From contig NZ_PNFB01000003.1 of assembly GCF_003347015.1 (NCBI RefSeq), positions 62,001 to 126,000 of the forward strand: DNA of 64,000 nt, given 5' to 3'. Source of the stretch: Brachybacterium sp. YJGR34. Its GTDB lineage: Bacteria; Actinomycetota; Actinomycetes; Actinomycetales; Dermabacteraceae. The translations under genes and the position numbers were made by a program. Shown in pieces: positions 1 through 64,000 of the stretch. Position 1 is the stretch's first letter; each line of letters starts with the position of its first letter. Below the pieces are notes generated by a model. The model did no database searches, was not told the origin of the DNA, and was given only the letters and a program-made list of their open reading frames with translations.

Positions 1-2043
1 GACGCCGTGGTCGCCAGCGAGGACGCGAGCTTCTACGAGAACCGCGGCGTCTCCCCGCGCGGCATCGCCCGCGCCTTCGTCAACAACCTGCAGGGCGGTG
101 CCCGGCAGGGCGGCTCGACCATCACCCAGCAGTACGTCGAGCGGTACTACACCGGCACGAACACGTCCTATCTGGGCAAGGCCCAGGAGGCCGTGATGGC
201 GCTGAAGATCGACCAGGAGCTGAGCAAGGACGAGATCCTCTCCCGCTACCTGAACACCATCTACTTCGGACGCGGCGCCTACGGCGTGCAGGAGGCCTCG
301 CAGGCCTACTTCGACAAGGACGCCGCGGACCTCACCGATGCGGAGGCCGCACTGCTGGTGGCGGTGATCCCCGCACCGTCGTCCTACGACCCCGCCGAGA
401 ATCCCGAGAAGGCGACCCAGCTGTGGGACCGCGTGATCACCCGCGAGGTCGCCGAGGGGATGATGACGGAGGAGGAGGCCGAGGCCCTCGAGTTCCCCGA
501 GACCGTCGAGCCGAGCTCCGAGAACAGCCTCGGCGGCACCAACGGCTATCTGTTGGACGCGGTGCGCTCCGAGCTCGTCGCCCAGGGGTTCACCGAGGAC
601 GAGATCAACACCGGCGGCTTCACGATCGTCTCGACGATCGACCCCTCCGTCCAGGACAACTCCGTGCAGGCGGTCGAGAACCTCCCCGAGGACCGCCCCG
701 AGCAGAACCACGTGGGCACGATGACCCTGGATCCCTCCACGGGGGCGGTGCTGGGGATGTACGGCGGCGAGGACTTCGTCTCCCAGTCCCGCAACGACGC
801 CACCCAGTCCCGGATGCAGGCCGGATCGATCTTCAAGACCTTCACCCTGATCGCGGCGCTGGAGGACGGCTACCCGCTGGACTCCCGCTGGGACGGCAAC
901 TCCCCGAAGGAGTTCCCGGGCTGGGAGGTGAAGAACTTCGGCGATGTCGACTACGGTCAGGTCACTCTCGCGAAGGCCACCGAGAGCTCGATCAACACCG
1001 CCTACGCGGAGGCGAACCTCGAGGTCGGCCCCGAGCGGACCCGGGAGACCGCCGTGAACCTCGGTCTGCCGGAGGAGACGCCGGGGCTCACGGACGACGC
1101 CTCGAACGTGCTCGGCTCCGCCTCGCCGACCGTCGCCGAGATGGCCGAGGTCTACGCGACGATCGCCAACGGCGGTGTGCACCACGACGCCTACATCGTG
1201 GAGTCGGTGACCCGTCCCGACGGCTCGTCCCGCTTCCAGCACGAGGACACCGGCCAGCGGGTGATGGACGAGGACGTGGCCACCAATGCCACGGTGGCGC
1301 TGCAGGGCCCGCCGACCACCGGCTCCGCCCGTGACCTGCAGAACGTCATGGACGGCCGCCCGGTGGCCGGCAAGACCGGCACCTCGGAGAGCTTCCGCTC
1401 GGCGTGGTTCGTGGGCTTCACCCCGCAGCTGGTCACGTCGGTGGGCATGTTCCAGCCCTCCGAGGACGGCACCAGCGAGGAGCCCCTCACGCCCTTCGGC
1501 GGCGCCGAGAACATCACCGGCGGCACCTTCCCGACGGCGGTCTGGGGGGACATCATGTCGACCTCGCTGGCCGGCGAGGAGTACCTGGACTTCCCCGAGG
1601 AGGCCCAGCTCGACAACGAGACCCGGGAGCGCAGCGTGCCGGAGCCGCAGCCCACGCAGGCGCCCGCCCCGACCCAGGACCCGACCCAGGAGCCGACGGA
1701 GGAGCCCACCGAGGAGCCCACTGAGGAGCCGAGCGAGGAACCCACGGAGGAGCCCACCCAGGAGCCGACGGAGGAGCCGAGCGAGGAGCCGACAGAGGAG
1801 GAACCGGCCGAGGAGCAGCCGGCCGAGGAGTCCGAGGACCAGCCCGCCGAGCGGACCCAGGAGGAGGAGTCGCCCGCCGCCGAGGAGGGCGGCGACGACC
1901 CGGCGGCCGGGAACATCCGCCCCACCGAGCAGCCCACGGCGCAGGATGAGGACGGCGTGGAGACCGCCGGCCCGGGCAGCGGCAACGGCAATGCCGGCGG
2001 CAACGGTGGCGGCGGCGGGAACGGCAACGGCGGGGACGGCTGA
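1..2043 (+). CDS. Class A (bifunctional) penicillin-binding protein, 5' end missing
   Basis: Peptidoglycan synthase with an N-terminal glycosyltransferase (GT51) and a C-terminal transpeptidase; acts outside the membrane on lipid II. The reading frame is open to base 1, so the cytoplasmic tail, membrane anchor and start of GT51 lie outside the window. GT51 motifs [10 protein letters not shown] (13-51) and GGSTITQQ (about 109-132) are visible; the usual EDxxFxxHxG has Asn in place of His. Transpeptidase motifs are complete: SIFK at 826-837 (catalytic Ser), SIN at 988-996, KTG at 1372-1380. After the catalytic domain comes a tail of about 130 residues made of PTEEP/PSEEP repeats followed by a Gly/Asn-rich end, probably a disordered wall-spanning segment. 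A hairpin follows the stop codon. PBP1a/PonA-like; position upstream of rpsF is common in actinobacteria. Confidence 0.95.
1639..2040 (+). repeat. Low-complexity coding repeat (PTEEP/PSEEP, then GNG-rich)
   Basis: In-frame degenerate repeat with a period of about 12 bases encoding Pro-Thr-Glu-Glu units (1678-1800), then acidic Glu/Pro/Ala sequence, then Gly-Asn repeats (1975-2037). It forms the C-terminal tail of the penicillin-binding protein. Such repeats tend to vary in copy number between strains; that is inference here. Confidence 0.85.
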
Positions 2044-2059
2044 GCGGCGGTGCTGTGAT

Positions 2060-2081
2060 CCCCCGCGCACGTCCGCGGGGG
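2060..2081 (+). terminator. Hairpin after the penicillin-binding protein gene
   Basis: An 8-bp perfect stem (2060-2067 with 2074-2081) and 6-base loop start 17 bases after the stop codon. There is no T-run, which is usual for GC-rich actinobacteria. Likely separates the PBP transcript from rpsF. Confidence 0.55.
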
Positions 2082-2163
2082 CTCTGGCCCTCACCCCGGC
2101 CGGCGGGTAGTCTTGGCCGGTCCGTGACGTGCGTCGCCGATGCCCGCAGCGGATGGCATGAAC

Positions 2164-2206
2164 CCTCCTGCCACGGAGAGACCGTGGCCGCAGAGACCAC
2201 AGGAGG
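2164..2206 (+). promoter_or_regulatory. Probable S6:S18-type ribosomal leader sequestering the rpsF ribosome binding site
   Basis: CCTCCTG (2164-2170) is the exact complement of CAGGAGG (2200-2206), which contains the rpsF Shine-Dalgarno sequence. Enclosed is a second hairpin, CCACGG (2171-2176) with CCGTGG (2182-2187), followed directly by an unpaired CCG (2188-2190). A hairpin plus bulged CCG at the base of an outer stem is the published signature of the leader bound by the S6:S18 complex, which mimics its 16S rRNA site. Both target proteins are encoded downstream (rpsF, rpsR). Structure seen by eye; autoregulation is inferred from the known motif. Confidence 0.6.
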
Positions 2207-2219
2207 TGGGTACCAGAAC

Positions 2220-2513
2220 ATGCGCAAGTACGAAATGGTCGTGATCCTCGACCCGTCCGTCGATGAGCGGACCGTCACCGGAACCTTCGAGAAGCTCGTC
2301 CAGGTCATCCCGACCGAGGGCGGCACCGTCGACGAGGTCGACGTCTGGGGCAAGCGGAAGTTCGCCTACGAGATCGACAAGAAGTCCGAGGGCATCTACA
2401 TCGTCCTGCAGTTCACCGCGACGTCGGCGACCGCTCAGGAGCTCGATCGCCAGCTCGGACTCAACGAGTCCGTCCTGCGCACGAAGCTCATGCGCCTCGA
2501 CGCCGCCAAGTGA
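2220..2513 (+). CDS. rpsF: 30S ribosomal protein S6
   Basis: Small-subunit protein that pairs with S18 on the central domain of 16S rRNA. The 97-residue product begins [16 protein letters not shown] and contains the family's [10 protein letters not shown] core (about residues 42-51), at the normal length for bacterial S6. The ATG at 2220 is chosen because AGGAGG lies at 2201-2206 and the product then begins at the canonical N-terminus. First gene of the rpsF-ssb-rpsR-rplI operon, with a leader that can pair with its own ribosome binding site. Confidence 0.97.
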
Positions 2514-2569
2514 TCAGCGCTCGCTGACCCCCGCACCACCCCACCCCACCCCGGAGCAGAGGAGCACCC

Positions 2570-3121
2570 ATGGCGAATGACACCGTCATCACGGTGATCG
2601 GCAACCTCACCGCCGATCCGGAGCTGCGGTTCACGCAGTCCGGGATCGCGGTCGCGTCGTTCACCATCGCGTCCACCCCCCGCACCTTCGACCGTCAGTC
2701 GAACGAGTGGAAGGACGGAGAGGCTCTGTTCCTCCGCTGCTCCATCTGGCGCGACGCCGCGGAGAACGTGGCCGAGTCGCTCGAGAAGGGCACCCGCGTG
2801 GTCGCCCAGGGGCGCCTCAAGCAGCGCTCCTTCACCGACCGGGAGGGCAACAACCGCACCAGCATCGAGCTCGACGTCGACGAGATCGGGCCCTCCCTCC
2901 GCTACGCCACCGCCAAGCCGAACAAGGTGCAGCGCGGCGGCGGAGGCGGCGGTCGCGGCTTCGGCGGCGGCGCCCCGCAGGGCGCTCCCCAGGGTGGCTT
3001 CGGCCCCCAGGGCGGTCAGGCTCCCCAGGGCGGCTACGGCAACGCGCCCCAGGGCGCTCCCGCCGCCGACCCGTGGGCCGGCGGGGGCAACCAGGGCGGG
3101 TACGACGATCCTCCCTTCTGA
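2570..3121 (+). CDS. ssb: Single-stranded DNA-binding protein
   Basis: Binds single-stranded DNA during replication, repair and recombination. The 183-residue product has an OB fold in residues 1-115 (begins [20 protein letters not shown]), a Gly/Gln/Pro-rich flexible linker (about 123-172) with several PQG repeats, and the acidic tip YDDPPF that recruits partner proteins. The ATG at 2570 is preceded by GCAGAGGAG. Its place between rpsF and rpsR is the conserved bacterial arrangement, so expression is tied to ribosomal proteins. Nothing unusual apart from a fairly long glycine-rich linker. Confidence 0.97.
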
Positions 3122-3206
3122 TCGCCGCGGCGATCGATGATCCACCACTGATCCATTCCATCCCGGGTCTCCGCCCGGGCTCCCCTCAGAAAGAAGGAGC
3201 ACCACG

Positions 3207-3443
3207 ATGGCCAAGCCTGTTCTTCGCAAGCCGAAGAAGAAGCAGAACCCGCTGAAGGCCGCCGGTCTCGAGACCGTCGATTACAAGGACGCCGCGCTGC
3301 TGCGCAAGTTCATCTCCGACCGCGGCAAGATCCGCGCCCGTCGGGTCACCGGCGTCTCCGTCCAGGAGCAGCGCAAGATCGCGAAGGCCGTGAAGAACGC
3401 CCGCGAGATCGCGATCCTGCCCTACTCGACGTCCGGCCGCTGA
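3207..3443 (+). CDS. rpsR: 30S ribosomal protein S18 (cysteine-free form)
   Basis: Partner of S6 on the 30S platform. 78 residues with a basic N-terminus ([15 protein letters not shown]) and the S18 core [18 protein letters not shown] and [16 protein letters not shown]. The product contains no cysteine, so it is the zinc-independent (C-) form; actinobacteria often carry a second, zinc-type paralogue elsewhere, not seen here. GAAAGAAGGAG just before the ATG at 3207 is a clear ribosome binding site. Third gene of the operon. Confidence 0.97.
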
Positions 3444-3460
3444 ACGAGGAAGGCACTGAT

Positions 3461-3931
3461 ATGACCAGCAAGCTCATCCTCACCAACGAGGTCACCGGCC
3501 TCGGCGCCGCCGGCGATGTCGTCGACGTCCGTGACGGCTACGCCCGCAACTACCTGCTGCCCCGCGGTCTCGCGACCCCGTGGACCAAGGGTGGTCAGCG
3601 TCAGCTCGACCAGATCCGTGCCGCGCGCGGCAAGCGCGCGATCGCCAACCTGGACGACGCGAAGGCCCTGAAGGCCTCGCTCGAGTCCAAGCCGCTCGTC
3701 ATCGCCGAGCGTGCGGGCCAGAACGGCCGCCTCTTCGGCGCGGTCGCCTCCAAGGAGGTCGCCGAGGCCGTCTCCGCGCAGTTCGACAAGAGCATCGACC
3801 GCCGCACCGTCGAGTTCCCGGCCCCGATCCGGGCCCTCGGCGAGCACAAGGCGACCGTGCGTCTGCACGAGGACGTCTTCGCGAACCTCGCGATCCAGGT
3901 CGTCGCCGCCAAGGGCGCCGTCAAGGCCTGA
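3461..3931 (+). CDS. rplI: 50S ribosomal protein L9
   Basis: Large-subunit protein with two RNA-binding lobes joined by a long helix. The 156-residue product shows the N-terminal lobe (KLILTNEVTGLGAAGDVVDV and GYARNYLLPRG, residues 4-38), a central helix, and the C-terminal lobe ending in IQVVAAKGAVKA. Follows rpsR by 17 bases with GAGGAAGG as ribosome binding site. A strong 14-bp terminator follows. In many bacteria dnaB comes next; here the strand switches instead to a metabolic module. Confidence 0.97.
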   Translation: MTSKLILTNEVTGLGAAGDVVDVRDGYARNYLLPRGLATPWTKGGQRQLDQIRAARGKRAIANLDDAKALKASLESKPLVIAERAGQNGRLFGAVASKEVAEAVSAQFDKSIDRRTVEFPAPIRALGEHKATVRLHEDVFANLAIQVVAAKGAVKA

Positions 3932-3944
3932 TCGACGTACTGCG

Positions 3945-3977
3945 AGCACCCCCGCACCAACTCGGTGCGGGGGTGCT
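3945..3977 (+). terminator. Strong terminator after rplI, probably bidirectional
   Basis: Perfect 14-bp stem (3945-3958 with 3964-3977) and 5-base loop between the rplI stop and the stop of the convergent gene at 3991. Can serve both strands. Confidence 0.9.
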
Positions 3978-3990
3978 GTGCGTCCGGGGT

Positions 3991-4314
3991 CTAGCCGCGG
4001 GCCTCGACGAGCCGCTCGAAGAGGAACTCGTAGGGCAGGTAGGAGACGTCGTACTCGTGTCCCCGCTGGTGCGGCAGCAGCTGCGACATCTGGAGCAGCC
4101 GCCATCCGTCCTGGAGCGCGTCCAGGCCGGTGGGGTAGGGCGGCTCGTCGCTGTCGCCCATGGTGGGGCGGGAGCGGCCGGTGCCGTCGTAGCGGCTCCA
4201 GCCGATCACGGCGGAGTCGAGCGCGGAGGTGCCCAGGTACAGGATCAGCACCTGCTGGCGCAGATGGGGATCGATCGGCGTCTGGGCGAAGGATTCGTCC
4301 ACGGAGAGGGTCAT
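3991..4314 (-). CDS. Conserved protein of unknown function, partner of the adjacent dioxygenase
   Basis: 107 residues beginning MTLSVDESFAQTPIDP and ending YEFLFERLVEARG. I do not know its function. It resembles short soluble actinobacterial proteins with a DGWRLLQMS core (residues about 73-81) and a YLPYEFLFER end; no signal peptide or membrane segment is visible. The ATG at 4314 lies 47 bases downstream of the dioxygenase stop on the same strand, so the two are probably co-transcribed, and the encoded protein may be an accessory to that enzyme or its substrate. The gene ends against the rplI terminator. Confidence 0.7.
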   Translation of the reverse strand: MTLSVDESFAQTPIDPHLRQQVLILYLGTSALDSAVIGWSRYDGTGRSRPTMGDSDEPPYPTGLDALQDGWRLLQMSQLLPHQRGHEYDVSYLPYEFLFERLVEARG

Positions 4315-4361
4315 GAGGGTCCTGTTCTGCGGGTCGGAGGGAGTGGGTCGGGTGGGCCGGC

Positions 4362-5240
4362 TCAGAGGCCCCAGCCGGCGGCCGTGGCGTTCGAGCCGAG
4401 GCGGACGTCCGTGGCGCCGGGGGCGACGAGCTGCGGGCGCAGCTGCTCGCGGGTGAGGTAGTTGTCGATGTCGAAGAGCTGGTCCCCGGTGAGGGTGCGC
4501 CAGAGCTTCGCCCGGTTCACCAGCTCGAGACGGGCCTCGGGGGCCCGCGACCAGCCGAAGGACGTGGTGAGCTCCCGCAGCACGCCCGGGTCGTCGATGT
4601 CGTCGGTGTTCCACAGGCGCAGCTGGCGGACCGTGGGGTTGAAGCGGATCTTGAACATGTAGCGCGCGACGTCGGAGTCGTTGCGCCGTCCGCCGTGCCA
4701 GATGCCGTGGTGGAGGAGGACGATGGTGCCGGCCGGGCAGGTGAGCCGGGTCTGCCCGGCGAGGTTCTGGTAGCGCCCGATGCCCGATTCATTGGTTCGG
4801 CGCAGGTGCGTGCCCGGGACGCTCAGGGTCCCGCCCTGCTCGAGGGTGACCTCGCGCGGGTAGTACATGAGCTGGGCGTCGAAGGCGTCGGTGCGGGTGT
4901 CGAAGATGGCGTCGGCGTGCATGTTCTGGGCCTCGCCGCCGCGCGGCGGGCGGACGTGCACCGCATGGTGGTCGATCACCGGATCGGGCCCCACGAGGCT
5001 CTGCACCGCCCCGGCCACGACGGGGAGGTCCAGCAGCTCCCTGACGAAGGTGCCGCGGGGGAAGGCCGTGTCCAGGGGCGTGCTGTAGGGGTGCCCGGGG
5101 ATGCCGGCGTCGAGGACGTCGATGGCCCGCTCGTTCATCTCCTCGGGGACCACCCCCTCGAGGGCGATCGCCCCGTGGGAGACGAAATGGGCCATTTCCA
5201 CCGAGGTGAGCAGGTGCTCGCGATCGACCGTCGCTGTCAT
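4362..5240 (-). CDS. Phytanoyl-CoA dioxygenase (PhyH) family protein
   Basis: Predicted non-haem Fe(II)/2-oxoglutarate-dependent oxygenase; substrate unknown. In the 292-residue product the metal triad is H108-x-D110 (MHADAIFD) and H182 (WHGG), with a downstream Arg in VARYMFKIRF suited to binding 2-oxoglutarate. A longer in-frame start exists at 5264, but the ATG at 5240 has GGAAAGGA just upstream and gives a normal N-terminus. Divergent from an AraC regulator, with a large inverted repeat in between. A second PhyH/AraC divergent pair lies at 49779-51553, so this is one of two analogous modules. Not close enough to ectoine hydroxylase for me to assign that role. Confidence 0.85.
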   Translation of the reverse strand: MTATVDREHLLTSVEMAHFVSHGAIALEGVVPEEMNERAIDVLDAGIPGHPYSTPLDTAFPRGTFVRELLDLPVVAGAVQSLVGPDPVIDHHAVHVRPPRGGEAQNMHADAIFDTRTDAFDAQLMYYPREVTLEQGGTLSVPGTHLRRTNESGIGRYQNLAGQTRLTCPAGTIVLLHHGIWHGGRRNDSDVARYMFKIRFNPTVRQLRLWNTDDIDDPGVLRELTTSFGWSRAPEARLELVNRAKLWRTLTGDQLFDIDNYLTREQLRPQLVAPGATDVRLGSNATAAGWGL

Positions 5241-5273
5241 GACGGGTCCTTTCCAGGGGTTCACGGGTGATCT

Positions 5274-5305
5274 CAGCAGGTCAGCACCGACGGTGGCACC
5301 TGCTG
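5274..5305. promoter_or_regulatory. Inverted repeat between PhyH and AraC genes, operator candidate
   Basis: CAGCAGGT (5274-5281) and its exact complement ACCTGCTG (5298-5305) flank a second nested repeat CACCG/CGGTG. It sits in the 137-base divergent region and is the best candidate site for the AraC protein. The role is inferred from position. Confidence 0.45.
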
Positions 5306-5377
5306 CGGATCGAGCCTAGGCGGGCAGGGGTGGCGTCCGGATGGTGCTGATGCGGCGCATGGTGGTTCAATTCCCTC

Positions 5378-6178
5378 ATGTCCACCGTGAGCGCCTCGCC
5401 GGCGCCGCTCGATCTGACCAGCCCGCCCCAGGTCCAGAACGTCGGTCGCAGCACGCATGGCGTGCGCTCGGGCGAGGACGTGTTCCGGCTGCCCGAGCTG
5501 TGGTCGCTCCACCTCTACGCCTACGAGGCCGAGCTGGAGGTCGACGGGGTGCTGCACGTGGTCACGCCCGGCACGGTCTCCCTGGTCCCGCCCGCCTGCC
5601 TGATCCGCTATCGCTACCGGGGTCCGTCCACCCATCTGTACGCCCACCTGCGCGGCGATCCGGTGCCGCCAGGGAGCTCCGCACCGGGCGGCCGGCTCGA
5701 GGTGCTGATGCGGCCGGGTGCGGAGCTGCCGGCGATCACGGACCTCATGACCTCAGCTCTCGCGGCCGCCGCCACGCGGCCCGCGCGCACCCGCGCCGAT
5801 CTCTGGACGGCGCTGCTCCGGCTCGACGACCGGCCGTGCAGCAGCGATGCCCGGCCGGCCCGGGACCACGTCGCCGCGGCGATGTCCTACATCGAGTCGC
5901 GCTTGCCGGAGCCGGTGACGATCCCCGAGGTCGCCGCCCACGTGGGCATCTCCGCCAACCACCTGGCGCGCGTGGTCGGCGCCGAGCTGGGTGAGACCCC
6001 GGTGGCCTACATCCGGCGGCGACGGATCGACCATGCGCGCCGTCTGCTCACCGGCAGCACCATGTCGATCCCCGCCATCGCCGCGAGCGTCGGCTTCAGC
6101 GACCTGCAGGCGTTCAACAAGGCCTGCCGCGCCGTCACCGGATCCTCCCCGCGGGTGCTCCGCAGCAGCGGCGGATGA
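5378..6178 (+). CDS. AraC family transcriptional regulator
   Basis: 266 residues. The N-terminal half looks like a cupin sensor domain (GTVSLVPPACLIRYRYRG about residues 68-85), and the last about 100 residues carry the double helix-turn-helix: VTIPEVAAHVGISANHLARV (first helix pair) and MSIPAIAASVGFSDLQAFNK (second). It probably controls the divergent PhyH operon. No ribosome binding site is visible; TTCAAT lies exactly six bases before the ATG, as at several other starts here, so the mRNA may be leaderless. The inducer is unknown; a small carbohydrate is typical for this family. Confidence 0.9.
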   Translation: MSTVSASPAPLDLTSPPQVQNVGRSTHGVRSGEDVFRLPELWSLHLYAYEAELEVDGVLHVVTPGTVSLVPPACLIRYRYRGPSTHLYAHLRGDPVPPGSSAPGGRLEVLMRPGAELPAITDLMTSALAAAATRPARTRADLWTALLRLDDRPCSSDARPARDHVAAAMSYIESRLPEPVTIPEVAAHVGISANHLARVVGAELGETPVAYIRRRRIDHARRLLTGSTMSIPAIAASVGFSDLQAFNKACRAVTGSSPRVLRSSGG

Positions 6179-6203
6179 GCACCGCGCGTGCGGGCGAACG
6201 CGA

Positions 6204-7595
6204 TCAGCGGTCGAGCTCGGCGAGCACCTCCATCGCGCGGCGCAGCTCGTCCTCCCGCCCCGAGAACGGCAGGCGCACGGCGTGCGACCAGCCCGCCCCG
6301 GTGGGGGAGAACAGCGCCCCGGGGCTCAGCGCGATCCCGCTCCGCGCGGCACGCGCCACCAGGTCCCGGGCCTCGAGGCGCGTGCCCTCGGCCCAGAGCG
6401 AGAGGCCGCCCGCGGGCGGGCGCCAGCGCCAGTGGGGGAGCTTCTCGGCGAGCTGTGAGGTCACCGCGGTGTAGGAGCGCTCGATGTGCTCGCGGCAGTG
6501 GGGGACCCCGTCGGCACCGTCGGCACGGCCGGCCGCCAGGAGCCGGGCGGCGAGCTGCTGCTCGAACAGCGGCGCCCCCAGGTCCACGCCGAGGCGCAGG
6601 TGCGCCAGAGCATCGGCGTCCTCCTCGGACGTGCGCACCCACCCGATCCGCAGCCCCGCCCACAGCGACTTCGAGAGCGATCCGACCAGCAGCGTGCGCG
6701 CGCCTCCACCGGCGACCGGCGGCGGCATCGCCGCCCCCCGCCAGTTCATCCCCACCAGGGTCTCGTCGATGATCAGCGGCGTGCCGGTCCGGGCGGCGGC
6801 CCGCAGCAGGTGGAGGCGGGCCTCCCCGCCCACCAGGGCGCCGGTGGGGTTGTGGAAGTCCGGGGTGAGGATCGCGGCGGCGAGCGCACCGGAGCCCACC
6901 GCGTCCGCGATCGCGCCGGCGTGATCGGGGAGCACGTCGATCGGCACCACGCGCCGCCGGCCGGTGGTGATCACGCGCGCGGAGTTCGGGTATCCGGGGT
7001 TCTCGGTGCCCACGCGGTCCCCCGTCCCCGTCGTGGCGAGCAGCGCGAGGTGGAGGGCGCTGACAGCCCCCGTGGTGACCACCACCTGCCGGGGTGATGT
7101 GGGCAGCCCGCGGCGGGCGTAGTGGGCGCAGATCTGCTCGACGAGCGCGGCGATGCCGTCGGCCGGGGCGCTGCCCCAGGCCGGATCCTCCGTGAGGTGC
7201 GCGGCGACCTCTGCCGCCTCGGCGGCGAGGCGCGGATGCGGCGGCAGCACCGTCGCGCGCAGATCCACCGCGCCCGGTGCCAGAGGTGCGGCGCGGGCGG
7301 TGAGCGCCTCCACCGGACCCGCGGCCGACGGCCCTCGGACGGTGCGGCCGGATCCGCGGCGTGCGGCGAGGATGCCTCGGTCCCGGGCGGCGTCGAGGCC
7401 GCGCACCACCGTCCCGCGGGAGAGGCCGAGTCCCTGGGCGAGCTCGCGCTCGGAGGGGATCCGCGCCCCGGGGGCCAGTCGACCCTCGGCGGCGAGGCTC
7501 GCCAGGCGCGCCGCCAGCCAGTCGGCGCGCCCGCGCGCGGGCGGCGGGCCGAGGAGGGCGAGCAGGGTGCTGGAGGACACGAGCGGACGCGGCAT
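6204..7595 (-). CDS. MocR-type regulator: GntR helix-turn-helix fused to aminotransferase fold (YczR-like)
   Basis: 463 residues. The N-terminal winged helix (about residues 20-90, with RIPSERELAQGLGLSRGTVV) is of GntR type. The rest is a fold-type-I aminotransferase domain using pyridoxal phosphate, with NPGYPNSARVI, the HNPTG substrate loop and SLSKSLWAG carrying the PLP lysine. MocR proteins sense PLP or an amino acid rather than perform metabolic transamination. The gene is divergent from a yczE-like gene; yczR/yczE divergent pairs are a recognised arrangement. The reading frame stays open far upstream but overlaps real genes, so I start at the ATG at 7595, which restores the family N-terminus. 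TTCACT lies six bases before it. Confidence 0.9.
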   Translation of the reverse strand: MPRPLVSSSTLLALLGPPPARGRADWLAARLASLAAEGRLAPGARIPSERELAQGLGLSRGTVVRGLDAARDRGILAARRGSGRTVRGPSAAGPVEALTARAAPLAPGAVDLRATVLPPHPRLAAEAAEVAAHLTEDPAWGSAPADGIAALVEQICAHYARRGLPTSPRQVVVTTGAVSALHLALLATTGTGDRVGTENPGYPNSARVITTGRRRVVPIDVLPDHAGAIADAVGSGALAAAILTPDFHNPTGALVGGEARLHLLRAAARTGTPLIIDETLVGMNWRGAAMPPPVAGGGARTLLVGSLSKSLWAGLRIGWVRTSEEDADALAHLRLGVDLGAPLFEQQLAARLLAAGRADGADGVPHCREHIERSYTAVTSQLAEKLPHWRWRPPAGGLSLWAEGTRLEARDLVARAARSGIALSPGALFSPTGAGWSHAVRLPFSGREDELRRAMEVLAELDR

Positions 7596-7611
7596 GGTGC
7601 CAGTGAACCAG

Positions 7612-7638
7612 AGGTGGCCCTGTCCGAATGGTCCACCT
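7612..7638. promoter_or_regulatory. Inverted repeat in the MocR/yczE divergent region
   Basis: AGGTGG (7612-7617) and CCACCT (7633-7638) lie in the 60 bases between the two start codons, over the expected -35 region of yczE (a -10-like CAGGAT is at 7644-7649). Likely MocR operator, by position. Confidence 0.45.
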
Positions 7639-7655
7639 GCTGCCAGGATCGTGCC

Positions 7656-8357
7656 ATGCCCGCTCCGCTCGAGAACCTCTCCCTGCGCGACCAGCTGCGC
7701 GCCGACCGCCTCCCCCTGCGCCTGATCACCCTCGCCCTCGGACTGACCGGCTTCGGCGTCGGCATCGGGCTGATCCTCCGCGCCGCCCTGGGCGCCGCGC
7801 CCTGGGACGTGCTGAGCGTGGCGCTGTCGGACCGGACCGGGCTGAGCGTCGGCACGCTCACCGTCCTCACCTCCGTCGTGGTGCTCCTGGCCTGGATCCC
7901 GCTGCGCCAGCAGCCCGGCATCGGGACGATCGCCAACGCCCTGTGGGTGGGCGTCGCGCTGGACATCACCCTGTTCCTCGTCCCGCCGGCGGACAGCCTG
8001 CCCCTCGCGCTGGTTCTGCTGGTGGGCGGGCTGGCGCTGAACGCCGTCTCCGACGCGGTCTACCTCGGCGCCCAGCTGGGGCCCGGTCCCCGCGACGGCC
8101 TCATGACGGGCATCCATCACCGCTGGGGGCTGCGGATCGGGCCGGTCCGCGCCGTCATCGAGCTCGGGGTGCTCGGGATCGGCTGGCTGCTGGGAGGGCC
8201 GGTGGGTATCGGCACCGTCCTCTACGCCCTCGGGATCGGACCCATCGTCCATCTGGTCCTGCCCCACGTCACGATCCCGGTGCGGCGGCGCGGCGCGGGG
8301 CGGACCGTGACACGTCCGGGCCGTGCCGTGCACCAGGAACGGGTCGCGGAGCACTAG
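7656..8357 (+). CDS. yczE: YczE family integral membrane protein
   Basis: 233 residues with five or six predicted membrane segments, starting at LITLALGLTGFGVGIGLILR (residues about 23-42). Recognisable YczE features are AALGAAPWDVL and GPGPRDGLMTGIHHRWG followed by RAVIELGVLGIGWLLGG. The transported molecule is not established for this family. Divergent from the MocR regulator, its likely controller. The ATG at 7656 has no ribosome binding site and sits six bases after CAGGAT, suggesting a leaderless start. The next gene, an amino-acid permease, begins nine bases after the stop but has its own -10 element. Confidence 0.85.
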   Translation: MPAPLENLSLRDQLRADRLPLRLITLALGLTGFGVGIGLILRAALGAAPWDVLSVALSDRTGLSVGTLTVLTSVVVLLAWIPLRQQPGIGTIANALWVGVALDITLFLVPPADSLPLALVLLVGGLALNAVSDAVYLGAQLGPGPRDGLMTGIHHRWGLRIGPVRAVIELGVLGIGWLLGGPVGIGTVLYALGIGPIVHLVLPHVTIPVRRRGAGRTVTRPGRAVHQERVAEH

Positions 8358-8366
8358 GCTCGTGCG

Positions 8367-9791
8367 GTGACTTCTCCACCCCCTGCGGATCAGCACGACG
8401 GACACCTCGCCCGGTCCCTCGGCCACGGCCAGATGGCGATGATCGCCATGGGATCGGCGCTGGGCACCGGTCTCTTCCTCGGCTCCGGCGAGGCGATCGG
8501 CATCGCCGGCCCGGCCGTCATCGTGTCCTTCGCGCTCGGTGCGATGATCGCCGCGACCATCGCCCTGGCGATGGGCGAGATGGCCTCCCGTCATCCTGTC
8601 CGCGGCGGCTTCGGCACCCTCGCCGCCCGCTACCTCTCCCCGTACTGGGGGTACCTCAGCCGCTGGCTGTACTGGATCGTCACCGTCTGCGTGACCGGTG
8701 CCGAGCTCGTGGCCTGCGCCGCCTATCTGGCCTACTGGTTCCCGGCGGTGCCCCTGTGGGCGGGCATCCTGCTGTTCGCCGTGGTCATCGCCGCGATCAA
8801 CGTCACCAGCGTCCGGTCCTTCGGCGTGATCGAGTTCTTCCTGTCCTCGATCAAGGTCATCGCGGTGTTCGTGTTCATCCTGGTCGGTGCCCTGCTGGTG
8901 ATCTTCGGGCTGCCCGGCCAGCCGGCGGCCGGCTTCGGGGAGATGGTGGCCGACGGCGGCTTCGCGCCGATGGGCTGGGCCGCCGTCTGGGTGGCGCTGT
9001 CGGTGGTGATGTTCTCCTTCGGCGGCATCGAGCTGCTCTCGATCACCGCGGCCGAGGCCAAGGATCCGGCTCGCTCGATCCGCACCGCCGCCCGGACCAC
9101 CATCGTGCGTCTGTCCTTCTTCTACGTCCTGTCCATCGGCGTGGTGCTGTGCCTGGTCCCCTGGCGGGAGGCGGCGAGCACCGGCGAGGACGTGGCCACC
9201 TCCCCGTTCGTCATGGTCTTCGACCGGGTGGGCATCCCCGGCGCCGCCCACATCACCAATCTGCTGGTCCTCATCGCGGCGCTGTCGGCCGCGAACGCCA
9301 ACCTCTACGCGGGCAGCCGCATCCTGCACTCCCTGGCCTCCGACGGTCTCGCCCCGCGCATCGCGGCCTACACCACCGCCCGCAAGGTGCCCGTGGCCGG
9401 CATCGCCCTGAGCTCGGTGGGTCTGCTGGGCGCCGCGATCCTCGCCTTCAGCGGCGTGGGCGGTGTGTTCGGCTACATGATGAGCCTGGTGGTGTTCTCC
9501 GTGATCCTGGTCTGGGTGCTGATCCTCGTCACCTATATCGCGTTCCGCCGCCGCGGCGACACCGGGGCGACCTTCCGCATGCCCGGCGGGTCGGTGACCG
9601 CGGGCGTGGGACTGATCGGCCTGCTCTCGGTCCTCGCCACCGTGACGGTGAGCTCGAGCATGCAGATCGCGGCGATGGTGGGCGTGCCCGCCGTGCTGCT
9701 GGCGACCCTGCTGTACGTCGTGGTGCTGCGCCACCGCATCGATCCCCGCCACATCGAGGAGGCCTTCGAGGAGGCCGAGGAGATGCGCTGA
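8367..9791 (+). CDS. Amino-acid permease (APC superfamily, AAT family)
   Basis: 474 residues with about twelve membrane helices; secondary transporter for an amino acid, probably proton-coupled. The N-terminal family motif is present (GSALGTGLFLGSG and AGPAVIVSFALGAMIA, residues about 28-59), and helix 6 carries FSFGGIELLSITAAEAKDP. GTG start; TAGGCT lies exactly six bases upstream, pointing to a leaderless transcript. Closest in style to AnsP/CycA/GabP-like carriers, but specificity cannot be read from the sequence. Follows yczE closely on the same strand. A 6-bp stem overlaps the stop (9781-9797). Confidence 0.9.
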   Translation: MTSPPPADQHDGHLARSLGHGQMAMIAMGSALGTGLFLGSGEAIGIAGPAVIVSFALGAMIAATIALAMGEMASRHPVRGGFGTLAARYLSPYWGYLSRWLYWIVTVCVTGAELVACAAYLAYWFPAVPLWAGILLFAVVIAAINVTSVRSFGVIEFFLSSIKVIAVFVFILVGALLVIFGLPGQPAAGFGEMVADGGFAPMGWAAVWVALSVVMFSFGGIELLSITAAEAKDPARSIRTAARTTIVRLSFFYVLSIGVVLCLVPWREAASTGEDVATSPFVMVFDRVGIPGAAHITNLLVLIAALSAANANLYAGSRILHSLASDGLAPRIAAYTTARKVPVAGIALSSVGLLGAAILAFSGVGGVFGYMMSLVVFSVILVWVLILVTYIAFRRRGDTGATFRMPGGSVTAGVGLIGLLSVLATVTVSSSMQIAAMVGVPAVLLATLLYVVVLRHRIDPRHIEEAFEEAEEMR

Positions 9792-9833
9792 GCATCTCCG
9801 GACGTGGCGTTCGTTACTCCGGCGCGCCCCGAC

Positions 9834-9862
9834 TTGGGGACGGGGTTCATCAGGGGTAACCT
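9834..9862 (+). promoter_or_regulatory. Promoter of tRNA-Leu
   Basis: TTGGGG (9834-9839) and TAACCT (9857-9862) are separated by 17 bases, about 47 bases upstream of the mature tRNA. Confidence 0.55.
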
Positions 9863-9909
9863 GGTGGAACCTTCGGCCTCGGCGCCTCGAGACCCGGTGC
9901 CGGAGATAC

Positions 9910-9993
9910 GCGCAAGTGGCGGAATTGGTAGACGCGCACGGTTCAGGTCCGTGTGCCGGAAACGGCGTGGGGGTTCAAGTCCCCCCTTGCGCA
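9910..9993 (+). tRNA. tRNA-Leu (anticodon CAG)
   Basis: Acceptor stem GCGCAAG (9910-9916) pairs with CTTGCGC (9986-9992). The anticodon arm is CACGG-TTCAGGT-CCGTG with anticodon CAG at 9944-9946. A long variable arm (class II) and the T arm GGGGG-TTCAAGT-CCCCC follow. The 3' CCA is not encoded (sequence continues ACCG), as is common in actinobacteria. Decodes CUG, the dominant leucine codon here. No repeat of its 3' end was found that would suggest an integrated element. Confidence 0.97.
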
Positions 9994-10002
9994 CCGCAGG
10001 TC

Positions 10003-10033
10003 AGGCCCCGGTTCACTCAGTGAGCCGGGGCCT
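10003..10033 (+). terminator. Terminator after tRNA-Leu
   Basis: Long GC-rich hairpin AGGCCCCGG... (10003-10017) with its complement at 10019-10033, one G-T pair, ten bases after the tRNA. Confidence 0.8.
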
Positions 10034-10072
10034 CGTGCGTGCACGGGGTGCCCCAGCGGGCATGATGTCCCC

Positions 10073-10900
10073 ATGAGCAACGATGCACAGGCCACGGACT
10101 TCACCCTCGACGGCCACGGCGGCACCCTGGTGGGCCGCGCCTGGTCGATCCCGGCACCGCGCTGGGTGGCGGTGATCGCGCACGGCTACGGCGAGCACGT
10201 CGACCGTTATGAGTGGGTCGCGAGCCGACTGAACGCCGGAGGCGCCGCGGTCTACGCCGCGGACCACCTCGGCCATGGCCGCAGCGACGGCCAGCGGGTG
10301 CTGATCAGCGACTTCGAACCCGTCGTGGATGACCTGCACCTCGTGGTGCAGCACGCCGCGGCGGGGCACCCCGGGCTTCCCGTGGTGCTCATCGGACACT
10401 CCATGGGCGGGATGATCGCCGCGCGCTACACCCAGCGGCACGCCGACGCCCTCGCCGCGACGGTGCTCTCGGGGCCCGTGCTGGGCTCCTGGGTCACCGT
10501 CGAGGAGCTGCTGGCGCTGGAGGAGATCCCGCCCACGCCGATCGACCCCGACACCCTCTCGCGCGACCCGGCCGTCGGCACCACCTATGCCGAGGATCCG
10601 CTGGTGTGGCACGGCGACTTCGCACGGCCCACGCTCGAGGGGCTGCAGCAGGCGATGCGCACGATCGAGGCCGGCGGCAGCGTGGGGGACCATCCCCTGC
10701 TCTACCTGCACGGCGAGGCCGACCAGCTGGTCCCGCTGCCGGCGAGCTGGGAGGGCCTGCAGACCTTGCGCGGGGCCGCGACCTCCACGAAGACCTATCC
10801 GGGAGCCCGGCACGAGATCTTCCACGAGATCAACCGCGAGGAGGTGCTGGAGGACGTCCTCACCTTCGTCGAGCGGGTGCTGGGCGACGGGATCAGATGA
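10073..10900 (+). CDS. Alpha/beta hydrolase, monoacylglycerol-lipase-like
   Basis: 275 residues, cytoplasmic. Nucleophile elbow GHSMGG (Ser about residue 109), oxyanion motif HGYGEH (about 37-42), DHLGHGRSDG after strand 4, and the late Asp/His pair in HGEADQLVP and GARHEIFHE. This combination is typical of monoacylglycerol lipases or lysophospholipases; the substrate is not certain. No ribosome binding site: CATGAT lies exactly six bases before the ATG, so the start is probably leaderless. The 3' end overlaps the convergent NYN gene by eight bases. Confidence 0.85.
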   Translation: MSNDAQATDFTLDGHGGTLVGRAWSIPAPRWVAVIAHGYGEHVDRYEWVASRLNAGGAAVYAADHLGHGRSDGQRVLISDFEPVVDDLHLVVQHAAAGHPGLPVVLIGHSMGGMIAARYTQRHADALAATVLSGPVLGSWVTVEELLALEEIPPTPIDPDTLSRDPAVGTTYAEDPLVWHGDFARPTLEGLQQAMRTIEAGGSVGDHPLLYLHGEADQLVPLPASWEGLQTLRGAATSTKTYPGARHEIFHEINREEVLEDVLTFVERVLGDGIR

Positions 10901-11441
10901 ACTCGAGGGGGTCGAACTCGTCGATCTCGATGATGCGCACGCGGGGCAGACGGCTGGTGAACGCGGCGACGTCGTACTCGAGGTCGTGGAACTCGATGCC
11001 CGGGATGTCCTGCAGGTCCGTGGCCATGAACTCGCGGAAGCCCACCAGGCCGGTGCGCCGCTCCGGGGTCGAGGCCAGGGCCTCCATCTGCGGGGCGAAG
11101 TCCTTGTCGTGGCTGACCAGCAGGACGTCCGCCGGACGGCTCTGGAGCGCCTCGGCGGTGCGCTGGATCGCGATGTCCACGACCTTGCCCTCGCCGCGCA
11201 GCGGCACCACCTTGTACCCGATGGCGATGAGGGCCTGCACGAAGCCCGAGGGCAGGCTGTCCTCGACGGCGAGGAAGAACAGCCCCTTCACGGACTGCTG
11301 CCACGTCGCCTCGGCGTGATGGATGAGCTTGTTCCAGCGCGGGCGCTCCTCCGGCTGGGGGCGCCGGCCGAGCACCGAGACGCCGAGGGTGGCGTCGATG
11401 TTCTCGCCGTCCACCAGGAGGTACGTGGTGCGTTCGGTCAT
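10893..11441 (-). CDS. NYN domain protein (PIN-like ribonuclease fold, LabA/DUF88 type)
   Basis: 182 residues consisting almost entirely of an NYN domain. Conserved acidic residues sit in LLVDGENID (residues about 8-16), KVVDIAIQ (about 86-93) and LLVSHDKDFAPQ (about 106-117), the expected metal-binding set of this nuclease fold. Probably an RNA-processing or RNA-decay enzyme, by family. The sequence TAGGGT lies six bases before the ATG with no ribosome binding site, so the start looks leaderless. Its stop overlaps the end of the hydrolase on the other strand. Confidence 0.85.
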   Translation of the reverse strand: MTERTTYLLVDGENIDATLGVSVLGRRPQPEERPRWNKLIHHAEATWQQSVKGLFFLAVEDSLPSGFVQALIAIGYKVVPLRGEGKVVDIAIQRTAEALQSRPADVLLVSHDKDFAPQMEALASTPERRTGLVGFREFMATDLQDIPGIEFHDLEYDVAAFTSRLPRVRIIEIDEFDPLEFI

Positions 11442-11462
11442 GGGTCGACCCTACGCGCTCCG

Positions 11463-11500
11463 GCCCGGGCGGGATACCACCGGCACCGCCCGCCCCGGGC
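11463..11500 (-). terminator. Hairpin after the formaldehyde dehydrogenase gene
   Basis: Read on the minus strand, GCCCGGGGCGGG pairs with CCCGCCCGGGC with one bulged base, starting 45 bases after the dehydrogenase stop. Confidence 0.55.
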
Positions 11501-11544
11501 ACGCAGAGAGTGCGCACCCGGAACGGGCGGCGAGGGCGTCGGCC

Positions 11545-12771
11545 TCAGACCGGCTGGACCCTGCCGGTCACTCCGTGCGGATCGATGACGTACTTCGTCG
11601 CCACGCCGGAATCGAACTTCGCATAGCCGGCCGGGGCGTCGTCCAGCGAGATCGCCTTCGCATTCACGGCCTCGGCGATCTGCACCGTGTCGCTGAGGAT
11701 CGCGTTCATCAGCTGGCGGTGGTACGTCATGACCGGGCACTGGCCCGTGGTGAAGGACAGCGCCTTCGCCCACCCCAGGCCGAGGCGCAGCGACAGCGAC
11801 CCCTCCTGGGCGGCCTCGTCCACGCCGCCCGGATCGCCGGTCACGTACAGCCCGGGGATCCCGAGCGAGCCCCCGGCGCGGGTGACGTCCATGAGCGAGT
11901 TCAGCACCGTCGCCGGTGCCTCCTCCGCGTCCTTGCCGTGCCCGCGGGCCTCGAAGCCCACGGCGTCCACGCCGGCGTCGACCTCCTCGCGGCCCAGGAT
12001 CCGGGCGATGCCCTCGCGCGGATCCTCCGCCGAGACGTCGATCGTCTCGCAGCCGAACGAGGCGGCGTTGGCGAGACGATCCGCGTTCATGTCCGCCATG
12101 ATCACCACGGAGGCCCCGAGCAGCTGGGCGCCGACGGCCGCCGCCGTGCCCACCGGGCCCGCTCCCGCGATGTACACCGAGGAGCCGGGGCCCACGCCGG
12201 CGGAGACCGCGCCGTGGAAGCCGGTGGGGAAGATGTCCGAGAGCATGGTCAGGTCCAGGATCTTCTCCATGGCCTGGTCCTTGTCCGGGAACGTCAGGAG
12301 GTTCCAGTCCGCGTACGGCACCAGCACGTACTCGGCCTGGCCGCCCACCCAGCCGCCCATGTCGACATAGCCGTAGGCGCTGCCGGGGCGGTCGGGGTTC
12401 ACGTTCAGACAGATCTCGGTGCGGCGGTTCTTGCACATCTCGCAGCGACCGCAGGAGATGTTGAAGGGCACCGAGACCAGATCACCCTTCTTGATGAACT
12501 CGACACCGGGCCCGGTCTCGACCACCTCGCCGGTGATCTCGTGCCCGAGCACCAGGTCCACCGGCGCCGTGGTGCGGCCGCGCACCATGTGCTGATCGGA
12601 CCCGCAGATGTTCGTGGTCACGACCTTGAGGATCGCCGCATGCGGGAGCTGTCGGCCGACGTTCGCGGGGTTCACCCCGGGGCCGTCCTTGAGCTCGTAG
12701 GTGGGGTAGTCGATGTCGATGACCTCGACCTCTCCCGGACCCTTGTAGGCGATCGCGCGATTGCTGGACAT
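11545..12771 (-). CDS. fdhA: Glutathione-independent formaldehyde dehydrogenase (zinc alcohol dehydrogenase family)
   Basis: Oxidises formaldehyde, or acts as a dismutase, with tightly bound NAD in the Pseudomonas prototype. The 408-residue product has the catalytic zinc ligands in ICGSDQHMV and GHEITG, the four structural-zinc cysteines in CGRCEMCKNRRTEIC, and the Rossmann motif AGAGPVGTAA. The insert AYGYVDMGGWVGGQAEYV and the long middle region match the PFDH subgroup rather than simple alcohol dehydrogenases. A longer frame begins at 12834, but the ATG at 12771 follows GAGGAGG closely. Separated from the next minus-strand operon by a large terminator, so it is its own unit. Role: formaldehyde detoxification, possibly from demethylation reactions. 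Confidence 0.9.
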   Translation of the reverse strand: MSSNRAIAYKGPGEVEVIDIDYPTYELKDGPGVNPANVGRQLPHAAILKVVTTNICGSDQHMVRGRTTAPVDLVLGHEITGEVVETGPGVEFIKKGDLVSVPFNISCGRCEMCKNRRTEICLNVNPDRPGSAYGYVDMGGWVGGQAEYVLVPYADWNLLTFPDKDQAMEKILDLTMLSDIFPTGFHGAVSAGVGPGSSVYIAGAGPVGTAAAVGAQLLGASVVIMADMNADRLANAASFGCETIDVSAEDPREGIARILGREEVDAGVDAVGFEARGHGKDAEEAPATVLNSLMDVTRAGGSLGIPGLYVTGDPGGVDEAAQEGSLSLRLGLGWAKALSFTTGQCPVMTYHRQLMNAILSDTVQIAEAVNAKAISLDDAPAGYAKFDSGVATKYVIDPHGVTGRVQPV

Positions 12772-12903
12772 CAATGAGCCTCCTCGAACGGGGGGCGGCC
12801 CCGGTGCTCCGTTGCACCCGTCGTCGAGCCGCACCAGCCCCAGCCTGAGTGGTCCAGCTCACAGAGTCAACGGTGGAAGAGGCCTGATCAGAGTCAGCTC
12901 GGT

Positions 12904-12956
12904 GCGACGACGGCCCCGGCACCCTCCTCCGCCGAGGATGCCGGGGCCGTCGTCGC
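12904..12956 (-). terminator. Large terminator closing the ROK-controlled operon
   Basis: Perfect 18-bp stem (12904-12921 with 12939-12956), just beyond the stop codon of the Gfo/Idh gene on the minus strand. Confidence 0.85.
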
Positions 12957-12962
12957 GATCGC

Positions 12963-14024
12963 TCAGCCCAGGGCGACCTCCTGGCCGGTCGCGGCGGACT
13001 CGTAGATCGCCTCGAGGATGCGGACGATCTCCACGCCGTGCCAGGCCGGGGCGATGGACTCGGCCCGGCCCAGTCCGGCGTCGACGAAGTTCTGGATCTC
13101 GAGGCCGAAGCCCACGCCGAACTCGAAGGTCCGCGAGCCGATCTGCGGCTCGATGTTCACCACCGAGTCGTGCATCTCGGTCGCGATGTGCAGCGCCGGC
13201 TCGAGCTCCGCGCCGCCCTTCTCCCCGTACACCGACACGTCGATCGAGTCCTTGGTGGCGTGCAGCGAGTACGAGCAGTCCAGCAGCAGCGAGGCGCCGT
13301 TCTCGAAGCGGATCACGGCGTTGGCGAGGTCCTCGACGCTGTTCTTGTCCGGGTCGTAGTCGGCGACCTTGTAGCGCGGCATCGTCGTGACGTTGGCACG
13401 GTTGCCGAGCCGGTCGTAGGTGTTGCCGCTGACGGAGACCACCTTCGGGGATCCCATCAGGTACCAGCACAGGTCCAGCACGTGGATGCCGATGTCCAGG
13501 AGGGGGCCGCCGCCGGCGATCTCCTTGTCCGCGAACCAGCCGCCGGGGTTGCCCACGCGGCGCAGGCAGCTGGCCTTGGCGTAGTAGATCTCGCCCAGCT
13601 CGCCCGCGTCGATGAAGGACTTCAGGACCTGGCAGTTGGGGGAGTGGCGGCGCACGAAGCCGACCTGCACCACGCGGTCGTTGGCCTCGGCGATCCGCTG
13701 GATCTCGAGCGCCTCGGAGAGGGTGCGGGCGATGGGCTTCTCGACCAGCACGTGCTTGCCGGCCTCGATCGCGGCGATCGCCCAGGCGGCGTGGGAGTTG
13801 TTCCAGGTGCAGATCGAGACGCCGTCGATGTCCTCGGAGGCGAGCAGCTCGTGCGGATCCGCGTAGGCGCGCTCGGCGCCGTACTGCTCGGCGACGGACT
13901 GCGCGCGCTCGAGGTTCATGTCCGCCACCGCCACGAGCGTGACGTCCGGGTTCTCGGCGTAGGCGGTCAGGTGGGACTGGGCGATGCTTCCGGCGCCGAT
14001 GACGCCGACTCGGAAAGTCGTCAT
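12963..14024 (-). CDS. Gfo/Idh/MocA family NAD(P)-dependent oxidoreductase
   Basis: 353 residues. Rossmann domain with GVIGAGSIAQSHL (residues 7-19) and the family motif EKPIA (about 95-99), then the C-terminal alpha/beta domain with GGGPLLDIGIHVLDL, where the conserved Asp and His act in catalysis. Probably oxidises a cyclitol, sugar or sugar acid; inositol 2-dehydrogenase-like activity is possible but not shown. The ATG at 14024 lies 29 bases after the isomerase stop, with AGGAAGACCTCTCC as ribosome binding region. Third gene of the ROK-isomerase-oxidoreductase operon, which suggests an oxidise-then-isomerise route for one polyol or sugar. Confidence 0.9.
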   Translation of the reverse strand: MTTFRVGVIGAGSIAQSHLTAYAENPDVTLVAVADMNLERAQSVAEQYGAERAYADPHELLASEDIDGVSICTWNNSHAAWAIAAIEAGKHVLVEKPIARTLSEALEIQRIAEANDRVVQVGFVRRHSPNCQVLKSFIDAGELGEIYYAKASCLRRVGNPGGWFADKEIAGGGPLLDIGIHVLDLCWYLMGSPKVVSVSGNTYDRLGNRANVTTMPRYKVADYDPDKNSVEDLANAVIRFENGASLLLDCSYSLHATKDSIDVSVYGEKGGAELEPALHIATEMHDSVVNIEPQIGSRTFEFGVGFGLEIQNFVDAGLGRAESIAPAWHGVEIVRILEAIYESAATGQEVALG

Positions 14025-14053
14025 GGAGAGGTCTTCCTTCGATGGGGTGGTGG

Positions 14054-14953
14054 TCAGGCGGTCTCGAGCAGGTGCTTGGCGTTGGCGAGGCCGCGCTCGC
14101 AGCCCAGCAGGCTGTCCTCCCAGCCCTCGAACTCGATCGCCGCGTAGCCGCGGAAGTCGGAGTCCTTCAGGGCGCGGGCCACGGAGCGCAGGTCGATGTC
14201 CCCGGTGCCGACGACGGCGCCGCGCAGGTGCTTCCCGCCGCGGCTGCGGAACCAGCCGGTGCCCGGCGAGGCATCGGCCGGTCGGATGTAGAAGTCCTTG
14301 AAGTGCACGACCATCGCGTAGGGGAGGTTCTGGGGGACGGACACCTCCGGCGCCTCGTCCACGCACACGAAGTTGCCGACGTCCAGCGTGGTGAGGAAGT
14401 TCGGCTCGTCCACGGCGTGGAGGATGCGCCGGATGCGATCGGCGGACTGCACGAAGAAGCCGTGGTTCTCGAGGCTGGTGGTGATGCCCTTGCCCGCGGC
14501 GTAGCGGGCGATCTCCCGGCAGGCCCGCACGATCCGCGGCAGCGCCGCCTCGAACAGCGGCGTGTCATCGCCCGAGTGGCCGGGATGGGCGGCGACGTCG
14601 TGCCGCATCCGGGTGATGCCGAGGCGCTCGGCGAGGTCCACGTACTGCCGCACGCGCGCGATCTGCTCCTCGAGCGCGGCCTCGTCGCCGGTGGTGAAAT
14701 CGGCCCCGACGGCCAGATTGGTCAGCGGCACCCCGGCGGCCTCCGCGGCGGCCCGGACCTCCTCGACGTACTCGGCCGAGGAGTTGATGGTGGGGATCGG
14801 GGAGTCCGCGGCGTCGGAGAGGACCGCGAGCTCGAGGTGCTCCCCCTCGCTGCGCGCGACCCAGTCGATGACGTCGATCAGGGTCATCTCCCCGGTGGAG
14901 AGCTTGGGATGGAAGCTGTAGGAGCTGAAGCCGAAGCGGATGTCGGTGGTCAT
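14054..14953 (-). CDS. Sugar phosphate isomerase/epimerase family protein (TIM barrel)
   Basis: 299 residues forming one xylose-isomerase-like TIM barrel. Metal-binding positions typical of the family appear in HLELAVLSD (near the N-terminus), SLENHGFF (Glu), LDVGNFVC (Asp), VVHFKDFY (His) and AIEFEGWED (Glu). Related to IolE/IolI and similar keto-isomerases or dehydratases. The ATG overlaps the ROK stop codon by four bases, so translation is coupled. Substrate presumably the same as that of the downstream Gfo/Idh enzyme. Confidence 0.88.
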   Translation of the reverse strand: MTTDIRFGFSSYSFHPKLSTGEMTLIDVIDWVARSEGEHLELAVLSDAADSPIPTINSSAEYVEEVRAAAEAAGVPLTNLAVGADFTTGDEAALEEQIARVRQYVDLAERLGITRMRHDVAAHPGHSGDDTPLFEAALPRIVRACREIARYAAGKGITTSLENHGFFVQSADRIRRILHAVDEPNFLTTLDVGNFVCVDEAPEVSVPQNLPYAMVVHFKDFYIRPADASPGTGWFRSRGGKHLRGAVVGTGDIDLRSVARALKDSDFRGYAAIEFEGWEDSLLGCERGLANAKHLLETA

Positions 14954-16086
14954 GGGATGTCCTTCGCGGGGTGGGGGTCGGCGGCGGTCAGGAGACGGGC
15001 CCAGGGGGCGGGGACGGAGGGCACGCCGAGGAGCTCCGCGGAGCCCTCGGAGCAGGCGAGCCCGAGGGCGCCGACGAGGGCGCCGTCGGTGGTCAGGCGC
15101 GCGCCGACGACCTCGGGTGAGTGCTCGGTCATCAGCAGCCGGTGCAGCGCCCGGCGCAGCGGGTCCAGCAGCGTGTCCCCGGCGCGGGAGAGGCCCCCGC
15201 CGACGACCACCAGCTCCGGGTCGAGGGTGAGCAGCACCGTGGCCAGGCGCGGGGCGATCTCGGCGCAGAACTCCTCGATCTCGCGCCGCGCGTCCGGGTC
15301 GCCGGCGGCCGCGCGCTCGAGCAGGGGCCGGGCGTCCTCGCCCGTGGACCAGGTCAGGCGGCCGCGCTCGGAGCTCGCCGTCCACCGCATGCCGCGCTGG
15401 CTGCCCAGCTCACCCGCGAGCCGGTGGGCGCCCTGCCAGATGGCACCCTCGACGATCACCGCGATCGAGACCCGCCGGCCCAGCTGGACGAGGACGATGC
15501 TGTCGGCCGTCGGGCCGAGGTGGTGCTCGGCCAGCGCCGCCAGCTTGATGTCGTTCTCGACGGCGACGGTGCAGCCCAGGCGCTCGCCGAGGCCGCCCAC
15601 CAGGTCCAGACCCACGAGGGACGGGGCAGCGAGGCTCTGGGTGATGCGCCCGTCGGCCCCGAGGATGCCCGGGACGGCCACGCCCAGCGTCCGCGGGGCA
15701 TGGCCGGTCTCACGCACGGCACGGGCGAGGTCCTCCCGCGGGTCCTCCGCCGCCAGCGCGACCGCGGAGCGCGCCAGCGGCGTGCCGGCCGCGTCGGTGA
15801 CCAGGCAGCGCACCGAGCGGGCGCCGATGTCGAGCGCCGCGACGCTCCCGACGCCCGGCGCGAAGGCGAAGCGGCGCGCCGGGCGGCCGGCGCTGCCGGA
15901 GGTCGCGGCCGCGGCGGGGAGGACGGTGCCGGCCGCGAGGAGGTCCTGGAGGACGGCGTCGACGGTGGGGCGGGAGAGCCCGGTGTCGGCGGTGATCTCC
16001 CCGACGGTGAGGGCGTCCTCGGCCTCGCGCAGGGCCAGCACGCACTGGCGGGCGTTGGCCCGACGGATCGGCGACGACGTGATCAT
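14950..16086 (-). CDS. ROK family transcriptional regulator
   Basis: 378 residues. N-terminal MarR-like winged helix (EITADTGLSRPTVDAVLQDL, about residues 30-50) followed by an actin-like ROK sugar-binding domain with ALDIGARSVRCLVTD, GVAVPGILG, AVENDIKLAALAEHH and VVVGGGLS. The usual ROK zinc motif CxCGxxGCxE is missing; the equivalent stretch reads AGELGSQRGMRW. It is therefore unlikely to be an active kinase of the standard kind and is better read as an effector-sensing repressor of its own operon. I chose the ATG at 16086 because GAGGAG precedes it; in-frame alternatives exist at 16098 and 16131. Confidence 0.85.
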   Translation of the reverse strand: MITSSPIRRANARQCVLALREAEDALTVGEITADTGLSRPTVDAVLQDLLAAGTVLPAAAATSGSAGRPARRFAFAPGVGSVAALDIGARSVRCLVTDAAGTPLARSAVALAAEDPREDLARAVRETGHAPRTLGVAVPGILGADGRITQSLAAPSLVGLDLVGGLGERLGCTVAVENDIKLAALAEHHLGPTADSIVLVQLGRRVSIAVIVEGAIWQGAHRLAGELGSQRGMRWTASSERGRLTWSTGEDARPLLERAAAGDPDARREIEEFCAEIAPRLATVLLTLDPELVVVGGGLSRAGDTLLDPLRRALHRLLMTEHSPEVVGARLTTDGALVGALGLACSEGSAELLGVPSVPAPWARLLTAADPHPAKDIP

Positions 16087-16152
16087 CGGTCTCCTCGTCA
16101 TCGCGGGCACCGGTCCGGCATGATTTCGCAACCGGGTTTATGAATGGACGCG

Positions 16153-16191
16153 ACCAGTCTTGCCGTCCCGGGCGGCGGCGTCAAGACCGGT
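16153..16191. promoter_or_regulatory. Inverted repeat upstream of the ROK operon and selO
   Basis: ACCAGTCTTG (16153-16162) and CAAGACCGGT (16182-16191) form a 10-base inverted repeat with one mismatch in the 133-base divergent region. Candidate site for the ROK regulator, or part of the selO leader. Inference from position. Confidence 0.35.
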
Positions 16192-16219
16192 AGCGTGGTC
16201 GAGGAGGGAGGTGAGGCCG

Positions 16220-17617
16220 ATGAGCGGTCCCGCACTGCATCAGTCCTACGCCGAGGCCCTGCCCGACCTCTCGGTGCCCTGGCGGGCCGAGGCGCCCCCG
16301 GACCCGGCGGTGGCCTGGCTGAACGAGGATCTCGCCCGCGAGCTCGGTCACGACCCCGCGTGGCTGCGCGGCGCGGAGGGCATGGCGCTGCTGACCGGGC
16401 AGATCGAGGGGACCACCGCGCAGGCGTACGCCGGCCATCAGTTCGGCAGCGCGAACCCGCAGCTCGGCGACGGACGGGCCGTGCTGCTGGGCGACCTCGT
16501 GGACACCCGGGGGCGGCGCCGCGACCTGCACCTCAAGGGGGCCGGTCGCACCCCCTTCGCGCGCGGCGGCGACGGCAGGGCGCCCCTGGGGCCGATGCTG
16601 CGCGAGGCCGTGATCGGTGAATGGCTGCACGCCTGCGGCGTGCCGACCACCCGGGCGCTCGCGGTCCTGACCACCGGCGAGCCGATCGCACCGCGGCAGG
16701 GCACCGCCCCGGAGCCGGGCGCGCTGCTGGTGCGGGTCGCCGCCAGCCACCTGCGGGTGGGGACGGTCCAGTACGCGGCCTGGCACCTCGGGCCCGAGGT
16801 GACCGGTGAGCTCGTCGAGCACGCGATCACCCGGCATCACCCGTCGGCCGACGGACCCCTGGGGCTGCTCGAGGCCGTCGCCCGCTCCCAGGCCGAGCTC
16901 GTCGCGCAGTGGATGCTCCTCGGCTTCGTGCACGGGGTGATGAACACCGACAACATGGCGCTCAGCGGGGAGGGCATCGACTACGGACCCTGTGCCGTCC
17001 TCGACGAGCACCGCCGCGGTGCCGTCTTCAGCTCGATCGATCGCGGCGGGCGCTACGCCTACGGGAACCAGCCCGGCATCGCGCTGTGGAACCTCTCCCG
17101 CTTCGCCGAGGCCCTGCTGCCCGTGGTCGACGCGCGCACCCCGGACGATGCCGTCTCGCAGGCCACCGCCGTGCTCGAGGGGTACGAGGGCTGGTACCGC
17201 GACGCCTACGCCCTCCGCCTCGGGCGGGCACTGGGCGTCGACGCCGCGCCGGAGGAGGTGCTCGCGCTCGGCGAGGAGGTGTTCGCCCTGCTCGAGCGGC
17301 TGCGCAGGGACCACACGCGGTCGCTCCGGTCGCTCGGGGCGGGGGACGCCGCGGTGCTCGCCGAGGATCCCGCGCTCGCGGCGCGGTGGCGGGCCTCCGG
17401 CGGCGGCGCAGGGGGCCGCGAGATCGTCACCCCCGTGTACGTGCCGCGGAACATCGCGCTCGAGGAGTCGTTGCGGGCCGCGCACCGCGGAGATCTCGCG
17501 CCGGTGCACGAGATGCTGGACGCGGTCCGCTCCCCGTTCACGGTCCGCGAGGGCCTCGAGCACCTCGAGGGACCGGGCGAGGGCACTGAAGGTTTCACCA
17601 CCTTCTGCGGGACCTGA
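16220..17617 (+). CDS. selO: SelO family protein AMPylator (YdiU/UPF0061)
   Basis: 465 residues; a pseudokinase-fold enzyme that transfers AMP from ATP to protein hydroxyl groups and is linked to oxidative stress in its studied members. Signature segments are AYAGHQFGSANPQLGDGRA, HLKGAGRTPFARGGDGRAP (nucleotide-binding loop), FVHGVMNTDNMALSG and DYGPCAVLD (metal-binding region), and IALWNLSRFAEALLP. The protein ends TFCGT, with Cys at residue 463, where eukaryotic SelO has selenocysteine and E. coli YdiU a redox Cys. GAGGGAGGTGAGG precedes the ATG at 16220; a longer in-frame start at 16160 is less likely. Divergent from the ROK operon. Confidence 0.93.
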   Translation: MSGPALHQSYAEALPDLSVPWRAEAPPDPAVAWLNEDLARELGHDPAWLRGAEGMALLTGQIEGTTAQAYAGHQFGSANPQLGDGRAVLLGDLVDTRGRRRDLHLKGAGRTPFARGGDGRAPLGPMLREAVIGEWLHACGVPTTRALAVLTTGEPIAPRQGTAPEPGALLVRVAASHLRVGTVQYAAWHLGPEVTGELVEHAITRHHPSADGPLGLLEAVARSQAELVAQWMLLGFVHGVMNTDNMALSGEGIDYGPCAVLDEHRRGAVFSSIDRGGRYAYGNQPGIALWNLSRFAEALLPVVDARTPDDAVSQATAVLEGYEGWYRDAYALRLGRALGVDAAPEEVLALGEEVFALLERLRRDHTRSLRSLGAGDAAVLAEDPALAARWRASGGGAGGREIVTPVYVPRNIALEESLRAAHRGDLAPVHEMLDAVRSPFTVREGLEHLEGPGEGTEGFTTFCGT

Positions 17618-17733
17618 TCTCCCCCGAGACCATGCTCTGACCTGCACGCCTGGACGTGACGGAGATCATAGTGGATGCTCGGGCTCCACCCTGAGTGGGA
17701 ACTGGACCCTGATCCCGATCACCGGAGGACGTC

Positions 17734-19047
17734 ATGGACTTCCTGTCGAGCGTGAACTGGGCGGAGTTGGGACTGAAAGTCCTCGCCGCCATCGCCATCC
17801 TCGTGGTCACCGCCGTGGTGGCCGCCCTGGTCAAGAACGGCGTGGCCCGTCTGACCCGTAAGATCCCCGCCCTCCAGCGTCCCGGTGTGGACGGGACCGG
17901 CCTCGGCAACTCGATCGGGAGCATCGCCTCCATGATCGTGTGGCTGCTGGGGCTGATCATCGTGCTGGGCATCTTCCAGCTCTCCCAGGTGCTCTCGCCC
18001 GTCGTGGTGATGCTCGAGCGCGCCCTGAGCTATGTCCCGAACATCATCGGCGCCGTCTTCGTCTTCATCATCGGTCTGACGATCGCGAAGATCGTGAAGG
18101 CGCTGATCCAGACCGCGCTGAACGCGGTGGACTTCGGTGCGCTCCTGGGCACCGCCCAGACCCGCCTGAACAAGGTCACCGGCGGCGTCGCCGGATCGGC
18201 CGCCTCGCCGCAGCACGCGGGTCAGGCGCCGCAGGGTGCCCCGGGCTCCTCCTCGGCCGCTCCCGCGTCCTCGCCCACGGCCGCCTCGAAGGTGCCCGAG
18301 ATCATCGCGCAGGTCGCCTTCGCGCTGATCATGATCGTGGTGTCGATCGCGGCGCTGCAGATCCTCGGCATCGCCTCCATCTCCGAGCCGGCCTCGGCGA
18401 TGCTGGCCGCGGTGTTCCTCGCGATCCCGAACATCATCGCCGCCGTGGTGCTGGTGGGGATCGGCGTGCTCATCGCCCGCTTCGTCTCCGGCCTCCTCCG
18501 CCCGATCCTCGAGGGCGCGGAGGTCGATGCGTGGCTGACCCGGCAGGAGATCCTCCCGCAGGGCTCCACCATCACGCCGACCGTGCTGCGCGTGGTCGAG
18601 ATCGCCGTGGTGCTGTTCTTCGCCGTGATGGGTGCTCAGGTACTCGGGTTCTCCCAGATCACCGCGCTCCTCAGCGAGATCCTCGAGCTCGGCGGCAGCG
18701 TGCTGTTCGGCGGTGCGATCATCGCCGCCGGCTTCTTCATCGCGATGATCGTCGGCAAGCTGCTCTCCGGCACCGCCGCGACCATCGTGCGCTGGTCGAT
18801 CATCGTCCTGTTCACCGCCATGGGCCTGCAGTCCATGGGCGTGGCCGACTCGATCATCGAGATGGCCTTCGGCGCCCTCGTGATCGGCGGCGCCGCCGCG
18901 GCGGTGCTGGCCTTCGGGCTCGGCGGCCGGGAAGCGGCCGCCCGTCAGCTCGCCAAGCTCGAGCAGAAGCAGGAGCAGGCCCCTGCTCCGGCGCCGTCGG
19001 CCGACGGCGGATCCGTGGTGCCCCCGCGTCCGGACACGCTGGGCTGA
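17734..19047 (+). CDS. TM-helix-repeat membrane protein (CmpX-like, mechanosensitive-channel related)
   Basis: 437 residues with two sets of hydrophobic repeats. Helices start at LGLKVLAAIAILVVTAVVAA, and the paired motif VPNIIGAVFVFIIGLTIAKI (about residues 105-124) recurs as IPNIIAAVVLVGIGVLIARF (about 230-249): the conserved TM-helix repeat of CmpX-type proteins. An Ala/Pro/Ser-rich linker (about 155-190) separates the halves, and the C-terminus is a charged cytoplasmic tail. Small-conductance channel or envelope-stress role by family; not proven. Its own ribosome binding site (GGAGGACGTC) precedes the ATG. A bidirectional terminator follows. Confidence 0.8.
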   Translation: MDFLSSVNWAELGLKVLAAIAILVVTAVVAALVKNGVARLTRKIPALQRPGVDGTGLGNSIGSIASMIVWLLGLIIVLGIFQLSQVLSPVVVMLERALSYVPNIIGAVFVFIIGLTIAKIVKALIQTALNAVDFGALLGTAQTRLNKVTGGVAGSAASPQHAGQAPQGAPGSSSAAPASSPTAASKVPEIIAQVAFALIMIVVSIAALQILGIASISEPASAMLAAVFLAIPNIIAAVVLVGIGVLIARFVSGLLRPILEGAEVDAWLTRQEILPQGSTITPTVLRVVEIAVVLFFAVMGAQVLGFSQITALLSEILELGGSVLFGGAIIAAGFFIAMIVGKLLSGTAATIVRWSIIVLFTAMGLQSMGVADSIIEMAFGALVIGGAAAAVLAFGLGGREAAARQLAKLEQKQEQAPAPAPSADGGSVVPPRPDTLG

Positions 19048-19061
19048 GCATCACGCACTGC

Positions 19062-19093
19062 GAGGCCGCCGGGGATCCGTCCCCGGCGGTCTC
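19062..19093. terminator. Bidirectional terminator
   Basis: A 14-bp stem with one G-T pair (19062-19075 with 19080-19093) and TCCG loop lies between the convergent genes ending at 19047 and 19102. Confidence 0.85.
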
Positions 19094-19101
19094 GTCCGTG
19101 C

Positions 19102-20742
19102 TCAGCCCAGCGCCGCGAGGATCCGCTCGTCGACCGCACGGCGGGCGCGCAGATGCTCGCCGACGTCGTAGGAGAAGGACGAGTACGTCAGCGTCCCGCC
19201 CTCGTCCACGAGCGCCTTCGCGCTCGGCACGTCCGTGAGCTCCCCCAGCCAGGTCAGCGCCCGATGGTCGGCCATGGCCTGCGCGAACACGCGGTGGCGG
19301 ATCGAGGGCCAGGGGGTGCCGTCGGGCCCCGGGTAGACGGCGAAGGCGTCACCGCCGTAGAAGGCGCCGCCGGCGCAGGTGTCCTCGAAGGGGTCCAGCG
19401 GCGCCAGGGAGAACTGCGTCCACCAGAAGTTGTAGCCCCAGTGCAGGAAGCCGGGGGCGTCGAAGGCGAACAGCTGCCGGCCCAGCACCCGGTTCCGCAC
19501 CGAGGGCAGGGCGATGTAGCGGTTGGCGACCTCCCGGTTCTGGGAGACGCAGTAGTACACCCAGGGCCTCCTCCCGGCATCCAGGAAGGGGCCAACGTGG
19601 TCGCTGGCGACGATCGGGGTGGGCACCAGCCCCTGCTCGGCGAACTCCAGCGAGCTGAGCGCATCGACGATCTGCGCTCCCTCGAGCAGGTCCGCGACCT
19701 GCTCGCGCGCCGCCTGGTAGTCCTCGATGTGGTCCTCCCCCGGCTCGTCGCTGAGGTGCCACAGCACCTGGCCGTCCCAGTGCGCGTCCAGGTGCGCCCG
19801 CAGCGCAGGGATCAGTGCCTCCAGCAGACGGCGATAGGTGGGGGAGGTCGCGGGGACGTGCCATCCGAAGCGGTCCTCGGGGCCGTCCGGGGTGTCGACG
19901 CGGATCGCCGGCGTCGCACGGGCGCCCCACTGGGTGAACAGGTGGGCGATCTCGAGGGAGACGATCCCCAGCTCGCGGCACATCCGCAGCCAGCGGTCCA
20001 GGCGCGTGAAGTCGAAGGAGTACGCGCCGTCGACCTCGCGGATCCCCACCAGCTGGACCGTGGGCCGGCGGTGGTCCACCGCGGTGTCCAGCGGGGGCGT
20101 CCAGGTGGGGGTGAGCACCGAGTTCACGTCCATCTCGCGGGCGGAGGCGAGGCAGGCCCGGATCAGCTCCCAGTGCCGTTCGGAGAACACCTCGACGTCG
20201 TAGTACGTGGAGAGGCTTTCCGCGTGGAGCCAGTGGGTGTTGGTGATCTCCAGCGGCGGCAGGCGGTGGGGATGGACCTGCAGGCGGACCGTGTGCTCGG
20301 CCAGCGGCCGGTCGTCCTCGCCCACGAGGGCGAGCGTCAGCGCGTGGTCGCCGGCGTCTGCCTCGTCCATGGGGAGCACGTCGACCCACAGCGCCTCCCA
20401 GCGGCCGGGGGAGACGGTCGTCGAGTCCCCGGCGAGCGGCTCGAGAAGGTCCGGGTACGCGCCGGGAGCGGTGACCAGGTAGTGCGCGTCCGGGTCCGGG
20501 GGAGCCGGGGTGGAGACCGGCACCCGGCGCACCGCATGGACGCGGGCGCGGGCGGCGAGGGCGCCGCGCAGCTGCACGCGCAGCGGGACGGGGGCGGAGG
20601 CGTCGTCGATCCTCACCGCGAGCTGCACGGAGAGCCTCTCGCCGAGGAATCCGGAGGCGTGGGCGCCCCCGATGAGCTCGGCCGGGCGCGGGGGACGGTC
20701 GCCGAGCACCTTCTCCAGGGAATCGGTCAGGACGGACTGCAC
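19102..20742 (-). CDS. DUF4091 glycoside-hydrolase-like protein
   Basis: 546 residues, no signal peptide, so cytoplasmic. An N-terminal beta-rich region (about 1-170) with WEALWVDVLPMDEADAG and a short extension is followed by a TIM-barrel-like domain with WLHAESLSTYYDVEVFSERHW, the likely acidic catalytic region HLSDEPGEDHIEDY, and the DUF4091 end APGFLHWGYNFWWTQFSLAP...YPGPDGTPWPSIRHRV. The family is associated with glycosidases such as GH123; activity here is inferred. GTG start at 20742 with GAGGAG five bases upstream. It stands alone between a terminator and a short unusual ORF on the other strand, so no pathway is evident. Confidence 0.8.
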   Translation of the reverse strand: MQSVLTDSLEKVLGDRPPRPAELIGGAHASGFLGERLSVQLAVRIDDASAPVPLRVQLRGALAARARVHAVRRVPVSTPAPPDPDAHYLVTAPGAYPDLLEPLAGDSTTVSPGRWEALWVDVLPMDEADAGDHALTLALVGEDDRPLAEHTVRLQVHPHRLPPLEITNTHWLHAESLSTYYDVEVFSERHWELIRACLASAREMDVNSVLTPTWTPPLDTAVDHRRPTVQLVGIREVDGAYSFDFTRLDRWLRMCRELGIVSLEIAHLFTQWGARATPAIRVDTPDGPEDRFGWHVPATSPTYRRLLEALIPALRAHLDAHWDGQVLWHLSDEPGEDHIEDYQAAREQVADLLEGAQIVDALSSLEFAEQGLVPTPIVASDHVGPFLDAGRRPWVYYCVSQNREVANRYIALPSVRNRVLGRQLFAFDAPGFLHWGYNFWWTQFSLAPLDPFEDTCAGGAFYGGDAFAVYPGPDGTPWPSIRHRVFAQAMADHRALTWLGELTDVPSAKALVDEGGTLTYSSFSYDVGEHLRARRAVDERILAALG

Positions 20743-20834
20743 GGGGATCTCCTCGCGGGCGACGACGGTGTCGGGCGGTGGGCCCGGTCCATCCTGGCAC
20801 GTCGGCGCCGCGATGAGCCCGCGCCGAAAAAGCG

Positions 20835-20863
20835 TTGCCCCGCGGGGCGGGGGGGTCTACGGT
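20835..20863 (+). promoter_or_regulatory. Promoter of the 12-codon ORF
   Basis: TTGCCC (20835-20840) and TACGGT (20858-20863) with 17-base spacing. Transcription would start about seven bases before the extended Shine-Dalgarno sequence. Confidence 0.6.
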
Positions 20864-20875
20864 GGTCGGACACTG

Positions 20876-20890
20876 GAAAGGAGGTGATCC
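20876..20890 (+). promoter_or_regulatory. Extended Shine-Dalgarno sequence, 15 bases complementary to the 16S rRNA 3' end
   Basis: GAAAGGAGGTGATCC is the exact complement of the GGATCACCTCCTTTC terminus of bacterial 16S rRNA. Ordinary sites in this window match four to seven bases. It ends five bases before the GTG of the short ORF at 20896. Confidence 0.8.
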
Positions 20891-20895
20891 GAGAA

Positions 20896-20934
20896 GTGAT
20901 TTCTTATCGGACATGTGAGGTGGCTCGCCGCTGA
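20896..20934 (+). CDS. Twelve-codon ORF with hyper-strong ribosome binding site
   Basis: GTG ATT TCT ... CGC CGC TGA encodes MISYRTCEVARR. Function unknown. It has its own promoter (20835-20863), an SD of maximal complementarity and several infrequent codons (TCT, TAT, TGT) against the local bias. A hairpin with a bulged base (20921-20929 with 20935-20942) spans its stop codon, and a second hairpin CCCGC-TCCG-GCGGG (20952-20965) follows. Possible readings: a regulatory peptide, a sensor of free 30S subunits, or a small RNA that titrates the anti-Shine-Dalgarno. The next gene starts at 21095 with a separate -10 element. I have an impression of similar EVARR-ending short ORFs in other actinobacteria but cannot check it. 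Confidence 0.55.
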   Translation: MISYRTCEVARR

Positions 20935-20965
20935 GGCGACCATCGACCTGACCCGCTCCGGCGGG

Positions 20966-21094
20966 CCTTCAGATCGACGGACGCGCAGCGAATACCACCG
21001 AGCTGCCGGGACCCCCAGGGGTCGGATCTCGTCCCTCCGACCAGCGCCTCGTGCGCGACCTGGGGGTCTTCCCCTGCCCGGATACCCTGCGGGC
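20966..21094 (+). other. Intergenic region with competing inverted repeats
   Basis: Between the 12-codon ORF and the esterase. GACCCCCAGG (21010-21019) can pair locally with the adjacent GGGGTC (to 21023) or over longer range with CCTGGGGGTC (21059-21068). TACCCT (21083-21088) is a probable -10 for the esterase. No coding sequence is evident. Confidence 0.4.
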
Positions 21095-21763
21095 ATGACG
21101 CAGAGCCCCCTGACCCTGATCTCCCCGGACCTCGATCCCGGCGCCGTGGTGCGCGAGGAGGCGGAGCCCGGCGCGGGGATCGTCCTGCTCCTGCACGGCC
21201 TGGGCAGCCATGAGGGTGACCTCGCGGGTCTGATCCCGCTGCTGCCGGCCCGTTTCACCTATGTCTCCGTGCGGGGCATCCACCGGTACGGGGCGGGTTT
21301 CGCCTGGCTCGAGCATCCGCTCGATCCCGAGCGCCCCGCGGCGCTGGAGGCCTCGGCCCAGGCGGTCGAGCGCTGGATCGCCGCGCAGGAGGCCCCGGTC
21401 GTGGGCGCCATCGGCTTCTCCCAGGGCGGGATGCTCGCCCTGCAGCTGCTGCGTCGCAGCCCTCGCGCGCTGGACTTCGTCGTGAACCTCTCCGGTGCGC
21501 CCTTCCCGGCGCCGATGCCCGGCGATGCCGCGCTCGCCGAGGCCTCCCCGCCGGTGCTGTGGGGCCACGGCGGCCTGGATCCTCTGTTCGACGAGGACCG
21601 CGAGGAGCAGGTGCGCCGCTACCTGCGCGAGCACACGCAGCTGAGCGAGGTGCTCCGCCCCGCCCTGGGTCATGCGGTGGACGAGGTCGAGGTGGAGGCG
21701 ATCGTGCGGTTCCTCGCGGAGCTGCCGGGCACGGATGCTCCCGCCGGCGGCGCACCGGCCTGA
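21095..21763 (+). CDS. Alpha/beta hydrolase, carboxylesterase/phospholipase type
   Basis: 222 residues, cytoplasmic, of the small serine-esterase type. It shows LLLHGLGSHEGD (oxyanion region, residues about 30-41), GFSQGG (nucleophile Ser about residue 108), then WGHGGLDPLF (Asp) and LGHAVDEVEVE (His). The catalytic triad is complete. Typical substrates are short acyl esters or lysophospholipids. The ATG at 21095 lies six bases after TACCCT and lacks a ribosome binding site, so the message is probably leaderless and separate from the short ORF upstream. An in-frame upstream extension to 20915 exists but gives a non-family N-terminus. Confidence 0.88.
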   Translation: MTQSPLTLISPDLDPGAVVREEAEPGAGIVLLLHGLGSHEGDLAGLIPLLPARFTYVSVRGIHRYGAGFAWLEHPLDPERPAALEASAQAVERWIAAQEAPVVGAIGFSQGGMLALQLLRRSPRALDFVVNLSGAPFPAPMPGDAALAEASPPVLWGHGGLDPLFDEDREEQVRRYLREHTQLSEVLRPALGHAVDEVEVEAIVRFLAELPGTDAPAGGAPA

Positions 21764-21842
21764 ACTCCGGCGCGGGAGCGCGCGTGACATGCCGTCCACA
21801 GCTCTCCCGCCCTCGGGGGTCTGGTTGTAGCATTCCCTCATT

Positions 21843-21864
21843 CCCCGGCCGACGGTCGGCCGGG
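21843..21864 (+). promoter_or_regulatory. Hairpin in the CNNM operon leader
   Basis: CCCGGCC pairs with GGCCGGG (stem of seven to ten base pairs, small loop) about 80 bases after the esterase stop. It may terminate the esterase transcript or belong to the leader of the CNNM operon. Confidence 0.4.
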
Positions 21865-21886
21865 CGATGAGGAGCACCAGGAGACC

Positions 21887-21979
21887 ATGAGCGCCGCCAG
21901 CGACGCCCCCAGTGACAGTCGAAGGCCTTCGGGCCTGAGCAGACGCACGTCCCACGGGGGGATCCGTCCATGGACCTGA
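21887..21979 (+). CDS. Possible leader ORF overlapping the first CNNM gene
   Basis: ATG at 21887 is preceded by CCAGGAGACC, a better ribosome binding site than that of the real gene. The 30-residue product (MSAASDAPSDSRRPSGLSRR... ending PWT) is Ser/Arg/Pro-rich and uses codons rare in this genome (AGT, CGA, AGG, AGA). Its TGA lies at 21977-21979, eight bases inside the CNNM coding region in another frame, so termination and re-initiation would be coupled. A TTCG-loop hairpin (AGGCC/GGCCT, about 21921-21935) sits within it. It could be a regulatory leader peptide, as known for some magnesium transporter genes, or a structured RNA with a chance ORF. Confidence 0.4.
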   Translation: MSAASDAPSDSRRPSGLSRRTSHGGIRPWT

Positions 21980-23367
21980 TCGGTCCCCTCATATCCCTGG
22001 CGGTCGGCCTGGTGCTGATCGCCGCCTGCGGTGGCTTCGTGGCCGCCGAGTTCTCCCTGATCACCGCCAACCGCAACGACGTCGAAGCCGCCGTCGAGGC
22101 CGGCGACAAGCGCGCCGTGGGCGTGCTGCGGGGCATGAAGACCCTCTCCACGCAGCTCTCCGGCGCCCAGCTGGGCATCACCGTCACCAACCTGGGCATC
22201 GGCTTCCTCGCCGAGCCCGCGATCGCCGCGCTGGTGAGCCCCCCGCTGGTCGACCTCGGACTGACCGCCGTCGCCGCCCGCTCGGTCTCCGTGATCATCG
22301 CCCTCGTGCTCGCCACGGGGATGACCATGATCTTCGGCGAGCTGGTCCCCAAGAACCTCGCGATCGCCGAGCCGCTGAAGACCGCGAAGTTCGTCGTCGG
22401 CTTCCAACGGGCCTTCACCACCGTCTTCAAGCTGCCGATCCGCCTGTTCAACGGCAATGCGAACGCCGTGGTGCGGATGCTCGGGGTCGAGCCGCAGGAG
22501 GAGCTGAGCTCCGCCCGCAGCGCGGAGGAGCTCTCCGTCCTGGTCAAGCACTCCGCGGAGGAGGGTGCACTGGCGGAGGAGACCGCCTCGCTGGTCCAGC
22601 GCACCCTCGCCTTCGGCGACCGTCGCGCGCACGACGCGATGGTGCCCCGCGGGCGGATGGACTCCCTCGAGGTCGACCAGTCCGTCGCCGAGCTGCTGGA
22701 GCTGGCCCGCACCACCGGCCACTCCCGCTTCCCCGTGCTGGACGACGAGAACGAGATCGCGGGCGTCGCGCACATCCGCCACGGCCTCGCGATCCCCTTC
22801 GCACAGCGCGCGCGCACCCGGGTCGACGCCGTGATGGGGCCGGCCACCTTCGTGCCGGACACCGTCCCGCTGGACGACCTCATGGACACCCTCCGCGCCG
22901 GCGGCCTGCAGATGGCCGTGGTGGTCGACGAGTTCGGCGACCACGCCGGGCTGATCACCCTCGAGGACCTGGTCGAGGAGATCGTCGGCGAGGTCCGCGA
23001 CGAGCACGACGAGGAGATGGACGACACCCCCGAGCCCGACGGCTCCTGGGACCTCGACGCCCGGATGCGGCCCGACGAGGCCGCCGAGCGGCTCGGCGTC
23101 AGCGTGCCCGAGCACGAGGACTACGACACCCTGGGCGGCTTGGTCACCCTCGAGCTGGGACGCCTGGCCGAGGTCGGCGACGAGGTGGTGGTCGACACCG
23201 ACCCCGCCCCCGGGGAGGAGCCCGCGCGACTGCGGATCCGCGTCACCGAGGTCGACGGCCTGCGCATCGAGACGGTGCACGCGAACGTCGAGCAGGTCGA
23301 CCCGGACCATGAGGACGACGAGCCGAGCGACGCGCTCCGGCGCGAGGAGAGCGGGGTGCGGCGATGA
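21970..23367 (+). CDS. CNNM/HlyC-CorC family transporter (first of pair)
   Basis: 465 residues. An N-terminal CNNM membrane domain with four hydrophobic segments (FVAAEFSLITANRNDVE, QLGITVTNLGIGFLAEP, FGELVPKNLAIAEP) is followed by two CBS domains (about 215-340; HSRFPVLDDENEIAGV and GLITLEDLVEEIVGEV) and a C-terminal CorC-HlyC domain ending in an acidic tail. Members move or regulate Mg2+, Co2+ or Na+. Start chosen at the ATG at 21970. It overlaps the next gene by four bases (ATGA). A leader ORF and a hairpin precede it, hinting at post-transcriptional control. Confidence 0.93.
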   Translation: MDLIGPLISLAVGLVLIAACGGFVAAEFSLITANRNDVEAAVEAGDKRAVGVLRGMKTLSTQLSGAQLGITVTNLGIGFLAEPAIAALVSPPLVDLGLTAVAARSVSVIIALVLATGMTMIFGELVPKNLAIAEPLKTAKFVVGFQRAFTTVFKLPIRLFNGNANAVVRMLGVEPQEELSSARSAEELSVLVKHSAEEGALAEETASLVQRTLAFGDRRAHDAMVPRGRMDSLEVDQSVAELLELARTTGHSRFPVLDDENEIAGVAHIRHGLAIPFAQRARTRVDAVMGPATFVPDTVPLDDLMDTLRAGGLQMAVVVDEFGDHAGLITLEDLVEEIVGEVRDEHDEEMDDTPEPDGSWDLDARMRPDEAAERLGVSVPEHEDYDTLGGLVTLELGRLAEVGDEVVVDTDPAPGEEPARLRIRVTEVDGLRIETVHANVEQVDPDHEDDEPSDALRREESGVRR

Positions 23368-24404
23368 GCACCGGCCTCGGACTGACCCTCACCCTCGTGC
23401 TGCTGGCGCTGAACGCCTTCTTCGTCGGCTCCGAGTTCGCGCTGATCTCCGCGCGCCGCTCGGTGATCGAGCCCAAGGCCCTCGAGGGCCACTGGGCCGC
23501 GAAGGTCACCATCGGCGCGATGGAGCAGATCTCCCTCATGATGGCCGGTGCCCAGATGGGCATCACCGTCGCCTCCCTCGCCCTCGGCGCGATCAGCGAG
23601 CCGGCGATCGCCCACCTCATCGAAGGGCCGCTGGAGATGCTCGGAGTGCCGGGCGCCTTCACCCATCCGATCGCCTTCGTCATCGCGCTGGCGCTGGTCA
23701 CCTACCTGCACGTGGTCTTCGGCGAGATGGTGCCCAAGAACATCGCACTGGCCGGACCGGAGCGGATGGCGCTCATCCTCGCCCCGCCGATGGTCGCCGT
23801 GGTCACCGTGCTGCGTCCCCTGCTGTGGGTGCTCAACGGCTGCGGCAACCAGGTGCTGCGCATCCTCGGGGTCACCCCGAAGGACGAGGTCACCAGCGCC
23901 TTCAGCCGTAATGAGGTGGCGGCCATGGTCAGCGAGTCCCGTCAGGGCGGTCTGCTCGAGGACAACGACGAGGCGCTGCTGCTGGGCGCGCTGCGCTTCG
24001 ATGCGCGCAGCGTCGCGAACCTCGTGATCCCGCTGGATCAGGTCTCGACCCTCGCCGAGGGGGCCACCGCCGCCCAGGCGGAGGCAGCCGCCGTCGAGGG
24101 CTACTCCCGCTTCCCCGTGCAGGCGGCGGACGGGACGCTGACCGGCTACGTCCACATCAAGGACCTGCTGGACGCCGTCCAGGAGCGCCGCGACGCCCCG
24201 ATCCCCGCCGCCCGGGTCCGGACCCTGCCCGCGATCGGCGCCGAGGAGCCGTTGCGCCAGGCGCTCGCTTCGATGCAGGACTCCGGCGCCCACCTGGGCG
24301 CGGCCACCGATGCGGACGGCCGCGTGATCGGCATCGTGACCCTCGAGGACATGCTGGAGGAGCTCGTGGGACAGATCCGCGACGACTCGAGGATCGCCGC
24401 ATGA
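23364..24404 (+). CDS. CNNM/HlyC-CorC family transporter (second of pair)
   Basis: 346 residues, a shorter paralogue of the preceding protein. CNNM domain (NAFFVGSEFALISARRSVIE, AQMGITVASLALGAISEP, FGEMVPKNIALAGP) and paired CBS domains (YSRFPVQAADGTLTGYV; GIVTLEDMLEELVGQI), but no C-terminal CorC-HlyC domain. Tandem long/short CNNM pairs are common in actinobacteria and may form hetero-oligomers. Translationally coupled on both sides by 4-base overlaps, upstream with the longer paralogue and downstream with a methyltransferase. Confidence 0.92.
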   Translation: MSTGLGLTLTLVLLALNAFFVGSEFALISARRSVIEPKALEGHWAAKVTIGAMEQISLMMAGAQMGITVASLALGAISEPAIAHLIEGPLEMLGVPGAFTHPIAFVIALALVTYLHVVFGEMVPKNIALAGPERMALILAPPMVAVVTVLRPLLWVLNGCGNQVLRILGVTPKDEVTSAFSRNEVAAMVSESRQGGLLEDNDEALLLGALRFDARSVANLVIPLDQVSTLAEGATAAQAEAAAVEGYSRFPVQAADGTLTGYVHIKDLLDAVQERRDAPIPAARVRTLPAIGAEEPLRQALASMQDSGAHLGAATDADGRVIGIVTLEDMLEELVGQIRDDSRIAA

Positions 24405-25048
24405 GCGCGGGATCCGGGACCGGCGGGCCCGGGGAGAACCTCTGGCTGTCGGCCGTCCGGGAGAACCCCGAGCACGCCCGCGGGTACGCCGAGCGCTGGC
24501 GACGGCTCGAGGCCTCCGGTCAGGACCTCCACGGCGAGGCGCGGCTGATCGACGCGATGGCCGCCCGCGGGTCCCGGATCCTCGACGCCGGCTGCGGCAC
24601 CGGACGCGTGGGCGGCTATCTGGCCCGTGCCGGGCACCAGGTGGTGGGCGTGGACCTCGACGAGCATCTGATCGAGGTGGCGCGCGAGGACCATCCCGCG
24701 GTGCGCTGGGAGACGGTGAACCTCACCGCCCTGGACCTGCGGGAGGAGGACGGTGCCCAGATGCTGTTCGACCTGCAGGTCAGCGCCGGCAACGTGCTCG
24801 CCTTCCTCGCGACCGACGAGCGCCGGCCCGCGCTCGCACGCCTCGCGGAGCACCTCGCGCCCGAGGGCCGGCTGGTGGTGGGCTTCGGACTGGATCGCGG
24901 CTATGCCGCCGAGGACTTCGGGGCCGACGCCGCCGCGGCGGGACTGCATCTCGAGCAGCGCTTCAGCAGCTGGGACCTGCGCCCCGCCGCCGACGACTTC
25001 CTGGTGGGAGTGCTGGGGCGGGCATCTCGTCACAGCTCGCGGGCATAG
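24401..25048 (+). CDS. SAM-dependent methyltransferase (class I)
   Basis: 215 residues. Motif I is DAGCGTGRVGGYLA (residues about 60-73) and motif II VVGVDLDEHLI; the helix-strand pattern is that of a Rossmann methyltransferase. No target-recognition domain is visible, so a small-molecule substrate is likely. The four-base overlap with the CNNM gene puts it in the same operon, but no link between ion transport and methylation is obvious. The segment NLTALDLREEDGAQMLFDLQVSAGNVLAF corresponds to motifs III-IV. Confidence 0.85.
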   Translation: MSAGSGTGGPGENLWLSAVRENPEHARGYAERWRRLEASGQDLHGEARLIDAMAARGSRILDAGCGTGRVGGYLARAGHQVVGVDLDEHLIEVAREDHPAVRWETVNLTALDLREEDGAQMLFDLQVSAGNVLAFLATDERRPALARLAEHLAPEGRLVVGFGLDRGYAAEDFGADAAAAGLHLEQRFSSWDLRPAADDFLVGVLGRASRHSSRA

Positions 25049-25101
25049 GGTCGCGGCGCCGCGGAAGCAGAGCGCCCCGCCCAGTTCGCACAGGAGGAAG
25101 A

Positions 25102-25929
25102 ATGTCGGAAGTCCTGGTCGTCATCGGTGTCGGTGGGATGGGGGAGGCGATCGCCCGTCGGCTCGGAGCCGGGCGGACGGTGGTGCTGGCCGACTTCGAC
25201 GTCCCCGCGCTCGACCGCGTGGCCGAGGCGCTCCGCGGCGACGGGTTCGCCGTCCACACCGAGCAGGTCGACGTCTCCTCCCGGGAGTCCGTGCAGGCGC
25301 TCGCCCGGGCGGCGGCGGCACGCGGGCCGGTCACCCAGGTCGCGCACACCGCCGGGCTCTCTCCCGTGCAGGCACCCCTCGAGGCCGTGATCGCCGTGGA
25401 CCTGGTGGGCGTCGCGCTGGTGCTCGACGAGTTCGCCGAGGTGATCGCTCCGGGCGGGGCGGGAGTGGTGATCGCCAGCATGGCCGGCACGCAGGCCTCC
25501 GACTCCCTCCCCGCGGAGGTCGAGCACGACCTGGCCACCACGCCCACCGATGAGCTCCGCGCGCTGCCCGCCATCGCCGGCCTCGACCATGCCGGCCACG
25601 CCTATGCGATCGCGAAGCGCGCCGCGCAGCTGCGGGTCCGGACCGCGAGCCTGGCATGGGGCCGGCGCAGTGCGCGCATCACGTCCCTCAGCCCCGGCGT
25701 CATCTCCACCCCGATGGGGCAGGCGGAGCTTGCCGGGGACAGCGGCGCCTCGATGCGCGCGGCCGTCGAGGCCTCCGGGACCGGACGCCTCGGCACCTCG
25801 GCGGACATCGCGGCCGCCGCCGCGTTCCTCCTCGGACCCGAGGCCACCTTCATCACGGGCACCGATCTGCTCGTCGACGGCGGCGTGATCGCCGCGGTGC
25901 GAGCGGGAGCGGCCACGCTCGGCGGGTGA
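25102..25929 (+). CDS. Short-chain dehydrogenase/reductase (SDR)
   Basis: 275 residues, NAD(P)-dependent Rossmann oxidoreductase. Cofactor motif VIGVGGMGEAIARRL (residues 8-22) is a variant of the usual TGxxxGxG. Catalytic Ser lies in VIASMAG and the YxxxK pair in YAIAKRA, then the loop LSPGVISTPMG. Ends with a normal FITGTDLLVDGG strand-helix. The ribosome binding site AGGAGGAAG precedes the ATG. The gene starts 53 bases after the methyltransferase stop and may be read through from that operon. Substrate unknown. Confidence 0.88.
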   Translation: MSEVLVVIGVGGMGEAIARRLGAGRTVVLADFDVPALDRVAEALRGDGFAVHTEQVDVSSRESVQALARAAAARGPVTQVAHTAGLSPVQAPLEAVIAVDLVGVALVLDEFAEVIAPGGAGVVIASMAGTQASDSLPAEVEHDLATTPTDELRALPAIAGLDHAGHAYAIAKRAAQLRVRTASLAWGRRSARITSLSPGVISTPMGQAELAGDSGASMRAAVEASGTGRLGTSADIAAAAAFLLGPEATFITGTDLLVDGGVIAAVRAGAATLGG

Positions 25930-25945
25930 TCCGCCGCGGCGGATC
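25928..25945. terminator. Palindromic terminator
   Basis: GATCCGCC-GC-GGCGGATC is a perfect 18-base palindrome overlapping the SDR stop codon and facing the convergent cupin gene. Confidence 0.7.
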
Positions 25946-25953
25946 CCGGAGCG

Positions 25954-26412
25954 TCAGCCGCCGATGCGACCGCCGCCGGTCTGCTGATCGGTGTCCCGCA
26001 TCAGCCTCGCCTGCTCGGCGGCGGTGAGCTCCTCATCGCGCACCAGCGGCAGCTCCCCGGTGCGGGTGAGGTGCCCGCCGTGGCTCTCGGAGCCGGGCAC
26101 CGAGGTGACCGTGGTCAGCAGGAACACGGAGTCGTCGAGGGCGTGTACGGCGTGGCGCTGGTGGGTGAGGGCCTCGATCTGACCGGTCTCGACCACCACC
26201 GCCTCCTCACCCGTGATCCGCACGCTGCCGCGGATCATCTGGATCGAGGCGGCAGGCGGGGAGTTGTGCTCGGCCAGCTGCTCGCCCTTCTTCAGGGCGA
26301 TCACGGTCTGGCGCAGCGGGCCGTCGTTGATGAGCAGCTCCGCGTGGCGGCCGTGCTCCGCCGTGCGGGCCAGATCGATGGCCTTGGTGATCGCGTCGGA
26401 CAGGGCAGCCAT
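25954..26412 (-). CDS. Cupin domain protein
   Basis: 152 residues, a single small beta-barrel. The region QTVIALKKGEQLAEHNSP then GSVRITGEEAVVVETGQIEALTHQRHAVHAL is the two-motif cupin pattern, with His at the first metal position and HQRHAVHA in the second. Similar stand-alone cupins are described as stress-linked or quercetinase-like but mostly uncharacterised. The ATG at 26412 follows GGAGGTTCCC. It ends against the palindromic terminator shared with the SDR gene. Confidence 0.75.
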   Translation of the reverse strand: MAALSDAITKAIDLARTAEHGRHAELLINDGPLRQTVIALKKGEQLAEHNSPPAASIQMIRGSVRITGEEAVVVETGQIEALTHQRHAVHALDDSVFLLTTVTSVPGSESHGGHLTRTGELPLVRDEELTAAEQARLMRDTDQQTGGGRIGG

Positions 26413-26455
26413 GGGAACCTCCAGGTGAGCGTCGCCGGTCCCTGCCCAGTATCCG

Positions 26456-27865
26456 TCAGTTCCCCGGATCCGTCAGGCCGTTCGCGAGTCCGCGCGCCCG
26501 ATCCAGCATCTCCCGCTCGCCGACGCCCAGGGCGCGCGCCGCCGCGGCCACGTCCCGGAACTCCGGTTCGCGGCGCGCCACGGACCCGTCAGCCCCCCGC
26601 GCGACCTTCACCGCGATGCGCTGCCCCTGCACCTCGATCGCCGTGAACTCGCGGGAGCGGATCTCCCGCTCCACGCGGTGCCGCCGCACTCCGAGGGTCC
26701 CGGTGCGGTCCATGAGCAGCGCCGCGACGCGGGCCTCGTCCCCCTCCCGGACCAGGGCGTGGACGGTCACGGCGGGGCGGCCGTGCTTCATGACGATCGG
26801 GGTCAGCCAGGCATCCAGGGCGCCGTCCTCCAGCAGCTCCTCGAGCACGCCGGGCCAGAGCCGGGGGTCGAGGTCGTCGACGTTGGCCTCGAGCTGGAGG
26901 GCGGCGGCGGGGGTGTCGTGGACGTCGGCGGCCCGGGGGCGGCCGACGAGCACGCGGACCACATTGGGCCGGCCCGGCGTGTCCTTGGTGCCGGCGCCCA
27001 CGCCGAGGGCCTCCGTGACCAGCTCCGGCTGCGGACCGGCGGTCCCGGCGAGGGCGCGCAGCAGGGCGACGCCGGTGGGGGTGGCGAGCTCGCCGATCCC
27101 GGGGGCGACGCCCGCGGGCACCTGGCGGCCGCCGTGCTCGTGGGGGCCTCCCTGGGCATGGGCGGGGAGCGGCGTGTGGGCGGGGGAATGGTCGTGCGCG
27201 TGGCTGTGGCTGTGGCCGTGCCCCTGCGTGTGGTCGTGCCCGTGCCCGTGGGCCTGCCCGTGCGCGTGCCCGCGGGCGGGGAGGATCTCGCCGGCGACGG
27301 TGGGCCAGCCCAGCGTCAGGCGCGCGACGGCCGGGACCGGCACGGGGATGTCCCCGTGGGCGGCGCGGATGCGCCCGCTGCCGACCGCGAGCACGCTGCC
27401 CACCGCCTCGGTGATGCCCAGCTGGCGCCAGGCCTCGCAGGCGCCGATGACATCGGCCAGGGAGTCCAGCGCGCCGACCTCGTGGAAGTGGACCTCGTCG
27501 GCCGGGACTCCGTGGGTGGCGCCTTCGGCATCGGCGAGACGGCCGAAGGTCGCCAGGGCGAGGTCGAGGGTGCGGCCGGGGACGTCACCACGGCCGCGGG
27601 CCTCCTCGAGCATCGCCCGGATCGAGGCCCAGGTGCGGTGCGGCGGATCCTCGACCAGCACCTCGACGTCGATCTTGGTGGCGCGCTGGCCGCCGCGGTC
27701 CACCGCCGAGCGCACGAAGCGCACCGAGTCCGGGACCAGGGCGTCGAGCACCCGCTGGACGCCGTCGAGATCGGCGCCGGCATCGACCAGCGCGGCCAGC
27801 AGCATGTCCCCGGCGATCCCGGCGGTCGCATCGAGATAGGCCAGGCGGGCGGGGGTGGATTCCAT
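26456..27865 (-). CDS. larC: LarC-type nickel insertase with histidine-rich insert
   Basis: LarC inserts nickel into the pincer cofactor precursor P2TMN (CTP-dependent) to give the NPN cofactor of lactate racemase-type enzymes. The 469-residue product starts YLDATAGIAGDMLLAALVDAG (family N-terminus) and contains HFHEVGALDSLADVIG and the C-terminal region with ANVDDLDPRLWPGVLEELLEDGALDAWLTP. A His-rich stretch (about 199-245, repeated HGH/HSH/HDH) is likely a nickel store. In Lactobacillus the protein needs a frameshift; here it is one continuous frame. Start chosen at ATG 27865, seven bases after TAGCAT (leaderless type); GTG at 27871 is too close to the -10. No larA, larB or larE lies in the window. 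Confidence 0.9.
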   Translation of the reverse strand: MESTPARLAYLDATAGIAGDMLLAALVDAGADLDGVQRVLDALVPDSVRFVRSAVDRGGQRATKIDVEVLVEDPPHRTWASIRAMLEEARGRGDVPGRTLDLALATFGRLADAEGATHGVPADEVHFHEVGALDSLADVIGACEAWRQLGITEAVGSVLAVGSGRIRAAHGDIPVPVPAVARLTLGWPTVAGEILPARGHAHGQAHGHGHDHTQGHGHSHSHAHDHSPAHTPLPAHAQGGPHEHGGRQVPAGVAPGIGELATPTGVALLRALAGTAGPQPELVTEALGVGAGTKDTPGRPNVVRVLVGRPRAADVHDTPAAALQLEANVDDLDPRLWPGVLEELLEDGALDAWLTPIVMKHGRPAVTVHALVREGDEARVAALLMDRTGTLGVRRHRVEREIRSREFTAIEVQGQRIAVKVARGADGSVARREPEFRDVAAAARALGVGEREMLDRARGLANGLTDPGN

Positions 27866-27926
27866 GGGCACGATGCTAGTCGGGCCGGAGACGAGGCTTC
27901 GTCACCAGACCGGGTCCCCTGCTCCC

Positions 27927-28265
27927 TCAGAAGAAGTGGCCGAACAGCCCGCTCAGTGCGGCGATCACGACCGGGATGCCCAGGTAGAGCGCGCCGATCC
28001 AGAATCCCACCCGGCCGGGACTCCGGTGCGGCGCCCGCACCCCGAGCACGATCGCGAGGAGTACGAGCGCCAGGCAGGTCGTCTCCGTGAAGCTCGCGAG
28101 GGAGGTGCTGTGCGCCTCGATCGCACCGAGGACGCCGCCGCGGGTCTGGATCGAGGGGATGAGGATGCCGACGACGGCGCAGGGAAGGGCGATCCAGGAG
28201 GGGATGCGCGTGGTGCGGGAGGGGCGCTCCCGAGGGCGGGGCTCGGCCGCTGACTGGGCGGTCAT
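27927..28265 (-). CDS. Small integral membrane protein of unknown function
   Basis: 112 residues, begins MTAQSAAEPRPRERPSR, then three predicted membrane helices (WIALPCAVVGILIPSI; a second in CLALVLLAIVLGV; a third in GALYLGIPVVIAALSGLFG). No recognisable domain. GAGGAGG stands just before the ATG at 28265. Between LarC and a divergent folate gene, it has no clear functional link. Confidence 0.7.
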   Translation of the reverse strand: MTAQSAAEPRPRERPSRTTRIPSWIALPCAVVGILIPSIQTRGGVLGAIEAHSTSLASFTETTCLALVLLAIVLGVRAPHRSPGRVGFWIGALYLGIPVVIAALSGLFGHFF

Positions 28266-28367
28266 GGGGCCTCCTCGTCCACGATCGGGGTGAAGTCCAC
28301 GGTAACCGGGTCGTTCACAGGTGTCCATGGAGCGACGGCGCCCGGAGCGATCGGGCATGATGCCCCG

Positions 28368-30113
28368 GTGACCTCCCCGCCCCTCGCCCGTTTCGACGAC
28401 CTGACCGCCGGCACCGCCGTGCAGTTCAGCCGCGTCGACCGGGTGATCCGGGCGGACCACCTCGAGGACGTGGTGCCCGCGCTGGCGGAGGTCGAGCAGG
28501 CGGTCGCGGACGGCTCCTGGGCGGCGGGGATGATCGCCTACGAGGCCGCCGCGGGACTGAACCCGGACGCCCGGACGCACCCGCCCGTGCCCGGCCTGCC
28601 GCTGGTGTGGTTCGCGCTCGCCGCGGCGCCCGATGCCGAGGTGCCGCCGCCGACCACGGGGGACGGATTCACCTGCGGGCCCTGGGAGGTGGAGGCGGAT
28701 CGCGCCCGTCATGCACAGCAGGTCGCCGCGGTGCGCTCCGCGATCGCCGAGGGCGACACCTACCAGTGCAACCTCACCACGCGCCTGCGCGCTCCCTTCA
28801 CGGGCGACGCCTACGGGCTCTACGGCGAGCTCGCCCAGCGCCAGCGGGGCGCCCACCACGCCTATCTCGACCTGGGACGCTTCGCCGTGGCGAGCGCGAG
28901 CCCCGAGGCCTTCCTCGCCCGGGACGGCGACGAGATCACCACCGCGCCCATGAAGGGCACGGCCCCGCGGGGCGAGAGCCCTGCGCAGGATCGGGCCGCC
29001 CGCGCGGCGCTGCTGGCCAGCTCCAAGGACCGCGCCGAGAACATCATGATCGTGGACCTGCTGCGCAACGATCTCTCCCACGTCTGCGAGCCCGGGACCG
29101 TGCAGGTCACGGACCTGCTGCGCTGCGAGCAGTATCCGACGCTGTGGCAGCTGACCTCGAGGATCCGCGGACGCGCAGCCCCGGGGACCGGCCTGGTGGA
29201 GATGCTGCGGGCTCTGTTCCCCTGCGGCTCCATCACCGGCGCCCCGAAGCTGTCCACCATGGACCTCATCGCCCGCCTCGAGGACTCCCCGCGCGGCGTG
29301 TACTGCGGCGCGATCGGCTACCTCGAGCCCGGCCCCGCCCCGCGCGCCCGCTTCAGCGTCGCGATCCGCACCGCGGTGGTGGACCGCGCGGAGGGCGCCG
29401 CCGAGTACGGCGCCGGCGGCGGCGTCACCTGGGACTCCACCGCCGCCGGCGAGTACGACGAGCTGCTGGTCAAGGCCCGCGTGCTGCCCGTCGGCTCCCG
29501 GGAGGCCTTCGCCCTGCTGGAGACCGTCGCCGTCCGCGGCGGCGCGCCCCAGCACCTCGAGCAGCACCTCGAGCGGATGCTCGGCTCCGCTGCGCACTTC
29601 GGGATCCCCGTGCGGCGCGAACAGCTCGAGCAGGAGGTCGCCGCGGTCCTGCCTCGCCTCACCGGACCCTCGCTGCTGCGCCTGCGACTGCGGCGCGACG
29701 GGACCGTCACCGCCGAGCCGCGGGACCTGCTGCCCACCCCCGAGCCCGCCCGCCTCGCACTCGATGACCGGCGCACAACGCTGCCCCTCGGCCTCACCGC
29801 GCACAAGACCACCGTGCGCGACCACCTCGCCGCCGCGCGGGCCCGCCACCCCGGGGCGGATGACACGGTGATCATCGGCGAGCACGGACGCGTCGTCGAG
29901 ACCACCATCGCGACCCTGGCCGTGCGGCGGGACGGCCGCTGGGTCACGCCGCCGCTGGCCGATGGGGCCCTGCCCGGCGTGGGCCGCCGTCTCGCCCTCG
30001 AGCGCGGCGACCTGGTCGAGCAGGAGGTCGAGATCGACCAGCTCCGCCGAGCGGAGCAGATCGCGGTGATCAGCTCCGCCCGCGGCTGGCGGACCGCCGT
30101 GCTGCTGCCCTGA
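28368..30113 (+). CDS. pabB: Aminodeoxychorismate synthase component I fused to aminodeoxychorismate lyase (PabB-PabC)
   Basis: Makes 4-amino-4-deoxychorismate from chorismate and ammonia, then para-aminobenzoate, for folate. The 581-residue product has the chorismate-utilising domain in its first 400 residues: GDTYQCNLTTRLRAPF, AENIMIVDLLRNDL, PCGSITGAPK and GAIGYLEPG. The rest is a class IV aminotransferase-type lyase (FALLETVAVRGG..., LTAHKTTVRDHL, ETTIATLAVRRDGRWVTPPL). The fused form is known in actinobacteria. GTG at 28368 lies six bases after CATGAT with no ribosome binding site; an in-frame GTG at 28290 is possible but gives a non-family extension. The glutaminase subunit PabA is not nearby. 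Confidence 0.9.
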   Translation: MTSPPLARFDDLTAGTAVQFSRVDRVIRADHLEDVVPALAEVEQAVADGSWAAGMIAYEAAAGLNPDARTHPPVPGLPLVWFALAAAPDAEVPPPTTGDGFTCGPWEVEADRARHAQQVAAVRSAIAEGDTYQCNLTTRLRAPFTGDAYGLYGELAQRQRGAHHAYLDLGRFAVASASPEAFLARDGDEITTAPMKGTAPRGESPAQDRAARAALLASSKDRAENIMIVDLLRNDLSHVCEPGTVQVTDLLRCEQYPTLWQLTSRIRGRAAPGTGLVEMLRALFPCGSITGAPKLSTMDLIARLEDSPRGVYCGAIGYLEPGPAPRARFSVAIRTAVVDRAEGAAEYGAGGGVTWDSTAAGEYDELLVKARVLPVGSREAFALLETVAVRGGAPQHLEQHLERMLGSAAHFGIPVRREQLEQEVAAVLPRLTGPSLLRLRLRRDGTVTAEPRDLLPTPEPARLALDDRRTTLPLGLTAHKTTVRDHLAAARARHPGADDTVIIGEHGRVVETTIATLAVRRDGRWVTPPLADGALPGVGRRLALERGDLVEQEVEIDQLRRAEQIAVISSARGWRTAVLLP

Positions 30114-30131
30114 GCAGGGCTGTGTGCGATC

Positions 30132-30139
30132 TGTGCACA
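30132..30139. repeat. TGTGCACA palindrome
   Basis: Eight-base palindrome about 60 bases upstream of the small membrane protein gene. The same word occurs twice more, at 59932 and 59964, in another intergenic region. Confidence 0.35.
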
Positions 30140-30200
30140 TCCTGCGCGGAACCAGGGCGCCGCATGGCGGTGTGACCCGCGTCGCCCTAAGGTGGGTGGC

Positions 30201-30401
30201 ATGAGGAGTTCAGGAACCCACCAGGACCGGTCCGCGAGCCGGGTCCGTGACCTCGCCCTGCTGACCGGCGGGGCGCTGCTGCTCCTGGTCGTCGGCATCG
30301 GCGGCGTCACCGAGGTGCTGACGGGCACCGGCGCCGTGCTGGCGGCCGATCTGGTGATGCCGTGCGCGGTGGAGGGCGTGCCGGTCAGCTGTCCCGGATA
30401 G
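30201..30401 (+). CDS. Small single-pass membrane protein, unknown
   Basis: 66 residues: a basic head (MRSSGTHQDRSASRVR), one hydrophobic helix (LALLTGGALLLLVVGIGGV), and a short tail with two cysteines (MPCAVEGVPVSCPG). It could also be a secreted peptide. No ribosome binding site, but TAAGGT lies seven bases before the ATG, the pattern of other leaderless genes here, which supports its reality. Function unknown. Confidence 0.55.
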   Translation: MRSSGTHQDRSASRVRDLALLTGGALLLLVVGIGGVTEVLTGTGAVLAADLVMPCAVEGVPVSCPG

Positions 30402-30576
30402 GTCGAGCACCGCGGCGTCCATTCTCTCGGTGCCCGGACCTGGGTAGAGTTCATCGGAGTCCACCACACGTCTCTTCCCGAGCTTGATCCCTCACAGCAG
30501 CGGTCGAGCACCTGGGACCCGACTCCGCCCGATGACCGGCGGCAGCCGCGTTCGATGGACCGCGGAACGGACGACC

Positions 30577-32601
30577 ATGCCCGACGCAGCGGTGGGAACG
30601 GCCCTGTCCAGCCAGCTGTCCCGTCGCCGGATCAATCTGATCTTCGGCACGGTGATGCTGGCGATGCTGATCTCCTCCCTGGATCAGACGATCGTCTCCA
30701 CGGCGCTGCCGACGATCGTGGCCGACGTCGGCGGCGCGGACCATCTCTCCTGGGTGGTCTCCGCCTACCTGCTCACCCAGACCGTGACCGTGATCCTGGC
30801 CGGGAAGTTCGGTGACCTCTTCGGACGCAAGCTGATCCTGCAGCTCAGCGCGGGCGTCTTCGTCGGCGCCTCGGCGGCCTGCGGTCTGTCCGAGGACATG
30901 CTGTGGCTGATCGTCTGGCGCGCCGTCCAGGGCATCGGCGCCGGGGGCATCACCGTCACCGCGACCGCGCTGATCGCCGACGTCGTCCCCCTGCGCGATC
31001 GCGGCAGGTACCAGGGTGCTCTGGGCGCCGTCTTCGGCGTCTCCACGGTGATCGGCCCGCTGCTGGGCGGGCTGTTCACCGATCATCTGTCCTGGCGGTG
31101 GGCGTTCTACATCAACCTGCCGCTCGGCATCCTGGTGATCGCGGTCGCCGCCGCGACCATCCCGAGGATCAGCAGGACCGAGCGTCCCCCGATCGACTAC
31201 CTGGGCATCGTGTTCATCGCGCTCGGCGCCTCGGCGCTGACGCTCGCCGTGAGCTGGGGCGGGACGCAGTACCCGTGGGCGTCGCCGACGATCATCGGGC
31301 TGTTCGTGGGCGCGGCGGTCGCTCTGACGATCTTCCTCGTGGTCGAATCCCGCGCCCCCGCCCCCATCCTCCCGCTGCGGCTCTTCCGCTTCCAGGTCTT
31401 CAGCATCTGCGTGGTGCTGTCCTTCGTGGTGGGCTTCGCGATGCTCGGCTCGATGACCTTCCTGCCCACGTACATGCAGTACGTCAAGGGCATCTCCGCG
31501 ACCGGCTCCGGTCTGCACACGCTGCCGATGGTGGCAGGCATGCTGACCACCTCGATCCTGGCCGGAACGATCGTGGGCAGAACCGGCCGGTACCGGATCT
31601 TCCCAGTGCTCGGCTCCCTGACCATGGCGTTCGGGCTGTTCCTGCTGTCGCGGATGGACGCGGGGACCTCGACCCTGATGATGTCGGCGTCGCTGCTGGT
31701 GCTGGGACTCGGCATCGGCCTGTCGATGCAGGTGCTGACGCTGATCGTGCAGAACACCAGCGATTACTCGGACCTGGGGGTCGCCACCTCCGGCGTGACC
31801 TTCTTCCGGACGCTCGGCGGATCGTTCGGGACCTCGCTGATGGGAACGGTGTACGCGAGCTCGCTGCGGGACGAGCTGCCGCAGGCGGTGACCCAGGCCG
31901 GTCTCGATCCGCGCCAGATCGATCCCAACAGCGTCTCCCCGAGCGTCCTGGATCAGCTCACCGATGCGCAGCGGGCGCCGATCGTGGACGCCTACGCCGA
32001 TGCACTGCAGACCGTCTTCCTCGCAGTGGTGCCGGTGGCGCTGCTGGCCTTCGTGCTGTCCCTGTTCCTCAAGGAGGTGCCGCTGCGCGACTCCCACCGG
32101 GCGGCCGCGACCGATGTGGGCGACGGGTTCGCGATGGCCGGTCACGAGGACGACCAGCGCGCCCTGCAACGGGCGGTCGCCCACCACCTGCGGGTTCAGC
32201 CCCCGGAGACCTTCGCGGAGATCCGCCGGGCCTCACGGACGGCGATGGACGGGGCCTCAGCCTGGTGCGTCCGGCAGGTCAGCATCCGCCAGAGGATCGG
32301 CGCGGACACGGGCCTGGCCGCGATCGCCGCGCGGGTCCGGATCCCCTCCGCGGTGCTGGCCCCTGCCTTCGCCCAGGCGGTGGGCGCGGGGTACCTCCGC
32401 GGGGACGCCTCCGGCTATCAGCTCACTTCCGCCGGCCAGGCCGAGCTGGACCTGGTGGAGACCGCCTTCCGGGAGTGGATCGGCTCCGAGCTGTCCGACT
32501 GGGGCGAAGGCGACGAGGAGCTGGATCAGGCGCTCGATCAGCTCGCCCGGCGTCTGGTCGAGGACGAGGAGCTCCCCGTCCCGGAGTCGGCGGCGCGCTG
32601 A
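30577..32601 (+). CDS. MFS drug exporter (DHA2/EmrB-QacA) with C-terminal winged-helix-like domain
   Basis: 674 residues. The first about 510 form 14 membrane helices with DHA2 motifs: LDQTIVSTALPTI in helix 1, GKFGDLFGRK between helices 2 and 3, and GAVFGVSTVIGPLLGG (motif C of exporters). The last about 150 residues are cytoplasmic and look like a winged helix (DTGLAAIAARVRIPSAVLAPAF, then GYLRGDASGYQLTSAGQAELD) resembling MarR-family C-terminal halves. Such a fusion suggests self-sensing of the drug, or regulator tethering. Start at ATG 30577; in-frame ATG at 30532 is possible. No separate regulator gene is adjacent. Confidence 0.88.
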   Translation: MPDAAVGTALSSQLSRRRINLIFGTVMLAMLISSLDQTIVSTALPTIVADVGGADHLSWVVSAYLLTQTVTVILAGKFGDLFGRKLILQLSAGVFVGASAACGLSEDMLWLIVWRAVQGIGAGGITVTATALIADVVPLRDRGRYQGALGAVFGVSTVIGPLLGGLFTDHLSWRWAFYINLPLGILVIAVAAATIPRISRTERPPIDYLGIVFIALGASALTLAVSWGGTQYPWASPTIIGLFVGAAVALTIFLVVESRAPAPILPLRLFRFQVFSICVVLSFVVGFAMLGSMTFLPTYMQYVKGISATGSGLHTLPMVAGMLTTSILAGTIVGRTGRYRIFPVLGSLTMAFGLFLLSRMDAGTSTLMMSASLLVLGLGIGLSMQVLTLIVQNTSDYSDLGVATSGVTFFRTLGGSFGTSLMGTVYASSLRDELPQAVTQAGLDPRQIDPNSVSPSVLDQLTDAQRAPIVDAYADALQTVFLAVVPVALLAFVLSLFLKEVPLRDSHRAAATDVGDGFAMAGHEDDQRALQRAVAHHLRVQPPETFAEIRRASRTAMDGASAWCVRQVSIRQRIGADTGLAAIAARVRIPSAVLAPAFAQAVGAGYLRGDASGYQLTSAGQAELDLVETAFREWIGSELSDWGEGDEELDQALDQLARRLVEDEELPVPESAAR

Positions 32602-32613
32602 CGCGCCGTGCAC

Positions 32614-33276
32614 TCAGCGGGTGACGTCCACCTGCCCCACCCAGGAGATCGGGGAGACCCGGCCCTCCTCGAGCTGGTACTGGCAGCCGACGATCCCCAG
32701 CTCGCCGCGGGCGACGGCGTCGCTGATGACGCGGGAGCGCCGCATGAGCGCGTTGATCGTCGCATCGAGGTGTCGCCGTCCGACGGCGTCGACGTCGATG
32801 TGCTCGGCATCGACGTAGGGGCTGACCTGCTGGGTCGCGAACCACTCCTGCTGGACCGCCGGCTGGATCTGGCGCAGCTCCGCCTTGATCGCCGGGGTGA
32901 CCTCCCCGGGGGTGGCGGTGGTCTGGTCGATCGCGGCCTTCACCGCGCCGCAGGAGCCGTGGGCGAGCACAACGATCACGGCGACGCCCAGTTCGGCGAC
33001 GGCGTACTCCATGGTCGCGGTGGTGTTGTCGTTGGCGATCTGCCCGATGTTGCGCACCACGAAGAGGTCGCCCAGACCGCAGTCGAAGAGGATCTCCGCC
33101 GCGACCCGGGAGTCCGAGCAGCCCAGGAAGGCCGCATTCGGGGCCTGGCTGCCGCGGAGCTCGCTGCGGCGGGCGGCGTTCTGCTGGGGGTGCAGCAGCT
33201 GCCCGGCCATGAAACGCTCATTGCCCTGCGCGAGGTCGTCCCAGGCCTGCTGGACGGTGACACGGGGAGAGGGCAT
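32614..33276 (-). CDS. Beta-class carbonic anhydrase
   Basis: 220 residues; interconverts CO2 and bicarbonate. Zinc ligands C53, D55 (with R57 in GCSDSR), H106 and C109 (LAHGSCGAVKA) are all present. The family core VVRNIGQIANDNT follows. Cytoplasmic, no signal peptide. AAGGAG precedes the ATG at 33276. It lies twelve bases from the stop of the convergent MFS gene. Provides bicarbonate for carboxylases; no special partner here. Confidence 0.95.
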   Translation of the reverse strand: MPSPRVTVQQAWDDLAQGNERFMAGQLLHPQQNAARRSELRGSQAPNAAFLGCSDSRVAAEILFDCGLGDLFVVRNIGQIANDNTTATMEYAVAELGVAVIVVLAHGSCGAVKAAIDQTTATPGEVTPAIKAELRQIQPAVQQEWFATQQVSPYVDAEHIDVDAVGRRHLDATINALMRRSRVISDAVARGELGIVGCQYQLEEGRVSPISWVGQVDVTR

Positions 33277-33424
33277 GGTGAGCTCCTTGAGGTCGTTCTG
33301 CGGGATGCCGGCTCAGAATACTCCTGCGCGACGACGGGCCCGGCGCTCGCGTACCGTGGGACGACCGAGTGCCGCCGGCCGTGCGCCGCCCCTCGGATTG
33401 CCCCGCACTCCCCGAGGAGACCTC

Positions 33425-34651
33425 GTGCCCGTCACCCTGCGCCGGCGCCGCTGGGCGTTGTACGCCCTGTTCCTGCTGCCCGGTCTGAGCATGTCCGCCT
33501 GGGTGACCCGCACCCCGGCCGTGCGCGACCTGCTGGACGCCTCGATCGCCCAGATGGGGCTGGTGCTCTTCGGGCTGTCGATCGGCTCGATGGCCGGGAT
33601 CCTCAGCTCCGGACCGCTCGTCATGCGCTGGGGCACCCGGCCCGTCGTGCTGGCCGGCTCCCTGCTGATCGTGCTGGCCATGCCCACCATCGCCATCGGC
33701 GCCGCCCTGGGGATGCCCATGCTGACCGCCGCCGGCCTCGCCCTGTTCGGCGGCGGCATGGGCGGCGGCGAGGTGGCGATGAACGTCGAGGGCGCCGATG
33801 TCGAGGCGCAGGGAGGCCGGCCCTTCCTCCCCGCCCTGCACGGCTGTTTCAGCCTCGGCACCGTGATCGGCGCGGGACTGGGGATCCTCGCCAATGCCAC
33901 GGGCTTCTCCGTGGTCGCCCACCTGGTGCTGACCGGGGTGATCGGCGCGGGCCTGCTGGCCTGGGCGATGCCGGCCATCGCGGCGGGGACCGGACGGATC
34001 TCCGCGACGGAGCGCGCCCGGCAGGCGTCCACTCCGCGGCCCGCGATCTGGAAGGACACCCGGCTGGTGCTCATCGGCGGCATCGTCCTGGCCATGGCGC
34101 TCGCCGAGGGCACCGCGAACGACTGGCTGCCGCTGGTGATGGTCGACGGGCACGGCTTCGGCGCCACGATGGGATCGGCGGTGTTCGCGATCTTCGCCGC
34201 CTCGATGACCGTGGGCCGCTTCGCGGGCGGGCCGATCGTGGCCCGCGTGGGCCGCTCCCGGGTGCTCCTGGCCAGTGCTCTCTTCGCTGCGACCGGCCTG
34301 GCGCTGATCGCCTACGTCGACCACCAGGGCGTGGCCGTGGGCGCCGTGGTGCTGTGGGGCCTGGGCGCCTCGCTCGGCTTCCCGCTCGCCCTCTCCGCCG
34401 CCGGCGACTCCGGGGAGAACCCCGCCGCCCGCGTGGCGCTCGCCTCCACCATCGGGTACCTCGCCTTCCTCGTGGGCCCGCCCACCCTGGGACTGCTCGG
34501 GGAGCAGATCGGGCTGCGTGGCGCGCTCGTGGTGCCGTTGGCCGTGGTCCTGCTGGCCGCCCTGCTCGCCCCCGCGACGGCGTCCCGGCCGCCGGCCCCG
34601 GAGCGGGCCGGGGAGGACGAGGACGACGAGGAGCTCGCGCCGAGCCGCTGA
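33425..34651 (+). CDS. MFS transporter, sugar/fucose-permease-like
   Basis: 408 residues with twelve predicted helices. Starts LRRRRWALYALFLLPGLSMSAWVTRTPAVRDLLDAS and has GGMGGGEVAMNVEGADVEA and HGCFSLGTVIGAGLG, features of a FucP/YbjJ-like MFS group. Ends in a short acidic tail (AGEDEDDEEL). GTG start at 33425 with GAGGAG eight bases upstream. Substrate unknown. Its own promoter region lies in the 148 bases upstream. Next gene follows by 16 bases but carries its own -10 element. Confidence 0.85.
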   Translation: MPVTLRRRRWALYALFLLPGLSMSAWVTRTPAVRDLLDASIAQMGLVLFGLSIGSMAGILSSGPLVMRWGTRPVVLAGSLLIVLAMPTIAIGAALGMPMLTAAGLALFGGGMGGGEVAMNVEGADVEAQGGRPFLPALHGCFSLGTVIGAGLGILANATGFSVVAHLVLTGVIGAGLLAWAMPAIAAGTGRISATERARQASTPRPAIWKDTRLVLIGGIVLAMALAEGTANDWLPLVMVDGHGFGATMGSAVFAIFAASMTVGRFAGGPIVARVGRSRVLLASALFAATGLALIAYVDHQGVAVGAVVLWGLGASLGFPLALSAAGDSGENPAARVALASTIGYLAFLVGPPTLGLLGEQIGLRGALVVPLAVVLLAALLAPATASRPPAPERAGEDEDDEELAPSR

Positions 34652-34667
34652 GCGGTAGCGTGGGGCG

Positions 34668-35540
34668 ATGCGCCTGAGAGCCGTCGCCGTCGTGGTCGAG
34701 GACGATCACTTGCTCGTCATCCGTCGCCAGAAGAACGGCCGCGAGTACACGGTGCTGCCGGGCGGTGGCGTGGAGGAGGGCGAGAGCGTGCCCGAGGCCT
34801 GGCTGCGTGAGCTCGCCGAGGAGACCGGGCTGGCGGGCGTGCTCGCTGAGATGCTGCCGGTGCCGGTCGAGTCCGACGCCCCGGCGCTGTACGCGCGGGT
34901 CCGCACGTCCTTCGCGACGCCCGTGCTGGGTGGGCCCGAGCTCGATCGCGGCGATGCGGTGAACCTCTACGAGCCCGCGTGGGTGCCGCTGTCGCAGGTG
35001 GAGTGCATCGGACTGGTGCCGGAGGGGGCGCTGACGGCGGTGCGCCGCGTCATGAGCACGTCCCTCGTCCCGTCGCCGACGGCGGCCGACGGGCTCGTGT
35101 CGGGACAGGAGCACGGGGTGACGCTTCGCGCGGCGGGCCCCGAGGACGCCGCGGCGCTGTGGCCCCTCGCCTCCGCGCTCGCCACCTCGTACGAGCCGAC
35201 GCGGGAGGGCTTCGGTGCGGCGCTGGACCGGATTCTCGAGGACCCCGATGCGCGCGTGATCGTCGCGGCCGATGGGGATCACCTCCTCGGGTACGTCCAT
35301 GTGCTCGTCCACCCGGCCTTCCACGCCGACGGCGCGATCGGCTGGGTCGAGGAGCTGATGGTGGACGGGAGCCGACGGGGCGAGGGGATCGGGCACGCCC
35401 TCATGGACGCCGCCGAACAGTGGGCGCGCCGTCATGGGGACGTCGCCTACCTCGCCGTCGCGACCCGGCGGGCCGAGGCCTTCTACACGGCGATCGAGTA
35501 CGAGCGCTCGGCGACCTACCTCAAGAAGGCCTTCCGCTGA
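34668..35540 (+). CDS. Nudix hydrolase fused to GNAT acetyltransferase
   Basis: 290 residues with two domains. Residues 1-130: Nudix fold with complete box GGVEEGESVPEAWLRELAEE, hydrolysing a nucleoside-diphosphate-linked compound. Residues about 148-290: GNAT fold (VTLRAAGPEDAAALWPL, acetyl-CoA loop RRGEGIGHALMDAAEQWA, and EAFYTAIEYERSATYLKKAF). The fusion suggests two steps on one substrate, or house-cleaning plus acetylation; the real reaction is unknown. ATG at 34668 lies six bases after TAGCGT without a ribosome binding site, so probably leaderless. Confidence 0.85.
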   Translation: MRLRAVAVVVEDDHLLVIRRQKNGREYTVLPGGGVEEGESVPEAWLRELAEETGLAGVLAEMLPVPVESDAPALYARVRTSFATPVLGGPELDRGDAVNLYEPAWVPLSQVECIGLVPEGALTAVRRVMSTSLVPSPTAADGLVSGQEHGVTLRAAGPEDAAALWPLASALATSYEPTREGFGAALDRILEDPDARVIVAADGDHLLGYVHVLVHPAFHADGAIGWVEELMVDGSRRGEGIGHALMDAAEQWARRHGDVAYLAVATRRAEAFYTAIEYERSATYLKKAFR

Positions 35541-35543
35541 GGG

Positions 35544-36419
35544 TCAGGCGAACAGCTCCAGCAGGCGGTGACAGCGCGGAGGATCCTCGGTGAGTCCGCG
35601 CTCGAGCCCCCACAGCAGGTAGGACATCGAGCGCACCAGCACCCAGTCCCGCGCCCTCGATCGGGGCACGCCGGCCGCGGCCACGAACGCCTCGACGGCG
35701 CGGTGCACGTCGCGATCCTCGGGCATCTCGTCCAGTCGGGACCACAGGGCCCGGCCGATGTCGTACTCGATGTCGCCGCACAGCAGCACGGGATCGACCA
35801 CCGTCCAGCGGTGGCGCTCCCCGGTGAGGACCTGCTCGTAGTGCAGGTCGCCGTCGACCGAGGAGCTCCCGGGGTCGCAGTCCGCGCGACGGCGGGCGGC
35901 GGCCGTCGCGGCGGTCAGGAGCACCTCGGGAACCGGCTCGTGCAGCGCCTGCCATCGCCGCTCGAAGTGCGCCGCCTCCTCGGCGGCGATCTCGCTCGTG
36001 CTGAGCACGTCCTCCGGAGCGGGCACGGCCAGCTCCCGCGCGAGGCGCCCGAGGGTGGCGGCGGCCTCCGGGAGGGGCGTCGTGGCCAGCGAGCGAGAAG
36101 GGTCGAGCCGTTCGAGCAGCATCGACCCTTCCGCTGGATCCGCCGCGAGCAGCTTCACGACGCCGCGGCCGTCCCAGTGGGCGAGGGCGGCGACCTCACC
36201 GGCGATGTCGTCCCCGGGCGGCGAGAGCCGGAGCACGGCCGGACGCGAGCCCTGGAGCACGGGGACGACCAGGGCGTTCGACCCGTGCCGGCATGGCCCG
36301 TCGACCACCAGCCCCCATCGTGCGCAGTGCGCGGAGACCAGGCCGGGAAGGCGGTCCAGCCACTCCCTGCCCGCGACGTCGTGCCACCAGCGCGGCATGG
36401 CGCGGAATGACGGAGGCAC
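35544..36419 (-). CDS. Aminoglycoside/hydroxyurea kinase-like protein (streptomycin 6-phosphotransferase family)
   Basis: 291 residues. Matches the APH(6)-type family: VPPSFRAMPRWW N-terminus, SNALVVPVLQGSRPAVLRLSP, MLLERLDPSRSL, catalytic loop DGDLHYEQVL, and metal-binding VVDPVLLCGDIEYDIGRALW. Such chromosomal homologues occur widely in actinobacteria and need not confer resistance; the native substrate may be another sugar. I use GTG at 36419, which restores the family N-terminus; ATG at 36398 is an alternative. It follows the PhnB-like gene on the same strand by 40 bases. The stop is three bases from the convergent Nudix-GNAT stop. Confidence 0.8.
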   Translation of the reverse strand: MPPSFRAMPRWWHDVAGREWLDRLPGLVSAHCARWGLVVDGPCRHGSNALVVPVLQGSRPAVLRLSPPGDDIAGEVAALAHWDGRGVVKLLAADPAEGSMLLERLDPSRSLATTPLPEAAATLGRLARELAVPAPEDVLSTSEIAAEEAAHFERRWQALHEPVPEVLLTAATAAARRRADCDPGSSSVDGDLHYEQVLTGERHRWTVVDPVLLCGDIEYDIGRALWSRLDEMPEDRDVHRAVEAFVAAAGVPRSRARDWVLVRSMSYLLWGLERGLTEDPPRCHRLLELFA

Positions 36420-36459
36420 CGTGATCGCGGCGCCGTCCCGGCCGTGCCGCGTGGCGGGC

Positions 36460-36882
36460 TCAGGCACCGGAGATGTTGACCTGCCAGACGATCCCGAAGC
36501 GGTCCGTGATGGAGCCGTACACGTCGCCCCACATCTGCTTCTCCAGCGGCATGACGATGGTTCCGCCCTCGGAGAGCTTCTCGAAGGCGCTGCGCAGCAC
36601 GGACTCGTCATCGCCCATCAGCGAGAGGGTCACGTTGTTCCCCTGTACGTGGCCTTCGGGGGACATGCCCTCGATGACATCGGCGGTGTAGAGGCGGATG
36701 AGGTCGGTGACCTCGAGGGAGCCGTGCATGACCTTGTCCGCCTCGGGATGATCGGCGGGCACGGCGCCGGCCTCCCCGAAGGTCACGAACTGGGGAGCGG
36801 TCCCGAGGGCCTGGCCGTAGAACTCGAAGGCCTCGCGCGAGGTCCCGGGGAAGTTGAGGTAGGGGTGCAGGGCGGCGGGCAT
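36460..36882 (-). CDS. PhnB-like VOC family protein
   Basis: 140 residues with the vicinal-oxygen-chelate fold: PYLNFPGTSREAFEFYGQAL at the start, then VMHGSLEVTDL, and MWGDVYGSITDRFGIVWQVN at the end. PhnB/YjdN-like members are of unknown activity; not a true glyoxalase by its motifs. GAGGAGGACATC precedes the ATG. Possibly an operon with the kinase-like gene downstream. Confidence 0.88.
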   Translation of the reverse strand: MPAALHPYLNFPGTSREAFEFYGQALGTAPQFVTFGEAGAVPADHPEADKVMHGSLEVTDLIRLYTADVIEGMSPEGHVQGNNVTLSLMGDDESVLRSAFEKLSEGGTIVMPLEKQMWGDVYGSITDRFGIVWQVNISGA

Positions 36883-36989
36883 GATGTCCTCCTCGACGGC
36901 GGCGCCCGCTCGGTGCGAGCGCTCACGACGAGCGTAGGGGCACGGACCGACACGGGGAAGACCGGGTGCGGCACAGGTAGCGTGGAGCC

Positions 36990-38195
36990 ATGATGGACCG
37001 TGCTCACAACGTGGTCGAGCTGATCCCCTACAACGACGAGTGGCCCGCGCGGTTCGCGGCCATCGCCGCCCAGCTGAGCGCGGCCATCCCGGATGCGGTC
37101 ATCGAGCACGTCGGCTCCACCAGCGTCCCGGGGCTCTCCTCGAAGGACACCATCGACATCGCTGTGGGTGTCGAGGACATGTCGGCGGTTCTCGAGCCGC
37201 GGGTCCTCGAGCAGCTGCGGGACCTCGGCTTCATCTATGCCCCGGCGTCTTTCGCCGACGACCCGGAGCACGCCTTCTTCGCGCGGATCGTCGACGATCA
37301 CCGGACGCATCACCTCCACGTCGTGCTGCGAGGATCGGCGACCTGGGACGAATACCTGCTGTTCCGCGATTTCCTTCATGCGGTGCCCGAGGCGAGGGAG
37401 CGCTACGAGGAAGCGAAGCAGGCGCTGGCTCGGCAGCACGCTCAACACCGCTCCGAATACGTGGACCGCAAGCTCGCGGTCGTCGACGGCCTTCTGGAGC
37501 AGGCGCGGGTGTGGTCCCACTCGAGAACGTCCGCCGCGGCCGCATCTGGCGCTCCCTCACCATGGCAGGACGCCTCCCTTGCCGCGTTGCGGAGGAACCT
37601 CCCGGAGGCGGAGGTCGAACCGTACGGTTCCGTGCTGGTACCAGCGTCCATGGATAGCTGGAGCGACCTCGATGTGTCTGTCCGGGCCGGCGAGACGTTC
37701 CATCTCGAGACGGCGCTCGGCTCGCGGATCTGGGCCTATCAGGCCGTGCAGGACGAGCGTCAGCAGGTGGTGCGCACCGTGCTCGAGGACGGTCGGCGCA
37801 TCGACCTCGGGGTCACCGGCGCCGAGGTGCTGCTGCCGGAGCCGCCCGAGGACAATGCGGTCCGCTTCGACGCTGCTCTCGCGGCAGTGAGGTTCGGACG
37901 CGGAAGCGACCTGATCGGTCTCCATCTGGTGCTGGGGATCTTCCGCGAGTCGCTCGTCCACCGGATGCTCGCCGCGGACCGATCTGCCTCCACAACCCAC
38001 CATCGCACGGCGACCGACGAGGATCGGCGAGCAGCCGATGGACTGTCCCTGCTGAGCTCGCCGCTCGCCCCTGCGACCGCTCGAGCGGTGTACGACCACT
38101 ACGGCGCGGTGCGTGCCGAGGTCGATCCGACGTTCCTCCCCTCTCCCGGAGGCCTGGAGGCGGTGATCGCCCGAGGGAGGGCGTGCCGCGGCTGA
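36990..38195 (+). CDS. GrpB domain fused to a second nucleotidyltransferase-like domain
   Basis: 401 residues. The N-terminal GrpB/UPF0157 domain (about 8-170) shows LIPYNDEWPARF, EHVGSTSVPGL (42-49) with KDTIDI, and HHLHVVLRGS. A linker with lower GC follows, then a second domain (about 190-395) with GSVLVPASMDSWSDLDVSV (213-231), the GS...DxD pattern of nucleotidyltransferases. GrpB itself belongs to that superfamily, so this looks like two catalytic modules in one chain. Function unknown. TAGCGT lies six bases before the ATG; leaderless start likely. Base composition is less GC-rich than neighbours. Confidence 0.75.
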   Translation: MMDRAHNVVELIPYNDEWPARFAAIAAQLSAAIPDAVIEHVGSTSVPGLSSKDTIDIAVGVEDMSAVLEPRVLEQLRDLGFIYAPASFADDPEHAFFARIVDDHRTHHLHVVLRGSATWDEYLLFRDFLHAVPEARERYEEAKQALARQHAQHRSEYVDRKLAVVDGLLEQARVWSHSRTSAAAASGAPSPWQDASLAALRRNLPEAEVEPYGSVLVPASMDSWSDLDVSVRAGETFHLETALGSRIWAYQAVQDERQQVVRTVLEDGRRIDLGVTGAEVLLPEPPEDNAVRFDAALAAVRFGRGSDLIGLHLVLGIFRESLVHRMLAADRSASTTHHRTATDEDRRAADGLSLLSSPLAPATARAVYDHYGAVRAEVDPTFLPSPGGLEAVIARGRACRG

Positions 38196-38240
38196 GCGAT
38201 CGGCGCCGGCGCGAGCACAGGGGCCCCGGCCTCCTCGACC

Positions 38241-39035
38241 TCAGCTGCTCGCGCTGTCGTAACGGCGCAGGGCGAGGCGCCAGTGGACGGCGGTCAGCCC
38301 GCCCCCGAGTCCCACCACTGCCGCCGTCCCGACCAGCGGGCCGGCCAGCTCACCGCCCAGGAGCACCTGCGCGGGCAGCGTCGCGATCAGCAGGGAGGGG
38401 ACGAGGGTGGTGAAGCCGAGCAGCGGCAGGCGTCGGAACGCCGCCCGCGGGTACTGACCCGCCTCCCGGAGCGCACCGACTATCTGCTGGGCCGGTTCCG
38501 CGGAGCTCCACCAGAAGGACAGGAAGCTCGCATTGACCCAGAACAGCGCCCACGCCACCGTCCCCAGCCCCATCAGCAACAGGCACCCGGCGACCGCGCC
38601 GAGCGTGGGCGCGGCGTCGGCCGTCGCGAACGCACCCACCACGAGCGCCGCGCCCACGAGCAGGCGTGTCAGCTCCGCCGGACGGACCCAGCGCAGGGTG
38701 AGGGCGAGCAGGCCGGGGATCGGCCGGATCAGCAGCAGATCCAGCTCCCCGGTGCGCACGGCACTGTCCAGGCGCAGCAGGTTCGGGCCGATCACGGCAT
38801 CCAGCAGCGCCGTGGCCAGCGTGAACAGTCCGACCACGAGCACGGCTGTGGCCTCGTCCCATCCGCCCTCGGCCGTCCGGGCCGTCTGGGCGATCACCAG
38901 CGCGGGCACCAGGGAGATCGCGACGTCGACCACGGCGCCCAGCGCGATGAGGAGGGTCTGAGTGCGGAACTGCAGGTCGCGGCTGATCGCCTGGCGCCAG
39001 CAGGCCAGCCACCATCGCAGGATGCGCCCGCTCAT
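38241..39035 (-). CDS. ABC-2 type exporter, permease subunit 2
   Basis: 264 residues with six predicted helices. N-terminus MSGRILRWWLACWRQAISRDLQFRTQ is typical of the ABC-2/DUF990 permease group; ELDLLLIRPIPGLLALTLRWV is the cytoplasmic coupling region. The ATG overlaps the preceding permease stop by four bases. With the adjacent permease and ATPase it forms a complete heteromeric exporter; cargo not known. The gene ends convergently to the GrpB fusion. Confidence 0.85.
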   Translation of the reverse strand: MSGRILRWWLACWRQAISRDLQFRTQTLLIALGAVVDVAISLVPALVIAQTARTAEGGWDEATAVLVVGLFTLATALLDAVIGPNLLRLDSAVRTGELDLLLIRPIPGLLALTLRWVRPAELTRLLVGAALVVGAFATADAAPTLGAVAGCLLLMGLGTVAWALFWVNASFLSFWWSSAEPAQQIVGALREAGQYPRAAFRRLPLLGFTTLVPSLLIATLPAQVLLGGELAGPLVGTAAVVGLGGGLTAVHWRLALRRYDSASS

Positions 39036-39829
39036 GCCCCGGCCGCCTCGTAGCGGCGCACGCCCAGCCTCCACACCAGCATCACCGCGGCGACCGCGGC
39101 GCCGGTCCAGCCGAGCATCGCGAGCCAGTCCGCACGCTCGGCGACGCCGGAGCCGGTGAGGATCTCCAACGGGAAGGAGAGCGTGAAGCGGAAGGGCTGG
39201 AATCGCAGGGCCTCCTGCACCGGCCCCGGCAGCAGCATCAGCGGGACCACCGCTCCGGAGAGCAGCCGCTGGACGAGGAGCACGAGGGACTGGACCCCCT
39301 CGACGTCCTCGAACCAGAACGCGAGGCAGCCGATCAGCACGTCCAGCGCGAAGGTGAGGATCCCGGCGCACACCAGCGCCGCCATCGCCGCCAGCCAGAC
39401 CGCGGGGTCACGGGGGAGGGTCACCTGCGCGCGGAACACGACGCCGAGTCCCGCCACCATCGGCAGCAGGACCACGATCTTCACCGCCTTCTCCGCCACA
39501 TTGTTGGCGACCAGGTGGGCGAGGGCCGGGCAGGGACGGACCAGCCAGATCGAGAGGCCGCCGGTGCGGATGTCCTCGGCGAGGAAGGCCGCGGTCCAGC
39601 TCGAGGTGACCATGGAGACCACTGCGACCAGCACGAACCAGGTGACGATGCGGTCCGGTGGCACCGGCGGGGTGGCGCCCTGCGCGATCGCACCGGTCCA
39701 CACCACGAGCGAGACCACCGGCGGGACGACCCCGCCCAGCTGGAGCAGCACCACCCAGGCGCGGTGCGTGAGCGTGACGGTCAGCTCCCTGGCCACGAGC
39801 GCCGCTCCGGTCGCGAGCAGCATGCTCAT
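39032..39829 (-). CDS. ABC-2 type exporter, permease subunit 1
   Basis: 265 residues, six predicted helices. It shares the DUF990-type motif GGLSIWLVRPCPALAHLV with the other permease and ends LVWRLGVRRYEAAGA. Translationally coupled to the ATPase by a 4-base overlap (ATGA at 39826-39829) and to the second permease by another. This arrangement is seen in actinobacterial exporters of unknown cargo. Confidence 0.85.
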   Translation of the reverse strand: MSMLLATGAALVARELTVTLTHRAWVVLLQLGGVVPPVVSLVVWTGAIAQGATPPVPPDRIVTWFVLVAVVSMVTSSWTAAFLAEDIRTGGLSIWLVRPCPALAHLVANNVAEKAVKIVVLLPMVAGLGVVFRAQVTLPRDPAVWLAAMAALVCAGILTFALDVLIGCLAFWFEDVEGVQSLVLLVQRLLSGAVVPLMLLPGPVQEALRFQPFRFTLSFPLEILTGSGVAERADWLAMLGWTGAAVAAVMLVWRLGVRRYEAAGA

Positions 39830-40848
39830 CGCTCCTGCCTCCCGGCACCGGCCTGCTCGGTGTAGGCACGGTCCATCACCACGTCGAGATCGACCTCCTG
39901 CACGCTGAGATCCCGGAGCCCGCCGAGGGCGAGGACCGCGGCCACCGCGCCCTCGAGCTCCTCCTCCGTCGCCTCGAGGACCACGGTCTGCGAGCCATCG
40001 AGGCCGGCGCCGGCGGGCAGATCCTCGGTGCGCGGCGGATGATCGAGCACGGCACGGATCTGCCGACGGGGCGCCAGCCGTGCTCGGAGCCCGGCCAGAT
40101 CCCCGTCGAAGGTCAAGTGCCCGCCGGAGATCAGCAGGATCCGTCGGCACAGGGCCTCGACGTCGTCCATGTCGTGGCTGGTCAGGACGATGGTGGTGCC
40201 CAGGACCCGATTGGTGCGGGCGAGCATCGAGCGCAGCGCCAGCTTCGCCGTGACGTCCAGGCCGATCGAGGGTTCGTCGGCGAACAGCAGCGGCGGCGAA
40301 TGCAGCAGGGACAGCGCCAGCTCGCAGCGCATGCGCTCGCCGAGGCTGAGATGACGCACCGGGACGTCGAGCACCTCGTGGAGGTCGAGCACCTCGGTGA
40401 GCTCGCCGAGGCGCCGACGGTAGGTGGGCCCGTCCAGGGCGTACATCGCCCGGTGGACGAGCATCGAGTCGGCGGTGGGGACGTCCCACCACAGCATCGA
40501 CTTCTGGCCGAACACCACGCCGATGGACTGCAGGAACTCGGCGCGTCGCCGTGCCGGCTCGTGGCCGAGCACCCGCACGGTGCCGCCGGTGGGGCGGACC
40601 AGGCCGCAGCACAGCTTGACCAGGGTGGTCTTGCCGGCGCCGTTGGGACCCAGCAGGCCCACGAACTCGCCCGGGGCGATTTCGAGATCGAGCGGGGCGA
40701 GCGCCTGATGGTGCTCGGTGCGCCGGCCGACGAAGGCGCGCAGCGCCCCGCGGATCCCGGGATCCTGATGATGGCGGCGATAGGACTTGGACAGGGAGGA
40801 GGCCCGGATGACGGGCTCGGTGGACGAGGGGGACTGTGCAGGGGACAT
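39826..40848 (-). CDS. ABC exporter ATP-binding subunit
   Basis: 340 residues. Walker A GPNGAGKTT (67-75), Q-loop VVFGQKSMLW, signature LSLGE (167-171), Walker B LLFADEP (187-193) and H-loop LTSHD. The domain after the ATPase (about 250-330) is a regulatory extension seen in NatA/YbhF-like proteins. First gene of the three-gene operon. The ATG at 40848 has only a weak AAGGCG upstream. A GC hairpin lies at 40936-40963 in its leader. Confidence 0.92.
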   Translation of the reverse strand: MSPAQSPSSTEPVIRASSLSKSYRRHHQDPGIRGALRAFVGRRTEHHQALAPLDLEIAPGEFVGLLGPNGAGKTTLVKLCCGLVRPTGGTVRVLGHEPARRRAEFLQSIGVVFGQKSMLWWDVPTADSMLVHRAMYALDGPTYRRRLGELTEVLDLHEVLDVPVRHLSLGERMRCELALSLLHSPPLLFADEPSIGLDVTAKLALRSMLARTNRVLGTTIVLTSHDMDDVEALCRRILLISGGHLTFDGDLAGLRARLAPRRQIRAVLDHPPRTEDLPAGAGLDGSQTVVLEATEEELEGAVAAVLALGGLRDLSVQEVDLDVVMDRAYTEQAGAGRQER

Positions 40849-41170
40849 GAAGCGCCTTGGATCTCTGAGCGCGCGGCGGTGCCGCGATGACCGGGAGAAA
40901 TGCTGACTCTGCCGCCAGCCGGCGCATCATCCGGGCCCCCTGCACGTCTCCGTGGGCAGGGGGAGGTGGGACGGGCGGGCCTAGCGGCCCGCGTTAGGTG
41001 TCACGAGATGCACGAGGAGATCGTACGTCGCCGGCGGGGTGGCGTCCACGGGCTTGGGGGCCGCGCCCGCCCAGGGTCGCCCGTCAGCCCGTCGACGAGT
41101 CCACGGCACCTGCCAGGTCGACCAGAAGCATGGGGCTCGGTTGAGGCGGCAGTGCATACGGCCGTGGACA
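40849..41170. other. Intergenic region with two GC hairpins, no supported gene
   Basis: 322 bases between the ABC operon and the unknown gene at 41171. Hairpin one: CCCCCTGCACG (40936-40946) with CGT-GG-GCAGGGGG (40951-40963). Hairpin two: GCGGGCC-TAGC-GGCCCGC (40975-40992). A weak minus-strand frame ending at 40981 precedes them, so they could be terminators of a decayed or tiny gene. Base composition is mixed. I see no confident coding sequence. Confidence 0.4.
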
Positions 41171-41590
41171 ATGCGCATCATGAGCCCGACAACTGAAACC
41201 ACGGCAGGATCGTGCGTCCTGGTGTTCCGAAGGATCCCCAGCACCGTTGCCGAGGTGACCGGAGACTATGAATCCTTGGCGGGTGCCGTGCACACCGAGG
41301 AGGAGGCGCAGGCGCTGGATAGGGACAGCCACGAGGTCTCCCTGACCTGGGAGGTTGTACCGTATATCGGCTCTGCTCCCGGATACGGCGCATCGAGGGT
41401 CTGGGTCGCCGTGGACACGGCGCTCGGAGAGGCCGTCGCCGCCATGAGCCCTTCGCCGCTGGCCGTCTTCGACGACCCGACCGGGGCCATGACATGGCGG
41501 CAGAACACCGTGGAACCGGTGATGATCTGGGAGGTAACCCTCGGCAGGATCGACCTCTCGTGTCCGCAGTGGCCACGCCTCGATGGATAG
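41171..41590 (+). CDS. Hypothetical protein
   Basis: 139 residues (or 136 from ATG 41180). Contains VLVFRRIPSTVAEVTGDYESLAG, then SHEVSLTWEVVPYIGSAPGYG, then VWVAVDTALGEAVAAMSPSP. I do not recognise the family; probably a soluble alpha/beta protein. Codon usage is less GC-biased than neighbours, and there is no ribosome binding site, so start choice is uncertain. A perfect 8-bp terminator follows the stop. Confidence 0.5.
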   Translation: MRIMSPTTETTAGSCVLVFRRIPSTVAEVTGDYESLAGAVHTEEEAQALDRDSHEVSLTWEVVPYIGSAPGYGASRVWVAVDTALGEAVAAMSPSPLAVFDDPTGAMTWRQNTVEPVMIWEVTLGRIDLSCPQWPRLDG

Positions 41591-41595
41591 GAAAC

Positions 41596-41616
41596 CACCT
41601 CTCAGGGAGAGAGGTG
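41596..41616 (+). terminator. Terminator hairpin
   Basis: CACCTCTC (41596-41603) and GAGAGGTG (41609-41616), 5-base loop, six bases after the hypothetical gene's stop. It lends support to that gene. Confidence 0.65.
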
Positions 41617-41656
41617 CAGCTGTACGCTTCGCGGTGATCGAGGCGGCGCTGGCCGT

Positions 41657-42232
41657 TCAGTGCACCACGTCGTAGACCAGCTTGACGACCCCGTTGGCGT
41701 AACCCTCGGTGCAGCGAAGGGAGAGGTTCTGCGCCTCCCGGTCGATGTGGTCGAACACGCTCTTGCCCGCGCCCAGCAGCAGCGGGAAGACCAGCAGGTG
41801 GTAGCGGTCGATGAGGCCCGCCCGGGCGAGATTCCGGGCCAGCTCGGCGCTGCCGTGGAGGAAGATCGCCCCGCCGTCGCCGTCCTTGAGCGCGGCGACC
41901 TCCTCGGTGGAGCGGAGGATGTCCAGATCGCCCCAGCCCTCGATCAGGGCGTCCTCCTCCAGGGTGGTGGAGACGATGTGCTTGGGCAGGTCCCGGTAGG
42001 CGGCGTGGTCCTCGGAGTCACGCCAGATCGGGGCGAAGACCTCGTAGCTGCGCCGGCCGAACATCAGGGCGGAGGTCTCCTCGAGCTCCTCGGCCTTGAG
42101 CGCGAAGGCCTCGGGGACGAACGGGGTTCGCATCACCCATCCGCCGCTGCGGTGTCCCTCCGCCTCGCTTCCGGGGGAGTCGACGATCCCGTCGACCGAC
42201 ATGAAACCCGTCCAGACCAGCTGCCTCGCCAT
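41657..42232 (-). CDS. Dihydrofolate-reductase-like protein (RibD C-terminal domain family)
   Basis: 191 residues. Family marks: MARQLVWTGFMSVDGIVD at the start, ALMFGRRSYEVFAPIW, IVSTTL, AIFLHGSAELARNLARAGLIDRYHLLVFPLLLGAGKSVF near the end. These stand-alone proteins are related to RibD reductase; NADPH-dependent reduction of an unknown substrate is inferred. AAGGAG precedes the ATG at 42232. Isolated on the minus strand. Confidence 0.88.
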   Translation of the reverse strand: MARQLVWTGFMSVDGIVDSPGSEAEGHRSGGWVMRTPFVPEAFALKAEELEETSALMFGRRSYEVFAPIWRDSEDHAAYRDLPKHIVSTTLEEDALIEGWGDLDILRSTEEVAALKDGDGGAIFLHGSAELARNLARAGLIDRYHLLVFPLLLGAGKSVFDHIDREAQNLSLRCTEGYANGVVKLVYDVVH

Positions 42233-42346
42233 CTGCGCTCCTTGCTTCCTGCGCCCGGAACCGCTCCGGACCGACCTGTGATGCGGGCTACAGCATGTCC
42301 CGAGTCTGCCGAGCTTTCAAGCGTTGACGCGAAGCGGCTTGCCTGG

Positions 42347-42997
42347 TCATACGCTTGCGTCCTCTCGGCTCGAGATCCGCTCGAGCACCTCGAGTGTGGT
42401 GCGCGCCCGGAGCGTCGGCGGCTCGTCCCCGGTCCAGGGCCGGTCGTGGCTCACCCACCCTGTGCGGCACCCGGCCTGCTGCCCGCCCAAGATGTCGGCC
42501 CGGACGTGGTCCCCGATCATCCAGGGCGCCCGGTCCCCGGCGAAGCCGTCCAGGGCGGCGGCGAAGATCCCGGCCGACGGCTTCTTAGCCGCTACCGCCT
42601 CGGAGATCACCACCCGATTCACGACCTCGGACAGCCCGCTCACCTGCAGCTTCCGAGTCTGCTGGGCGACGGTGCCATTGGTGACGACGACGAGGGTGTG
42701 GCCGTCGCGATGCAGCGCGCGCAGGTGCTCGAGCAGCACGTCGTAGCAGCGCACGGCATCGACGTGGTCGTGCAGCAGGGTGTGCACGAGCTCATCCCGG
42801 GAAGCGGTCATGGAGAGGCGTTCGATCAGGCCGTCGGCGAGAACGGCGCGATGCGTGTAGCCGTGACCGTCCGTGCTGAGCAGCCAGTCGAGGTCCTCGG
42901 CGGTGCCACCCTGGGCGGCGACGAAATCCGCGGCCCAGCGCTCGAAGGCGCCGTCGCGGTCCACCAGGGTGTTGTCCAGATCCAGGAGCAGCAGCAT
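42347..42997 (-). CDS. HAD superfamily hydrolase
   Basis: 216 residues. Motif I DLDNTLVDRDGAF (nucleophile Asp about residue 6), motif II VVVTNGT, motif III KKPSAGIFAAAL and motif IV MIGDHVRADILGG give a complete phosphatase active site with an alpha-helical cap of about 75 residues. Resembles YjjG/Gph-like phosphatases. The ATG lies seven bases after the sugar-kinase stop, so it likely forms an operon with it; a sugar phosphate or nucleotide substrate is possible. Confidence 0.88.
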   Translation of the reverse strand: MLLLLDLDNTLVDRDGAFERWAADFVAAQGGTAEDLDWLLSTDGHGYTHRAVLADGLIERLSMTASRDELVHTLLHDHVDAVRCYDVLLEHLRALHRDGHTLVVVTNGTVAQQTRKLQVSGLSEVVNRVVISEAVAAKKPSAGIFAAALDGFAGDRAPWMIGDHVRADILGGQQAGCRTGWVSHDRPWTGDEPPTLRARTTLEVLERISSREDASV

Positions 42998-43004
42998 CGC
43001 GCGC

Positions 43005-44018
43005 CTATCGAGCGGTCCCGGCAGGGAAACTCTGCCGTCCCGCCACGCGGTCGATCGCGCGGTCGTCGGGCGCGACGCCGGCGGCCTCGAGCGCGAGGAG
43101 CGCGGCCCCGCCCAGCGGGTCCAGGCGCGGCGTGACCGGCTCGAAGCGTCTCGGCTCGCTGCACTCGAGGAGCTGCTCGAGCCGTCCACGGAAGCTCGGT
43201 GCGGAGGCGAGGGAGCCGGTGCAGGCCACGGGGATCGTCGTGCCGCCCACCACGGGGGCGAGCAGCCGGACACCGCGCGCCGTGCGTGCGACCAGGTCGT
43301 CCAGGGCGTCGCCGGCGAGCTCGGAGTCCTCGGCCAGGGCGGTGACCTGCGGTGCGAGGTCGCCGTAGAGACGCTTGGCATCGTTGCGGTCCGCCGCGGA
43401 GCGCGCGAGCACCGCCGCGCGGAGCGCGGGGATGTCGGCGGCGCCGAAGTGCTCGAGCGTCGCGGGCAGCAGTGGGTCCGTCGGCGCCGCGTCGCCCACG
43501 AGGATCCGCTGGACCACGTCGTGCACGAGGTGCCGCGCGGCGCCGGCGTAATGCCCGAGCTGGCCGCTCTCGGTCTCGGTGCCCTGCTCGTCGATCCCGA
43601 GGATCATCGACCCGGTGCCCGCGACCACGACGATGCCCGCTCGCCCGGAGAGAGCGCCACGGTGGGCGATGACCGCGTCGTTGACGACGACCTTCGTGCA
43701 GCTCAGCTCCTCGAGGTCGACCATGCCGGTGATGTATCCCCGATCGCCGCCGTCCTGGTTCGAGCCGCTGCGCGGGAATCCCGCGATCCCGGCGGCCAGG
43801 CCCGTGGCCTTCGCCGGATCGAGGTCCCCTCGCTCCAGGGCGGCCGCGATCGCACCGCGGACGTTCTCCCGCGCGTCGTCGTTGTGATGCGGCGCTCCGC
43901 CACCTCCGACGGCGTCGGCGAGCCGCGTCCCGTCGAGGCCGAAGCAGCCCACGCGGGTGTGGGTGCCGCCGGCGTCGAGGCCGATCACGTACTGGTCCTG
44001 CGTCCTCGCCTGGATCAT
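43005..44018 (-). CDS. N-acetylglucosamine-kinase-like protein (BadF/BadG family)
   Basis: 337 residues of the ASKHA (actin/hexokinase) fold. Phosphate 1 motif IGLDAGGTHTRVGCF (residues about 12-26), VNDAVIAHRGAL, phosphate 2 VVVAGTGSM and adenosine motif ACTGSLASAPSF. These match eukaryote-type N-acetylglucosamine kinases within the BadF/BadG/BcrA group. Likely phosphorylates an amino sugar salvaged from cell-wall material. TAGGTT seven bases before the ATG suggests its own leaderless promoter. Followed closely by a HAD phosphatase. Confidence 0.85.
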   Translation of the reverse strand: MIQARTQDQYVIGLDAGGTHTRVGCFGLDGTRLADAVGGGGAPHHNDDARENVRGAIAAALERGDLDPAKATGLAAGIAGFPRSGSNQDGGDRGYITGMVDLEELSCTKVVVNDAVIAHRGALSGRAGIVVVAGTGSMILGIDEQGTETESGQLGHYAGAARHLVHDVVQRILVGDAAPTDPLLPATLEHFGAADIPALRAAVLARSAADRNDAKRLYGDLAPQVTALAEDSELAGDALDDLVARTARGVRLLAPVVGGTTIPVACTGSLASAPSFRGRLEQLLECSEPRRFEPVTPRLDPLGGAALLALEAAGVAPDDRAIDRVAGRQSFPAGTAR

Positions 44019-44033
44019 GGCGACGAACCTATG

Positions 44034-44555
44034 TCATGGAGCACCGGCTGGGGTCCGAAGCCGCTTGGCCATCCACCGCGCCGGGTCGGCGACGTGGTGC
44101 TCGATGAGGTGCTCGTCGATCCACGTGTAGCGGTCGACGTAGTCGATGCCGGTGTCTTCGTAGCCGCGGCGCAGGTAGAGCCGCTTCGGGCCGTCCTCGG
44201 TGACGCCGAGGCCCAGCATCTGGTGCCCGCGTTCCCGCGCCTTCTGCTCGAGCAGGTCGAGCATTGCGGTGCCGATGCCGCGGGACTGCAGCTCCTCGGG
44301 CCAGACCTGCAGGCCGTTGATCTCGGGGCAGCGGGGCACGGCCTCATCGAGGCAGCCGTCCCAGCGGATCTCCGCCGAGCCCACGAACGCGTCCGGGCCC
44401 TCCCGCAGAGTCGCGAGGAAGTAGGTGCTGGTGCCGGCGAGCTGCCGGGCGAAGCGCTGCTCGTGAGTGCGGGAGTTTCCCGTCGCCGCCCAGCACTCGA
44501 GGGGCTCGAGGTCACCGGCGGCGCAGGGGCGCAGGAGGATGTCGGGCGCGGGCAC
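44034..44555 (-). CDS. GNAT family N-acetyltransferase
   Basis: 173 residues. Acetyl-CoA pyrophosphate loop in LQSRGIGTAMLDLLEQKA and the later LGVTEDGPKRLYLRRGYEDTGIDYVD strand-helix are clear. GTG start at 44555 with GAGGA upstream, three bases after the stop of the pseudo-receiver gene, so the two are co-transcribed. Substrate unknown. Confidence 0.88.
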   Translation of the reverse strand: MPAPDILLRPCAAGDLEPLECWAATGNSRTHEQRFARQLAGTSTYFLATLREGPDAFVGSAEIRWDGCLDEAVPRCPEINGLQVWPEELQSRGIGTAMLDLLEQKARERGHQMLGLGVTEDGPKRLYLRRGYEDTGIDYVDRYTWIDEHLIEHHVADPARWMAKRLRTPAGAP

Positions 44556-44558
44556 GGC

Positions 44559-45200
44559 TCATTCCTCGCTGGTCGCCGGCCCGCGGTGCGATCTGTCCTC
44601 GAGCTGCGCGCTCGTCGGGGAGGTCCGAGGGGCGGCCGCGACCGCGAGCAGGTCCAGGCGGGCGAGGTGGGCGTGGACGGTGAGGGCGAGCTCCGCGATC
44701 GGGCGCGGCGGCAGGTAGCCGGAGGCGCCCGCCGCAAGCATCCGGCTGACCGGGCCCCGGTAGTGGACGTCCAGCTCCTCGTCCTCGATCTCCGTGACCA
44801 GCACGCGCGCCGTGGGGAAGCGGTCGCGCAGCGCATCGAGCAGCTGGGGGCTGATCGGCGGGACCAGCAGCACGTCGGCCGATGGCGGGGCCTCGTGGAG
44901 ATCGAGCACCAGGTAGTCCGTTCCCAGCCCCTCGGCCAGGTGCCCGCGCACGCGCTCGGAGAGCTCCATGGCCGTCGCCACCACGGTCACGCCCTCAGGG
45001 ACCTGCCGCCGCTCGGGCGGCGGCGCCGGGCCGCCGATGATCGAGCCCTCGAGGATCGAGGAGCGGACCACGAGCGTGCCCAGCGGCTCTCCGGCGCGGG
45101 AGAGCGTGACCTCCTCGCCGTCGAGCGCCGCCTCCAGGGCGGCGGCGACGGCGGGCGGCAGGTCCTGCAGGTCCAGCGCGGCGCCATGCCGTCGGCTCAT
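44559..45200 (-). CDS. Phd-like domain fused to a degenerate receiver-like domain
   Basis: 213 residues, unusual. Residues about 8-45 (LDLQDLPPAVAAALEAALDGEEVTLSRAGEPLGTLVV) resemble the N-terminal part of prevent-host-death antitoxins. Residues about 75-190 look like a CheY-type receiver: the strand ADVLLVPP sits where the phospho-acceptor Asp should be but has Pro, the Thr strand is RVLVTEIED, and AAGASGYLPPRPIAEL matches the last receiver helix with the Lys replaced by Pro. It is therefore a pseudo-receiver. No toxin gene is adjacent. AAGGAGGCCACC precedes the ATG. Co-transcribed with the GNAT gene downstream. Function unknown; a protein-interaction switch is my guess. Confidence 0.6.
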   Translation of the reverse strand: MSRRHGAALDLQDLPPAVAAALEAALDGEEVTLSRAGEPLGTLVVRSSILEGSIIGGPAPPPERRQVPEGVTVVATAMELSERVRGHLAEGLGTDYLVLDLHEAPPSADVLLVPPISPQLLDALRDRFPTARVLVTEIEDEELDVHYRGPVSRMLAAGASGYLPPRPIAELALTVHAHLARLDLLAVAAAPRTSPTSAQLEDRSHRGPATSEE

Positions 45201-45265
45201 GGTGGCCTCCTTGCCCGGGGGTCCCTCCACTATGGGGTCCGGGCCGCCGCGCCGCTACCCCTGCA

Positions 45266-46228
45266 TCACCAGGCGTAGGCCTCCGGGGCCGGCCCGCCGG
45301 GACCGGGGAAGATCTCGTCGAGCGCGCTGAGGTCCTCCTCGGTGAGGCCGATGTCCAGGGCCGCGATCGCGGAGTCCAGCTGCTCCATGGTGCGCGGGCC
45401 GATGATCGGGCCCAGCACACCCGGACGGTGCAGCAGCCACGCGAGCGCTGCCTGGCCGGGGGCCAGGTCGCGCTGAGCGCAGAAGTCCTCCCAGCGATCG
45501 AGCTGGTCGGAGATCTCCGACGGGTCGTGACGCCGATCGGCGGCGCCGCGGCGCACGCCCTTCTCCGAGCGCCCGCCCAGCTTGCCGCCTGCGAGCGGGG
45601 ACCAGGCGATGACGCCCAGGCCGTAGTGCTCCGCGGAGGGCAGCACCTCGAGCTCGACGGTGCGCGAGAGCAGGTTGTACAGCGACTGCTCGGAGACCAG
45701 GCCCAGGCTGTGGCGGGCGCGGGCGGCCTCGTTCGCCTGCGCGATGTGCCAGCCGGCGAAGTTCGAGGAGCCCACGTAGCTGATCTTCCCCTGCGCGACC
45801 AGCACGTCCATCGCCTGCCAGATCTCGTCCCAGGGTGCGGTGCGGTCGATGTGGTGCATCTGGTAGAGGTCGATGTGGTCCGTCTGCAGGCGGCGCAGCG
45901 AGTCGTCGACCGCACGGCGGATGTGCAGCGCGGAGAGCCCGCGATCGTTGAGGCCCGGCCCCATCTGACCATTGACCTTGGTGGCGAGCACGACCTCGTC
46001 CCGGCGTCCCGTGCGCGCGAGCCAACGGCCCACGATCTCCTCGGTCCGGCCCCGATGCTCGGCACCGCCGTAGACGTCGGCGGTGTCGAAGAAGGTCACC
46101 CCCTCGTCGAGGGCGCGATCCATGATCGCGAAGGAATCCTCCTCCGAGGTGTGGGGGCCGAAGTTCATGGTACCGAGGACGAGTCGGGAGACGGTCGCTC
46201 CGGTGCGTCCGAGCTGGGCATACTGCAT
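45266..46228 (-). CDS. Aldo/keto reductase (general-stress type)
   Basis: 320 residues, TIM barrel, NADPH-dependent. Catalytic Asp and Tyr in FFDTADVYGG (residues about 47-56), Lys in VVLATKVNG and His in YQMHHIDR; cofactor region near the C-terminus GPIIGPRTMEQLDSA. Closest in style to YhdN/IolS-like proteins. Reduces aldehydes or ketones; true substrate not deduced. GAGGAG precedes the ATG. Confidence 0.92.
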   Translation of the reverse strand: MQYAQLGRTGATVSRLVLGTMNFGPHTSEEDSFAIMDRALDEGVTFFDTADVYGGAEHRGRTEEIVGRWLARTGRRDEVVLATKVNGQMGPGLNDRGLSALHIRRAVDDSLRRLQTDHIDLYQMHHIDRTAPWDEIWQAMDVLVAQGKISYVGSSNFAGWHIAQANEAARARHSLGLVSEQSLYNLLSRTVELEVLPSAEHYGLGVIAWSPLAGGKLGGRSEKGVRRGAADRRHDPSEISDQLDRWEDFCAQRDLAPGQAALAWLLHRPGVLGPIIGPRTMEQLDSAIAALDIGLTEEDLSALDEIFPGPGGPAPEAYAW

Positions 46229-46337
46229 CGTGATGCGCTCCTCGTGGTCGCGGCGGCGTCGCGGAGAGGCGAGCGGGGTCCGCCGTGGAAAGCGTACGTC
46301 CCGCCTGACGCCCTGACCAGGGAGGGCCGCGGGCCGG

Positions 46338-47168
46338 TCAGGCCCGCACCGCCACGAGGTCCCGCACCTCCTGCAGCCAGAGACGGCCGAGCGCCGCCCC
46401 GTCCGGCAGGGAGTCCTCGCGGTCCCAGCGCCAGGTGGTCGCGATCGCCTGGGAGAGGATCCGGCAGTCGGTCAGCAGCGCGGCGTCGGCACCCGGGTAG
46501 TGCTGCGCGACCTGCGGCGGGGCATGGGCGAGATCGAACTCGACGGGCCCGGAGCACATCGTCTCGAAGTCGATGACCAGCACCCCGTCCTCGGTGTTCA
46601 GCAGGTTGCCGGGATGGGGCTCACCGTGCAGCACCTGCTGGCCCGGTCGGCGGGCGATCTCCGCGCCGAACCCGCCGAGCACCTCGCGCAGGAAGGAGCG
46701 GTCCGGGCCGGGCAGCCGCGGCGTGCGCGCGGAGTCCTCGACCAGGGCGAGAGCGGAATCGACCCGCGTGGTGAAGGACGGAACCTGCAGGTCCGCGCTG
46801 CGCATCGCCGCGTGCAGGTGGGCGAGGGCGCGGGCGTACTCCTGCGGCGGCAGCTCCCGGTCGGTGCGCGGCGCGTGGAAGGTCCACAGACCGATCTCGA
46901 ACCCGCCGCGCTCGTGCACCTGCGGCGCCGTGCGCGGCTCCGGGGCGCCGACGGGGGCTCCCGCCGCAGCGAGGATCCGCGCCCGGTCCAGCTCGAGCTG
47001 CGAGGAGAAGCCCGCGGGGGCGACGCGGGCCACCGTGTCCGCCGGCAGCAGGCGCAGCGTGAGGCGATTGGAGTCGTGGAGGTCGACCGTCTCCTGCGCG
47101 GGAAGGCCCAGGGAGTGCGCGAGCTCGAGGGCGGCGGTGCGGGCGCGGACAGCCTCGTCGGGGTGCAT
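46338..47168 (-). CDS. Phosphotransferase, aminoglycoside/choline kinase fold
   Basis: 276 residues. Catalytic loop VLHGEPHPGNLL (Asp usually present in HGDxHxxN is Glu here, an accepted variant in actinobacterial relatives) and VIDFETMCSGPVEFDLA (metal-binding Asp). N-terminal kinase lobe with LTLRLLPADTVARVAP. ATG at 47168 lies six bases after TACGCT; divergent from the next gene, which is also leaderless. Substrate unknown; not evidence of drug resistance by itself. Confidence 0.8.
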   Translation of the reverse strand: MHPDEAVRARTAALELAHSLGLPAQETVDLHDSNRLTLRLLPADTVARVAPAGFSSQLELDRARILAAAGAPVGAPEPRTAPQVHERGGFEIGLWTFHAPRTDRELPPQEYARALAHLHAAMRSADLQVPSFTTRVDSALALVEDSARTPRLPGPDRSFLREVLGGFGAEIARRPGQQVLHGEPHPGNLLNTEDGVLVIDFETMCSGPVEFDLAHAPPQVAQHYPGADAALLTDCRILSQAIATTWRWDREDSLPDGAALGRLWLQEVRDLVAVRA

Positions 47169-47253
47169 GGAGCGAGCGTAGGGCCGACGGGCGGGGCGCA
47201 CCATCGAGACGCCGGTCGCCGGCGCTGTCCGTGCTCGCAGCTACCCTGACGGG

Positions 47254-47964
47254 ATGGACGCCGTCGTCAGAAAGCAGCTGGATGCCATTCCCGGTGGCCT
47301 CGATCCGGAGGCGCCGGCGCATTCGCCCGGGACGAGCGTCGCGCTGCGGAGCATCCGAGAGTTCCCGGACCGCTCGCCGGCAGTGAGCTTCGCGGTGGCA
47401 GGAACGGTGCTGCAGGACGACGAGGAGCTGGCCGTAGTGATGACCCGTCCGGGGTCCGATCGAGCGGCCCGGGCCGGTCGGCGGATCGGGCCGCGTGGCC
47501 GCAATGTGGTCGCGAAGGGCTGGGACGGCTCCTACTCCCTGGCCACTTGGGAAGGGGCGACGGTGGTCCGCGTGCATCCGCGCGGCCACTGTTGGTCCCT
47601 GTGGCGATGGCATGACGGCGAGGACTGGACCGGCGGCTGGTACGGCAATCTCGAAGCCCCCTGGAGGCGGACCTCGATCGGGTTCGACACGCAGGACTGG
47701 GCCCTGGACGTCGTCGCTCAGGGCACTCCGGGGCCGACGCCGCTGAGGGTTGGCCTGAAGGACGAGGACGAGCTCGCCTGGTACATCGAGCAGGGCGTGA
47801 TCTCCCCGGAGCTCGCCGCCCACACCCGCGCCCTCGGCGACGAGCTCTGCGAGATCCTGCTCCGCGGGGAGGGACTGGTCGCTGCGGACTGGTCACGGTG
47901 GGCGCCCCCGTCCGACGGCGAGCCCACGACGTTGCCCAGTGAGTGGCGTGTGCTTCCCCTCTGA
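47254..47964 (+). CDS. DUF402 domain protein
   Basis: 236 residues. A beta-barrel region with CWSLWRWHDGEDWTGGWYGNLEAPWRRT and GFDTQDWALDVVAQG is the DUF402 signature, with the following LKDEDELAWYIEQGVIS. Family members such as FomD and SCO4506-like proteins are nucleoside-diphosphate hydrolases; here that is by analogy. TACCCT six bases before the ATG, no ribosome binding site. Confidence 0.82.
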   Translation: MDAVVRKQLDAIPGGLDPEAPAHSPGTSVALRSIREFPDRSPAVSFAVAGTVLQDDEELAVVMTRPGSDRAARAGRRIGPRGRNVVAKGWDGSYSLATWEGATVVRVHPRGHCWSLWRWHDGEDWTGGWYGNLEAPWRRTSIGFDTQDWALDVVAQGTPGPTPLRVGLKDEDELAWYIEQGVISPELAAHTRALGDELCEILLRGEGLVAADWSRWAPPSDGEPTTLPSEWRVLPL

Positions 47965-48046
47965 ACCGTGCGCCATGATGGACAGGTGCCGGGCGGCGGA
48001 GCCGTCGGCCCCGGCACCGACGCCACCGACGATCACAGGAGCTCCC

Positions 48047-48871
48047 ATGGCCCACGCGCTCGATCCCACCAAGGCCCTGCACACCTGGTCCCTGTTCCGC
48101 ACCATGGGCCGCTTCGTGGCGCCGGGCTCGGCCCCCTCGGGCGTGCTCACGGAGAATGCCAGCACCGACGGGCTGGACCTGCTCGAGCTTCCCGGGCAGC
48201 TCGCCGCCCACGGCTTCGCGAGCGCCCAGCTGTGCCACTTCTACCTCCCGCGCACGGACTCCTCGTACCTCGCCGAGGTCCGCGACGCCTTCGACAGCGC
48301 CGGCGTGGACCTCGAGGTGCTCCTCGTCGACGACGGCGACGTCACCCACCCCGAGCACGGCGAGCAGCAGCAGCGCTGGCTCTCCGGCTGGATCGACGTC
48401 GCCCGGCAGCTCGGCGTCCCGCGGGTGCGCGTGCCCGCCGGGGATCAGGCGCCGACGGAGGAGACCCTCGCCCTCAGCGCCCGCCGGCTCGGTGCCCTGG
48501 CCGCCGAGCACCCCGACCTCCGGGTCCTCACCGAGAACTGGAAGTCACTGCTGGTCGACGCGGCCTCGACCCTCTCGCTGCTCGAGCGGACCGACGGTGC
48601 CATCGGCCTCCTCGTCGACACCGGGAACTGGACCGGCGAGGACAAGTACGAGCAGCTCGCGCAGGTCGCCGGCCGCGCCGAGTGCTCCCAGGTCAAGGCC
48701 CGGGAGTCCGCCCCCGGCGTGCTCGACGCCGAGGACCTGGTGCGCGCGCTGACCGTGCTCCGCGACGAGGGGTACGCCGGGCGGATCTCCTACGTCTACG
48801 CCGGCACGGACGATGACGAATGGGGCCGGCTGGACCAGATGCACGAGATCGCGGGCGCCGTCATCCGCTGA
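48047..48871 (+). CDS. Sugar phosphate isomerase/epimerase-like TIM barrel
   Basis: 274 residues. Family positions: HFYLPRTDS, LLVDDGD (metal Asp area), VLTENWKSLL, LLVDTGNWTGEDKYEQLAQ and VKARESAPG. Related to IolE-like keto-isomerases or epimerases. AGGAGC precedes the ATG at 48047; upstream frame to 47939 is unlikely because it overlaps the DUF402 stop. Lies just before the aldo/keto reductase, PhyH and sugar transporter genes, suggesting a shared sugar or polyol pathway. Confidence 0.8.
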   Translation: MAHALDPTKALHTWSLFRTMGRFVAPGSAPSGVLTENASTDGLDLLELPGQLAAHGFASAQLCHFYLPRTDSSYLAEVRDAFDSAGVDLEVLLVDDGDVTHPEHGEQQQRWLSGWIDVARQLGVPRVRVPAGDQAPTEETLALSARRLGALAAEHPDLRVLTENWKSLLVDAASTLSLLERTDGAIGLLVDTGNWTGEDKYEQLAQVAGRAECSQVKARESAPGVLDAEDLVRALTVLRDEGYAGRISYVYAGTDDDEWGRLDQMHEIAGAVIR

Positions 48872-48889
48872 GCCCGGTACGGGGCCGAC

Positions 48890-48901
48890 GGGCGCGCGCC
48901 C
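48890..48901. terminator. Palindrome between convergent genes
   Basis: GGGCGCGCGCCC, a 12-base palindrome between the isomerase stop and the aldo/keto reductase stop. Probable bidirectional terminator; short. Confidence 0.4.
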
Positions 48902-48902
48902 C

Positions 48903-49733
48903 TCACCACTCCTCGTGCTCGCGTGAGTCCCAGGCCTTGTCCTCGCCCCGGTCCAGACTCGCCAGCAGGGTGCGGTCCTCCTCGTCGAGCCGGACGGCGG
49001 AGAGACCGAGGTTCTGACGCTGGCGATCCGGATGCGAGGACTTGGGGATCACCACGATCCCGCGATCCACGGCCCAGCGCAGCGCGACCTGCGCGACGGT
49101 GGCGCCGTGCTTCGCCGCGACCGTGCGGATCGCGAACTGCTCCGGGAGCCCGTCCCGGGTGCCCAGCGGACCCCAGGCCTGGGTGAGGATGCCGCGCTCG
49201 CGGTGGAAGGCGTCGGGCTCCTGGCGGGGCAGGGCGGGGGAGAGCTGGATCTGGTTGATCTCCGGCCATTGGCCGGTCGCGTCGTGGAGCTCCTGCAGCT
49301 GCTCGGGTCGGAAGTTCGAGACGCCCGCATGGGCGACGAGACCCTCCTCCCGGAGCTCCAGCAGGGTGCGCCAGGTGTCGATCGCGAGGCCGCGGGAGGG
49401 GTTGGGCCAGTGGATGAGTGCGATCCCCACCGAGGGGAGCCCCAGGCGGCGCAGGGACTCGAGGATCCCGGTGCGGGCGGCCCGGCGGCCGTGATCGCCA
49501 CCGGCCACCTTGGTGGTCACGAGCACCTCGGCAGGGTCCACACCGCTGCGGCGCAGCCCCTCGCCGACGGCTGCCTCGTTCCCGTACTGGGCGGCGGTGT
49601 CGAGCAGCCGGTATCCCGTGCGCAGGGCGGAGGCGATGACATCCGCGCCGGCAGGGCCCTGGGAGCCGCCAGTGCCGAAGCCGATCAGCGGGATGCTGGA
49701 GCCGTCGGCGAAGGTGGTGGTGGGGGTGGTCAT
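48903..49733 (-). CDS. Aldo/keto reductase (2,5-diketogluconate-reductase-like)
   Basis: 276 residues. Catalytic tetrad in LLDTAAQYGNE (Asp, Tyr), VLVTTKVAGG (Lys) and ALIHWPNP (His), and cofactor motif IVVIPKSSHPDRQRQNL. Pattern is that of the AKR5-like bacterial group acting on keto sugars and small aldehydes. GGTCC-rich start region with AGGTCCCTC before the ATG. Convergent with the TIM-barrel gene and on the same strand as the AraC gene upstream. Confidence 0.9.
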   Translation of the reverse strand: MTTPTTTFADGSSIPLIGFGTGGSQGPAGADVIASALRTGYRLLDTAAQYGNEAAVGEGLRRSGVDPAEVLVTTKVAGGDHGRRAARTGILESLRRLGLPSVGIALIHWPNPSRGLAIDTWRTLLELREEGLVAHAGVSNFRPEQLQELHDATGQWPEINQIQLSPALPRQEPDAFHRERGILTQAWGPLGTRDGLPEQFAIRTVAAKHGATVAQVALRWAVDRGIVVIPKSSHPDRQRQNLGLSAVRLDEEDRTLLASLDRGEDKAWDSREHEEW

Positions 49734-49778
49734 CGTGAGGGACCTCCTGGTCGGTGCTGTGCGGGCGTGCGACCTGCC

Positions 49779-50609
49779 TCACACTACGCGGCGCCGCGTC
49801 CGGTGAGCGCGGGGGCTCTCGCCCTGCCGGGCGCGGAAGCGGTGCGAGAAGTGCAGCGGGTCGGCGAAGCCCGCACGACGGGCGACCTCCGCGACGGGGT
49901 CGCCGGTCATCTCGAGCAGCCGGGCGGCGAGCTCCATCCGCTGCGCCTCGACGTACCGGGCCGGGGACGTCCCCACCTGAGCGGTGAACAGGTGCGAGAA
50001 CCGTGACGGGGAGAGGTGGGCGATCTCGGCGAGAGCCGCGACCGGCAGCGCCTCGTCCAGATGGGCGTCGATGTGCTCCATCACCCGCAGCACCCGCTCA
50101 TCGAGGCGGTGCCGGCGCGGGTTCTGCGCGTCGATCCACAGCAGCGCCGCCTCGACCCCGTTGAGGGCCAGCAGCTCCGGACGGCCGACGGGCAGACGCG
50201 AGGCGCGGGCCGCCTCCCGCAGGTGGCGACGCACCCGCTCGGCCACCTCGGGATCCAGCGCGATCCGGCCCAGGCCCGGCAGCGGCTGCGGCCAGTCCAG
50301 GAGCGCCAGCCAGGGCGCGGGAGGGTGGACGTGCGCGTGCAGCAGGTGCCAGTGCCCGGCGGCGGGGTCGGTCCCGTAGTCGTGGAGCGTCCCCGGTGCC
50401 AGCAGCACCGCCTCGCCCGGCGCGGTGAGCAGGTGCTGCCCGTCGGCCCCGTGGAGCAGCCCGCCCCCGGCGACCGTGAGCAGCAGCAGCCAGTCGTCGG
50501 TGCCGCGGGAGCGGCGGACGCGATAGCAGGCATCCTGTGCAAGCTCTCCGGCCAGCACCCTGCCGAACTGCGGGGCGGGCATCTCCGTGGGCGGCACCTG
50601 AGTGGGCAT
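49779..50609 (-). CDS. AraC family transcriptional regulator (second PhyH module)
   Basis: 276 residues. N-terminal cupin (GELAQDACYRVRRS to GEAVLLAPGTLHDYG) and C-terminal pair of helix-turn-helix motifs: LPVAALAEIAHLSPSRFSHL and DPVAEVARRAGFADPLHFSH, ending FRARQGESPRAHRTRRR. ATG at 50609 follows GGAGGATCCTGCT; longer in-frame starts exist at 50624 and 50672. Divergent from the PhyH gene with 44 bases between the starts, so it likely controls that gene and perhaps the adjoining sugar transporter. Confidence 0.88.
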   Translation of the reverse strand: MPTQVPPTEMPAPQFGRVLAGELAQDACYRVRRSRGTDDWLLLLTVAGGGLLHGADGQHLLTAPGEAVLLAPGTLHDYGTDPAAGHWHLLHAHVHPPAPWLALLDWPQPLPGLGRIALDPEVAERVRRHLREAARASRLPVGRPELLALNGVEAALLWIDAQNPRRHRLDERVLRVMEHIDAHLDEALPVAALAEIAHLSPSRFSHLFTAQVGTSPARYVEAQRMELAARLLEMTGDPVAEVARRAGFADPLHFSHRFRARQGESPRAHRTRRRVV

Positions 50610-50653
50610 AGCAGGATCCTCCATGTCCGCGACGACGGGGCGCATTCCCTCCC

Positions 50654-51553
50654 ATGATCCCCCAGACCACACTCGAGGTCATGACCACCACGCGCAGCGC
50701 TCCCACCGACCACCCCGATCCCGCCGGTGTCCCCGGGCTCGAGATCCTCGACGCCGCCGTGCTCGACGCGGACCGTCTGACCGAGGCCTACACCCGCAGC
50801 GGCGCGGTGCACCTGCGCGGCGTCCTCGATGCCGAGGAGGTCGCCGAGCTCCGCGAGACCTTCACCGCGCACATCGAGTCGGGCGGCGCCGGCGGCGCCG
50901 TCGACGAGACCCCGGAGGGCGATCCGCTGCACGCCCACCCGCGGATGATCCAGCCCCACCGCGGCGAGCACGCACCCGGCCGCCTGGCGCGTCGGTGGAT
51001 GCTCGAGGACCGCATCATGGGCCGGGTGGCCGGCGCCGTGGGCCCCGTGTGGGCGGCGCAGTCGATGTTCTACTTCAAGCCGCCCGGCGCCCGCGGCCAG
51101 GCCATGCACCAGGACAATCTCTTCCTGCAGTCCCATCCGGAGACCTGCATCGCCGCCTGGATCGCGGTGGACGACTGCGACGGGGAGAACGGCGGTCTGG
51201 GCGTCGTGCCCGGCACCCACCGCTACGAGATCACCTGCCCGGAGGACGCTGATCCGGCCGAGTCGTTCACCTCGGTCGCCGTGCGGATCCCCGAGCACCT
51301 GCGGGTCGAGCAGACGAAGATGGCCGCGGGGGACATGCTGATCTTCCACGGCAGCCTGGTCCACGGCTCACAGCCCAACACCAGCACCGATCGGTTCCGG
51401 CGCTCGCTGATCTTCCACTACGTCCCCGAGGGCGGGACGGAGGTCGCCGCCCTGTACCAGCCGCTGCTGGACGCGGCGGGCCGCGAGATCCGCATCGACG
51501 TCTCCGAGGGCGGCGGCGCCTGCGGCGAGGGCTGGACCCCGAGCAACCACTGA
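50654..51553 (+). CDS. Phytanoyl-CoA dioxygenase (PhyH) family protein (second copy)
   Basis: 299 residues (290 from ATG 50681, an equally plausible start). Fe(II)/2-oxoglutarate oxygenase fold with metal triad H152-x-D154 (MHQDNLF) and H237 (HGSQPN), then Arg in RFRRSLIFHYVPEG. Substrate unknown. With divergent AraC it repeats the plan of 4362-6178, although the two proteins are only distantly alike. Next to a sugar importer, an isomerase and a reductase, a sugar-derived or plant-derived ligand is reasonable. Confidence 0.85.
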   Translation: MIPQTTLEVMTTTRSAPTDHPDPAGVPGLEILDAAVLDADRLTEAYTRSGAVHLRGVLDAEEVAELRETFTAHIESGGAGGAVDETPEGDPLHAHPRMIQPHRGEHAPGRLARRWMLEDRIMGRVAGAVGPVWAAQSMFYFKPPGARGQAMHQDNLFLQSHPETCIAAWIAVDDCDGENGGLGVVPGTHRYEITCPEDADPAESFTSVAVRIPEHLRVEQTKMAAGDMLIFHGSLVHGSQPNTSTDRFRRSLIFHYVPEGGTEVAALYQPLLDAAGREIRIDVSEGGGACGEGWTPSNH

Positions 51554-51562
51554 GCCGGCGGC

Positions 51563-51589
51563 CTCCCGGCCCGACGGGCGGGCCGGGAG
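51563..51589. terminator. Bidirectional terminator between PhyH and the sugar transporter
   Basis: CTCCCGGCCC (51563-51572) and GGGCCGGGAG (51580-51589), perfect 10-bp stem with 7-base loop between convergent genes. Confidence 0.85.
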
Positions 51590-51596
51590 CGGGAGG

Positions 51597-52481
51597 TCAC
51601 TTCACCGCGCCCTGGGTGAGGCCGGAGATCACCCACCGCTGGGTGAACAGGTACACGATGATCGCCGGGGCCATGGCCATGAGGTAGCTGGCGAAGGCGA
51701 TGTTGTAGCTGTTGTTGAACTGCGACTGGAACATGTTCTGCAGCACCGGCAGGGTCTGGAACGTGGGGTCGGAGATGATGAGGCTGGGCATCATGAAGTC
51801 GTTCCACGACTGCAGGAACGCGAAGATGCCGACGGTCGCGGCCATCGGCCCCAGCAGCGGGAAGATGAGCCGCCAGAACACCTGCCAGGTGGAGGCGCCG
51901 TCGATCCGCATGGACTCCTCGAGCGAGATCGGGATGGAGCGCAGGAAGGCGGAGAACAGCATCGTGTTGAACGCGAGGGCGAACACGATGTGGAGGATCG
52001 CGACGCCGATGGGATTGTCCAGCCCCAGGATGCCGGTGAGCTGCACCTGCGGCAGCGCCACCACGGGGAACGGGATGAACATCGCCGCCAGCAAGTAGAA
52101 GAAGGACCAGCGGAACAGGCGACGATCCCAGTTGCGCACGATCGCGTAGGCGGCCAGCGAGGAGATGATGATCTCCCCGGTCACGGCGACGATCGTGATG
52201 AAGCTGGACATCGCGAGGCTGCGGGGGAAGGCCGTCAGCTCCCAGGCCTGGACGAAGCCGGTGACGGAGAGGGGGTCGGGCAGGGCGAAGGCCTCGCCCT
52301 CGACGGCCTGGGCGTCGGTCTTGAAGGCCATGTTGACGGTGACGAACAGGGGGATCAGCACGGCCAGGGAGCAGACGACGAGGATCACCGTGGCGGGGAT
52401 GTTGGGCCGTTCTTTGCCGATCCTCGAGCGCCGGCGGCGGGTCGGGGTGGTGGGCTGCGTGGGTGTGGTCGTGGTGCTCAT
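51597..52481 (-). CDS. Carbohydrate ABC transporter permease (MalG type)
   Basis: 294 residues, six predicted helices. The permease EAA loop reads SLEESMRIDGASTWQVFWRL, and the C-terminus is QRWVISGLTQGAVK, typical of MalG-like subunits. The ATG overlaps the upstream permease stop by four bases. Inner-membrane half of a sugar importer; sugar not known. No ATPase gene follows. Confidence 0.93.
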   Translation of the reverse strand: MSTTTTPTQPTTPTRRRRSRIGKERPNIPATVILVVCSLAVLIPLFVTVNMAFKTDAQAVEGEAFALPDPLSVTGFVQAWELTAFPRSLAMSSFITIVAVTGEIIISSLAAYAIVRNWDRRLFRWSFFYLLAAMFIPFPVVALPQVQLTGILGLDNPIGVAILHIVFALAFNTMLFSAFLRSIPISLEESMRIDGASTWQVFWRLIFPLLGPMAATVGIFAFLQSWNDFMMPSLIISDPTFQTLPVLQNMFQSQFNNSYNIAFASYLMAMAPAIIVYLFTQRWVISGLTQGAVK

Positions 52482-53419
52482 GATCCGAACGTCGCCTTCC
52501 CGCGCGTGAGGCGCAGCTGCACCAGCGCGATGATGATGCTGATGATGAAGAAGACCGCGGCGTTGGCCATCTGGTAGCCGTAGTCGCCGCCGTCGAAGCC
52601 CTTGAAGATCGACATGGCGACCGTGCGGGTCGCGGTGCCGGGGCCGCCGTCGGTCAGGCCCACGACGATGTCGTAGGCGTTGAGGTAGTTCTTGAAGCCG
52701 AGGATCGTGTTGATCACGATGTAGCCGCTCACTAGCGGCAGCGTGATGTGCCAGAGGCGGCCCACGGCGCTGGTGCCGTCGATCGAGGCCGCTTCGTACA
52801 GCTCCTCGGGGACGGTGACCAGGCCGGCGACGTAGATCAGCATCGCCCCGGGGATCGTCGACCAGGCGGTGACGATGACGATCCCGAGCCAGGCCAGGTT
52901 CTCGTTGGCCAGGATCGAGGTGGAGAGCACGTCGATGCCCAGCGCCTGCCCGATGACGGGCAGGGAGTTGGAGAACAGGAACTTGAAGACGAAGGCGATG
53001 ATGATGCCGGAGATGACCATCGGGATCACGTAGATGGTGCGCAGCGCGGTCTGGAGCCGGATCCGGGAGGTGAGCCCGAGCGCGAGCGCGAAGGCGATGA
53101 GGTTCGCGGCGATCACCGTCACCAGCGAGAAGCCGAGCGTGAAGGTGTAGGCGCTGACGATGCCCTCGTCGCGGAACACCGCGATGTAGTTGCGCAGGCC
53201 GATGAAGTCCCAGTCGCCGAAGCCGATCGAGTTGGTCAGCGAGTAGAGGAATCCGAGGACCGCCGGGAGCGTGATGGCCAGCGAGAACAGGATGAGGGCC
53301 GGGAAGAGGAAGAGGTAGTAGATCGGGTCGGTGCGGCGCCGGGTGGACCGGACCGCGGGGGCGGTGACGGCGTCGCTGCCGGTCGCCCTGTCCAGGTCAG
53401 GGGGCGTGGTCTGTGCCAT
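52478..53419 (-). CDS. Carbohydrate ABC transporter permease (MalF type)
   Basis: 313 residues with six predicted helices. EAA loop PEELYEAASIDGTSAVGRLW is the MalF signature. N-terminal basic segment RSTRRRTDPIYYLFLFPALIL leads into helix 1. It lies 30 bases after the solute-binding protein stop; the three genes form one operon. As often in actinobacteria, the ATPase is probably a shared MsiK-type protein elsewhere. Confidence 0.93.
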   Translation of the reverse strand: MAQTTPPDLDRATGSDAVTAPAVRSTRRRTDPIYYLFLFPALILFSLAITLPAVLGFLYSLTNSIGFGDWDFIGLRNYIAVFRDEGIVSAYTFTLGFSLVTVIAANLIAFALALGLTSRIRLQTALRTIYVIPMVISGIIIAFVFKFLFSNSLPVIGQALGIDVLSTSILANENLAWLGIVIVTAWSTIPGAMLIYVAGLVTVPEELYEAASIDGTSAVGRLWHITLPLVSGYIVINTILGFKNYLNAYDIVVGLTDGGPGTATRTVAMSIFKGFDGGDYGYQMANAAVFFIISIIIALVQLRLTRGKATFGS

Positions 53420-53449
53420 GGGAGTGGTCCTTGAGCGTTGGCGGTGAGG

Positions 53450-54733
53450 TCAGGAGCGGAACGCGAGGCGCGCCCAGTCGGAATCCAGGCGCGCGAGCAT
53501 CGTCTCCGGGTCCGCCCCGTAGACGATCGACTGCAGGTAGTTCTCCCAGGGGATCGTCAGGGGGATGAACTGCGAGGGGCCGTGCGTGACCATCCCCTTG
53601 TCGTAGAACTCCTGCATCGGGGCGATGCGCGGGTCCTTGGCGGGCGGGGCGTCCTTCGTCGTGCCGAGGGCGAGGAGCGCCTCGTTGTACGGGTTCTGGA
53701 CCTCGGGCGTCATGAAGAAGGAGAGCAGCTCCCGCGCGGCCTCGTGCTGATCGGCCGCCTCCGGGATCCACAGCGCGAGGTCGACGCCGATGCGGATCTT
53801 GCGATCGTCCGGATCCTCGGTCACGGGCAGCGGGAAGGTGGACAGCTCCTGGTCGGACTCGGCCTTCTCCGCCTCGGCGAGCGCCCACGGTCCCTGGAGG
53901 AGCATCGCCGCCTCGCCGCGGGCGATGGCGGTGTTGCCGTCGCCGTAGGCGCGGGAGGAGGCATCGGCCTGGTGGTAGGGGAGCAGCTCGAGCATCCGCT
54001 GGATCGGCTCGAGCATCGTGGTCTGGAAGGAGACCTCGGAATCGGGGCCGACGTCCTCGCCGATCTCGTTCATCCGGTCGTAGAACGACCGCACGTCGAT
54101 CATGCCGCCCACCACGTAGTCGAACAGCCCCTGATTGATCGTCCAGGGATCGGCGAAGGTGCCGTAGATCGGCGTGACGTCCGCGGCCTGCAGCGTCTCG
54201 CAGACCTCGATGAACTCGCTCCAGGTCTCGGGGACCTCGAGGCCGTGCTCCTCGAAGATCCCGACGTTGTAGATGACCGCCGCACCCGCGACGGAGAACG
54301 GGATCACGGAGGTGCGGCCCTCGTAGGTGGGGTACCAGGCGGCGAGGTCCATGACGTCCGGGCGGATCATGTCCGCCTCCGGCATGTCCGCGAGGTCGGT
54401 GAGGGCGCCGCGCTCCATGAAGCGCGCCATCTCCAGGTTGTAGTTCTGGCAGGCGATGTCGGGCGGGTTCTGGCGCACGAAGCTCGCGGAGAGGTTCGTG
54501 GCGATGTCGTGGGTGACGTCGATGTCGGGATGATCGGTGCCGAAGTCCCCGAGGAGGCCGGCGAAGTACTGGATCGCCTCCCGCTTGGACTGGTAGAAGG
54601 TCACCGGCGTGGCGCCGGCGGCGCTGCAGCCGGACAGGCCCGTGGCGAGGGCACCGCCTGCGGCGAGCGCTCCACCGGCGGTGAACAGGCCGCGCCTGCT
54701 CAGCTGCAGGCCGGGCGGAGGGGATGGGGGCAT
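53450..54733 (-). CDS. Sugar ABC transporter solute-binding lipoprotein
   Basis: 427 residues. N-terminal signal has a twin-arginine motif (SRRGLF, residues 12-17) and a lipobox LSGC with Cys36, so the mature protein is a lipid-anchored extracellular binding protein. Body matches family-1 binding proteins: FADPWTINQGLFDYVVGGM, RGEAAMLLQGPWALAEAE, DLALWIPEAADQHEAARELLSFF. First gene of the importer operon; AAGGAG precedes the ATG. An operator-like cluster of repeats lies about 70 to 95 bases upstream. Ligand unknown. Confidence 0.93.
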   Translation of the reverse strand: MPPSPPPGLQLSRRGLFTAGGALAAGGALATGLSGCSAAGATPVTFYQSKREAIQYFAGLLGDFGTDHPDIDVTHDIATNLSASFVRQNPPDIACQNYNLEMARFMERGALTDLADMPEADMIRPDVMDLAAWYPTYEGRTSVIPFSVAGAAVIYNVGIFEEHGLEVPETWSEFIEVCETLQAADVTPIYGTFADPWTINQGLFDYVVGGMIDVRSFYDRMNEIGEDVGPDSEVSFQTTMLEPIQRMLELLPYHQADASSRAYGDGNTAIARGEAAMLLQGPWALAEAEKAESDQELSTFPLPVTEDPDDRKIRIGVDLALWIPEAADQHEAARELLSFFMTPEVQNPYNEALLALGTTKDAPPAKDPRIAPMQEFYDKGMVTHGPSQFIPLTIPWENYLQSIVYGADPETMLARLDSDWARLAFRS

Positions 54734-54798
54734 CGTCGACTCCTTCGTCGTGGTCGTCTCGCGGTGAGCTCGGCGGTCAGTGGTGTGCCGCGCTGCAT

Positions 54799-54827
54799 GG
54801 TCGATTCGTATCGATGTCTCATCGATG
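54799..54827 (-). promoter_or_regulatory. ATCGA repeat cluster upstream of the sugar importer, probable operator
   Basis: On the minus strand: ATCGAT, then ATCGAT, then ATCGA, including the inverted repeat TCGAT-ACGA-ATCGA, over a TACGAA -10-like element. This looks like a LacI- or AraC-type operator; no LacI gene lies in the window. Confidence 0.45.
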
Positions 54828-54967
54828 GCGGATGAGGATCGTGCCGGATGGCGACGGCGGGAGCGTCGGTGCTCCGTGCCGTCACCCGGGTCCTGTCCCC
54901 GGGTGGCCGCGAGAGTACAGGGCGAAGGTGACCGATGCCACTTCCGAGGACGGTCGGCGCGTCCCGG

Positions 54968-55888
54968 TCAGACCTCGGGGCGCAGCTCGAGGTCCCAGGC
55001 GACCACGGCGCTCTGGCCGGACCTCGCGGCATCCGCCGCCTCCCGCGCCCAGGGATGCAGCTCCCAGATGTTCGGCGGGCCCGGAGTGAGCGGCTCCGCG
55101 TCCTGATCCGGCGGTACGGTCACCTCCGGGCGCAGCACCTCCTCGCACGCCCGGACCACGTATCCCTGGACCAGCGCGGCGCGCAGATAGTCGCCGAGAC
55201 CGTGGTGGTAGCCCGCGATGTGGCCCACCCGACCGTCGGGCGCCGTCTTGACCAGCGGGTACCGGGACGAGCCGAGGAAGTGGGTGCGGGTGTCGAGCAC
55301 GAGGAGGTGCCCGCCGGGGCGCATCACGCGGGCGGCCTCGGCGAAGAACGGCGCGAGGTCCGGCAGGTGGGTCAGTGCCAGGCTGCACACCACGTGGTCG
55401 ACCGAGCGATCCTCCAGCGGCAGCTCGGTGAGGTCCCCGTTCGCGAAGCGCACCCCGGGCACGGCGCGGCGGGCGCGGCGCAGCATCTGCTCGGAGGCGT
55501 CGACGCCGATCACCTCGTGCCCCCGCGAGAGCAGCTGTGCGGAGACGGCGCCCGTGCCGCAGGCGGCGTCGAGCACACGCCCCGGCGCCAGCCGGTCGAG
55601 CATCGGGGCCAGCAGGTCGTCGCGCAGCGGGAAGCAGCCGTTGTCCTCGCCGTCGTAGCTCCCGGCCCAGCCGTCGTAGCCGTCGGCGACCGGAAGCGGC
55701 GGGACGTCCACGCCGGGGCCCAGCTCCTCGGCCCGCTCCAGCAGGTCCCGGATCTCCGCGATCCGCGCCTCGGAGAAGGCGCGATCGTGCTCGCCGGCGA
55801 AGGCGCGCATCAGGGCGACGCCCTCGAGGCCGAGGAGGTAGGCCAGCGGGTGCTGATGGATGACGCGGTCGGTGGTCGGCTCGGACAT
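54968..55888 (-). CDS. SAM-dependent methyltransferase (class I)
   Basis: 306 residues. Motif I VLDAACGTGAVSAQL (about residues 108-122), acidic loop VIGVDASEQML, then NGDLTELPLEDRSVDHVVCSLALTHL, the UbiE/COQ5-like pattern. A leading helical segment and a C-terminal region (RPEVTVPPDQDAEP) surround it. ATG at 55888 lies six bases after AACAAT; leaderless likely; an ATG at 55924 is in frame. Substrate unknown. Divergent from the MBL-rhodanese gene. Confidence 0.85.
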   Translation of the reverse strand: MSEPTTDRVIHQHPLAYLLGLEGVALMRAFAGEHDRAFSEARIAEIRDLLERAEELGPGVDVPPLPVADGYDGWAGSYDGEDNGCFPLRDDLLAPMLDRLAPGRVLDAACGTGAVSAQLLSRGHEVIGVDASEQMLRRARRAVPGVRFANGDLTELPLEDRSVDHVVCSLALTHLPDLAPFFAEAARVMRPGGHLLVLDTRTHFLGSSRYPLVKTAPDGRVGHIAGYHHGLGDYLRAALVQGYVVRACEEVLRPEVTVPPDQDAEPLTPGPPNIWELHPWAREAADAARSGQSAVVAWDLELRPEV

Positions 55889-56019
55889 GCCGCCATTGTT
55901 CGAGCTGGCGCCCTCCGGCGCCACCGGATATCCGGCCGGGACCCAGGGCCGGCCACCGCTGATCGATAGGCTCGTCGCACACGCGGCGCGATCCGCCGCG
56001 GCGAGAAGGAGGACGGATC

Positions 56020-57447
56020 ATGCTGCTCGAGCGCATCTACGACGAGGATCTCTCGCAGGCCAGCTACCTGGTGGCCTGTCAGAGCTCCGGCGAGGCGCTG
56101 GTGGTCGACCCGCGGCGCGACATCCAGGTCTATCTCGACCTCGCCGCCCGCCACGGGCTGCGGATCGTCGCCGTTACCGAGACCCATCTGCATGCCGACT
56201 TCCTCTCCGGCACGCGGGAGCTGGCCGCCGCCACCGGTGCCACCGCGTACGTCTCCGGCGAGGGCGGAGAGGACTGGCAGTACGACTACGCGGCGGAGCG
56301 ACTGCACGACGGGGACCGGATCGTGCTCGGGAAGGTCACCGTCACCGCCCGGCACACCCCCGGCCACACCCCCGAGCACCTCACCTTCCTGCTCACCGAC
56401 GGCGCCGTCGCGGACGAGCCCGGCTACGCGCTCACCGGCGACTTCGTCTTCGCCGGCGACCTGGGCCGCCCGGACCTGCTCGACGAGGCCGTGGGCATGC
56501 AGGACACCCGCTTCGCCGGCGCGCGGCAGCTGTTCGCCTCGCTGCGCGAGGTGTTCCTCGCCCTGCCTGATCACGTGCAGGTCTTCCCCGGTCACGGCGC
56601 CGGCTCCCCGTGCGGGCGGGCCCTCGGCGCCCTGCCCTCCACCTCTGTCGGCTACGAGCGGCGCTTCGCGTGGTGGGCGCCGGCGCTCGCGGACGGCGAC
56701 GAGGAGCGCTTCGTCGCCGAGCTGCTGGACGGGCAGCCCGACGCCCACGGCTACTTCGCCCGGATGAAGCAGCAGAACCAGGCCGGCCCCGTACTGCTGG
56801 GCGAGCTCCCTCCGCTGCGCGCACTCACCCCCGAGGTGCTCGCGCAGGGGCTCGAGGACGGCACGCTGGCCCTCATCGACACGCGGCCGGTGGCCGAGGT
56901 CCATGCCGGGACGGTGCCCGGAGCGCTGAGCACGCCTGCTCCCGGCGCGGTGGCCTCCCACCTCGCCTGGTGCGTGGATCCCGCGCGCGAGACCGCACAG
57001 CTCGTGATCCTCGCCGCGGACGAGGCGAGCGCCGCCGCGTACCGCGACCACGCCGTGCGCGTCGGCGTCGACGGCATCAGCGGATACCTCAGCTCCCTGG
57101 ACTCCCTGCCGCTCGCACCGCCCGCCACCGTCGCCCCGGCAGAGCTCGAGCAGCTGCGCGCCGACGCCTCCACCGCGCTGCTGCTGGACGTGCGCAACCG
57201 CAGCGAGCACGCTGCGGGCACCATCCCCGGCGCCGCGCACCTCTCCGCCGGCAGGGTGCTGTTCCGCCGCGACCAGCTGCCGCCCCCCGAGGCAGGACGG
57301 ATCATCGCCTTCTGCCAGTCCGGGCTGCGCAGCGGCGTCGCCGCGTCCGCGCTGCGCCGCGCCGGGTACGACGTCGTGGAGCTCGAGGGCAGCTACGCCG
57401 GCTGGTCCCGCTGGCGGGATGTGCAGGGGGAGCCCGCGCCGGCGTGA
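56020..57447 (+). CDS. Metallo-beta-lactamase fold persulfide-dioxygenase-like protein with two rhodanese domains
   Basis: 475 residues. N-terminal MBL domain (1-250) with THLHAD (H56, H58, D60), HTPGHT, ALTGDFVFAGDLGRPDLL and PGHGAGSPCG, the ETHE1/persulfide dioxygenase type. It is followed by a first rhodanese domain (about 265-365) that has no catalytic Cys (VILAADEAS) and a second (about 375-470) with Cys432 in FCQSGLRSG. Similar to CstB-type fusions that detoxify persulfides and sulfide. GAGAAGGAGG precedes the ATG. No csoR/cstR gene is adjacent. Confidence 0.9.
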   Translation: MLLERIYDEDLSQASYLVACQSSGEALVVDPRRDIQVYLDLAARHGLRIVAVTETHLHADFLSGTRELAAATGATAYVSGEGGEDWQYDYAAERLHDGDRIVLGKVTVTARHTPGHTPEHLTFLLTDGAVADEPGYALTGDFVFAGDLGRPDLLDEAVGMQDTRFAGARQLFASLREVFLALPDHVQVFPGHGAGSPCGRALGALPSTSVGYERRFAWWAPALADGDEERFVAELLDGQPDAHGYFARMKQQNQAGPVLLGELPPLRALTPEVLAQGLEDGTLALIDTRPVAEVHAGTVPGALSTPAPGAVASHLAWCVDPARETAQLVILAADEASAAAYRDHAVRVGVDGISGYLSSLDSLPLAPPATVAPAELEQLRADASTALLLDVRNRSEHAAGTIPGAAHLSAGRVLFRRDQLPPPEAGRIIAFCQSGLRSGVAASALRRAGYDVVELEGSYAGWSRWRDVQGEPAPA

Positions 57448-57463
57448 GGCGGCGGGGCGTCTC

Positions 57464-58021
57464 TCAGCCCTCCGGGTACCGGGGTGCAGCCGCCTGGAGC
57501 GGGAGCGCGAATCGCTCGATGATCGTGGACGCGGACTGCTCGGGCGAGCTGTGATCGGTCTCGATCTCGAGATCGACCGGGGGCTGCTCGACGGGCGCAT
57601 CGGAGCCCCGCAGCCGCCGGAGCGTCTCGAGGTCCTGGAGCTTGTGGAACTCCGCTCGGTCGGGGTGCCCGATTCGGCGCTCCTGCTCCGTGGTGCCCAC
57701 CGCGAGGCGGACGAAGTGCACGGTGCCGCCCTGGTCCTCGACCACCTCGCGGGCCCGCGTGGGGAAGCCCGCGCCCACGGTCGCCTCGGGGGCGAAGGTG
57801 AAGACGAGCGAGCGTCCGGAGCGTGCCGCCTCGGTGAAGACCTGCAGCCAGAACTGCTCGCGCAGGCGGATGAAGGGCTCGCTCCCGAAGGGGAACACGG
57901 TGGTGAGCGTGTCGACGACCAGGTGATTGTGGAAGACCGGATAGCCGACCCTCGAGGACAGAGCCCGTGCGGTGGTCAGCTTCCCCGCCGCCGGTGGGCC
58001 GTGCAGGAAGAGCAGTCGCAT
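57464..58021 (-). CDS. P-loop kinase-like ATPase
   Basis: 185 residues. Walker A GPPAAGKLTTARAL (residues about 8-21) at the very start, then FHNHLVVDTL, and RIGHPDRAEFHKLQDLETLRRL near the C-terminus. Shape matches small AAA/shikimate-kinase-like proteins of unknown role (COG0645/4639-type). ATG at 58021 is six bases after CACGCT, so leaderless; an upstream frame to 58126 would overlap the next gene's promoter. Ends convergently to the MBL-rhodanese gene. Confidence 0.8.
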   Translation of the reverse strand: MRLLFLHGPPAAGKLTTARALSSRVGYPVFHNHLVVDTLTTVFPFGSEPFIRLREQFWLQVFTEAARSGRSLVFTFAPEATVGAGFPTRAREVVEDQGGTVHFVRLAVGTTEQERRIGHPDRAEFHKLQDLETLRRLRGSDAPVEQPPVDLEIETDHSSPEQSASTIIERFALPLQAAAPRYPEG

Positions 58022-58147
58022 GGAGCCAGCGTGGCCGCCGCCGGGCCAGGGCGCAACGGGATATCCCTCCATCACCAGGTGCTCCTGGTGCTGGCCGGCG
58101 CTACTCTGGCAGCTCCCCCGGGTCAATCAGGAGAGGTCGACGACCAG

Positions 58148-58660
58148 ATGGCCGAACAGACGTGGCACACCCGCCCCGAGACCACCGCGGACGCCCCGGC
58201 GATCCGCGAGATCCTGCTGGGCGCCTTCCTCACGGCCGAGGAGGCGAATCTCGTCGATGCGCTGCGTGAGGACGCCTCCTGGATCGATGGCCTCTCGCTC
58301 GTGGCCGTCGCCGAGGACGACACCGTGGCGGGGCAGGCACTGCTGACCCGCTGTCACATCGGCCAGACCCCGGCGCTGTGCCTCGCCCCGTGCGCGGTGC
58401 TGCCCTCCCACCAGCGCTCCGGTGCCGGCTCGGCGGCGATCCGCGCCGCGCTCGCGGCGGCGCAGGAGCAGGGCGAGGCATTCGTGGTGGTGCTCGGTCA
58501 TCCGGAGTACTACCCGCGGTTCGGTTTCGACCGGGCCTCCGCCCACGGGATCTCGCTGAGCATCGAGGTGCCCGACGAGGCGCTCATGGCCCTGTCCCTG
58601 GATCCGGCGCGGCCGCTGCCTTCCGGCGTGGTCCGCTATGCCGCGCCGTTCGGGATCTGA
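58148..58660 (+). CDS. GNAT family N-acetyltransferase
   Basis: 170 residues, YhbS-like. Core features: ILLGAFLTAEEANLVDALRED, then LAPCAVLPSHQRSGAGSAAIRAAL (acetyl-CoA loop) and VVLGHPEYYPRFGFDRAS (typical YhbS). AGGAGAGG precedes the ATG. Divergent from the P-loop gene. Substrate unknown; several members are putative amino-acid or tRNA acetyltransferases. Confidence 0.9.
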   Translation: MAEQTWHTRPETTADAPAIREILLGAFLTAEEANLVDALREDASWIDGLSLVAVAEDDTVAGQALLTRCHIGQTPALCLAPCAVLPSHQRSGAGSAAIRAALAAAQEQGEAFVVVLGHPEYYPRFGFDRASAHGISLSIEVPDEALMALSLDPARPLPSGVVRYAAPFGI

Positions 58661-58719
58661 CCGGACGCGGCAGGTGCGGCCTCGAGGAACTTGAGGGGCC
58701 GCGGCCGTCGGCGGCCGGA

Positions 58720-59379
58720 TCAGTGCTCGGCGGCGGGGACCGTCTCCGGCATCCACAGGAATTGCACGCGCTCCATGACCGGCTGTCGCTGGGTGTTCTG
58801 GAACGCCGCGACGGACCATCGGCCGTCCTCGTGCACGAGCGTGTAGGTCTGGATCTTCGTCGGTGTGCCGGGCTGCTCGCCCTCGTAGGTGTCGCCGCGG
58901 ACGGTGAGCACGACGACATCGCTGGTCACGAACTCCATGGCGAGATAGGAGTGGTGCAGCCGGGTCTCGCCCAGGACTCCGTCGAACAGGGCGGCATGAC
59001 TGTCGACGATGTCCTGGCGGCCCACGTAGTGGGTGCCGGCGAACGTCGTGTAGGTCGCCCCGGCGGTGAAGGCAGACCCGTACGCGGCGGCATCGTGCGC
59101 GGCCCAGGCGTCGACGAGCCCGTCGACGACGCCGCACACCTCCGCGACGGCGTCGGGATCGGCCGAGGCGCCGCTGACGGGAGCATCGGCGCAGCGAGCG
59201 ACCCCGGCCTCCGTGACGCTGCTGGTCGCGCGCAGGAACAGGTAACCGCCCGCGCCCACCAGGACGAGTGCTGCGATGACGGCGAGCACGGCCCGTCGCA
59301 GACGGCGGCGGCGGGAAGCGCGTCTCCCGGTGGCGGACTCTCCGGTGGTGGGACGAGGCGGCGCAGAGGGGGCAGTCAT
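58720..59379 (-). CDS. Membrane-anchored SnoaL-like (DUF4440/SgcJ-type) protein
   Basis: 219 residues. Basic N-terminus with RRASRRRRLRR, one membrane helix (AVLAVIAALVLVGAGGYLFL, about residues 33-52), and an external SnoaL/NTF2-like domain (VVDGLVDAWAAHDAAAYGSAFTAGATYTTF to VHEDGRWSVAAFQNTQRQ). Two cysteines (RCADAP and EVCGVV) could form a bond. GGAGGA precedes the ATG at 59379; longer starts lie in the operator. Divergent from a MarR gene with a tandem operator between them, so likely a MarR target. Function unknown. Confidence 0.8.
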   Translation of the reverse strand: MTAPSAPPRPTTGESATGRRASRRRRLRRAVLAVIAALVLVGAGGYLFLRATSSVTEAGVARCADAPVSGASADPDAVAEVCGVVDGLVDAWAAHDAAAYGSAFTAGATYTTFAGTHYVGRQDIVDSHAALFDGVLGETRLHHSYLAMEFVTSDVVVLTVRGDTYEGEQPGTPTKIQTYTLVHEDGRWSVAAFQNTQRQPVMERVQFLWMPETVPAAEH

Positions 59380-59410
59380 GGTGTCCTCCGAGGGAGCATG
59401 AGACACTGTG

Positions 59411-59441
59411 TGCATGGCCGCAACTATTGCATGACTGCAAC
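59411..59441. promoter_or_regulatory. Tandem MarR operator candidate
   Basis: TGCATGGCCGCAAC (59411-59424) and TGCATGACTGCAAC (59428-59441) are near repeats with a 17-base period. The second includes the inverted repeat TTGCA-TGAC-TGCAA (59427-59440). They lie between the divergent SnoaL-like and MarR genes, over the likely promoters. Confidence 0.6.
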
Positions 59442-59452
59442 GAAGGAGCAAT

Positions 59453-59878
59453 ATGGATCTGTCGACGACCTATCGCCGGTACCTCGCGGCCGTCGTGCGC
59501 TTCCACCTGGTGGGCGCCGATGTCGCCGGGATCGGGGTCACGGACTACCAGGCCGCGAGCCTGCTCGACGCGGAGGGTCCGCTGACCTCCGGTGAGCTCG
59601 GCCGTCTGCTGCGGCTCTCGCCCAGTGCGACCACCCGTGCCGTCGACCGGCTGATCGCCGCGGGCATCGCCGAGCGCACCGCCGATCCGTCGGACCGCCG
59701 CCGAACGCTGGTCCGGCACACGGGGCATATGCCCGATGGCCTGCTCGAGTTCTTCGAGAGTGCGCGCGAGCCGATCGGGGCGGCCATCGCCGGGCTGAGC
59801 GACACGCAGCGAGAGGGCCTGGAGGCCTACCTCCTGGCGGCGACCGAGGCGTACGGGGAGGCCGTCAAGCCAGAGTGA
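59453..59878 (+). CDS. MarR family transcriptional regulator
   Basis: 141 residues. Winged helix with LTSGELGRLLRLSPSATTRAVDRLIAAGIAERTADPSDRRRTLVRHT, including the DxR wing motif. First helix region MDLSTTYRRYLAAVVRFH forms the dimer interface. GAAGGAGC precedes the ATG. Probably represses itself and the divergent SnoaL-like gene, with a small aromatic or oxidative signal as inducer, by family. Confidence 0.92.
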   Translation: MDLSTTYRRYLAAVVRFHLVGADVAGIGVTDYQAASLLDAEGPLTSGELGRLLRLSPSATTRAVDRLIAAGIAERTADPSDRRRTLVRHTGHMPDGLLEFFESAREPIGAAIAGLSDTQREGLEAYLLAATEAYGEAVKPE

Positions 59879-60098
59879 TCGGCCGCCCGCTGATCGCGGG
59901 GTCGGCGTGTGGGGCGGAATCACGGCCAGCATGTGCACACGAAGGTCCTCGATCGAGCCGTCCTGTGCACATTCTGGCTCTACTTTCTGGCGGTCGCTCA
60001 GGTCATCGCCGACGTGAGGCGGGGGTTCGGGGGTGAGGCTGTCCGGGTCGGGCCGGAACGGCCTCCCGGGTGTGTGACGAGCTGTGGCCGCCCACCCC
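59879..60098. other. Intergenic region with two TGTGCACA palindromes
   Basis: 220 bases between marR and the copper ATPase promoter. TGTGCACA occurs at 59932-59939 and 59964-59971, 32 bases apart (three helical turns), suggestive of a dimeric operator. No gene is supported. Confidence 0.45.
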
Positions 60099-60127
60099 TT
60101 GAGGAATACCCCTGGGGGGTATACGTT
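60099..60127 (+). promoter_or_regulatory. Promoter of the copper-type ATPase with CsoR-like operator in its spacer
   Basis: TTGAGG (60099-60104) and TACGTT (60122-60127) are 17 bases apart. Between them lies ATACCCC-TGG-GGGGTAT (60106-60122), the pattern of actinobacterial CsoR copper repressor sites (TACCCC...GGGGTA). CsoR bound there would block RNA polymerase; copper would release it. No csoR gene in the window. Confidence 0.7.
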
Positions 60128-60164
60128 GACGGGGAAGGACAGCATCCCGGAGGAGAGGACCACC

Positions 60165-62312
60165 ATGAGTCACCAGTCCCCGGCGCCCCCGCCGACCGAC
60201 CACGCAGAGCATCACGGCCCGGCGGACCACGCGCGTCACGCCGACCACACCGACCACACCGGCCACACCGGCCACGGCGCGCAGGGCGAGCACGGCGGCC
60301 ATGGCGAGCACAGCGGCCACGGCGATCATGTCGCCCAGTTCCGCCGCCTGTTCTGGATCATGCTGGTCCTGGCGGTGCCCGTCGTCGGCCTGAACAGCAT
60401 GTTCGCCCACCTGCTGGGCTACCACCTGCCCGAAGCGCCCTGGGTCGCCTGGGTCTCCCCGCTGCTCGGCACCGTCATGTACGCCTGGGGCGGCAAGCCC
60501 TTCCTCACCGGTGCCGTCTCCGAGATCCGCGCCCGGCGGCCCGGGATGATGCTGCTCATCGGCCTCGGGATCACCGTCGCCTTCCTCGCCTCCTGGGGAG
60601 CGAGCCTCGGCGTGCTCGACGCCCAGCTCGAGGTGTGGTGGGAGCTCGCGCTGCTGGTGGTGATCATGCTGCTGGGCCACTGGATCGAGATGCGCTCCCT
60701 GGCCCGGACCTCCTCCGCCCTGGACTCCCTCGCCGCTCTGCTGCCCGATCGCGCTGAGCGGCTCGAGGGGGAGCGGATCGTCGAGGTCGACCCCTCTGAG
60801 CTCGCCGTGGGCGACCTCGTGATCGTGCGCCCCGGCGCCGCCGTCCCGGCCGACGGCGCGATCGTCGACGGCGCGGCGAGCATGGACGAATCGATGGTCA
60901 CCGGGGAGTCCGCGACCGTGCGTCGCGAGCGCGGCGACCAGGTGGTCGCCGGGACCGTCGCCACCGACTCCGGCCTCCGGATCGAGGTCAGCGCGGTGGG
61001 TGAGGAGACCACGCTGGCGGGCATCGGCCGGCTCGTCGAGGAGGCGCAGAGCTCCAGCTCCCACGCCCAGCGCCTCGCGGACCGGGCCGCGGGCTGGCTG
61101 TTCTGGTTCGCCCTCGGTGCCGCGCTGCTGTCCGCGACGATCTGGCTGCTGGTCGGCGTCCCGGACCAGGCCGTCCTGCGCGCCATCTCCGTCCTGGTCA
61201 TCGCCTGCCCTCACGCCCTGGGCCTCGCGATCCCGCTGGTCGTGTCGCTCGCCACCGAGCGGGCCGCGCGCGGCGGCGTGCTGATCACGGACCGCCTGGC
61301 GCTCGAGTCGATGCGCACCGTGGACACCGTCCTGTTCGACAAGACCGGCACCCTCACGGCGGGCGAGCCGGCCCTGACCGCCATCGCCCCCGCCGCGGGC
61401 CACGACGAGAAGGAGATCCTCGCCCTCGCCGCCGCGGTCGAGGCGCCCAGCGAGCACCCTCTGGCCCGTGCGATCCACGGCGCGGCCGGGGAGCGGGAGC
61501 TGCCGGTCCCCGGCGCGGAGGACTTCACCTCCTCCCCGGCCGTCGGCGTGCGCGCCGTGGTGGACGGCGCCGTGATCGAGGTGGGCGGACCCGCCCTGCT
61601 GGAGCAGCACGGCGCGTCCGAGCTGCCCGACGTCGACGCCTGGCGCGCCGAGGGCGCGATCATCCTCCACGTCCTCTCCGACGGCGAGGTGCTCGGTGCG
61701 CTGCGCCTGAGCGATGCGATCCGGCCCGAGTCCCGCGAGGCGGTCGACGCCCTGCATGCGATCGGCGCCCAGGTCGTCATGATCACCGGCGACGCGCAGG
61801 CGGTGGCCGAGTCCGTCGGCCGCGAGCTCGGCATCGACCGAGTCGTGGCCGGGGTGCGCCCCGAGGGCAAGGCCGCCGCGGTCGCGGCGCTGCAGGAGGA
61901 GGGGCGGACGGTCGCGATGGTCGGCGACGGCGTCAACGACGCTCCGGCACTCGCCCAGGCCGACGTCGGCCTCGCGATCGGCGCCGGCACCGACGTCGCC
62001 ATCGGCTCCGCCGGCGTGGTCCTGGCCTCTTCCGACCCGCGCTCTGTGCTCTCGGTCCACGAGCTCTCCCGCGCCGCCTACCGCAAGATGCGCCAGAACC
62101 TCTGGTGGGCCGCCGGGTACAACCTGCTCGCGGTGCCGCTCGCGGCGGGTCTCCTCGCCCCCATCGGCTTCGTGCTCCCGATGAGCGTGGGAGCGCTGCT
62201 GATGTCCGCCTCGACCGTCGTCGTCGCGCTCAACGCGCAGCTCCTGCGCGGGCTCGACCTGCGACCGGAGGCGAGCGCCGCCCGAGTGCTGGGCCGGGAC
62301 GGAGGGTCGTGA
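60165..62312 (+). CDS. Copper-transporting P1B-type ATPase (CPH motif, CopB-like)
   Basis: 715 residues. His-rich N-terminus (about residues 12-56; repeated DH, HGH, GEH) replaces the usual CxxC metal domain. Helix 6 metal motif is C348-P-H350, then phosphorylation site DKTGT at D392 and the hinge GDGVNDAP. CPH with an N-terminal His-rich tail marks the CopB subgroup, which exports Cu(II)/Cu(I) or silver. GGAGAGGACCACC precedes the ATG; the in-frame upstream start at 60084 falls before the promoter. The promoter carries a CsoR-like site. Confidence 0.9.
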   Translation: MSHQSPAPPPTDHAEHHGPADHARHADHTDHTGHTGHGAQGEHGGHGEHSGHGDHVAQFRRLFWIMLVLAVPVVGLNSMFAHLLGYHLPEAPWVAWVSPLLGTVMYAWGGKPFLTGAVSEIRARRPGMMLLIGLGITVAFLASWGASLGVLDAQLEVWWELALLVVIMLLGHWIEMRSLARTSSALDSLAALLPDRAERLEGERIVEVDPSELAVGDLVIVRPGAAVPADGAIVDGAASMDESMVTGESATVRRERGDQVVAGTVATDSGLRIEVSAVGEETTLAGIGRLVEEAQSSSSHAQRLADRAAGWLFWFALGAALLSATIWLLVGVPDQAVLRAISVLVIACPHALGLAIPLVVSLATERAARGGVLITDRLALESMRTVDTVLFDKTGTLTAGEPALTAIAPAAGHDEKEILALAAAVEAPSEHPLARAIHGAAGERELPVPGAEDFTSSPAVGVRAVVDGAVIEVGGPALLEQHGASELPDVDAWRAEGAIILHVLSDGEVLGALRLSDAIRPESREAVDALHAIGAQVVMITGDAQAVAESVGRELGIDRVVAGVRPEGKAAAVAALQEEGRTVAMVGDGVNDAPALAQADVGLAIGAGTDVAIGSAGVVLASSDPRSVLSVHELSRAAYRKMRQNLWWAAGYNLLAVPLAAGLLAPIGFVLPMSVGALLMSASTVVVALNAQLLRGLDLRPEASAARVLGRDGGS

Positions 62313-62379
62313 AGGACGCCGCGCCGACGTAGCCGGGAAAGCCGTGGCGCGTCGACGGGACGGCGCATACGGTCGGCTC

Positions 62380-63171
62380 ATGACGGCGACGACGCCCGCG
62401 GGCTTCCCGACTCGCCTCCCCGAGGTGCATGTCGACCTCCTCGAGGAGTGCACCTCGCAGGTCGTGACCTGCGACGAGCTCCAATGGTGGTTCGTGATCC
62501 CCCGGGTCGGGGAGGCCACGGCGGCGGCGTGGTACGACCGAGCCACCGCCGAGCTCACCGCGGTGCGGCGGACGCGACGGCCCGCCTCCGCGGTGAAGGG
62601 CGCCGCCGGCGACGTGCTGATCGAGATCGAGGAGTCGACCTACGCCCCCGAGGACTGGCGCGGGGTGGGTCGGAGGGACATCCGGTTCACGGCCCGCCTC
62701 GGCCCGCATCGAGCTGAGTTCCTCAGCGTGGAGCAGGCCGGCATACGCACCGATGTCTCCGCACCCGACTTCGCAGCGAACTGGTGCGACTCTCTGGGAC
62801 GGACGATCCGCGAGAGCGGGCGAGTGGTGACCGAGGGCCCGCGCACCGTCGTGACGGTCGCGGAGGAAGGGGCCCGTGTGGACCTCGTCGACCTCACGGT
62901 CGACGGCGTGACGCGCCGCTGTGTACGCGTCCTCGACATCGCGCCCGGCGCCATGCCGAGCGAGTTCGGTCAGGCGATCATCGACCTGGAGACCGGCAGG
63001 ACCCTCGCCTACTGGCAGTACCGGCCGGAGACCTGGGACGACGACGCGCCGACCTGGCTCGCCGAGCATCCAGGCGTGGACCTGACCATTGACGGCGTCC
63101 GGTACCAGCGCAGGAACTGCACCGGCCGGGACGAGATCGCCCTGACGGACCACGCGTTGGCACTCCGCTGA
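62380..63171 (+). CDS. Hypothetical protein
   Basis: 263 residues, no membrane segment or signal. Reads like a soluble alpha/beta protein with WWFVIPRVGEATAAAWYD, then VRVLDIAPGAMPSEFGQAII and TLAYWQYRPETWDDDAPTW. I do not recognise the family. Strictly coding-like composition. TACGGT lies six bases before the ATG, so probably leaderless; GTG at 62344 is less likely. Confidence 0.65.
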   Translation: MTATTPAGFPTRLPEVHVDLLEECTSQVVTCDELQWWFVIPRVGEATAAAWYDRATAELTAVRRTRRPASAVKGAAGDVLIEIEESTYAPEDWRGVGRRDIRFTARLGPHRAEFLSVEQAGIRTDVSAPDFAANWCDSLGRTIRESGRVVTEGPRTVVTVAEEGARVDLVDLTVDGVTRRCVRVLDIAPGAMPSEFGQAIIDLETGRTLAYWQYRPETWDDDAPTWLAEHPGVDLTIDGVRYQRRNCTGRDEIALTDHALALR

Positions 63172-63195
63172 GGAGGCCGCCTCCCCGGACCCGCC

Positions 63196-64000
63196 TCAGC
63201 CGCGCTGGAGACGGCCGCGGACCACCGTCGCGTACAGCACCGACATCCCCGCCACGAAGCCGAGACCCACCGCCAGAGCGGTGTGGTACTCGCTCTCCCA
63301 CACCATGATCCCGAAGGTGAACAGGATGAAGGCGATCGCGAACAGCTGCCCGCAGGGCCACAGCGGCACCGGGAACTCCAGCGCCGCGCGCTCCTGCCGC
63401 GTCATGCCACGGCGGGAGGCGACCTGGGCCAGCAGGATCATCAGCCACACGAAGATCGTCGCGAAGGTCGCGAGCGAGGCGACGATCGTGAAGACCTCGT
63501 CCGGCAGCGCGTAGTTCAGGACCACGCCGATCACCAGGACGCCCAGCAGGGCGAGCGTGGTCACCACCGGCACGCCGCGCACGGTGTGCGCCATCGCCCT
63601 CGGCGCGAGCCGCTCCCGGGCCATGCCGGCGACCACCCGTCGGGCGCCGAAGAGGTCCGCGTTGATGGCCGACAGCGCCGCGGTGATCACCACGATGTTC
63701 AGCAGCGCCGCCGCCCAGTTCACCCCGAGGGTGGTGAAGATCTGGACGAACGGGGACTCCTCACCGGTGATGAGGTGCCAGGGGGTCAGCAGCAGGATGA
63801 TGCCGATCGCGAGCACGTAGAACAGCAGGATCCGCACCGGGACCGTGTTCACGGCGCGGGGGATCGCCCGGGCGGGGTCCTCCGCCTCGGTGCCGGCCAC
63901 GCCGATGATCTCGGTCCCGCCGAAGGCGAAGAGCACCAGGACGAACGCACTGATCATGCCCTCCACGCCGTGGGGGAAGAAGCCGCCGTCGGCGGTGAGG
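63196..64000 (-). CDS. Amino-acid permease (APC superfamily), 5' end beyond the window
   Basis: C-terminal about 268 codons of a permease; the frame is open to base 64000. Segments include ADGGFFPHG (64000 side), FVLVLFAFGGTEIIGVAGTEAEDP, AINADLFGARRVVAGMARERLAP and ten-residue loops between six to seven helices. Typical of GabP/AnsP/CycA-like carriers, as is the permease at 8367. Specificity cannot be stated from this part. Converges on the hypothetical gene at 62380. Confidence 0.9.
   Translation of the reverse strand, partial: LTADGGFFPHGVEGMISAFVLVLFAFGGTEIIGVAGTEAEDPARAIPRAVNTVPVRILLFYVLAIGIILLLTPWHLITGEESPFVQIFTTLGVNWAAALLNIVVITAALSAINADLFGARRVVAGMARERLAPRAMAHTVRGVPVVTTLALLGVLVIGVVLNYALPDEVFTIVASLATFATIFVWLMILLAQVASRRGMTRQERAALEFPVPLWPCGQLFAIAFILFTFGIMVWESEYHTALAVGLGFVAGMSVLYATVVRGRLQRG

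Follow-up and report, generated by a model that had tools for sequence, protein, structure and literature searches.

In trp-type attenuators and ermC-type leaders the translation of a short open reading frame (ORF) alters the pairing of the RNA, and the same is proposed here for a small RNA of Brachybacterium sp. YJGR34. SgrS/SgrT and RNAIII likewise join a regulatory RNA to a short translated ORF, and 6S RNA and tmRNA are stand-alone structured RNAs which engage RNA polymerase or the ribosome. To our knowledge, RNAs that read the state of translation are known mainly from the leaders of single operons. The RNA described here differs from all of these systems. Unlike the leader-ORF riboregulators it stands alone and no conserved gene follows it, and in contrast to SgrS/SgrT and RNAIII the first half of its peptide is not conserved. 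The window, i.e. the whole stretch of 64,000 nucleotides that was analysed, has no match to 6S RNA or tmRNA at the curated thresholds.

The RNA belongs to a family that already has a name. It is the same RNA as Ms_IGR-5, an actinobacterial sRNA (Rfam RF02471); the match covers the model completely (positions 1-184 of 184), lies above the gathering score and is the only one in the whole genome (Table 1). The visible record of the Rfam entry holds neither an ORF nor a function. Covariance models of the Rfam type cannot represent pseudoknots, and the pseudoknot described below is absent from the Rfam consensus; as this consensus also leaves the 3' motif unpaired, the helix P3 is missing from the Rfam model too. 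In the accessible parts of the literature, the Streptomyces lividans homologue SLIV_16488 is listed with RNA-seq support 'yes' (PMC8079986), the S. avermitilis homologue appears as an sRNA transcription unit (PMC8780764) and the MS_IGR-5 homologues of Mycobacterium abscessus and M. smegmatis carry ribosome reads (PMC4974804). The last paper cautions that non-coding RNPs leave footprints as well. The accessible parts of PMC11133741, PMC5521070, PMC6429828, PMC8079986 and PMC4046766 describe neither the ORF nor its pairing in P3 and the pseudoknot, and they assign no function. In the open-access literature, as far as its texts are accessible, no prior description was found of the ORF, the second Shine-Dalgarno sequence (SD2), P3, the pseudoknot or the spread beyond Actinobacteria.

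The unit is no orphan: the family is known to Rfam and is present in several phyla, which an earlier sequence-only reading of this DNA had missed. Its proposal of a self-standing unit with an own promoter and an RNA function is supported. Within the genus 33 of 38 genomes carry an RF02471 match, which is beyond chance, and 34 of 47 do so in the family sample. The features that it had read from the letters, namely a promoter with a start close to the first Shine-Dalgarno sequence (SD1), the 15-base match to the 16S rRNA 3' end, the 12-codon ORF and a stop codon in a hairpin that is followed by a second one, were all recovered. SD2 at its fixed distance from the stop, the long-range helix P3 and the pseudoknot had escaped it.

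Table 1 Features of the Ms_IGR-5 locus and its neighbours (positions of the window)
Feature	Position	Strand	Basis
Upstream neighbour, GH123-type glycoside hydrolase	19102..20742	-	Pfam PF13320, E 2.9e-101
Promoter: TTGCCC 20835-20840, 17-nt spacer, TACGGT 20858-20863	20835..20863	+	sequence
RNA gene RF02471 (Ms_IGR-5)	20870..21075	+	cmscan on the window, 69 bits, cut-off 45
SD1, 15-nt complement of the 16S rRNA 3' end	20876..20890	+	sequence match
P1: UCCGA 20888-20892 with UCGGA 20907-20911, start codon in the loop	20888..20911	+	minimum free energy fold
12-codon ORF MISYRTCEVARR, GTG start, TGA stop 20932-20934	20896..20934	+	frame conservation
Pseudoknot 5' strand GGAC, partner GUCC 21031-21034	20909..20912	+	swap test, RNAalifold, covariation
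SD2 GAGGUG, second anti-Shine-Dalgarno complement (CACCUC)	20917..20922	+	59/59 Rfam-found loci
P3 5' strand, codons Glu to Arg, pairs with 20999-21007	20919..20927	+	fold, covariation
P2 hairpin with the stop codon inside	20929..20990	+	fold; sequence variable among relatives
Linker GAAUACCA (family motif GAAUCCCA), unpaired	20991..20998	+	fold, alignment
P3 3' strand, family motif NCAGnYCACC	20999..21007	+	alignment, swap test, covariation
H3 hairpin, likely terminator stem here	21008..21070	+	fold, covariation
H3 apical loop with GUCC 21031-21034 (pseudoknot 3' strand)	21027..21035	+	fold
Downstream neighbour, phospholipase/carboxylesterase-type hydrolase	21095..21763	+	Pfam PF02230, E 6e-15

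The transcription start, as read from the promoter sequence, is predicted near 20870 and thus 6 nt ahead of the 15-mer. A TANNNT motif lies upstream in 79 of the 93 representatives of the relatives, in 68 of these 12-13 nt before the 15-mer. The 15-mer GAAAGGAGGTGATCC has its sole exact copy of the window at SD1. In the 3.99-Mb genome GAAAGGAGGTGRTCC occurs at two sites, here and antisense to the end of a 16S rRNA gene, so that SD1 is the exact complement of the organism's own 16S 3' tail. Pairing was counted throughout against the 16S tail of the window's own organism, Watson-Crick and G-U pairs both being allowed. The full 15 positions are pairable in 51 of 52 distinct Rfam-found loci; in other phyla this holds for 39 of 64 sequences, and at least 14 positions are pairable in 54 of 64. 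By eye, the loci L194-L198 show an extra A in SD1 (GGAGGATG-GTC), which would form a bulge in an otherwise kept 16S pairing.

The distribution of the family was followed with the Rfam model, with a pattern of the conserved 5' part and with R1, a sequence-only model of the 5' core whose matches were counted if E was at most 0.001. Wherever more than 40 genomes were searched, stricter filters applied, by which weak matches are lost. In the phylum sample the Rfam model matched 57 of 296 genomes, 26 of them above the cut-off, and none of 14 control genomes. The title of RF02471 speaks of Actinobacteria, yet one Zixibacteria-labelled contig exceeds its cut-off. The pattern yielded at least 119 loci over 84,980 species genomes, and the 119 retrieved all entered the analysis. 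In this pattern GAGGTGRCYG is fixed along with 13 of the 15 bases of SD1, so that counts of SD1 and of the hexamer are biased in the pattern-found loci; start and stop are left free. Among the 80 pattern matches listed, ten come from genomes with labels outside the Actinobacteria (Sumerlaeota, Deltaproteobacteria, Bryobacterales, Nitrospinae, Zixibacteria, Acidobacteriota/Acidobacteriia and Spirochaetia), and one has no label beyond 'bacterium'. L115, which belongs to these ten, shows an Acidimicrobiia-like core and may be mis-binned.

In the window's class R1 had matches in 131 of 197 genomes, belonging to 58 of 91 genera; the phylum of the Nitrospinae-labelled genome gave 15 of 18, and the phylum of the Sumerlaeota-labelled one 16 of 40. 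In the phyla of the genomes labelled Bryobacterales (22/119), Deltaproteobacteria (one such genome; 3/118), Spirochaetia (5/100) and Zixibacteria (28/80) the matches near E 1e-4 may include chance hits; an SD1-like sequence with a GAGGT site is present in 49 of the 50 loci fetched from those four phyla, L204 having none. Each of the eleven genomes tested at the outset gave a single match. The R1-found set from the other phyla comprises 73 loci with 64 distinct sequences, 7 of which are shared with the first set. R1 includes the stop, and the site finder demanded both GGAGG and GAGGT and favoured sites followed by a stop; in this set the count of start frames is therefore the only unbiased one. 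L080, L157 and L161 were removed before clustering, and L150 before the counts of frame, stop and hexamer.

In the window the frame of the ORF is listed as the tail of a longer one; the relatives are in register with the 12-codon reading. For the frame test an NTG start was sought 0-8 nt behind the 15-mer, open to the GAG, in distinct SD-to-stop sequences. An in-frame start is present in 154 of 159 sequences, with 1 and 6 for the other two frames, and the stop lies exactly at GAG+15 in 157 of 159. The Rfam-found subset (start 50/52, other frames 0 and 3, stop 52/52) and the pattern-found subset (start 106/109, other frames 1 and 3, stop 107/109) behave alike, and of another 57 distinct sequences, taken from other phyla, 55 have the in-frame start and none has one in either other frame. 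Modulo 3, the SD1-to-GAG distance varies over all residues, yet the start codon stays in the frame of the stop, which shows that the frame is under selection; an ORF by chance is rejected by the same counts. From this conservation we consider it very probable that the ORF is translated. The start codons of the first set are ATG (64), TTG (52), GTG (30) and CTG (12), with none in 2 (n=160). Two loci deviate in other ways. L162 is the only one of the 160 in which the GAG frame has no nearby stop; its TTG frame ends with TAG in another register. L186 has two in-frame GAGGTG hexamers in one ORF, which looks like a duplication of the ORF end.

The predicted fold of the window RNA is more stable than all 200 shuffled sequences (z -4.0). 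In the minimum free energy structure P1, P3 and H3 are formed and the loop UCUCGUCCC is free; the stop codon lies in P2, and the large hairpin H3 comes after it. Long-range pairing was examined in alignment A1, which consists of 62 of the 94 representatives, less than 80% identical and chosen by hand for spread; among those outside A1 are the Bryobacterales-type L091, L108 and L133, the 3' half of which could not be aligned. The P3 strands (GGUGRCYGNN with NCAGnYCACC) pair with their own partners at -17.9 kcal/mol and with swapped partners at -14.2 +/- 0.3, and the pseudoknot strands GGAC/GUCC at -8.5 versus -6.7 +/- 0.2; in both cases 0 of 2000 swaps reached the own value. Two control pairings gave no signal in the same swap test (1169 and 311 of 2000). 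For ten pairs, five of the pseudoknot and five of P3, 88.7% of the cells are paired compared with 20.5-42.8% when the strands are slid, and 107 cells show a double change against 37 +/- 5 in shuffled data. GUC of the H3 loop is at least 90% conserved in A1. P3 is also seen in 28 loci of other phyla (-10.6 versus -9.3 +/- 0.3 for swapped partners; 0/2000), these being the ones of 45 with an anchor in the 3' motif (17 were unscored), some of them near-identical and one, L209, anchored at the wrong place. RNAalifold on the whole alignment recovered the pseudoknot and three pairs inside SD1 and missed P3; in some rows of the MAFFT alignment a bulged base displaces the CACC part. Taken together, P3 and the pseudoknot are almost certain to form.

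P1 around the start codon would be an attractive element; its covariation is weak (swapped partners match the own ones in 26 of 2000). P1 and the pseudoknot are mutually exclusive. The 3' strand of P3 resembles the 16S anti-Shine-Dalgarno sequence GAUCACC. In L080 and L106 (Tsukamurella) SD1, the ORF, GAGGUG and the stop are kept, and by eye the 3' half seems to be missing; the sequence after the stop of L080 looks unlike P2, the 3' motif and H3, so the 5' module may exist alone.

SD2 precedes the stop codon by 9 nt and the last sense codon by 6 nt. Every Rfam-found locus (59 of 59) has the hexamer, though its first two bases, G and A, fall outside P3. Nine nucleotides are also the commonest spacing between the SD1 hexamer and the start in the first set (77/154), equal to that from SD2 to the stop; in the second set 8 nt is commonest (20/56) and 9 nt occurs in 7 of 56. 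With the stop in the A site, GAGGUG lies 6 nt upstream of the P-site codon and the 16S tail is within reach. This geometry suggests that SD2 may hold the terminating ribosome. UAG is over-used as the stop in the pattern-found set (83/110 versus 165/606 long ORFs of the same loci); the preference is less clear in the Rfam-found set, with TAG 21 and TGA 30 of 52 versus 40 and 90 of 142 long ORFs. UAA is rare (9/160 in the first set), and all 22 distinct ORFs of the window's genus end with UGA. In two R1-found sets UAG amounts to 18/20 versus 9/40 and 14/18 versus 10/45, which is non-independent evidence owing to the biased finder.

Frame and position of the stop are conserved and most of the peptide is free, which suggests that the ribosome controls the shape of the RNA. 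We tentatively propose, with a confidence a little short of an even chance, a free-standing structured RNA, about 200 nt long, in which a single translating ribosome gates the fold. Comparison between relatives supports the promoter-like site, SD1, the frame, the stop position, P3, the pseudoknot and the drift of the peptide; translation in this organism, a ribosome that holds at the stop and a switch of the fold are what we infer. SD1 would capture a 30S subunit just after transcription begins, and the ribosome would read about 11-15 codons, the identity of which is nearly irrelevant. On its way it would melt the GGAC pseudoknot and, after that, the long helix P3. The stop would be placed such that SD2 comes within reach of the anti-Shine-Dalgarno sequence of the terminating ribosome. 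As long as this ribosome waits at the stop, both the CAGnYCACC motif of the 3' part and the GUCC-bearing loop of H3 would be free; its departure or absence would restore the pseudoknotted form. Two forms of the RNA, ribosome-bound and ribosome-free, would result, and the downstream action, in trans or via the stability of the RNA itself, would track the activity of initiation and of termination/recycling.

The main rivals of this ribosome-gated RNA are a ribosome sink and a plain sRNA with a protective ORF. As a sink the RNA would be the translational counterpart of 6S RNA: SD1 and SD2 would occupy 30S or 70S particles and lower initiation elsewhere, the fold merely regulating how much of the RNA is available. 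Two anti-Shine-Dalgarno complements within one short RNA, a 16S-tail pairing of up to 15 out of 15 possible pairs that is largely kept in other phyla, and the single match in each of the eleven genomes first tested would suit it. A sink would, however, need an abundance comparable with that of its target, and it could do without the fixed position of the stop and without covariation in the pseudoknot; we consider it unlikely. A plain trans-acting sRNA, in which the 3' part is the effector and the ORF merely protects or times the RNA, is suggested by the classification in Rfam and by the reported transcript of S. lividans and sRNA unit of S. avermitilis. It leaves the exact placement of GAGGUG and stop unexplained, and it appears improbable to us to a similar degree.

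A leader-ORF attenuator would control the next gene in cis with H3 as terminator. The leader ORF, the long-range helices and the terminator-like stem are reminiscent of such a device, and the next gene is co-directional in the window, L099, L101 and L115. P3 and the pseudoknot overlap the ORF, and no antiterminator was identified. The genes themselves speak against it. According to Pfam the next gene in eight loci encodes a hydrolase, a THAP4-like protein, a HEAT repeat protein, a histidine kinase, a nitroreductase, YtoQ, the ribosomal protein L31 and a PLP enzyme, and among the loci listed it lies on the opposite strand in L061, L076, L077, L087 and L132, as judged from gene calls that are crude for G+C-rich DNA. 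A conserved co-directional downstream gene was not found among the lineages examined, in keeping with the statement of the sequence-only reading that no neighbour explains the unit. Because the next gene varies by lineage and is sometimes on the opposite strand, a common cis target is unlikely; an attenuator of a fixed gene is disfavoured, and we regard this explanation as very unlikely. In the acidobacterial L108 and L133 rpmE, the gene of L31, is next downstream (L133 by Pfam, L108 by eye), which would suit an attenuator. In L077 (Mycobacterium) and L076 (Nocardia) an opposite-strand gene for a THAP4-like heme-binding (FABP-like) protein adjoins (Pfam, L077), a neighbourhood which we take to be the Rv0812/Rv0813c region of M. 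tuberculosis.

A dual-function sRNA with a functional micropeptide is highly improbable. The frame is conserved, and within the genus pN/pS is 0.21 for codons 6-7, and in codons 8-12 the amino acids never change (22 distinct ORFs, simple pairwise counting that ignores the tree); taken alone, the conservation of codons 6-12 would fit a conserved peptide too. Codons 2-5 of the same ORFs, however, have a pN/pS of 1.64 by the same counting. The ORFs elsewhere are mostly 11-15 codons long, a few up to 19, with first halves that are unlike each other, and the third bases of GAG and GTG are kept in 59 of 59 loci not selected for the hexamer. The constant end of the peptide is accounted for by its bases, which form the pseudoknot and P3, and its variable positions track this pairing. 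Purifying selection on the peptide was thus not found, codons 2-5 drifting and codons 6-12 overlapping the pseudoknot and P3. The sequence-only reading had named frameshift-tolerant variation of the 12 codons as a result that would speak against it, and the outcome is split: the frame proved to be strictly kept, and the amino acids at codons 2-5 drift. Of its interpretation, the RNA function, the signs of translation and the link to the ribosome hold up; the conserved micropeptide is not supported. An antisense copy of 16S rRNA is rejected, as the other site of the 15-mer in the genome belongs to the 16S gene itself and the remainder of the RNA has no rRNA match, and so is a phage element, as the strict pattern gave 0 matches to viral contigs.

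If the ribosome controls the fold, the ribosome-gated RNA would be a free-standing bacterial RNA that reads the state of translation itself. Possibly, though we have some doubt, it stands for a class of stand-alone ribosome-gated RNAs that is so far unrecognised and may be ancient. In such a class the ORF would be obligatory and yet neutral as to its peptide, an extended Shine-Dalgarno sequence would capture the ribosome and a second one would sit on it at termination, and a pseudoknotted 3' part would switch and thereby report the capacity for initiation and for termination/recycling. In any case, an actinobacterial sRNA that had a name and no explanation is present in several phyla, laboratory actinomycetes being among those with relatives of it; its translation frame is conserved and its peptide largely free. 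Further away in the window, the product of the ORF at 16160-17617, upstream of the RNA, presumably resembles SelO, and the products of two consecutive ORFs at 21970-24404 presumably resemble CNNM/CorC-type membrane proteins.
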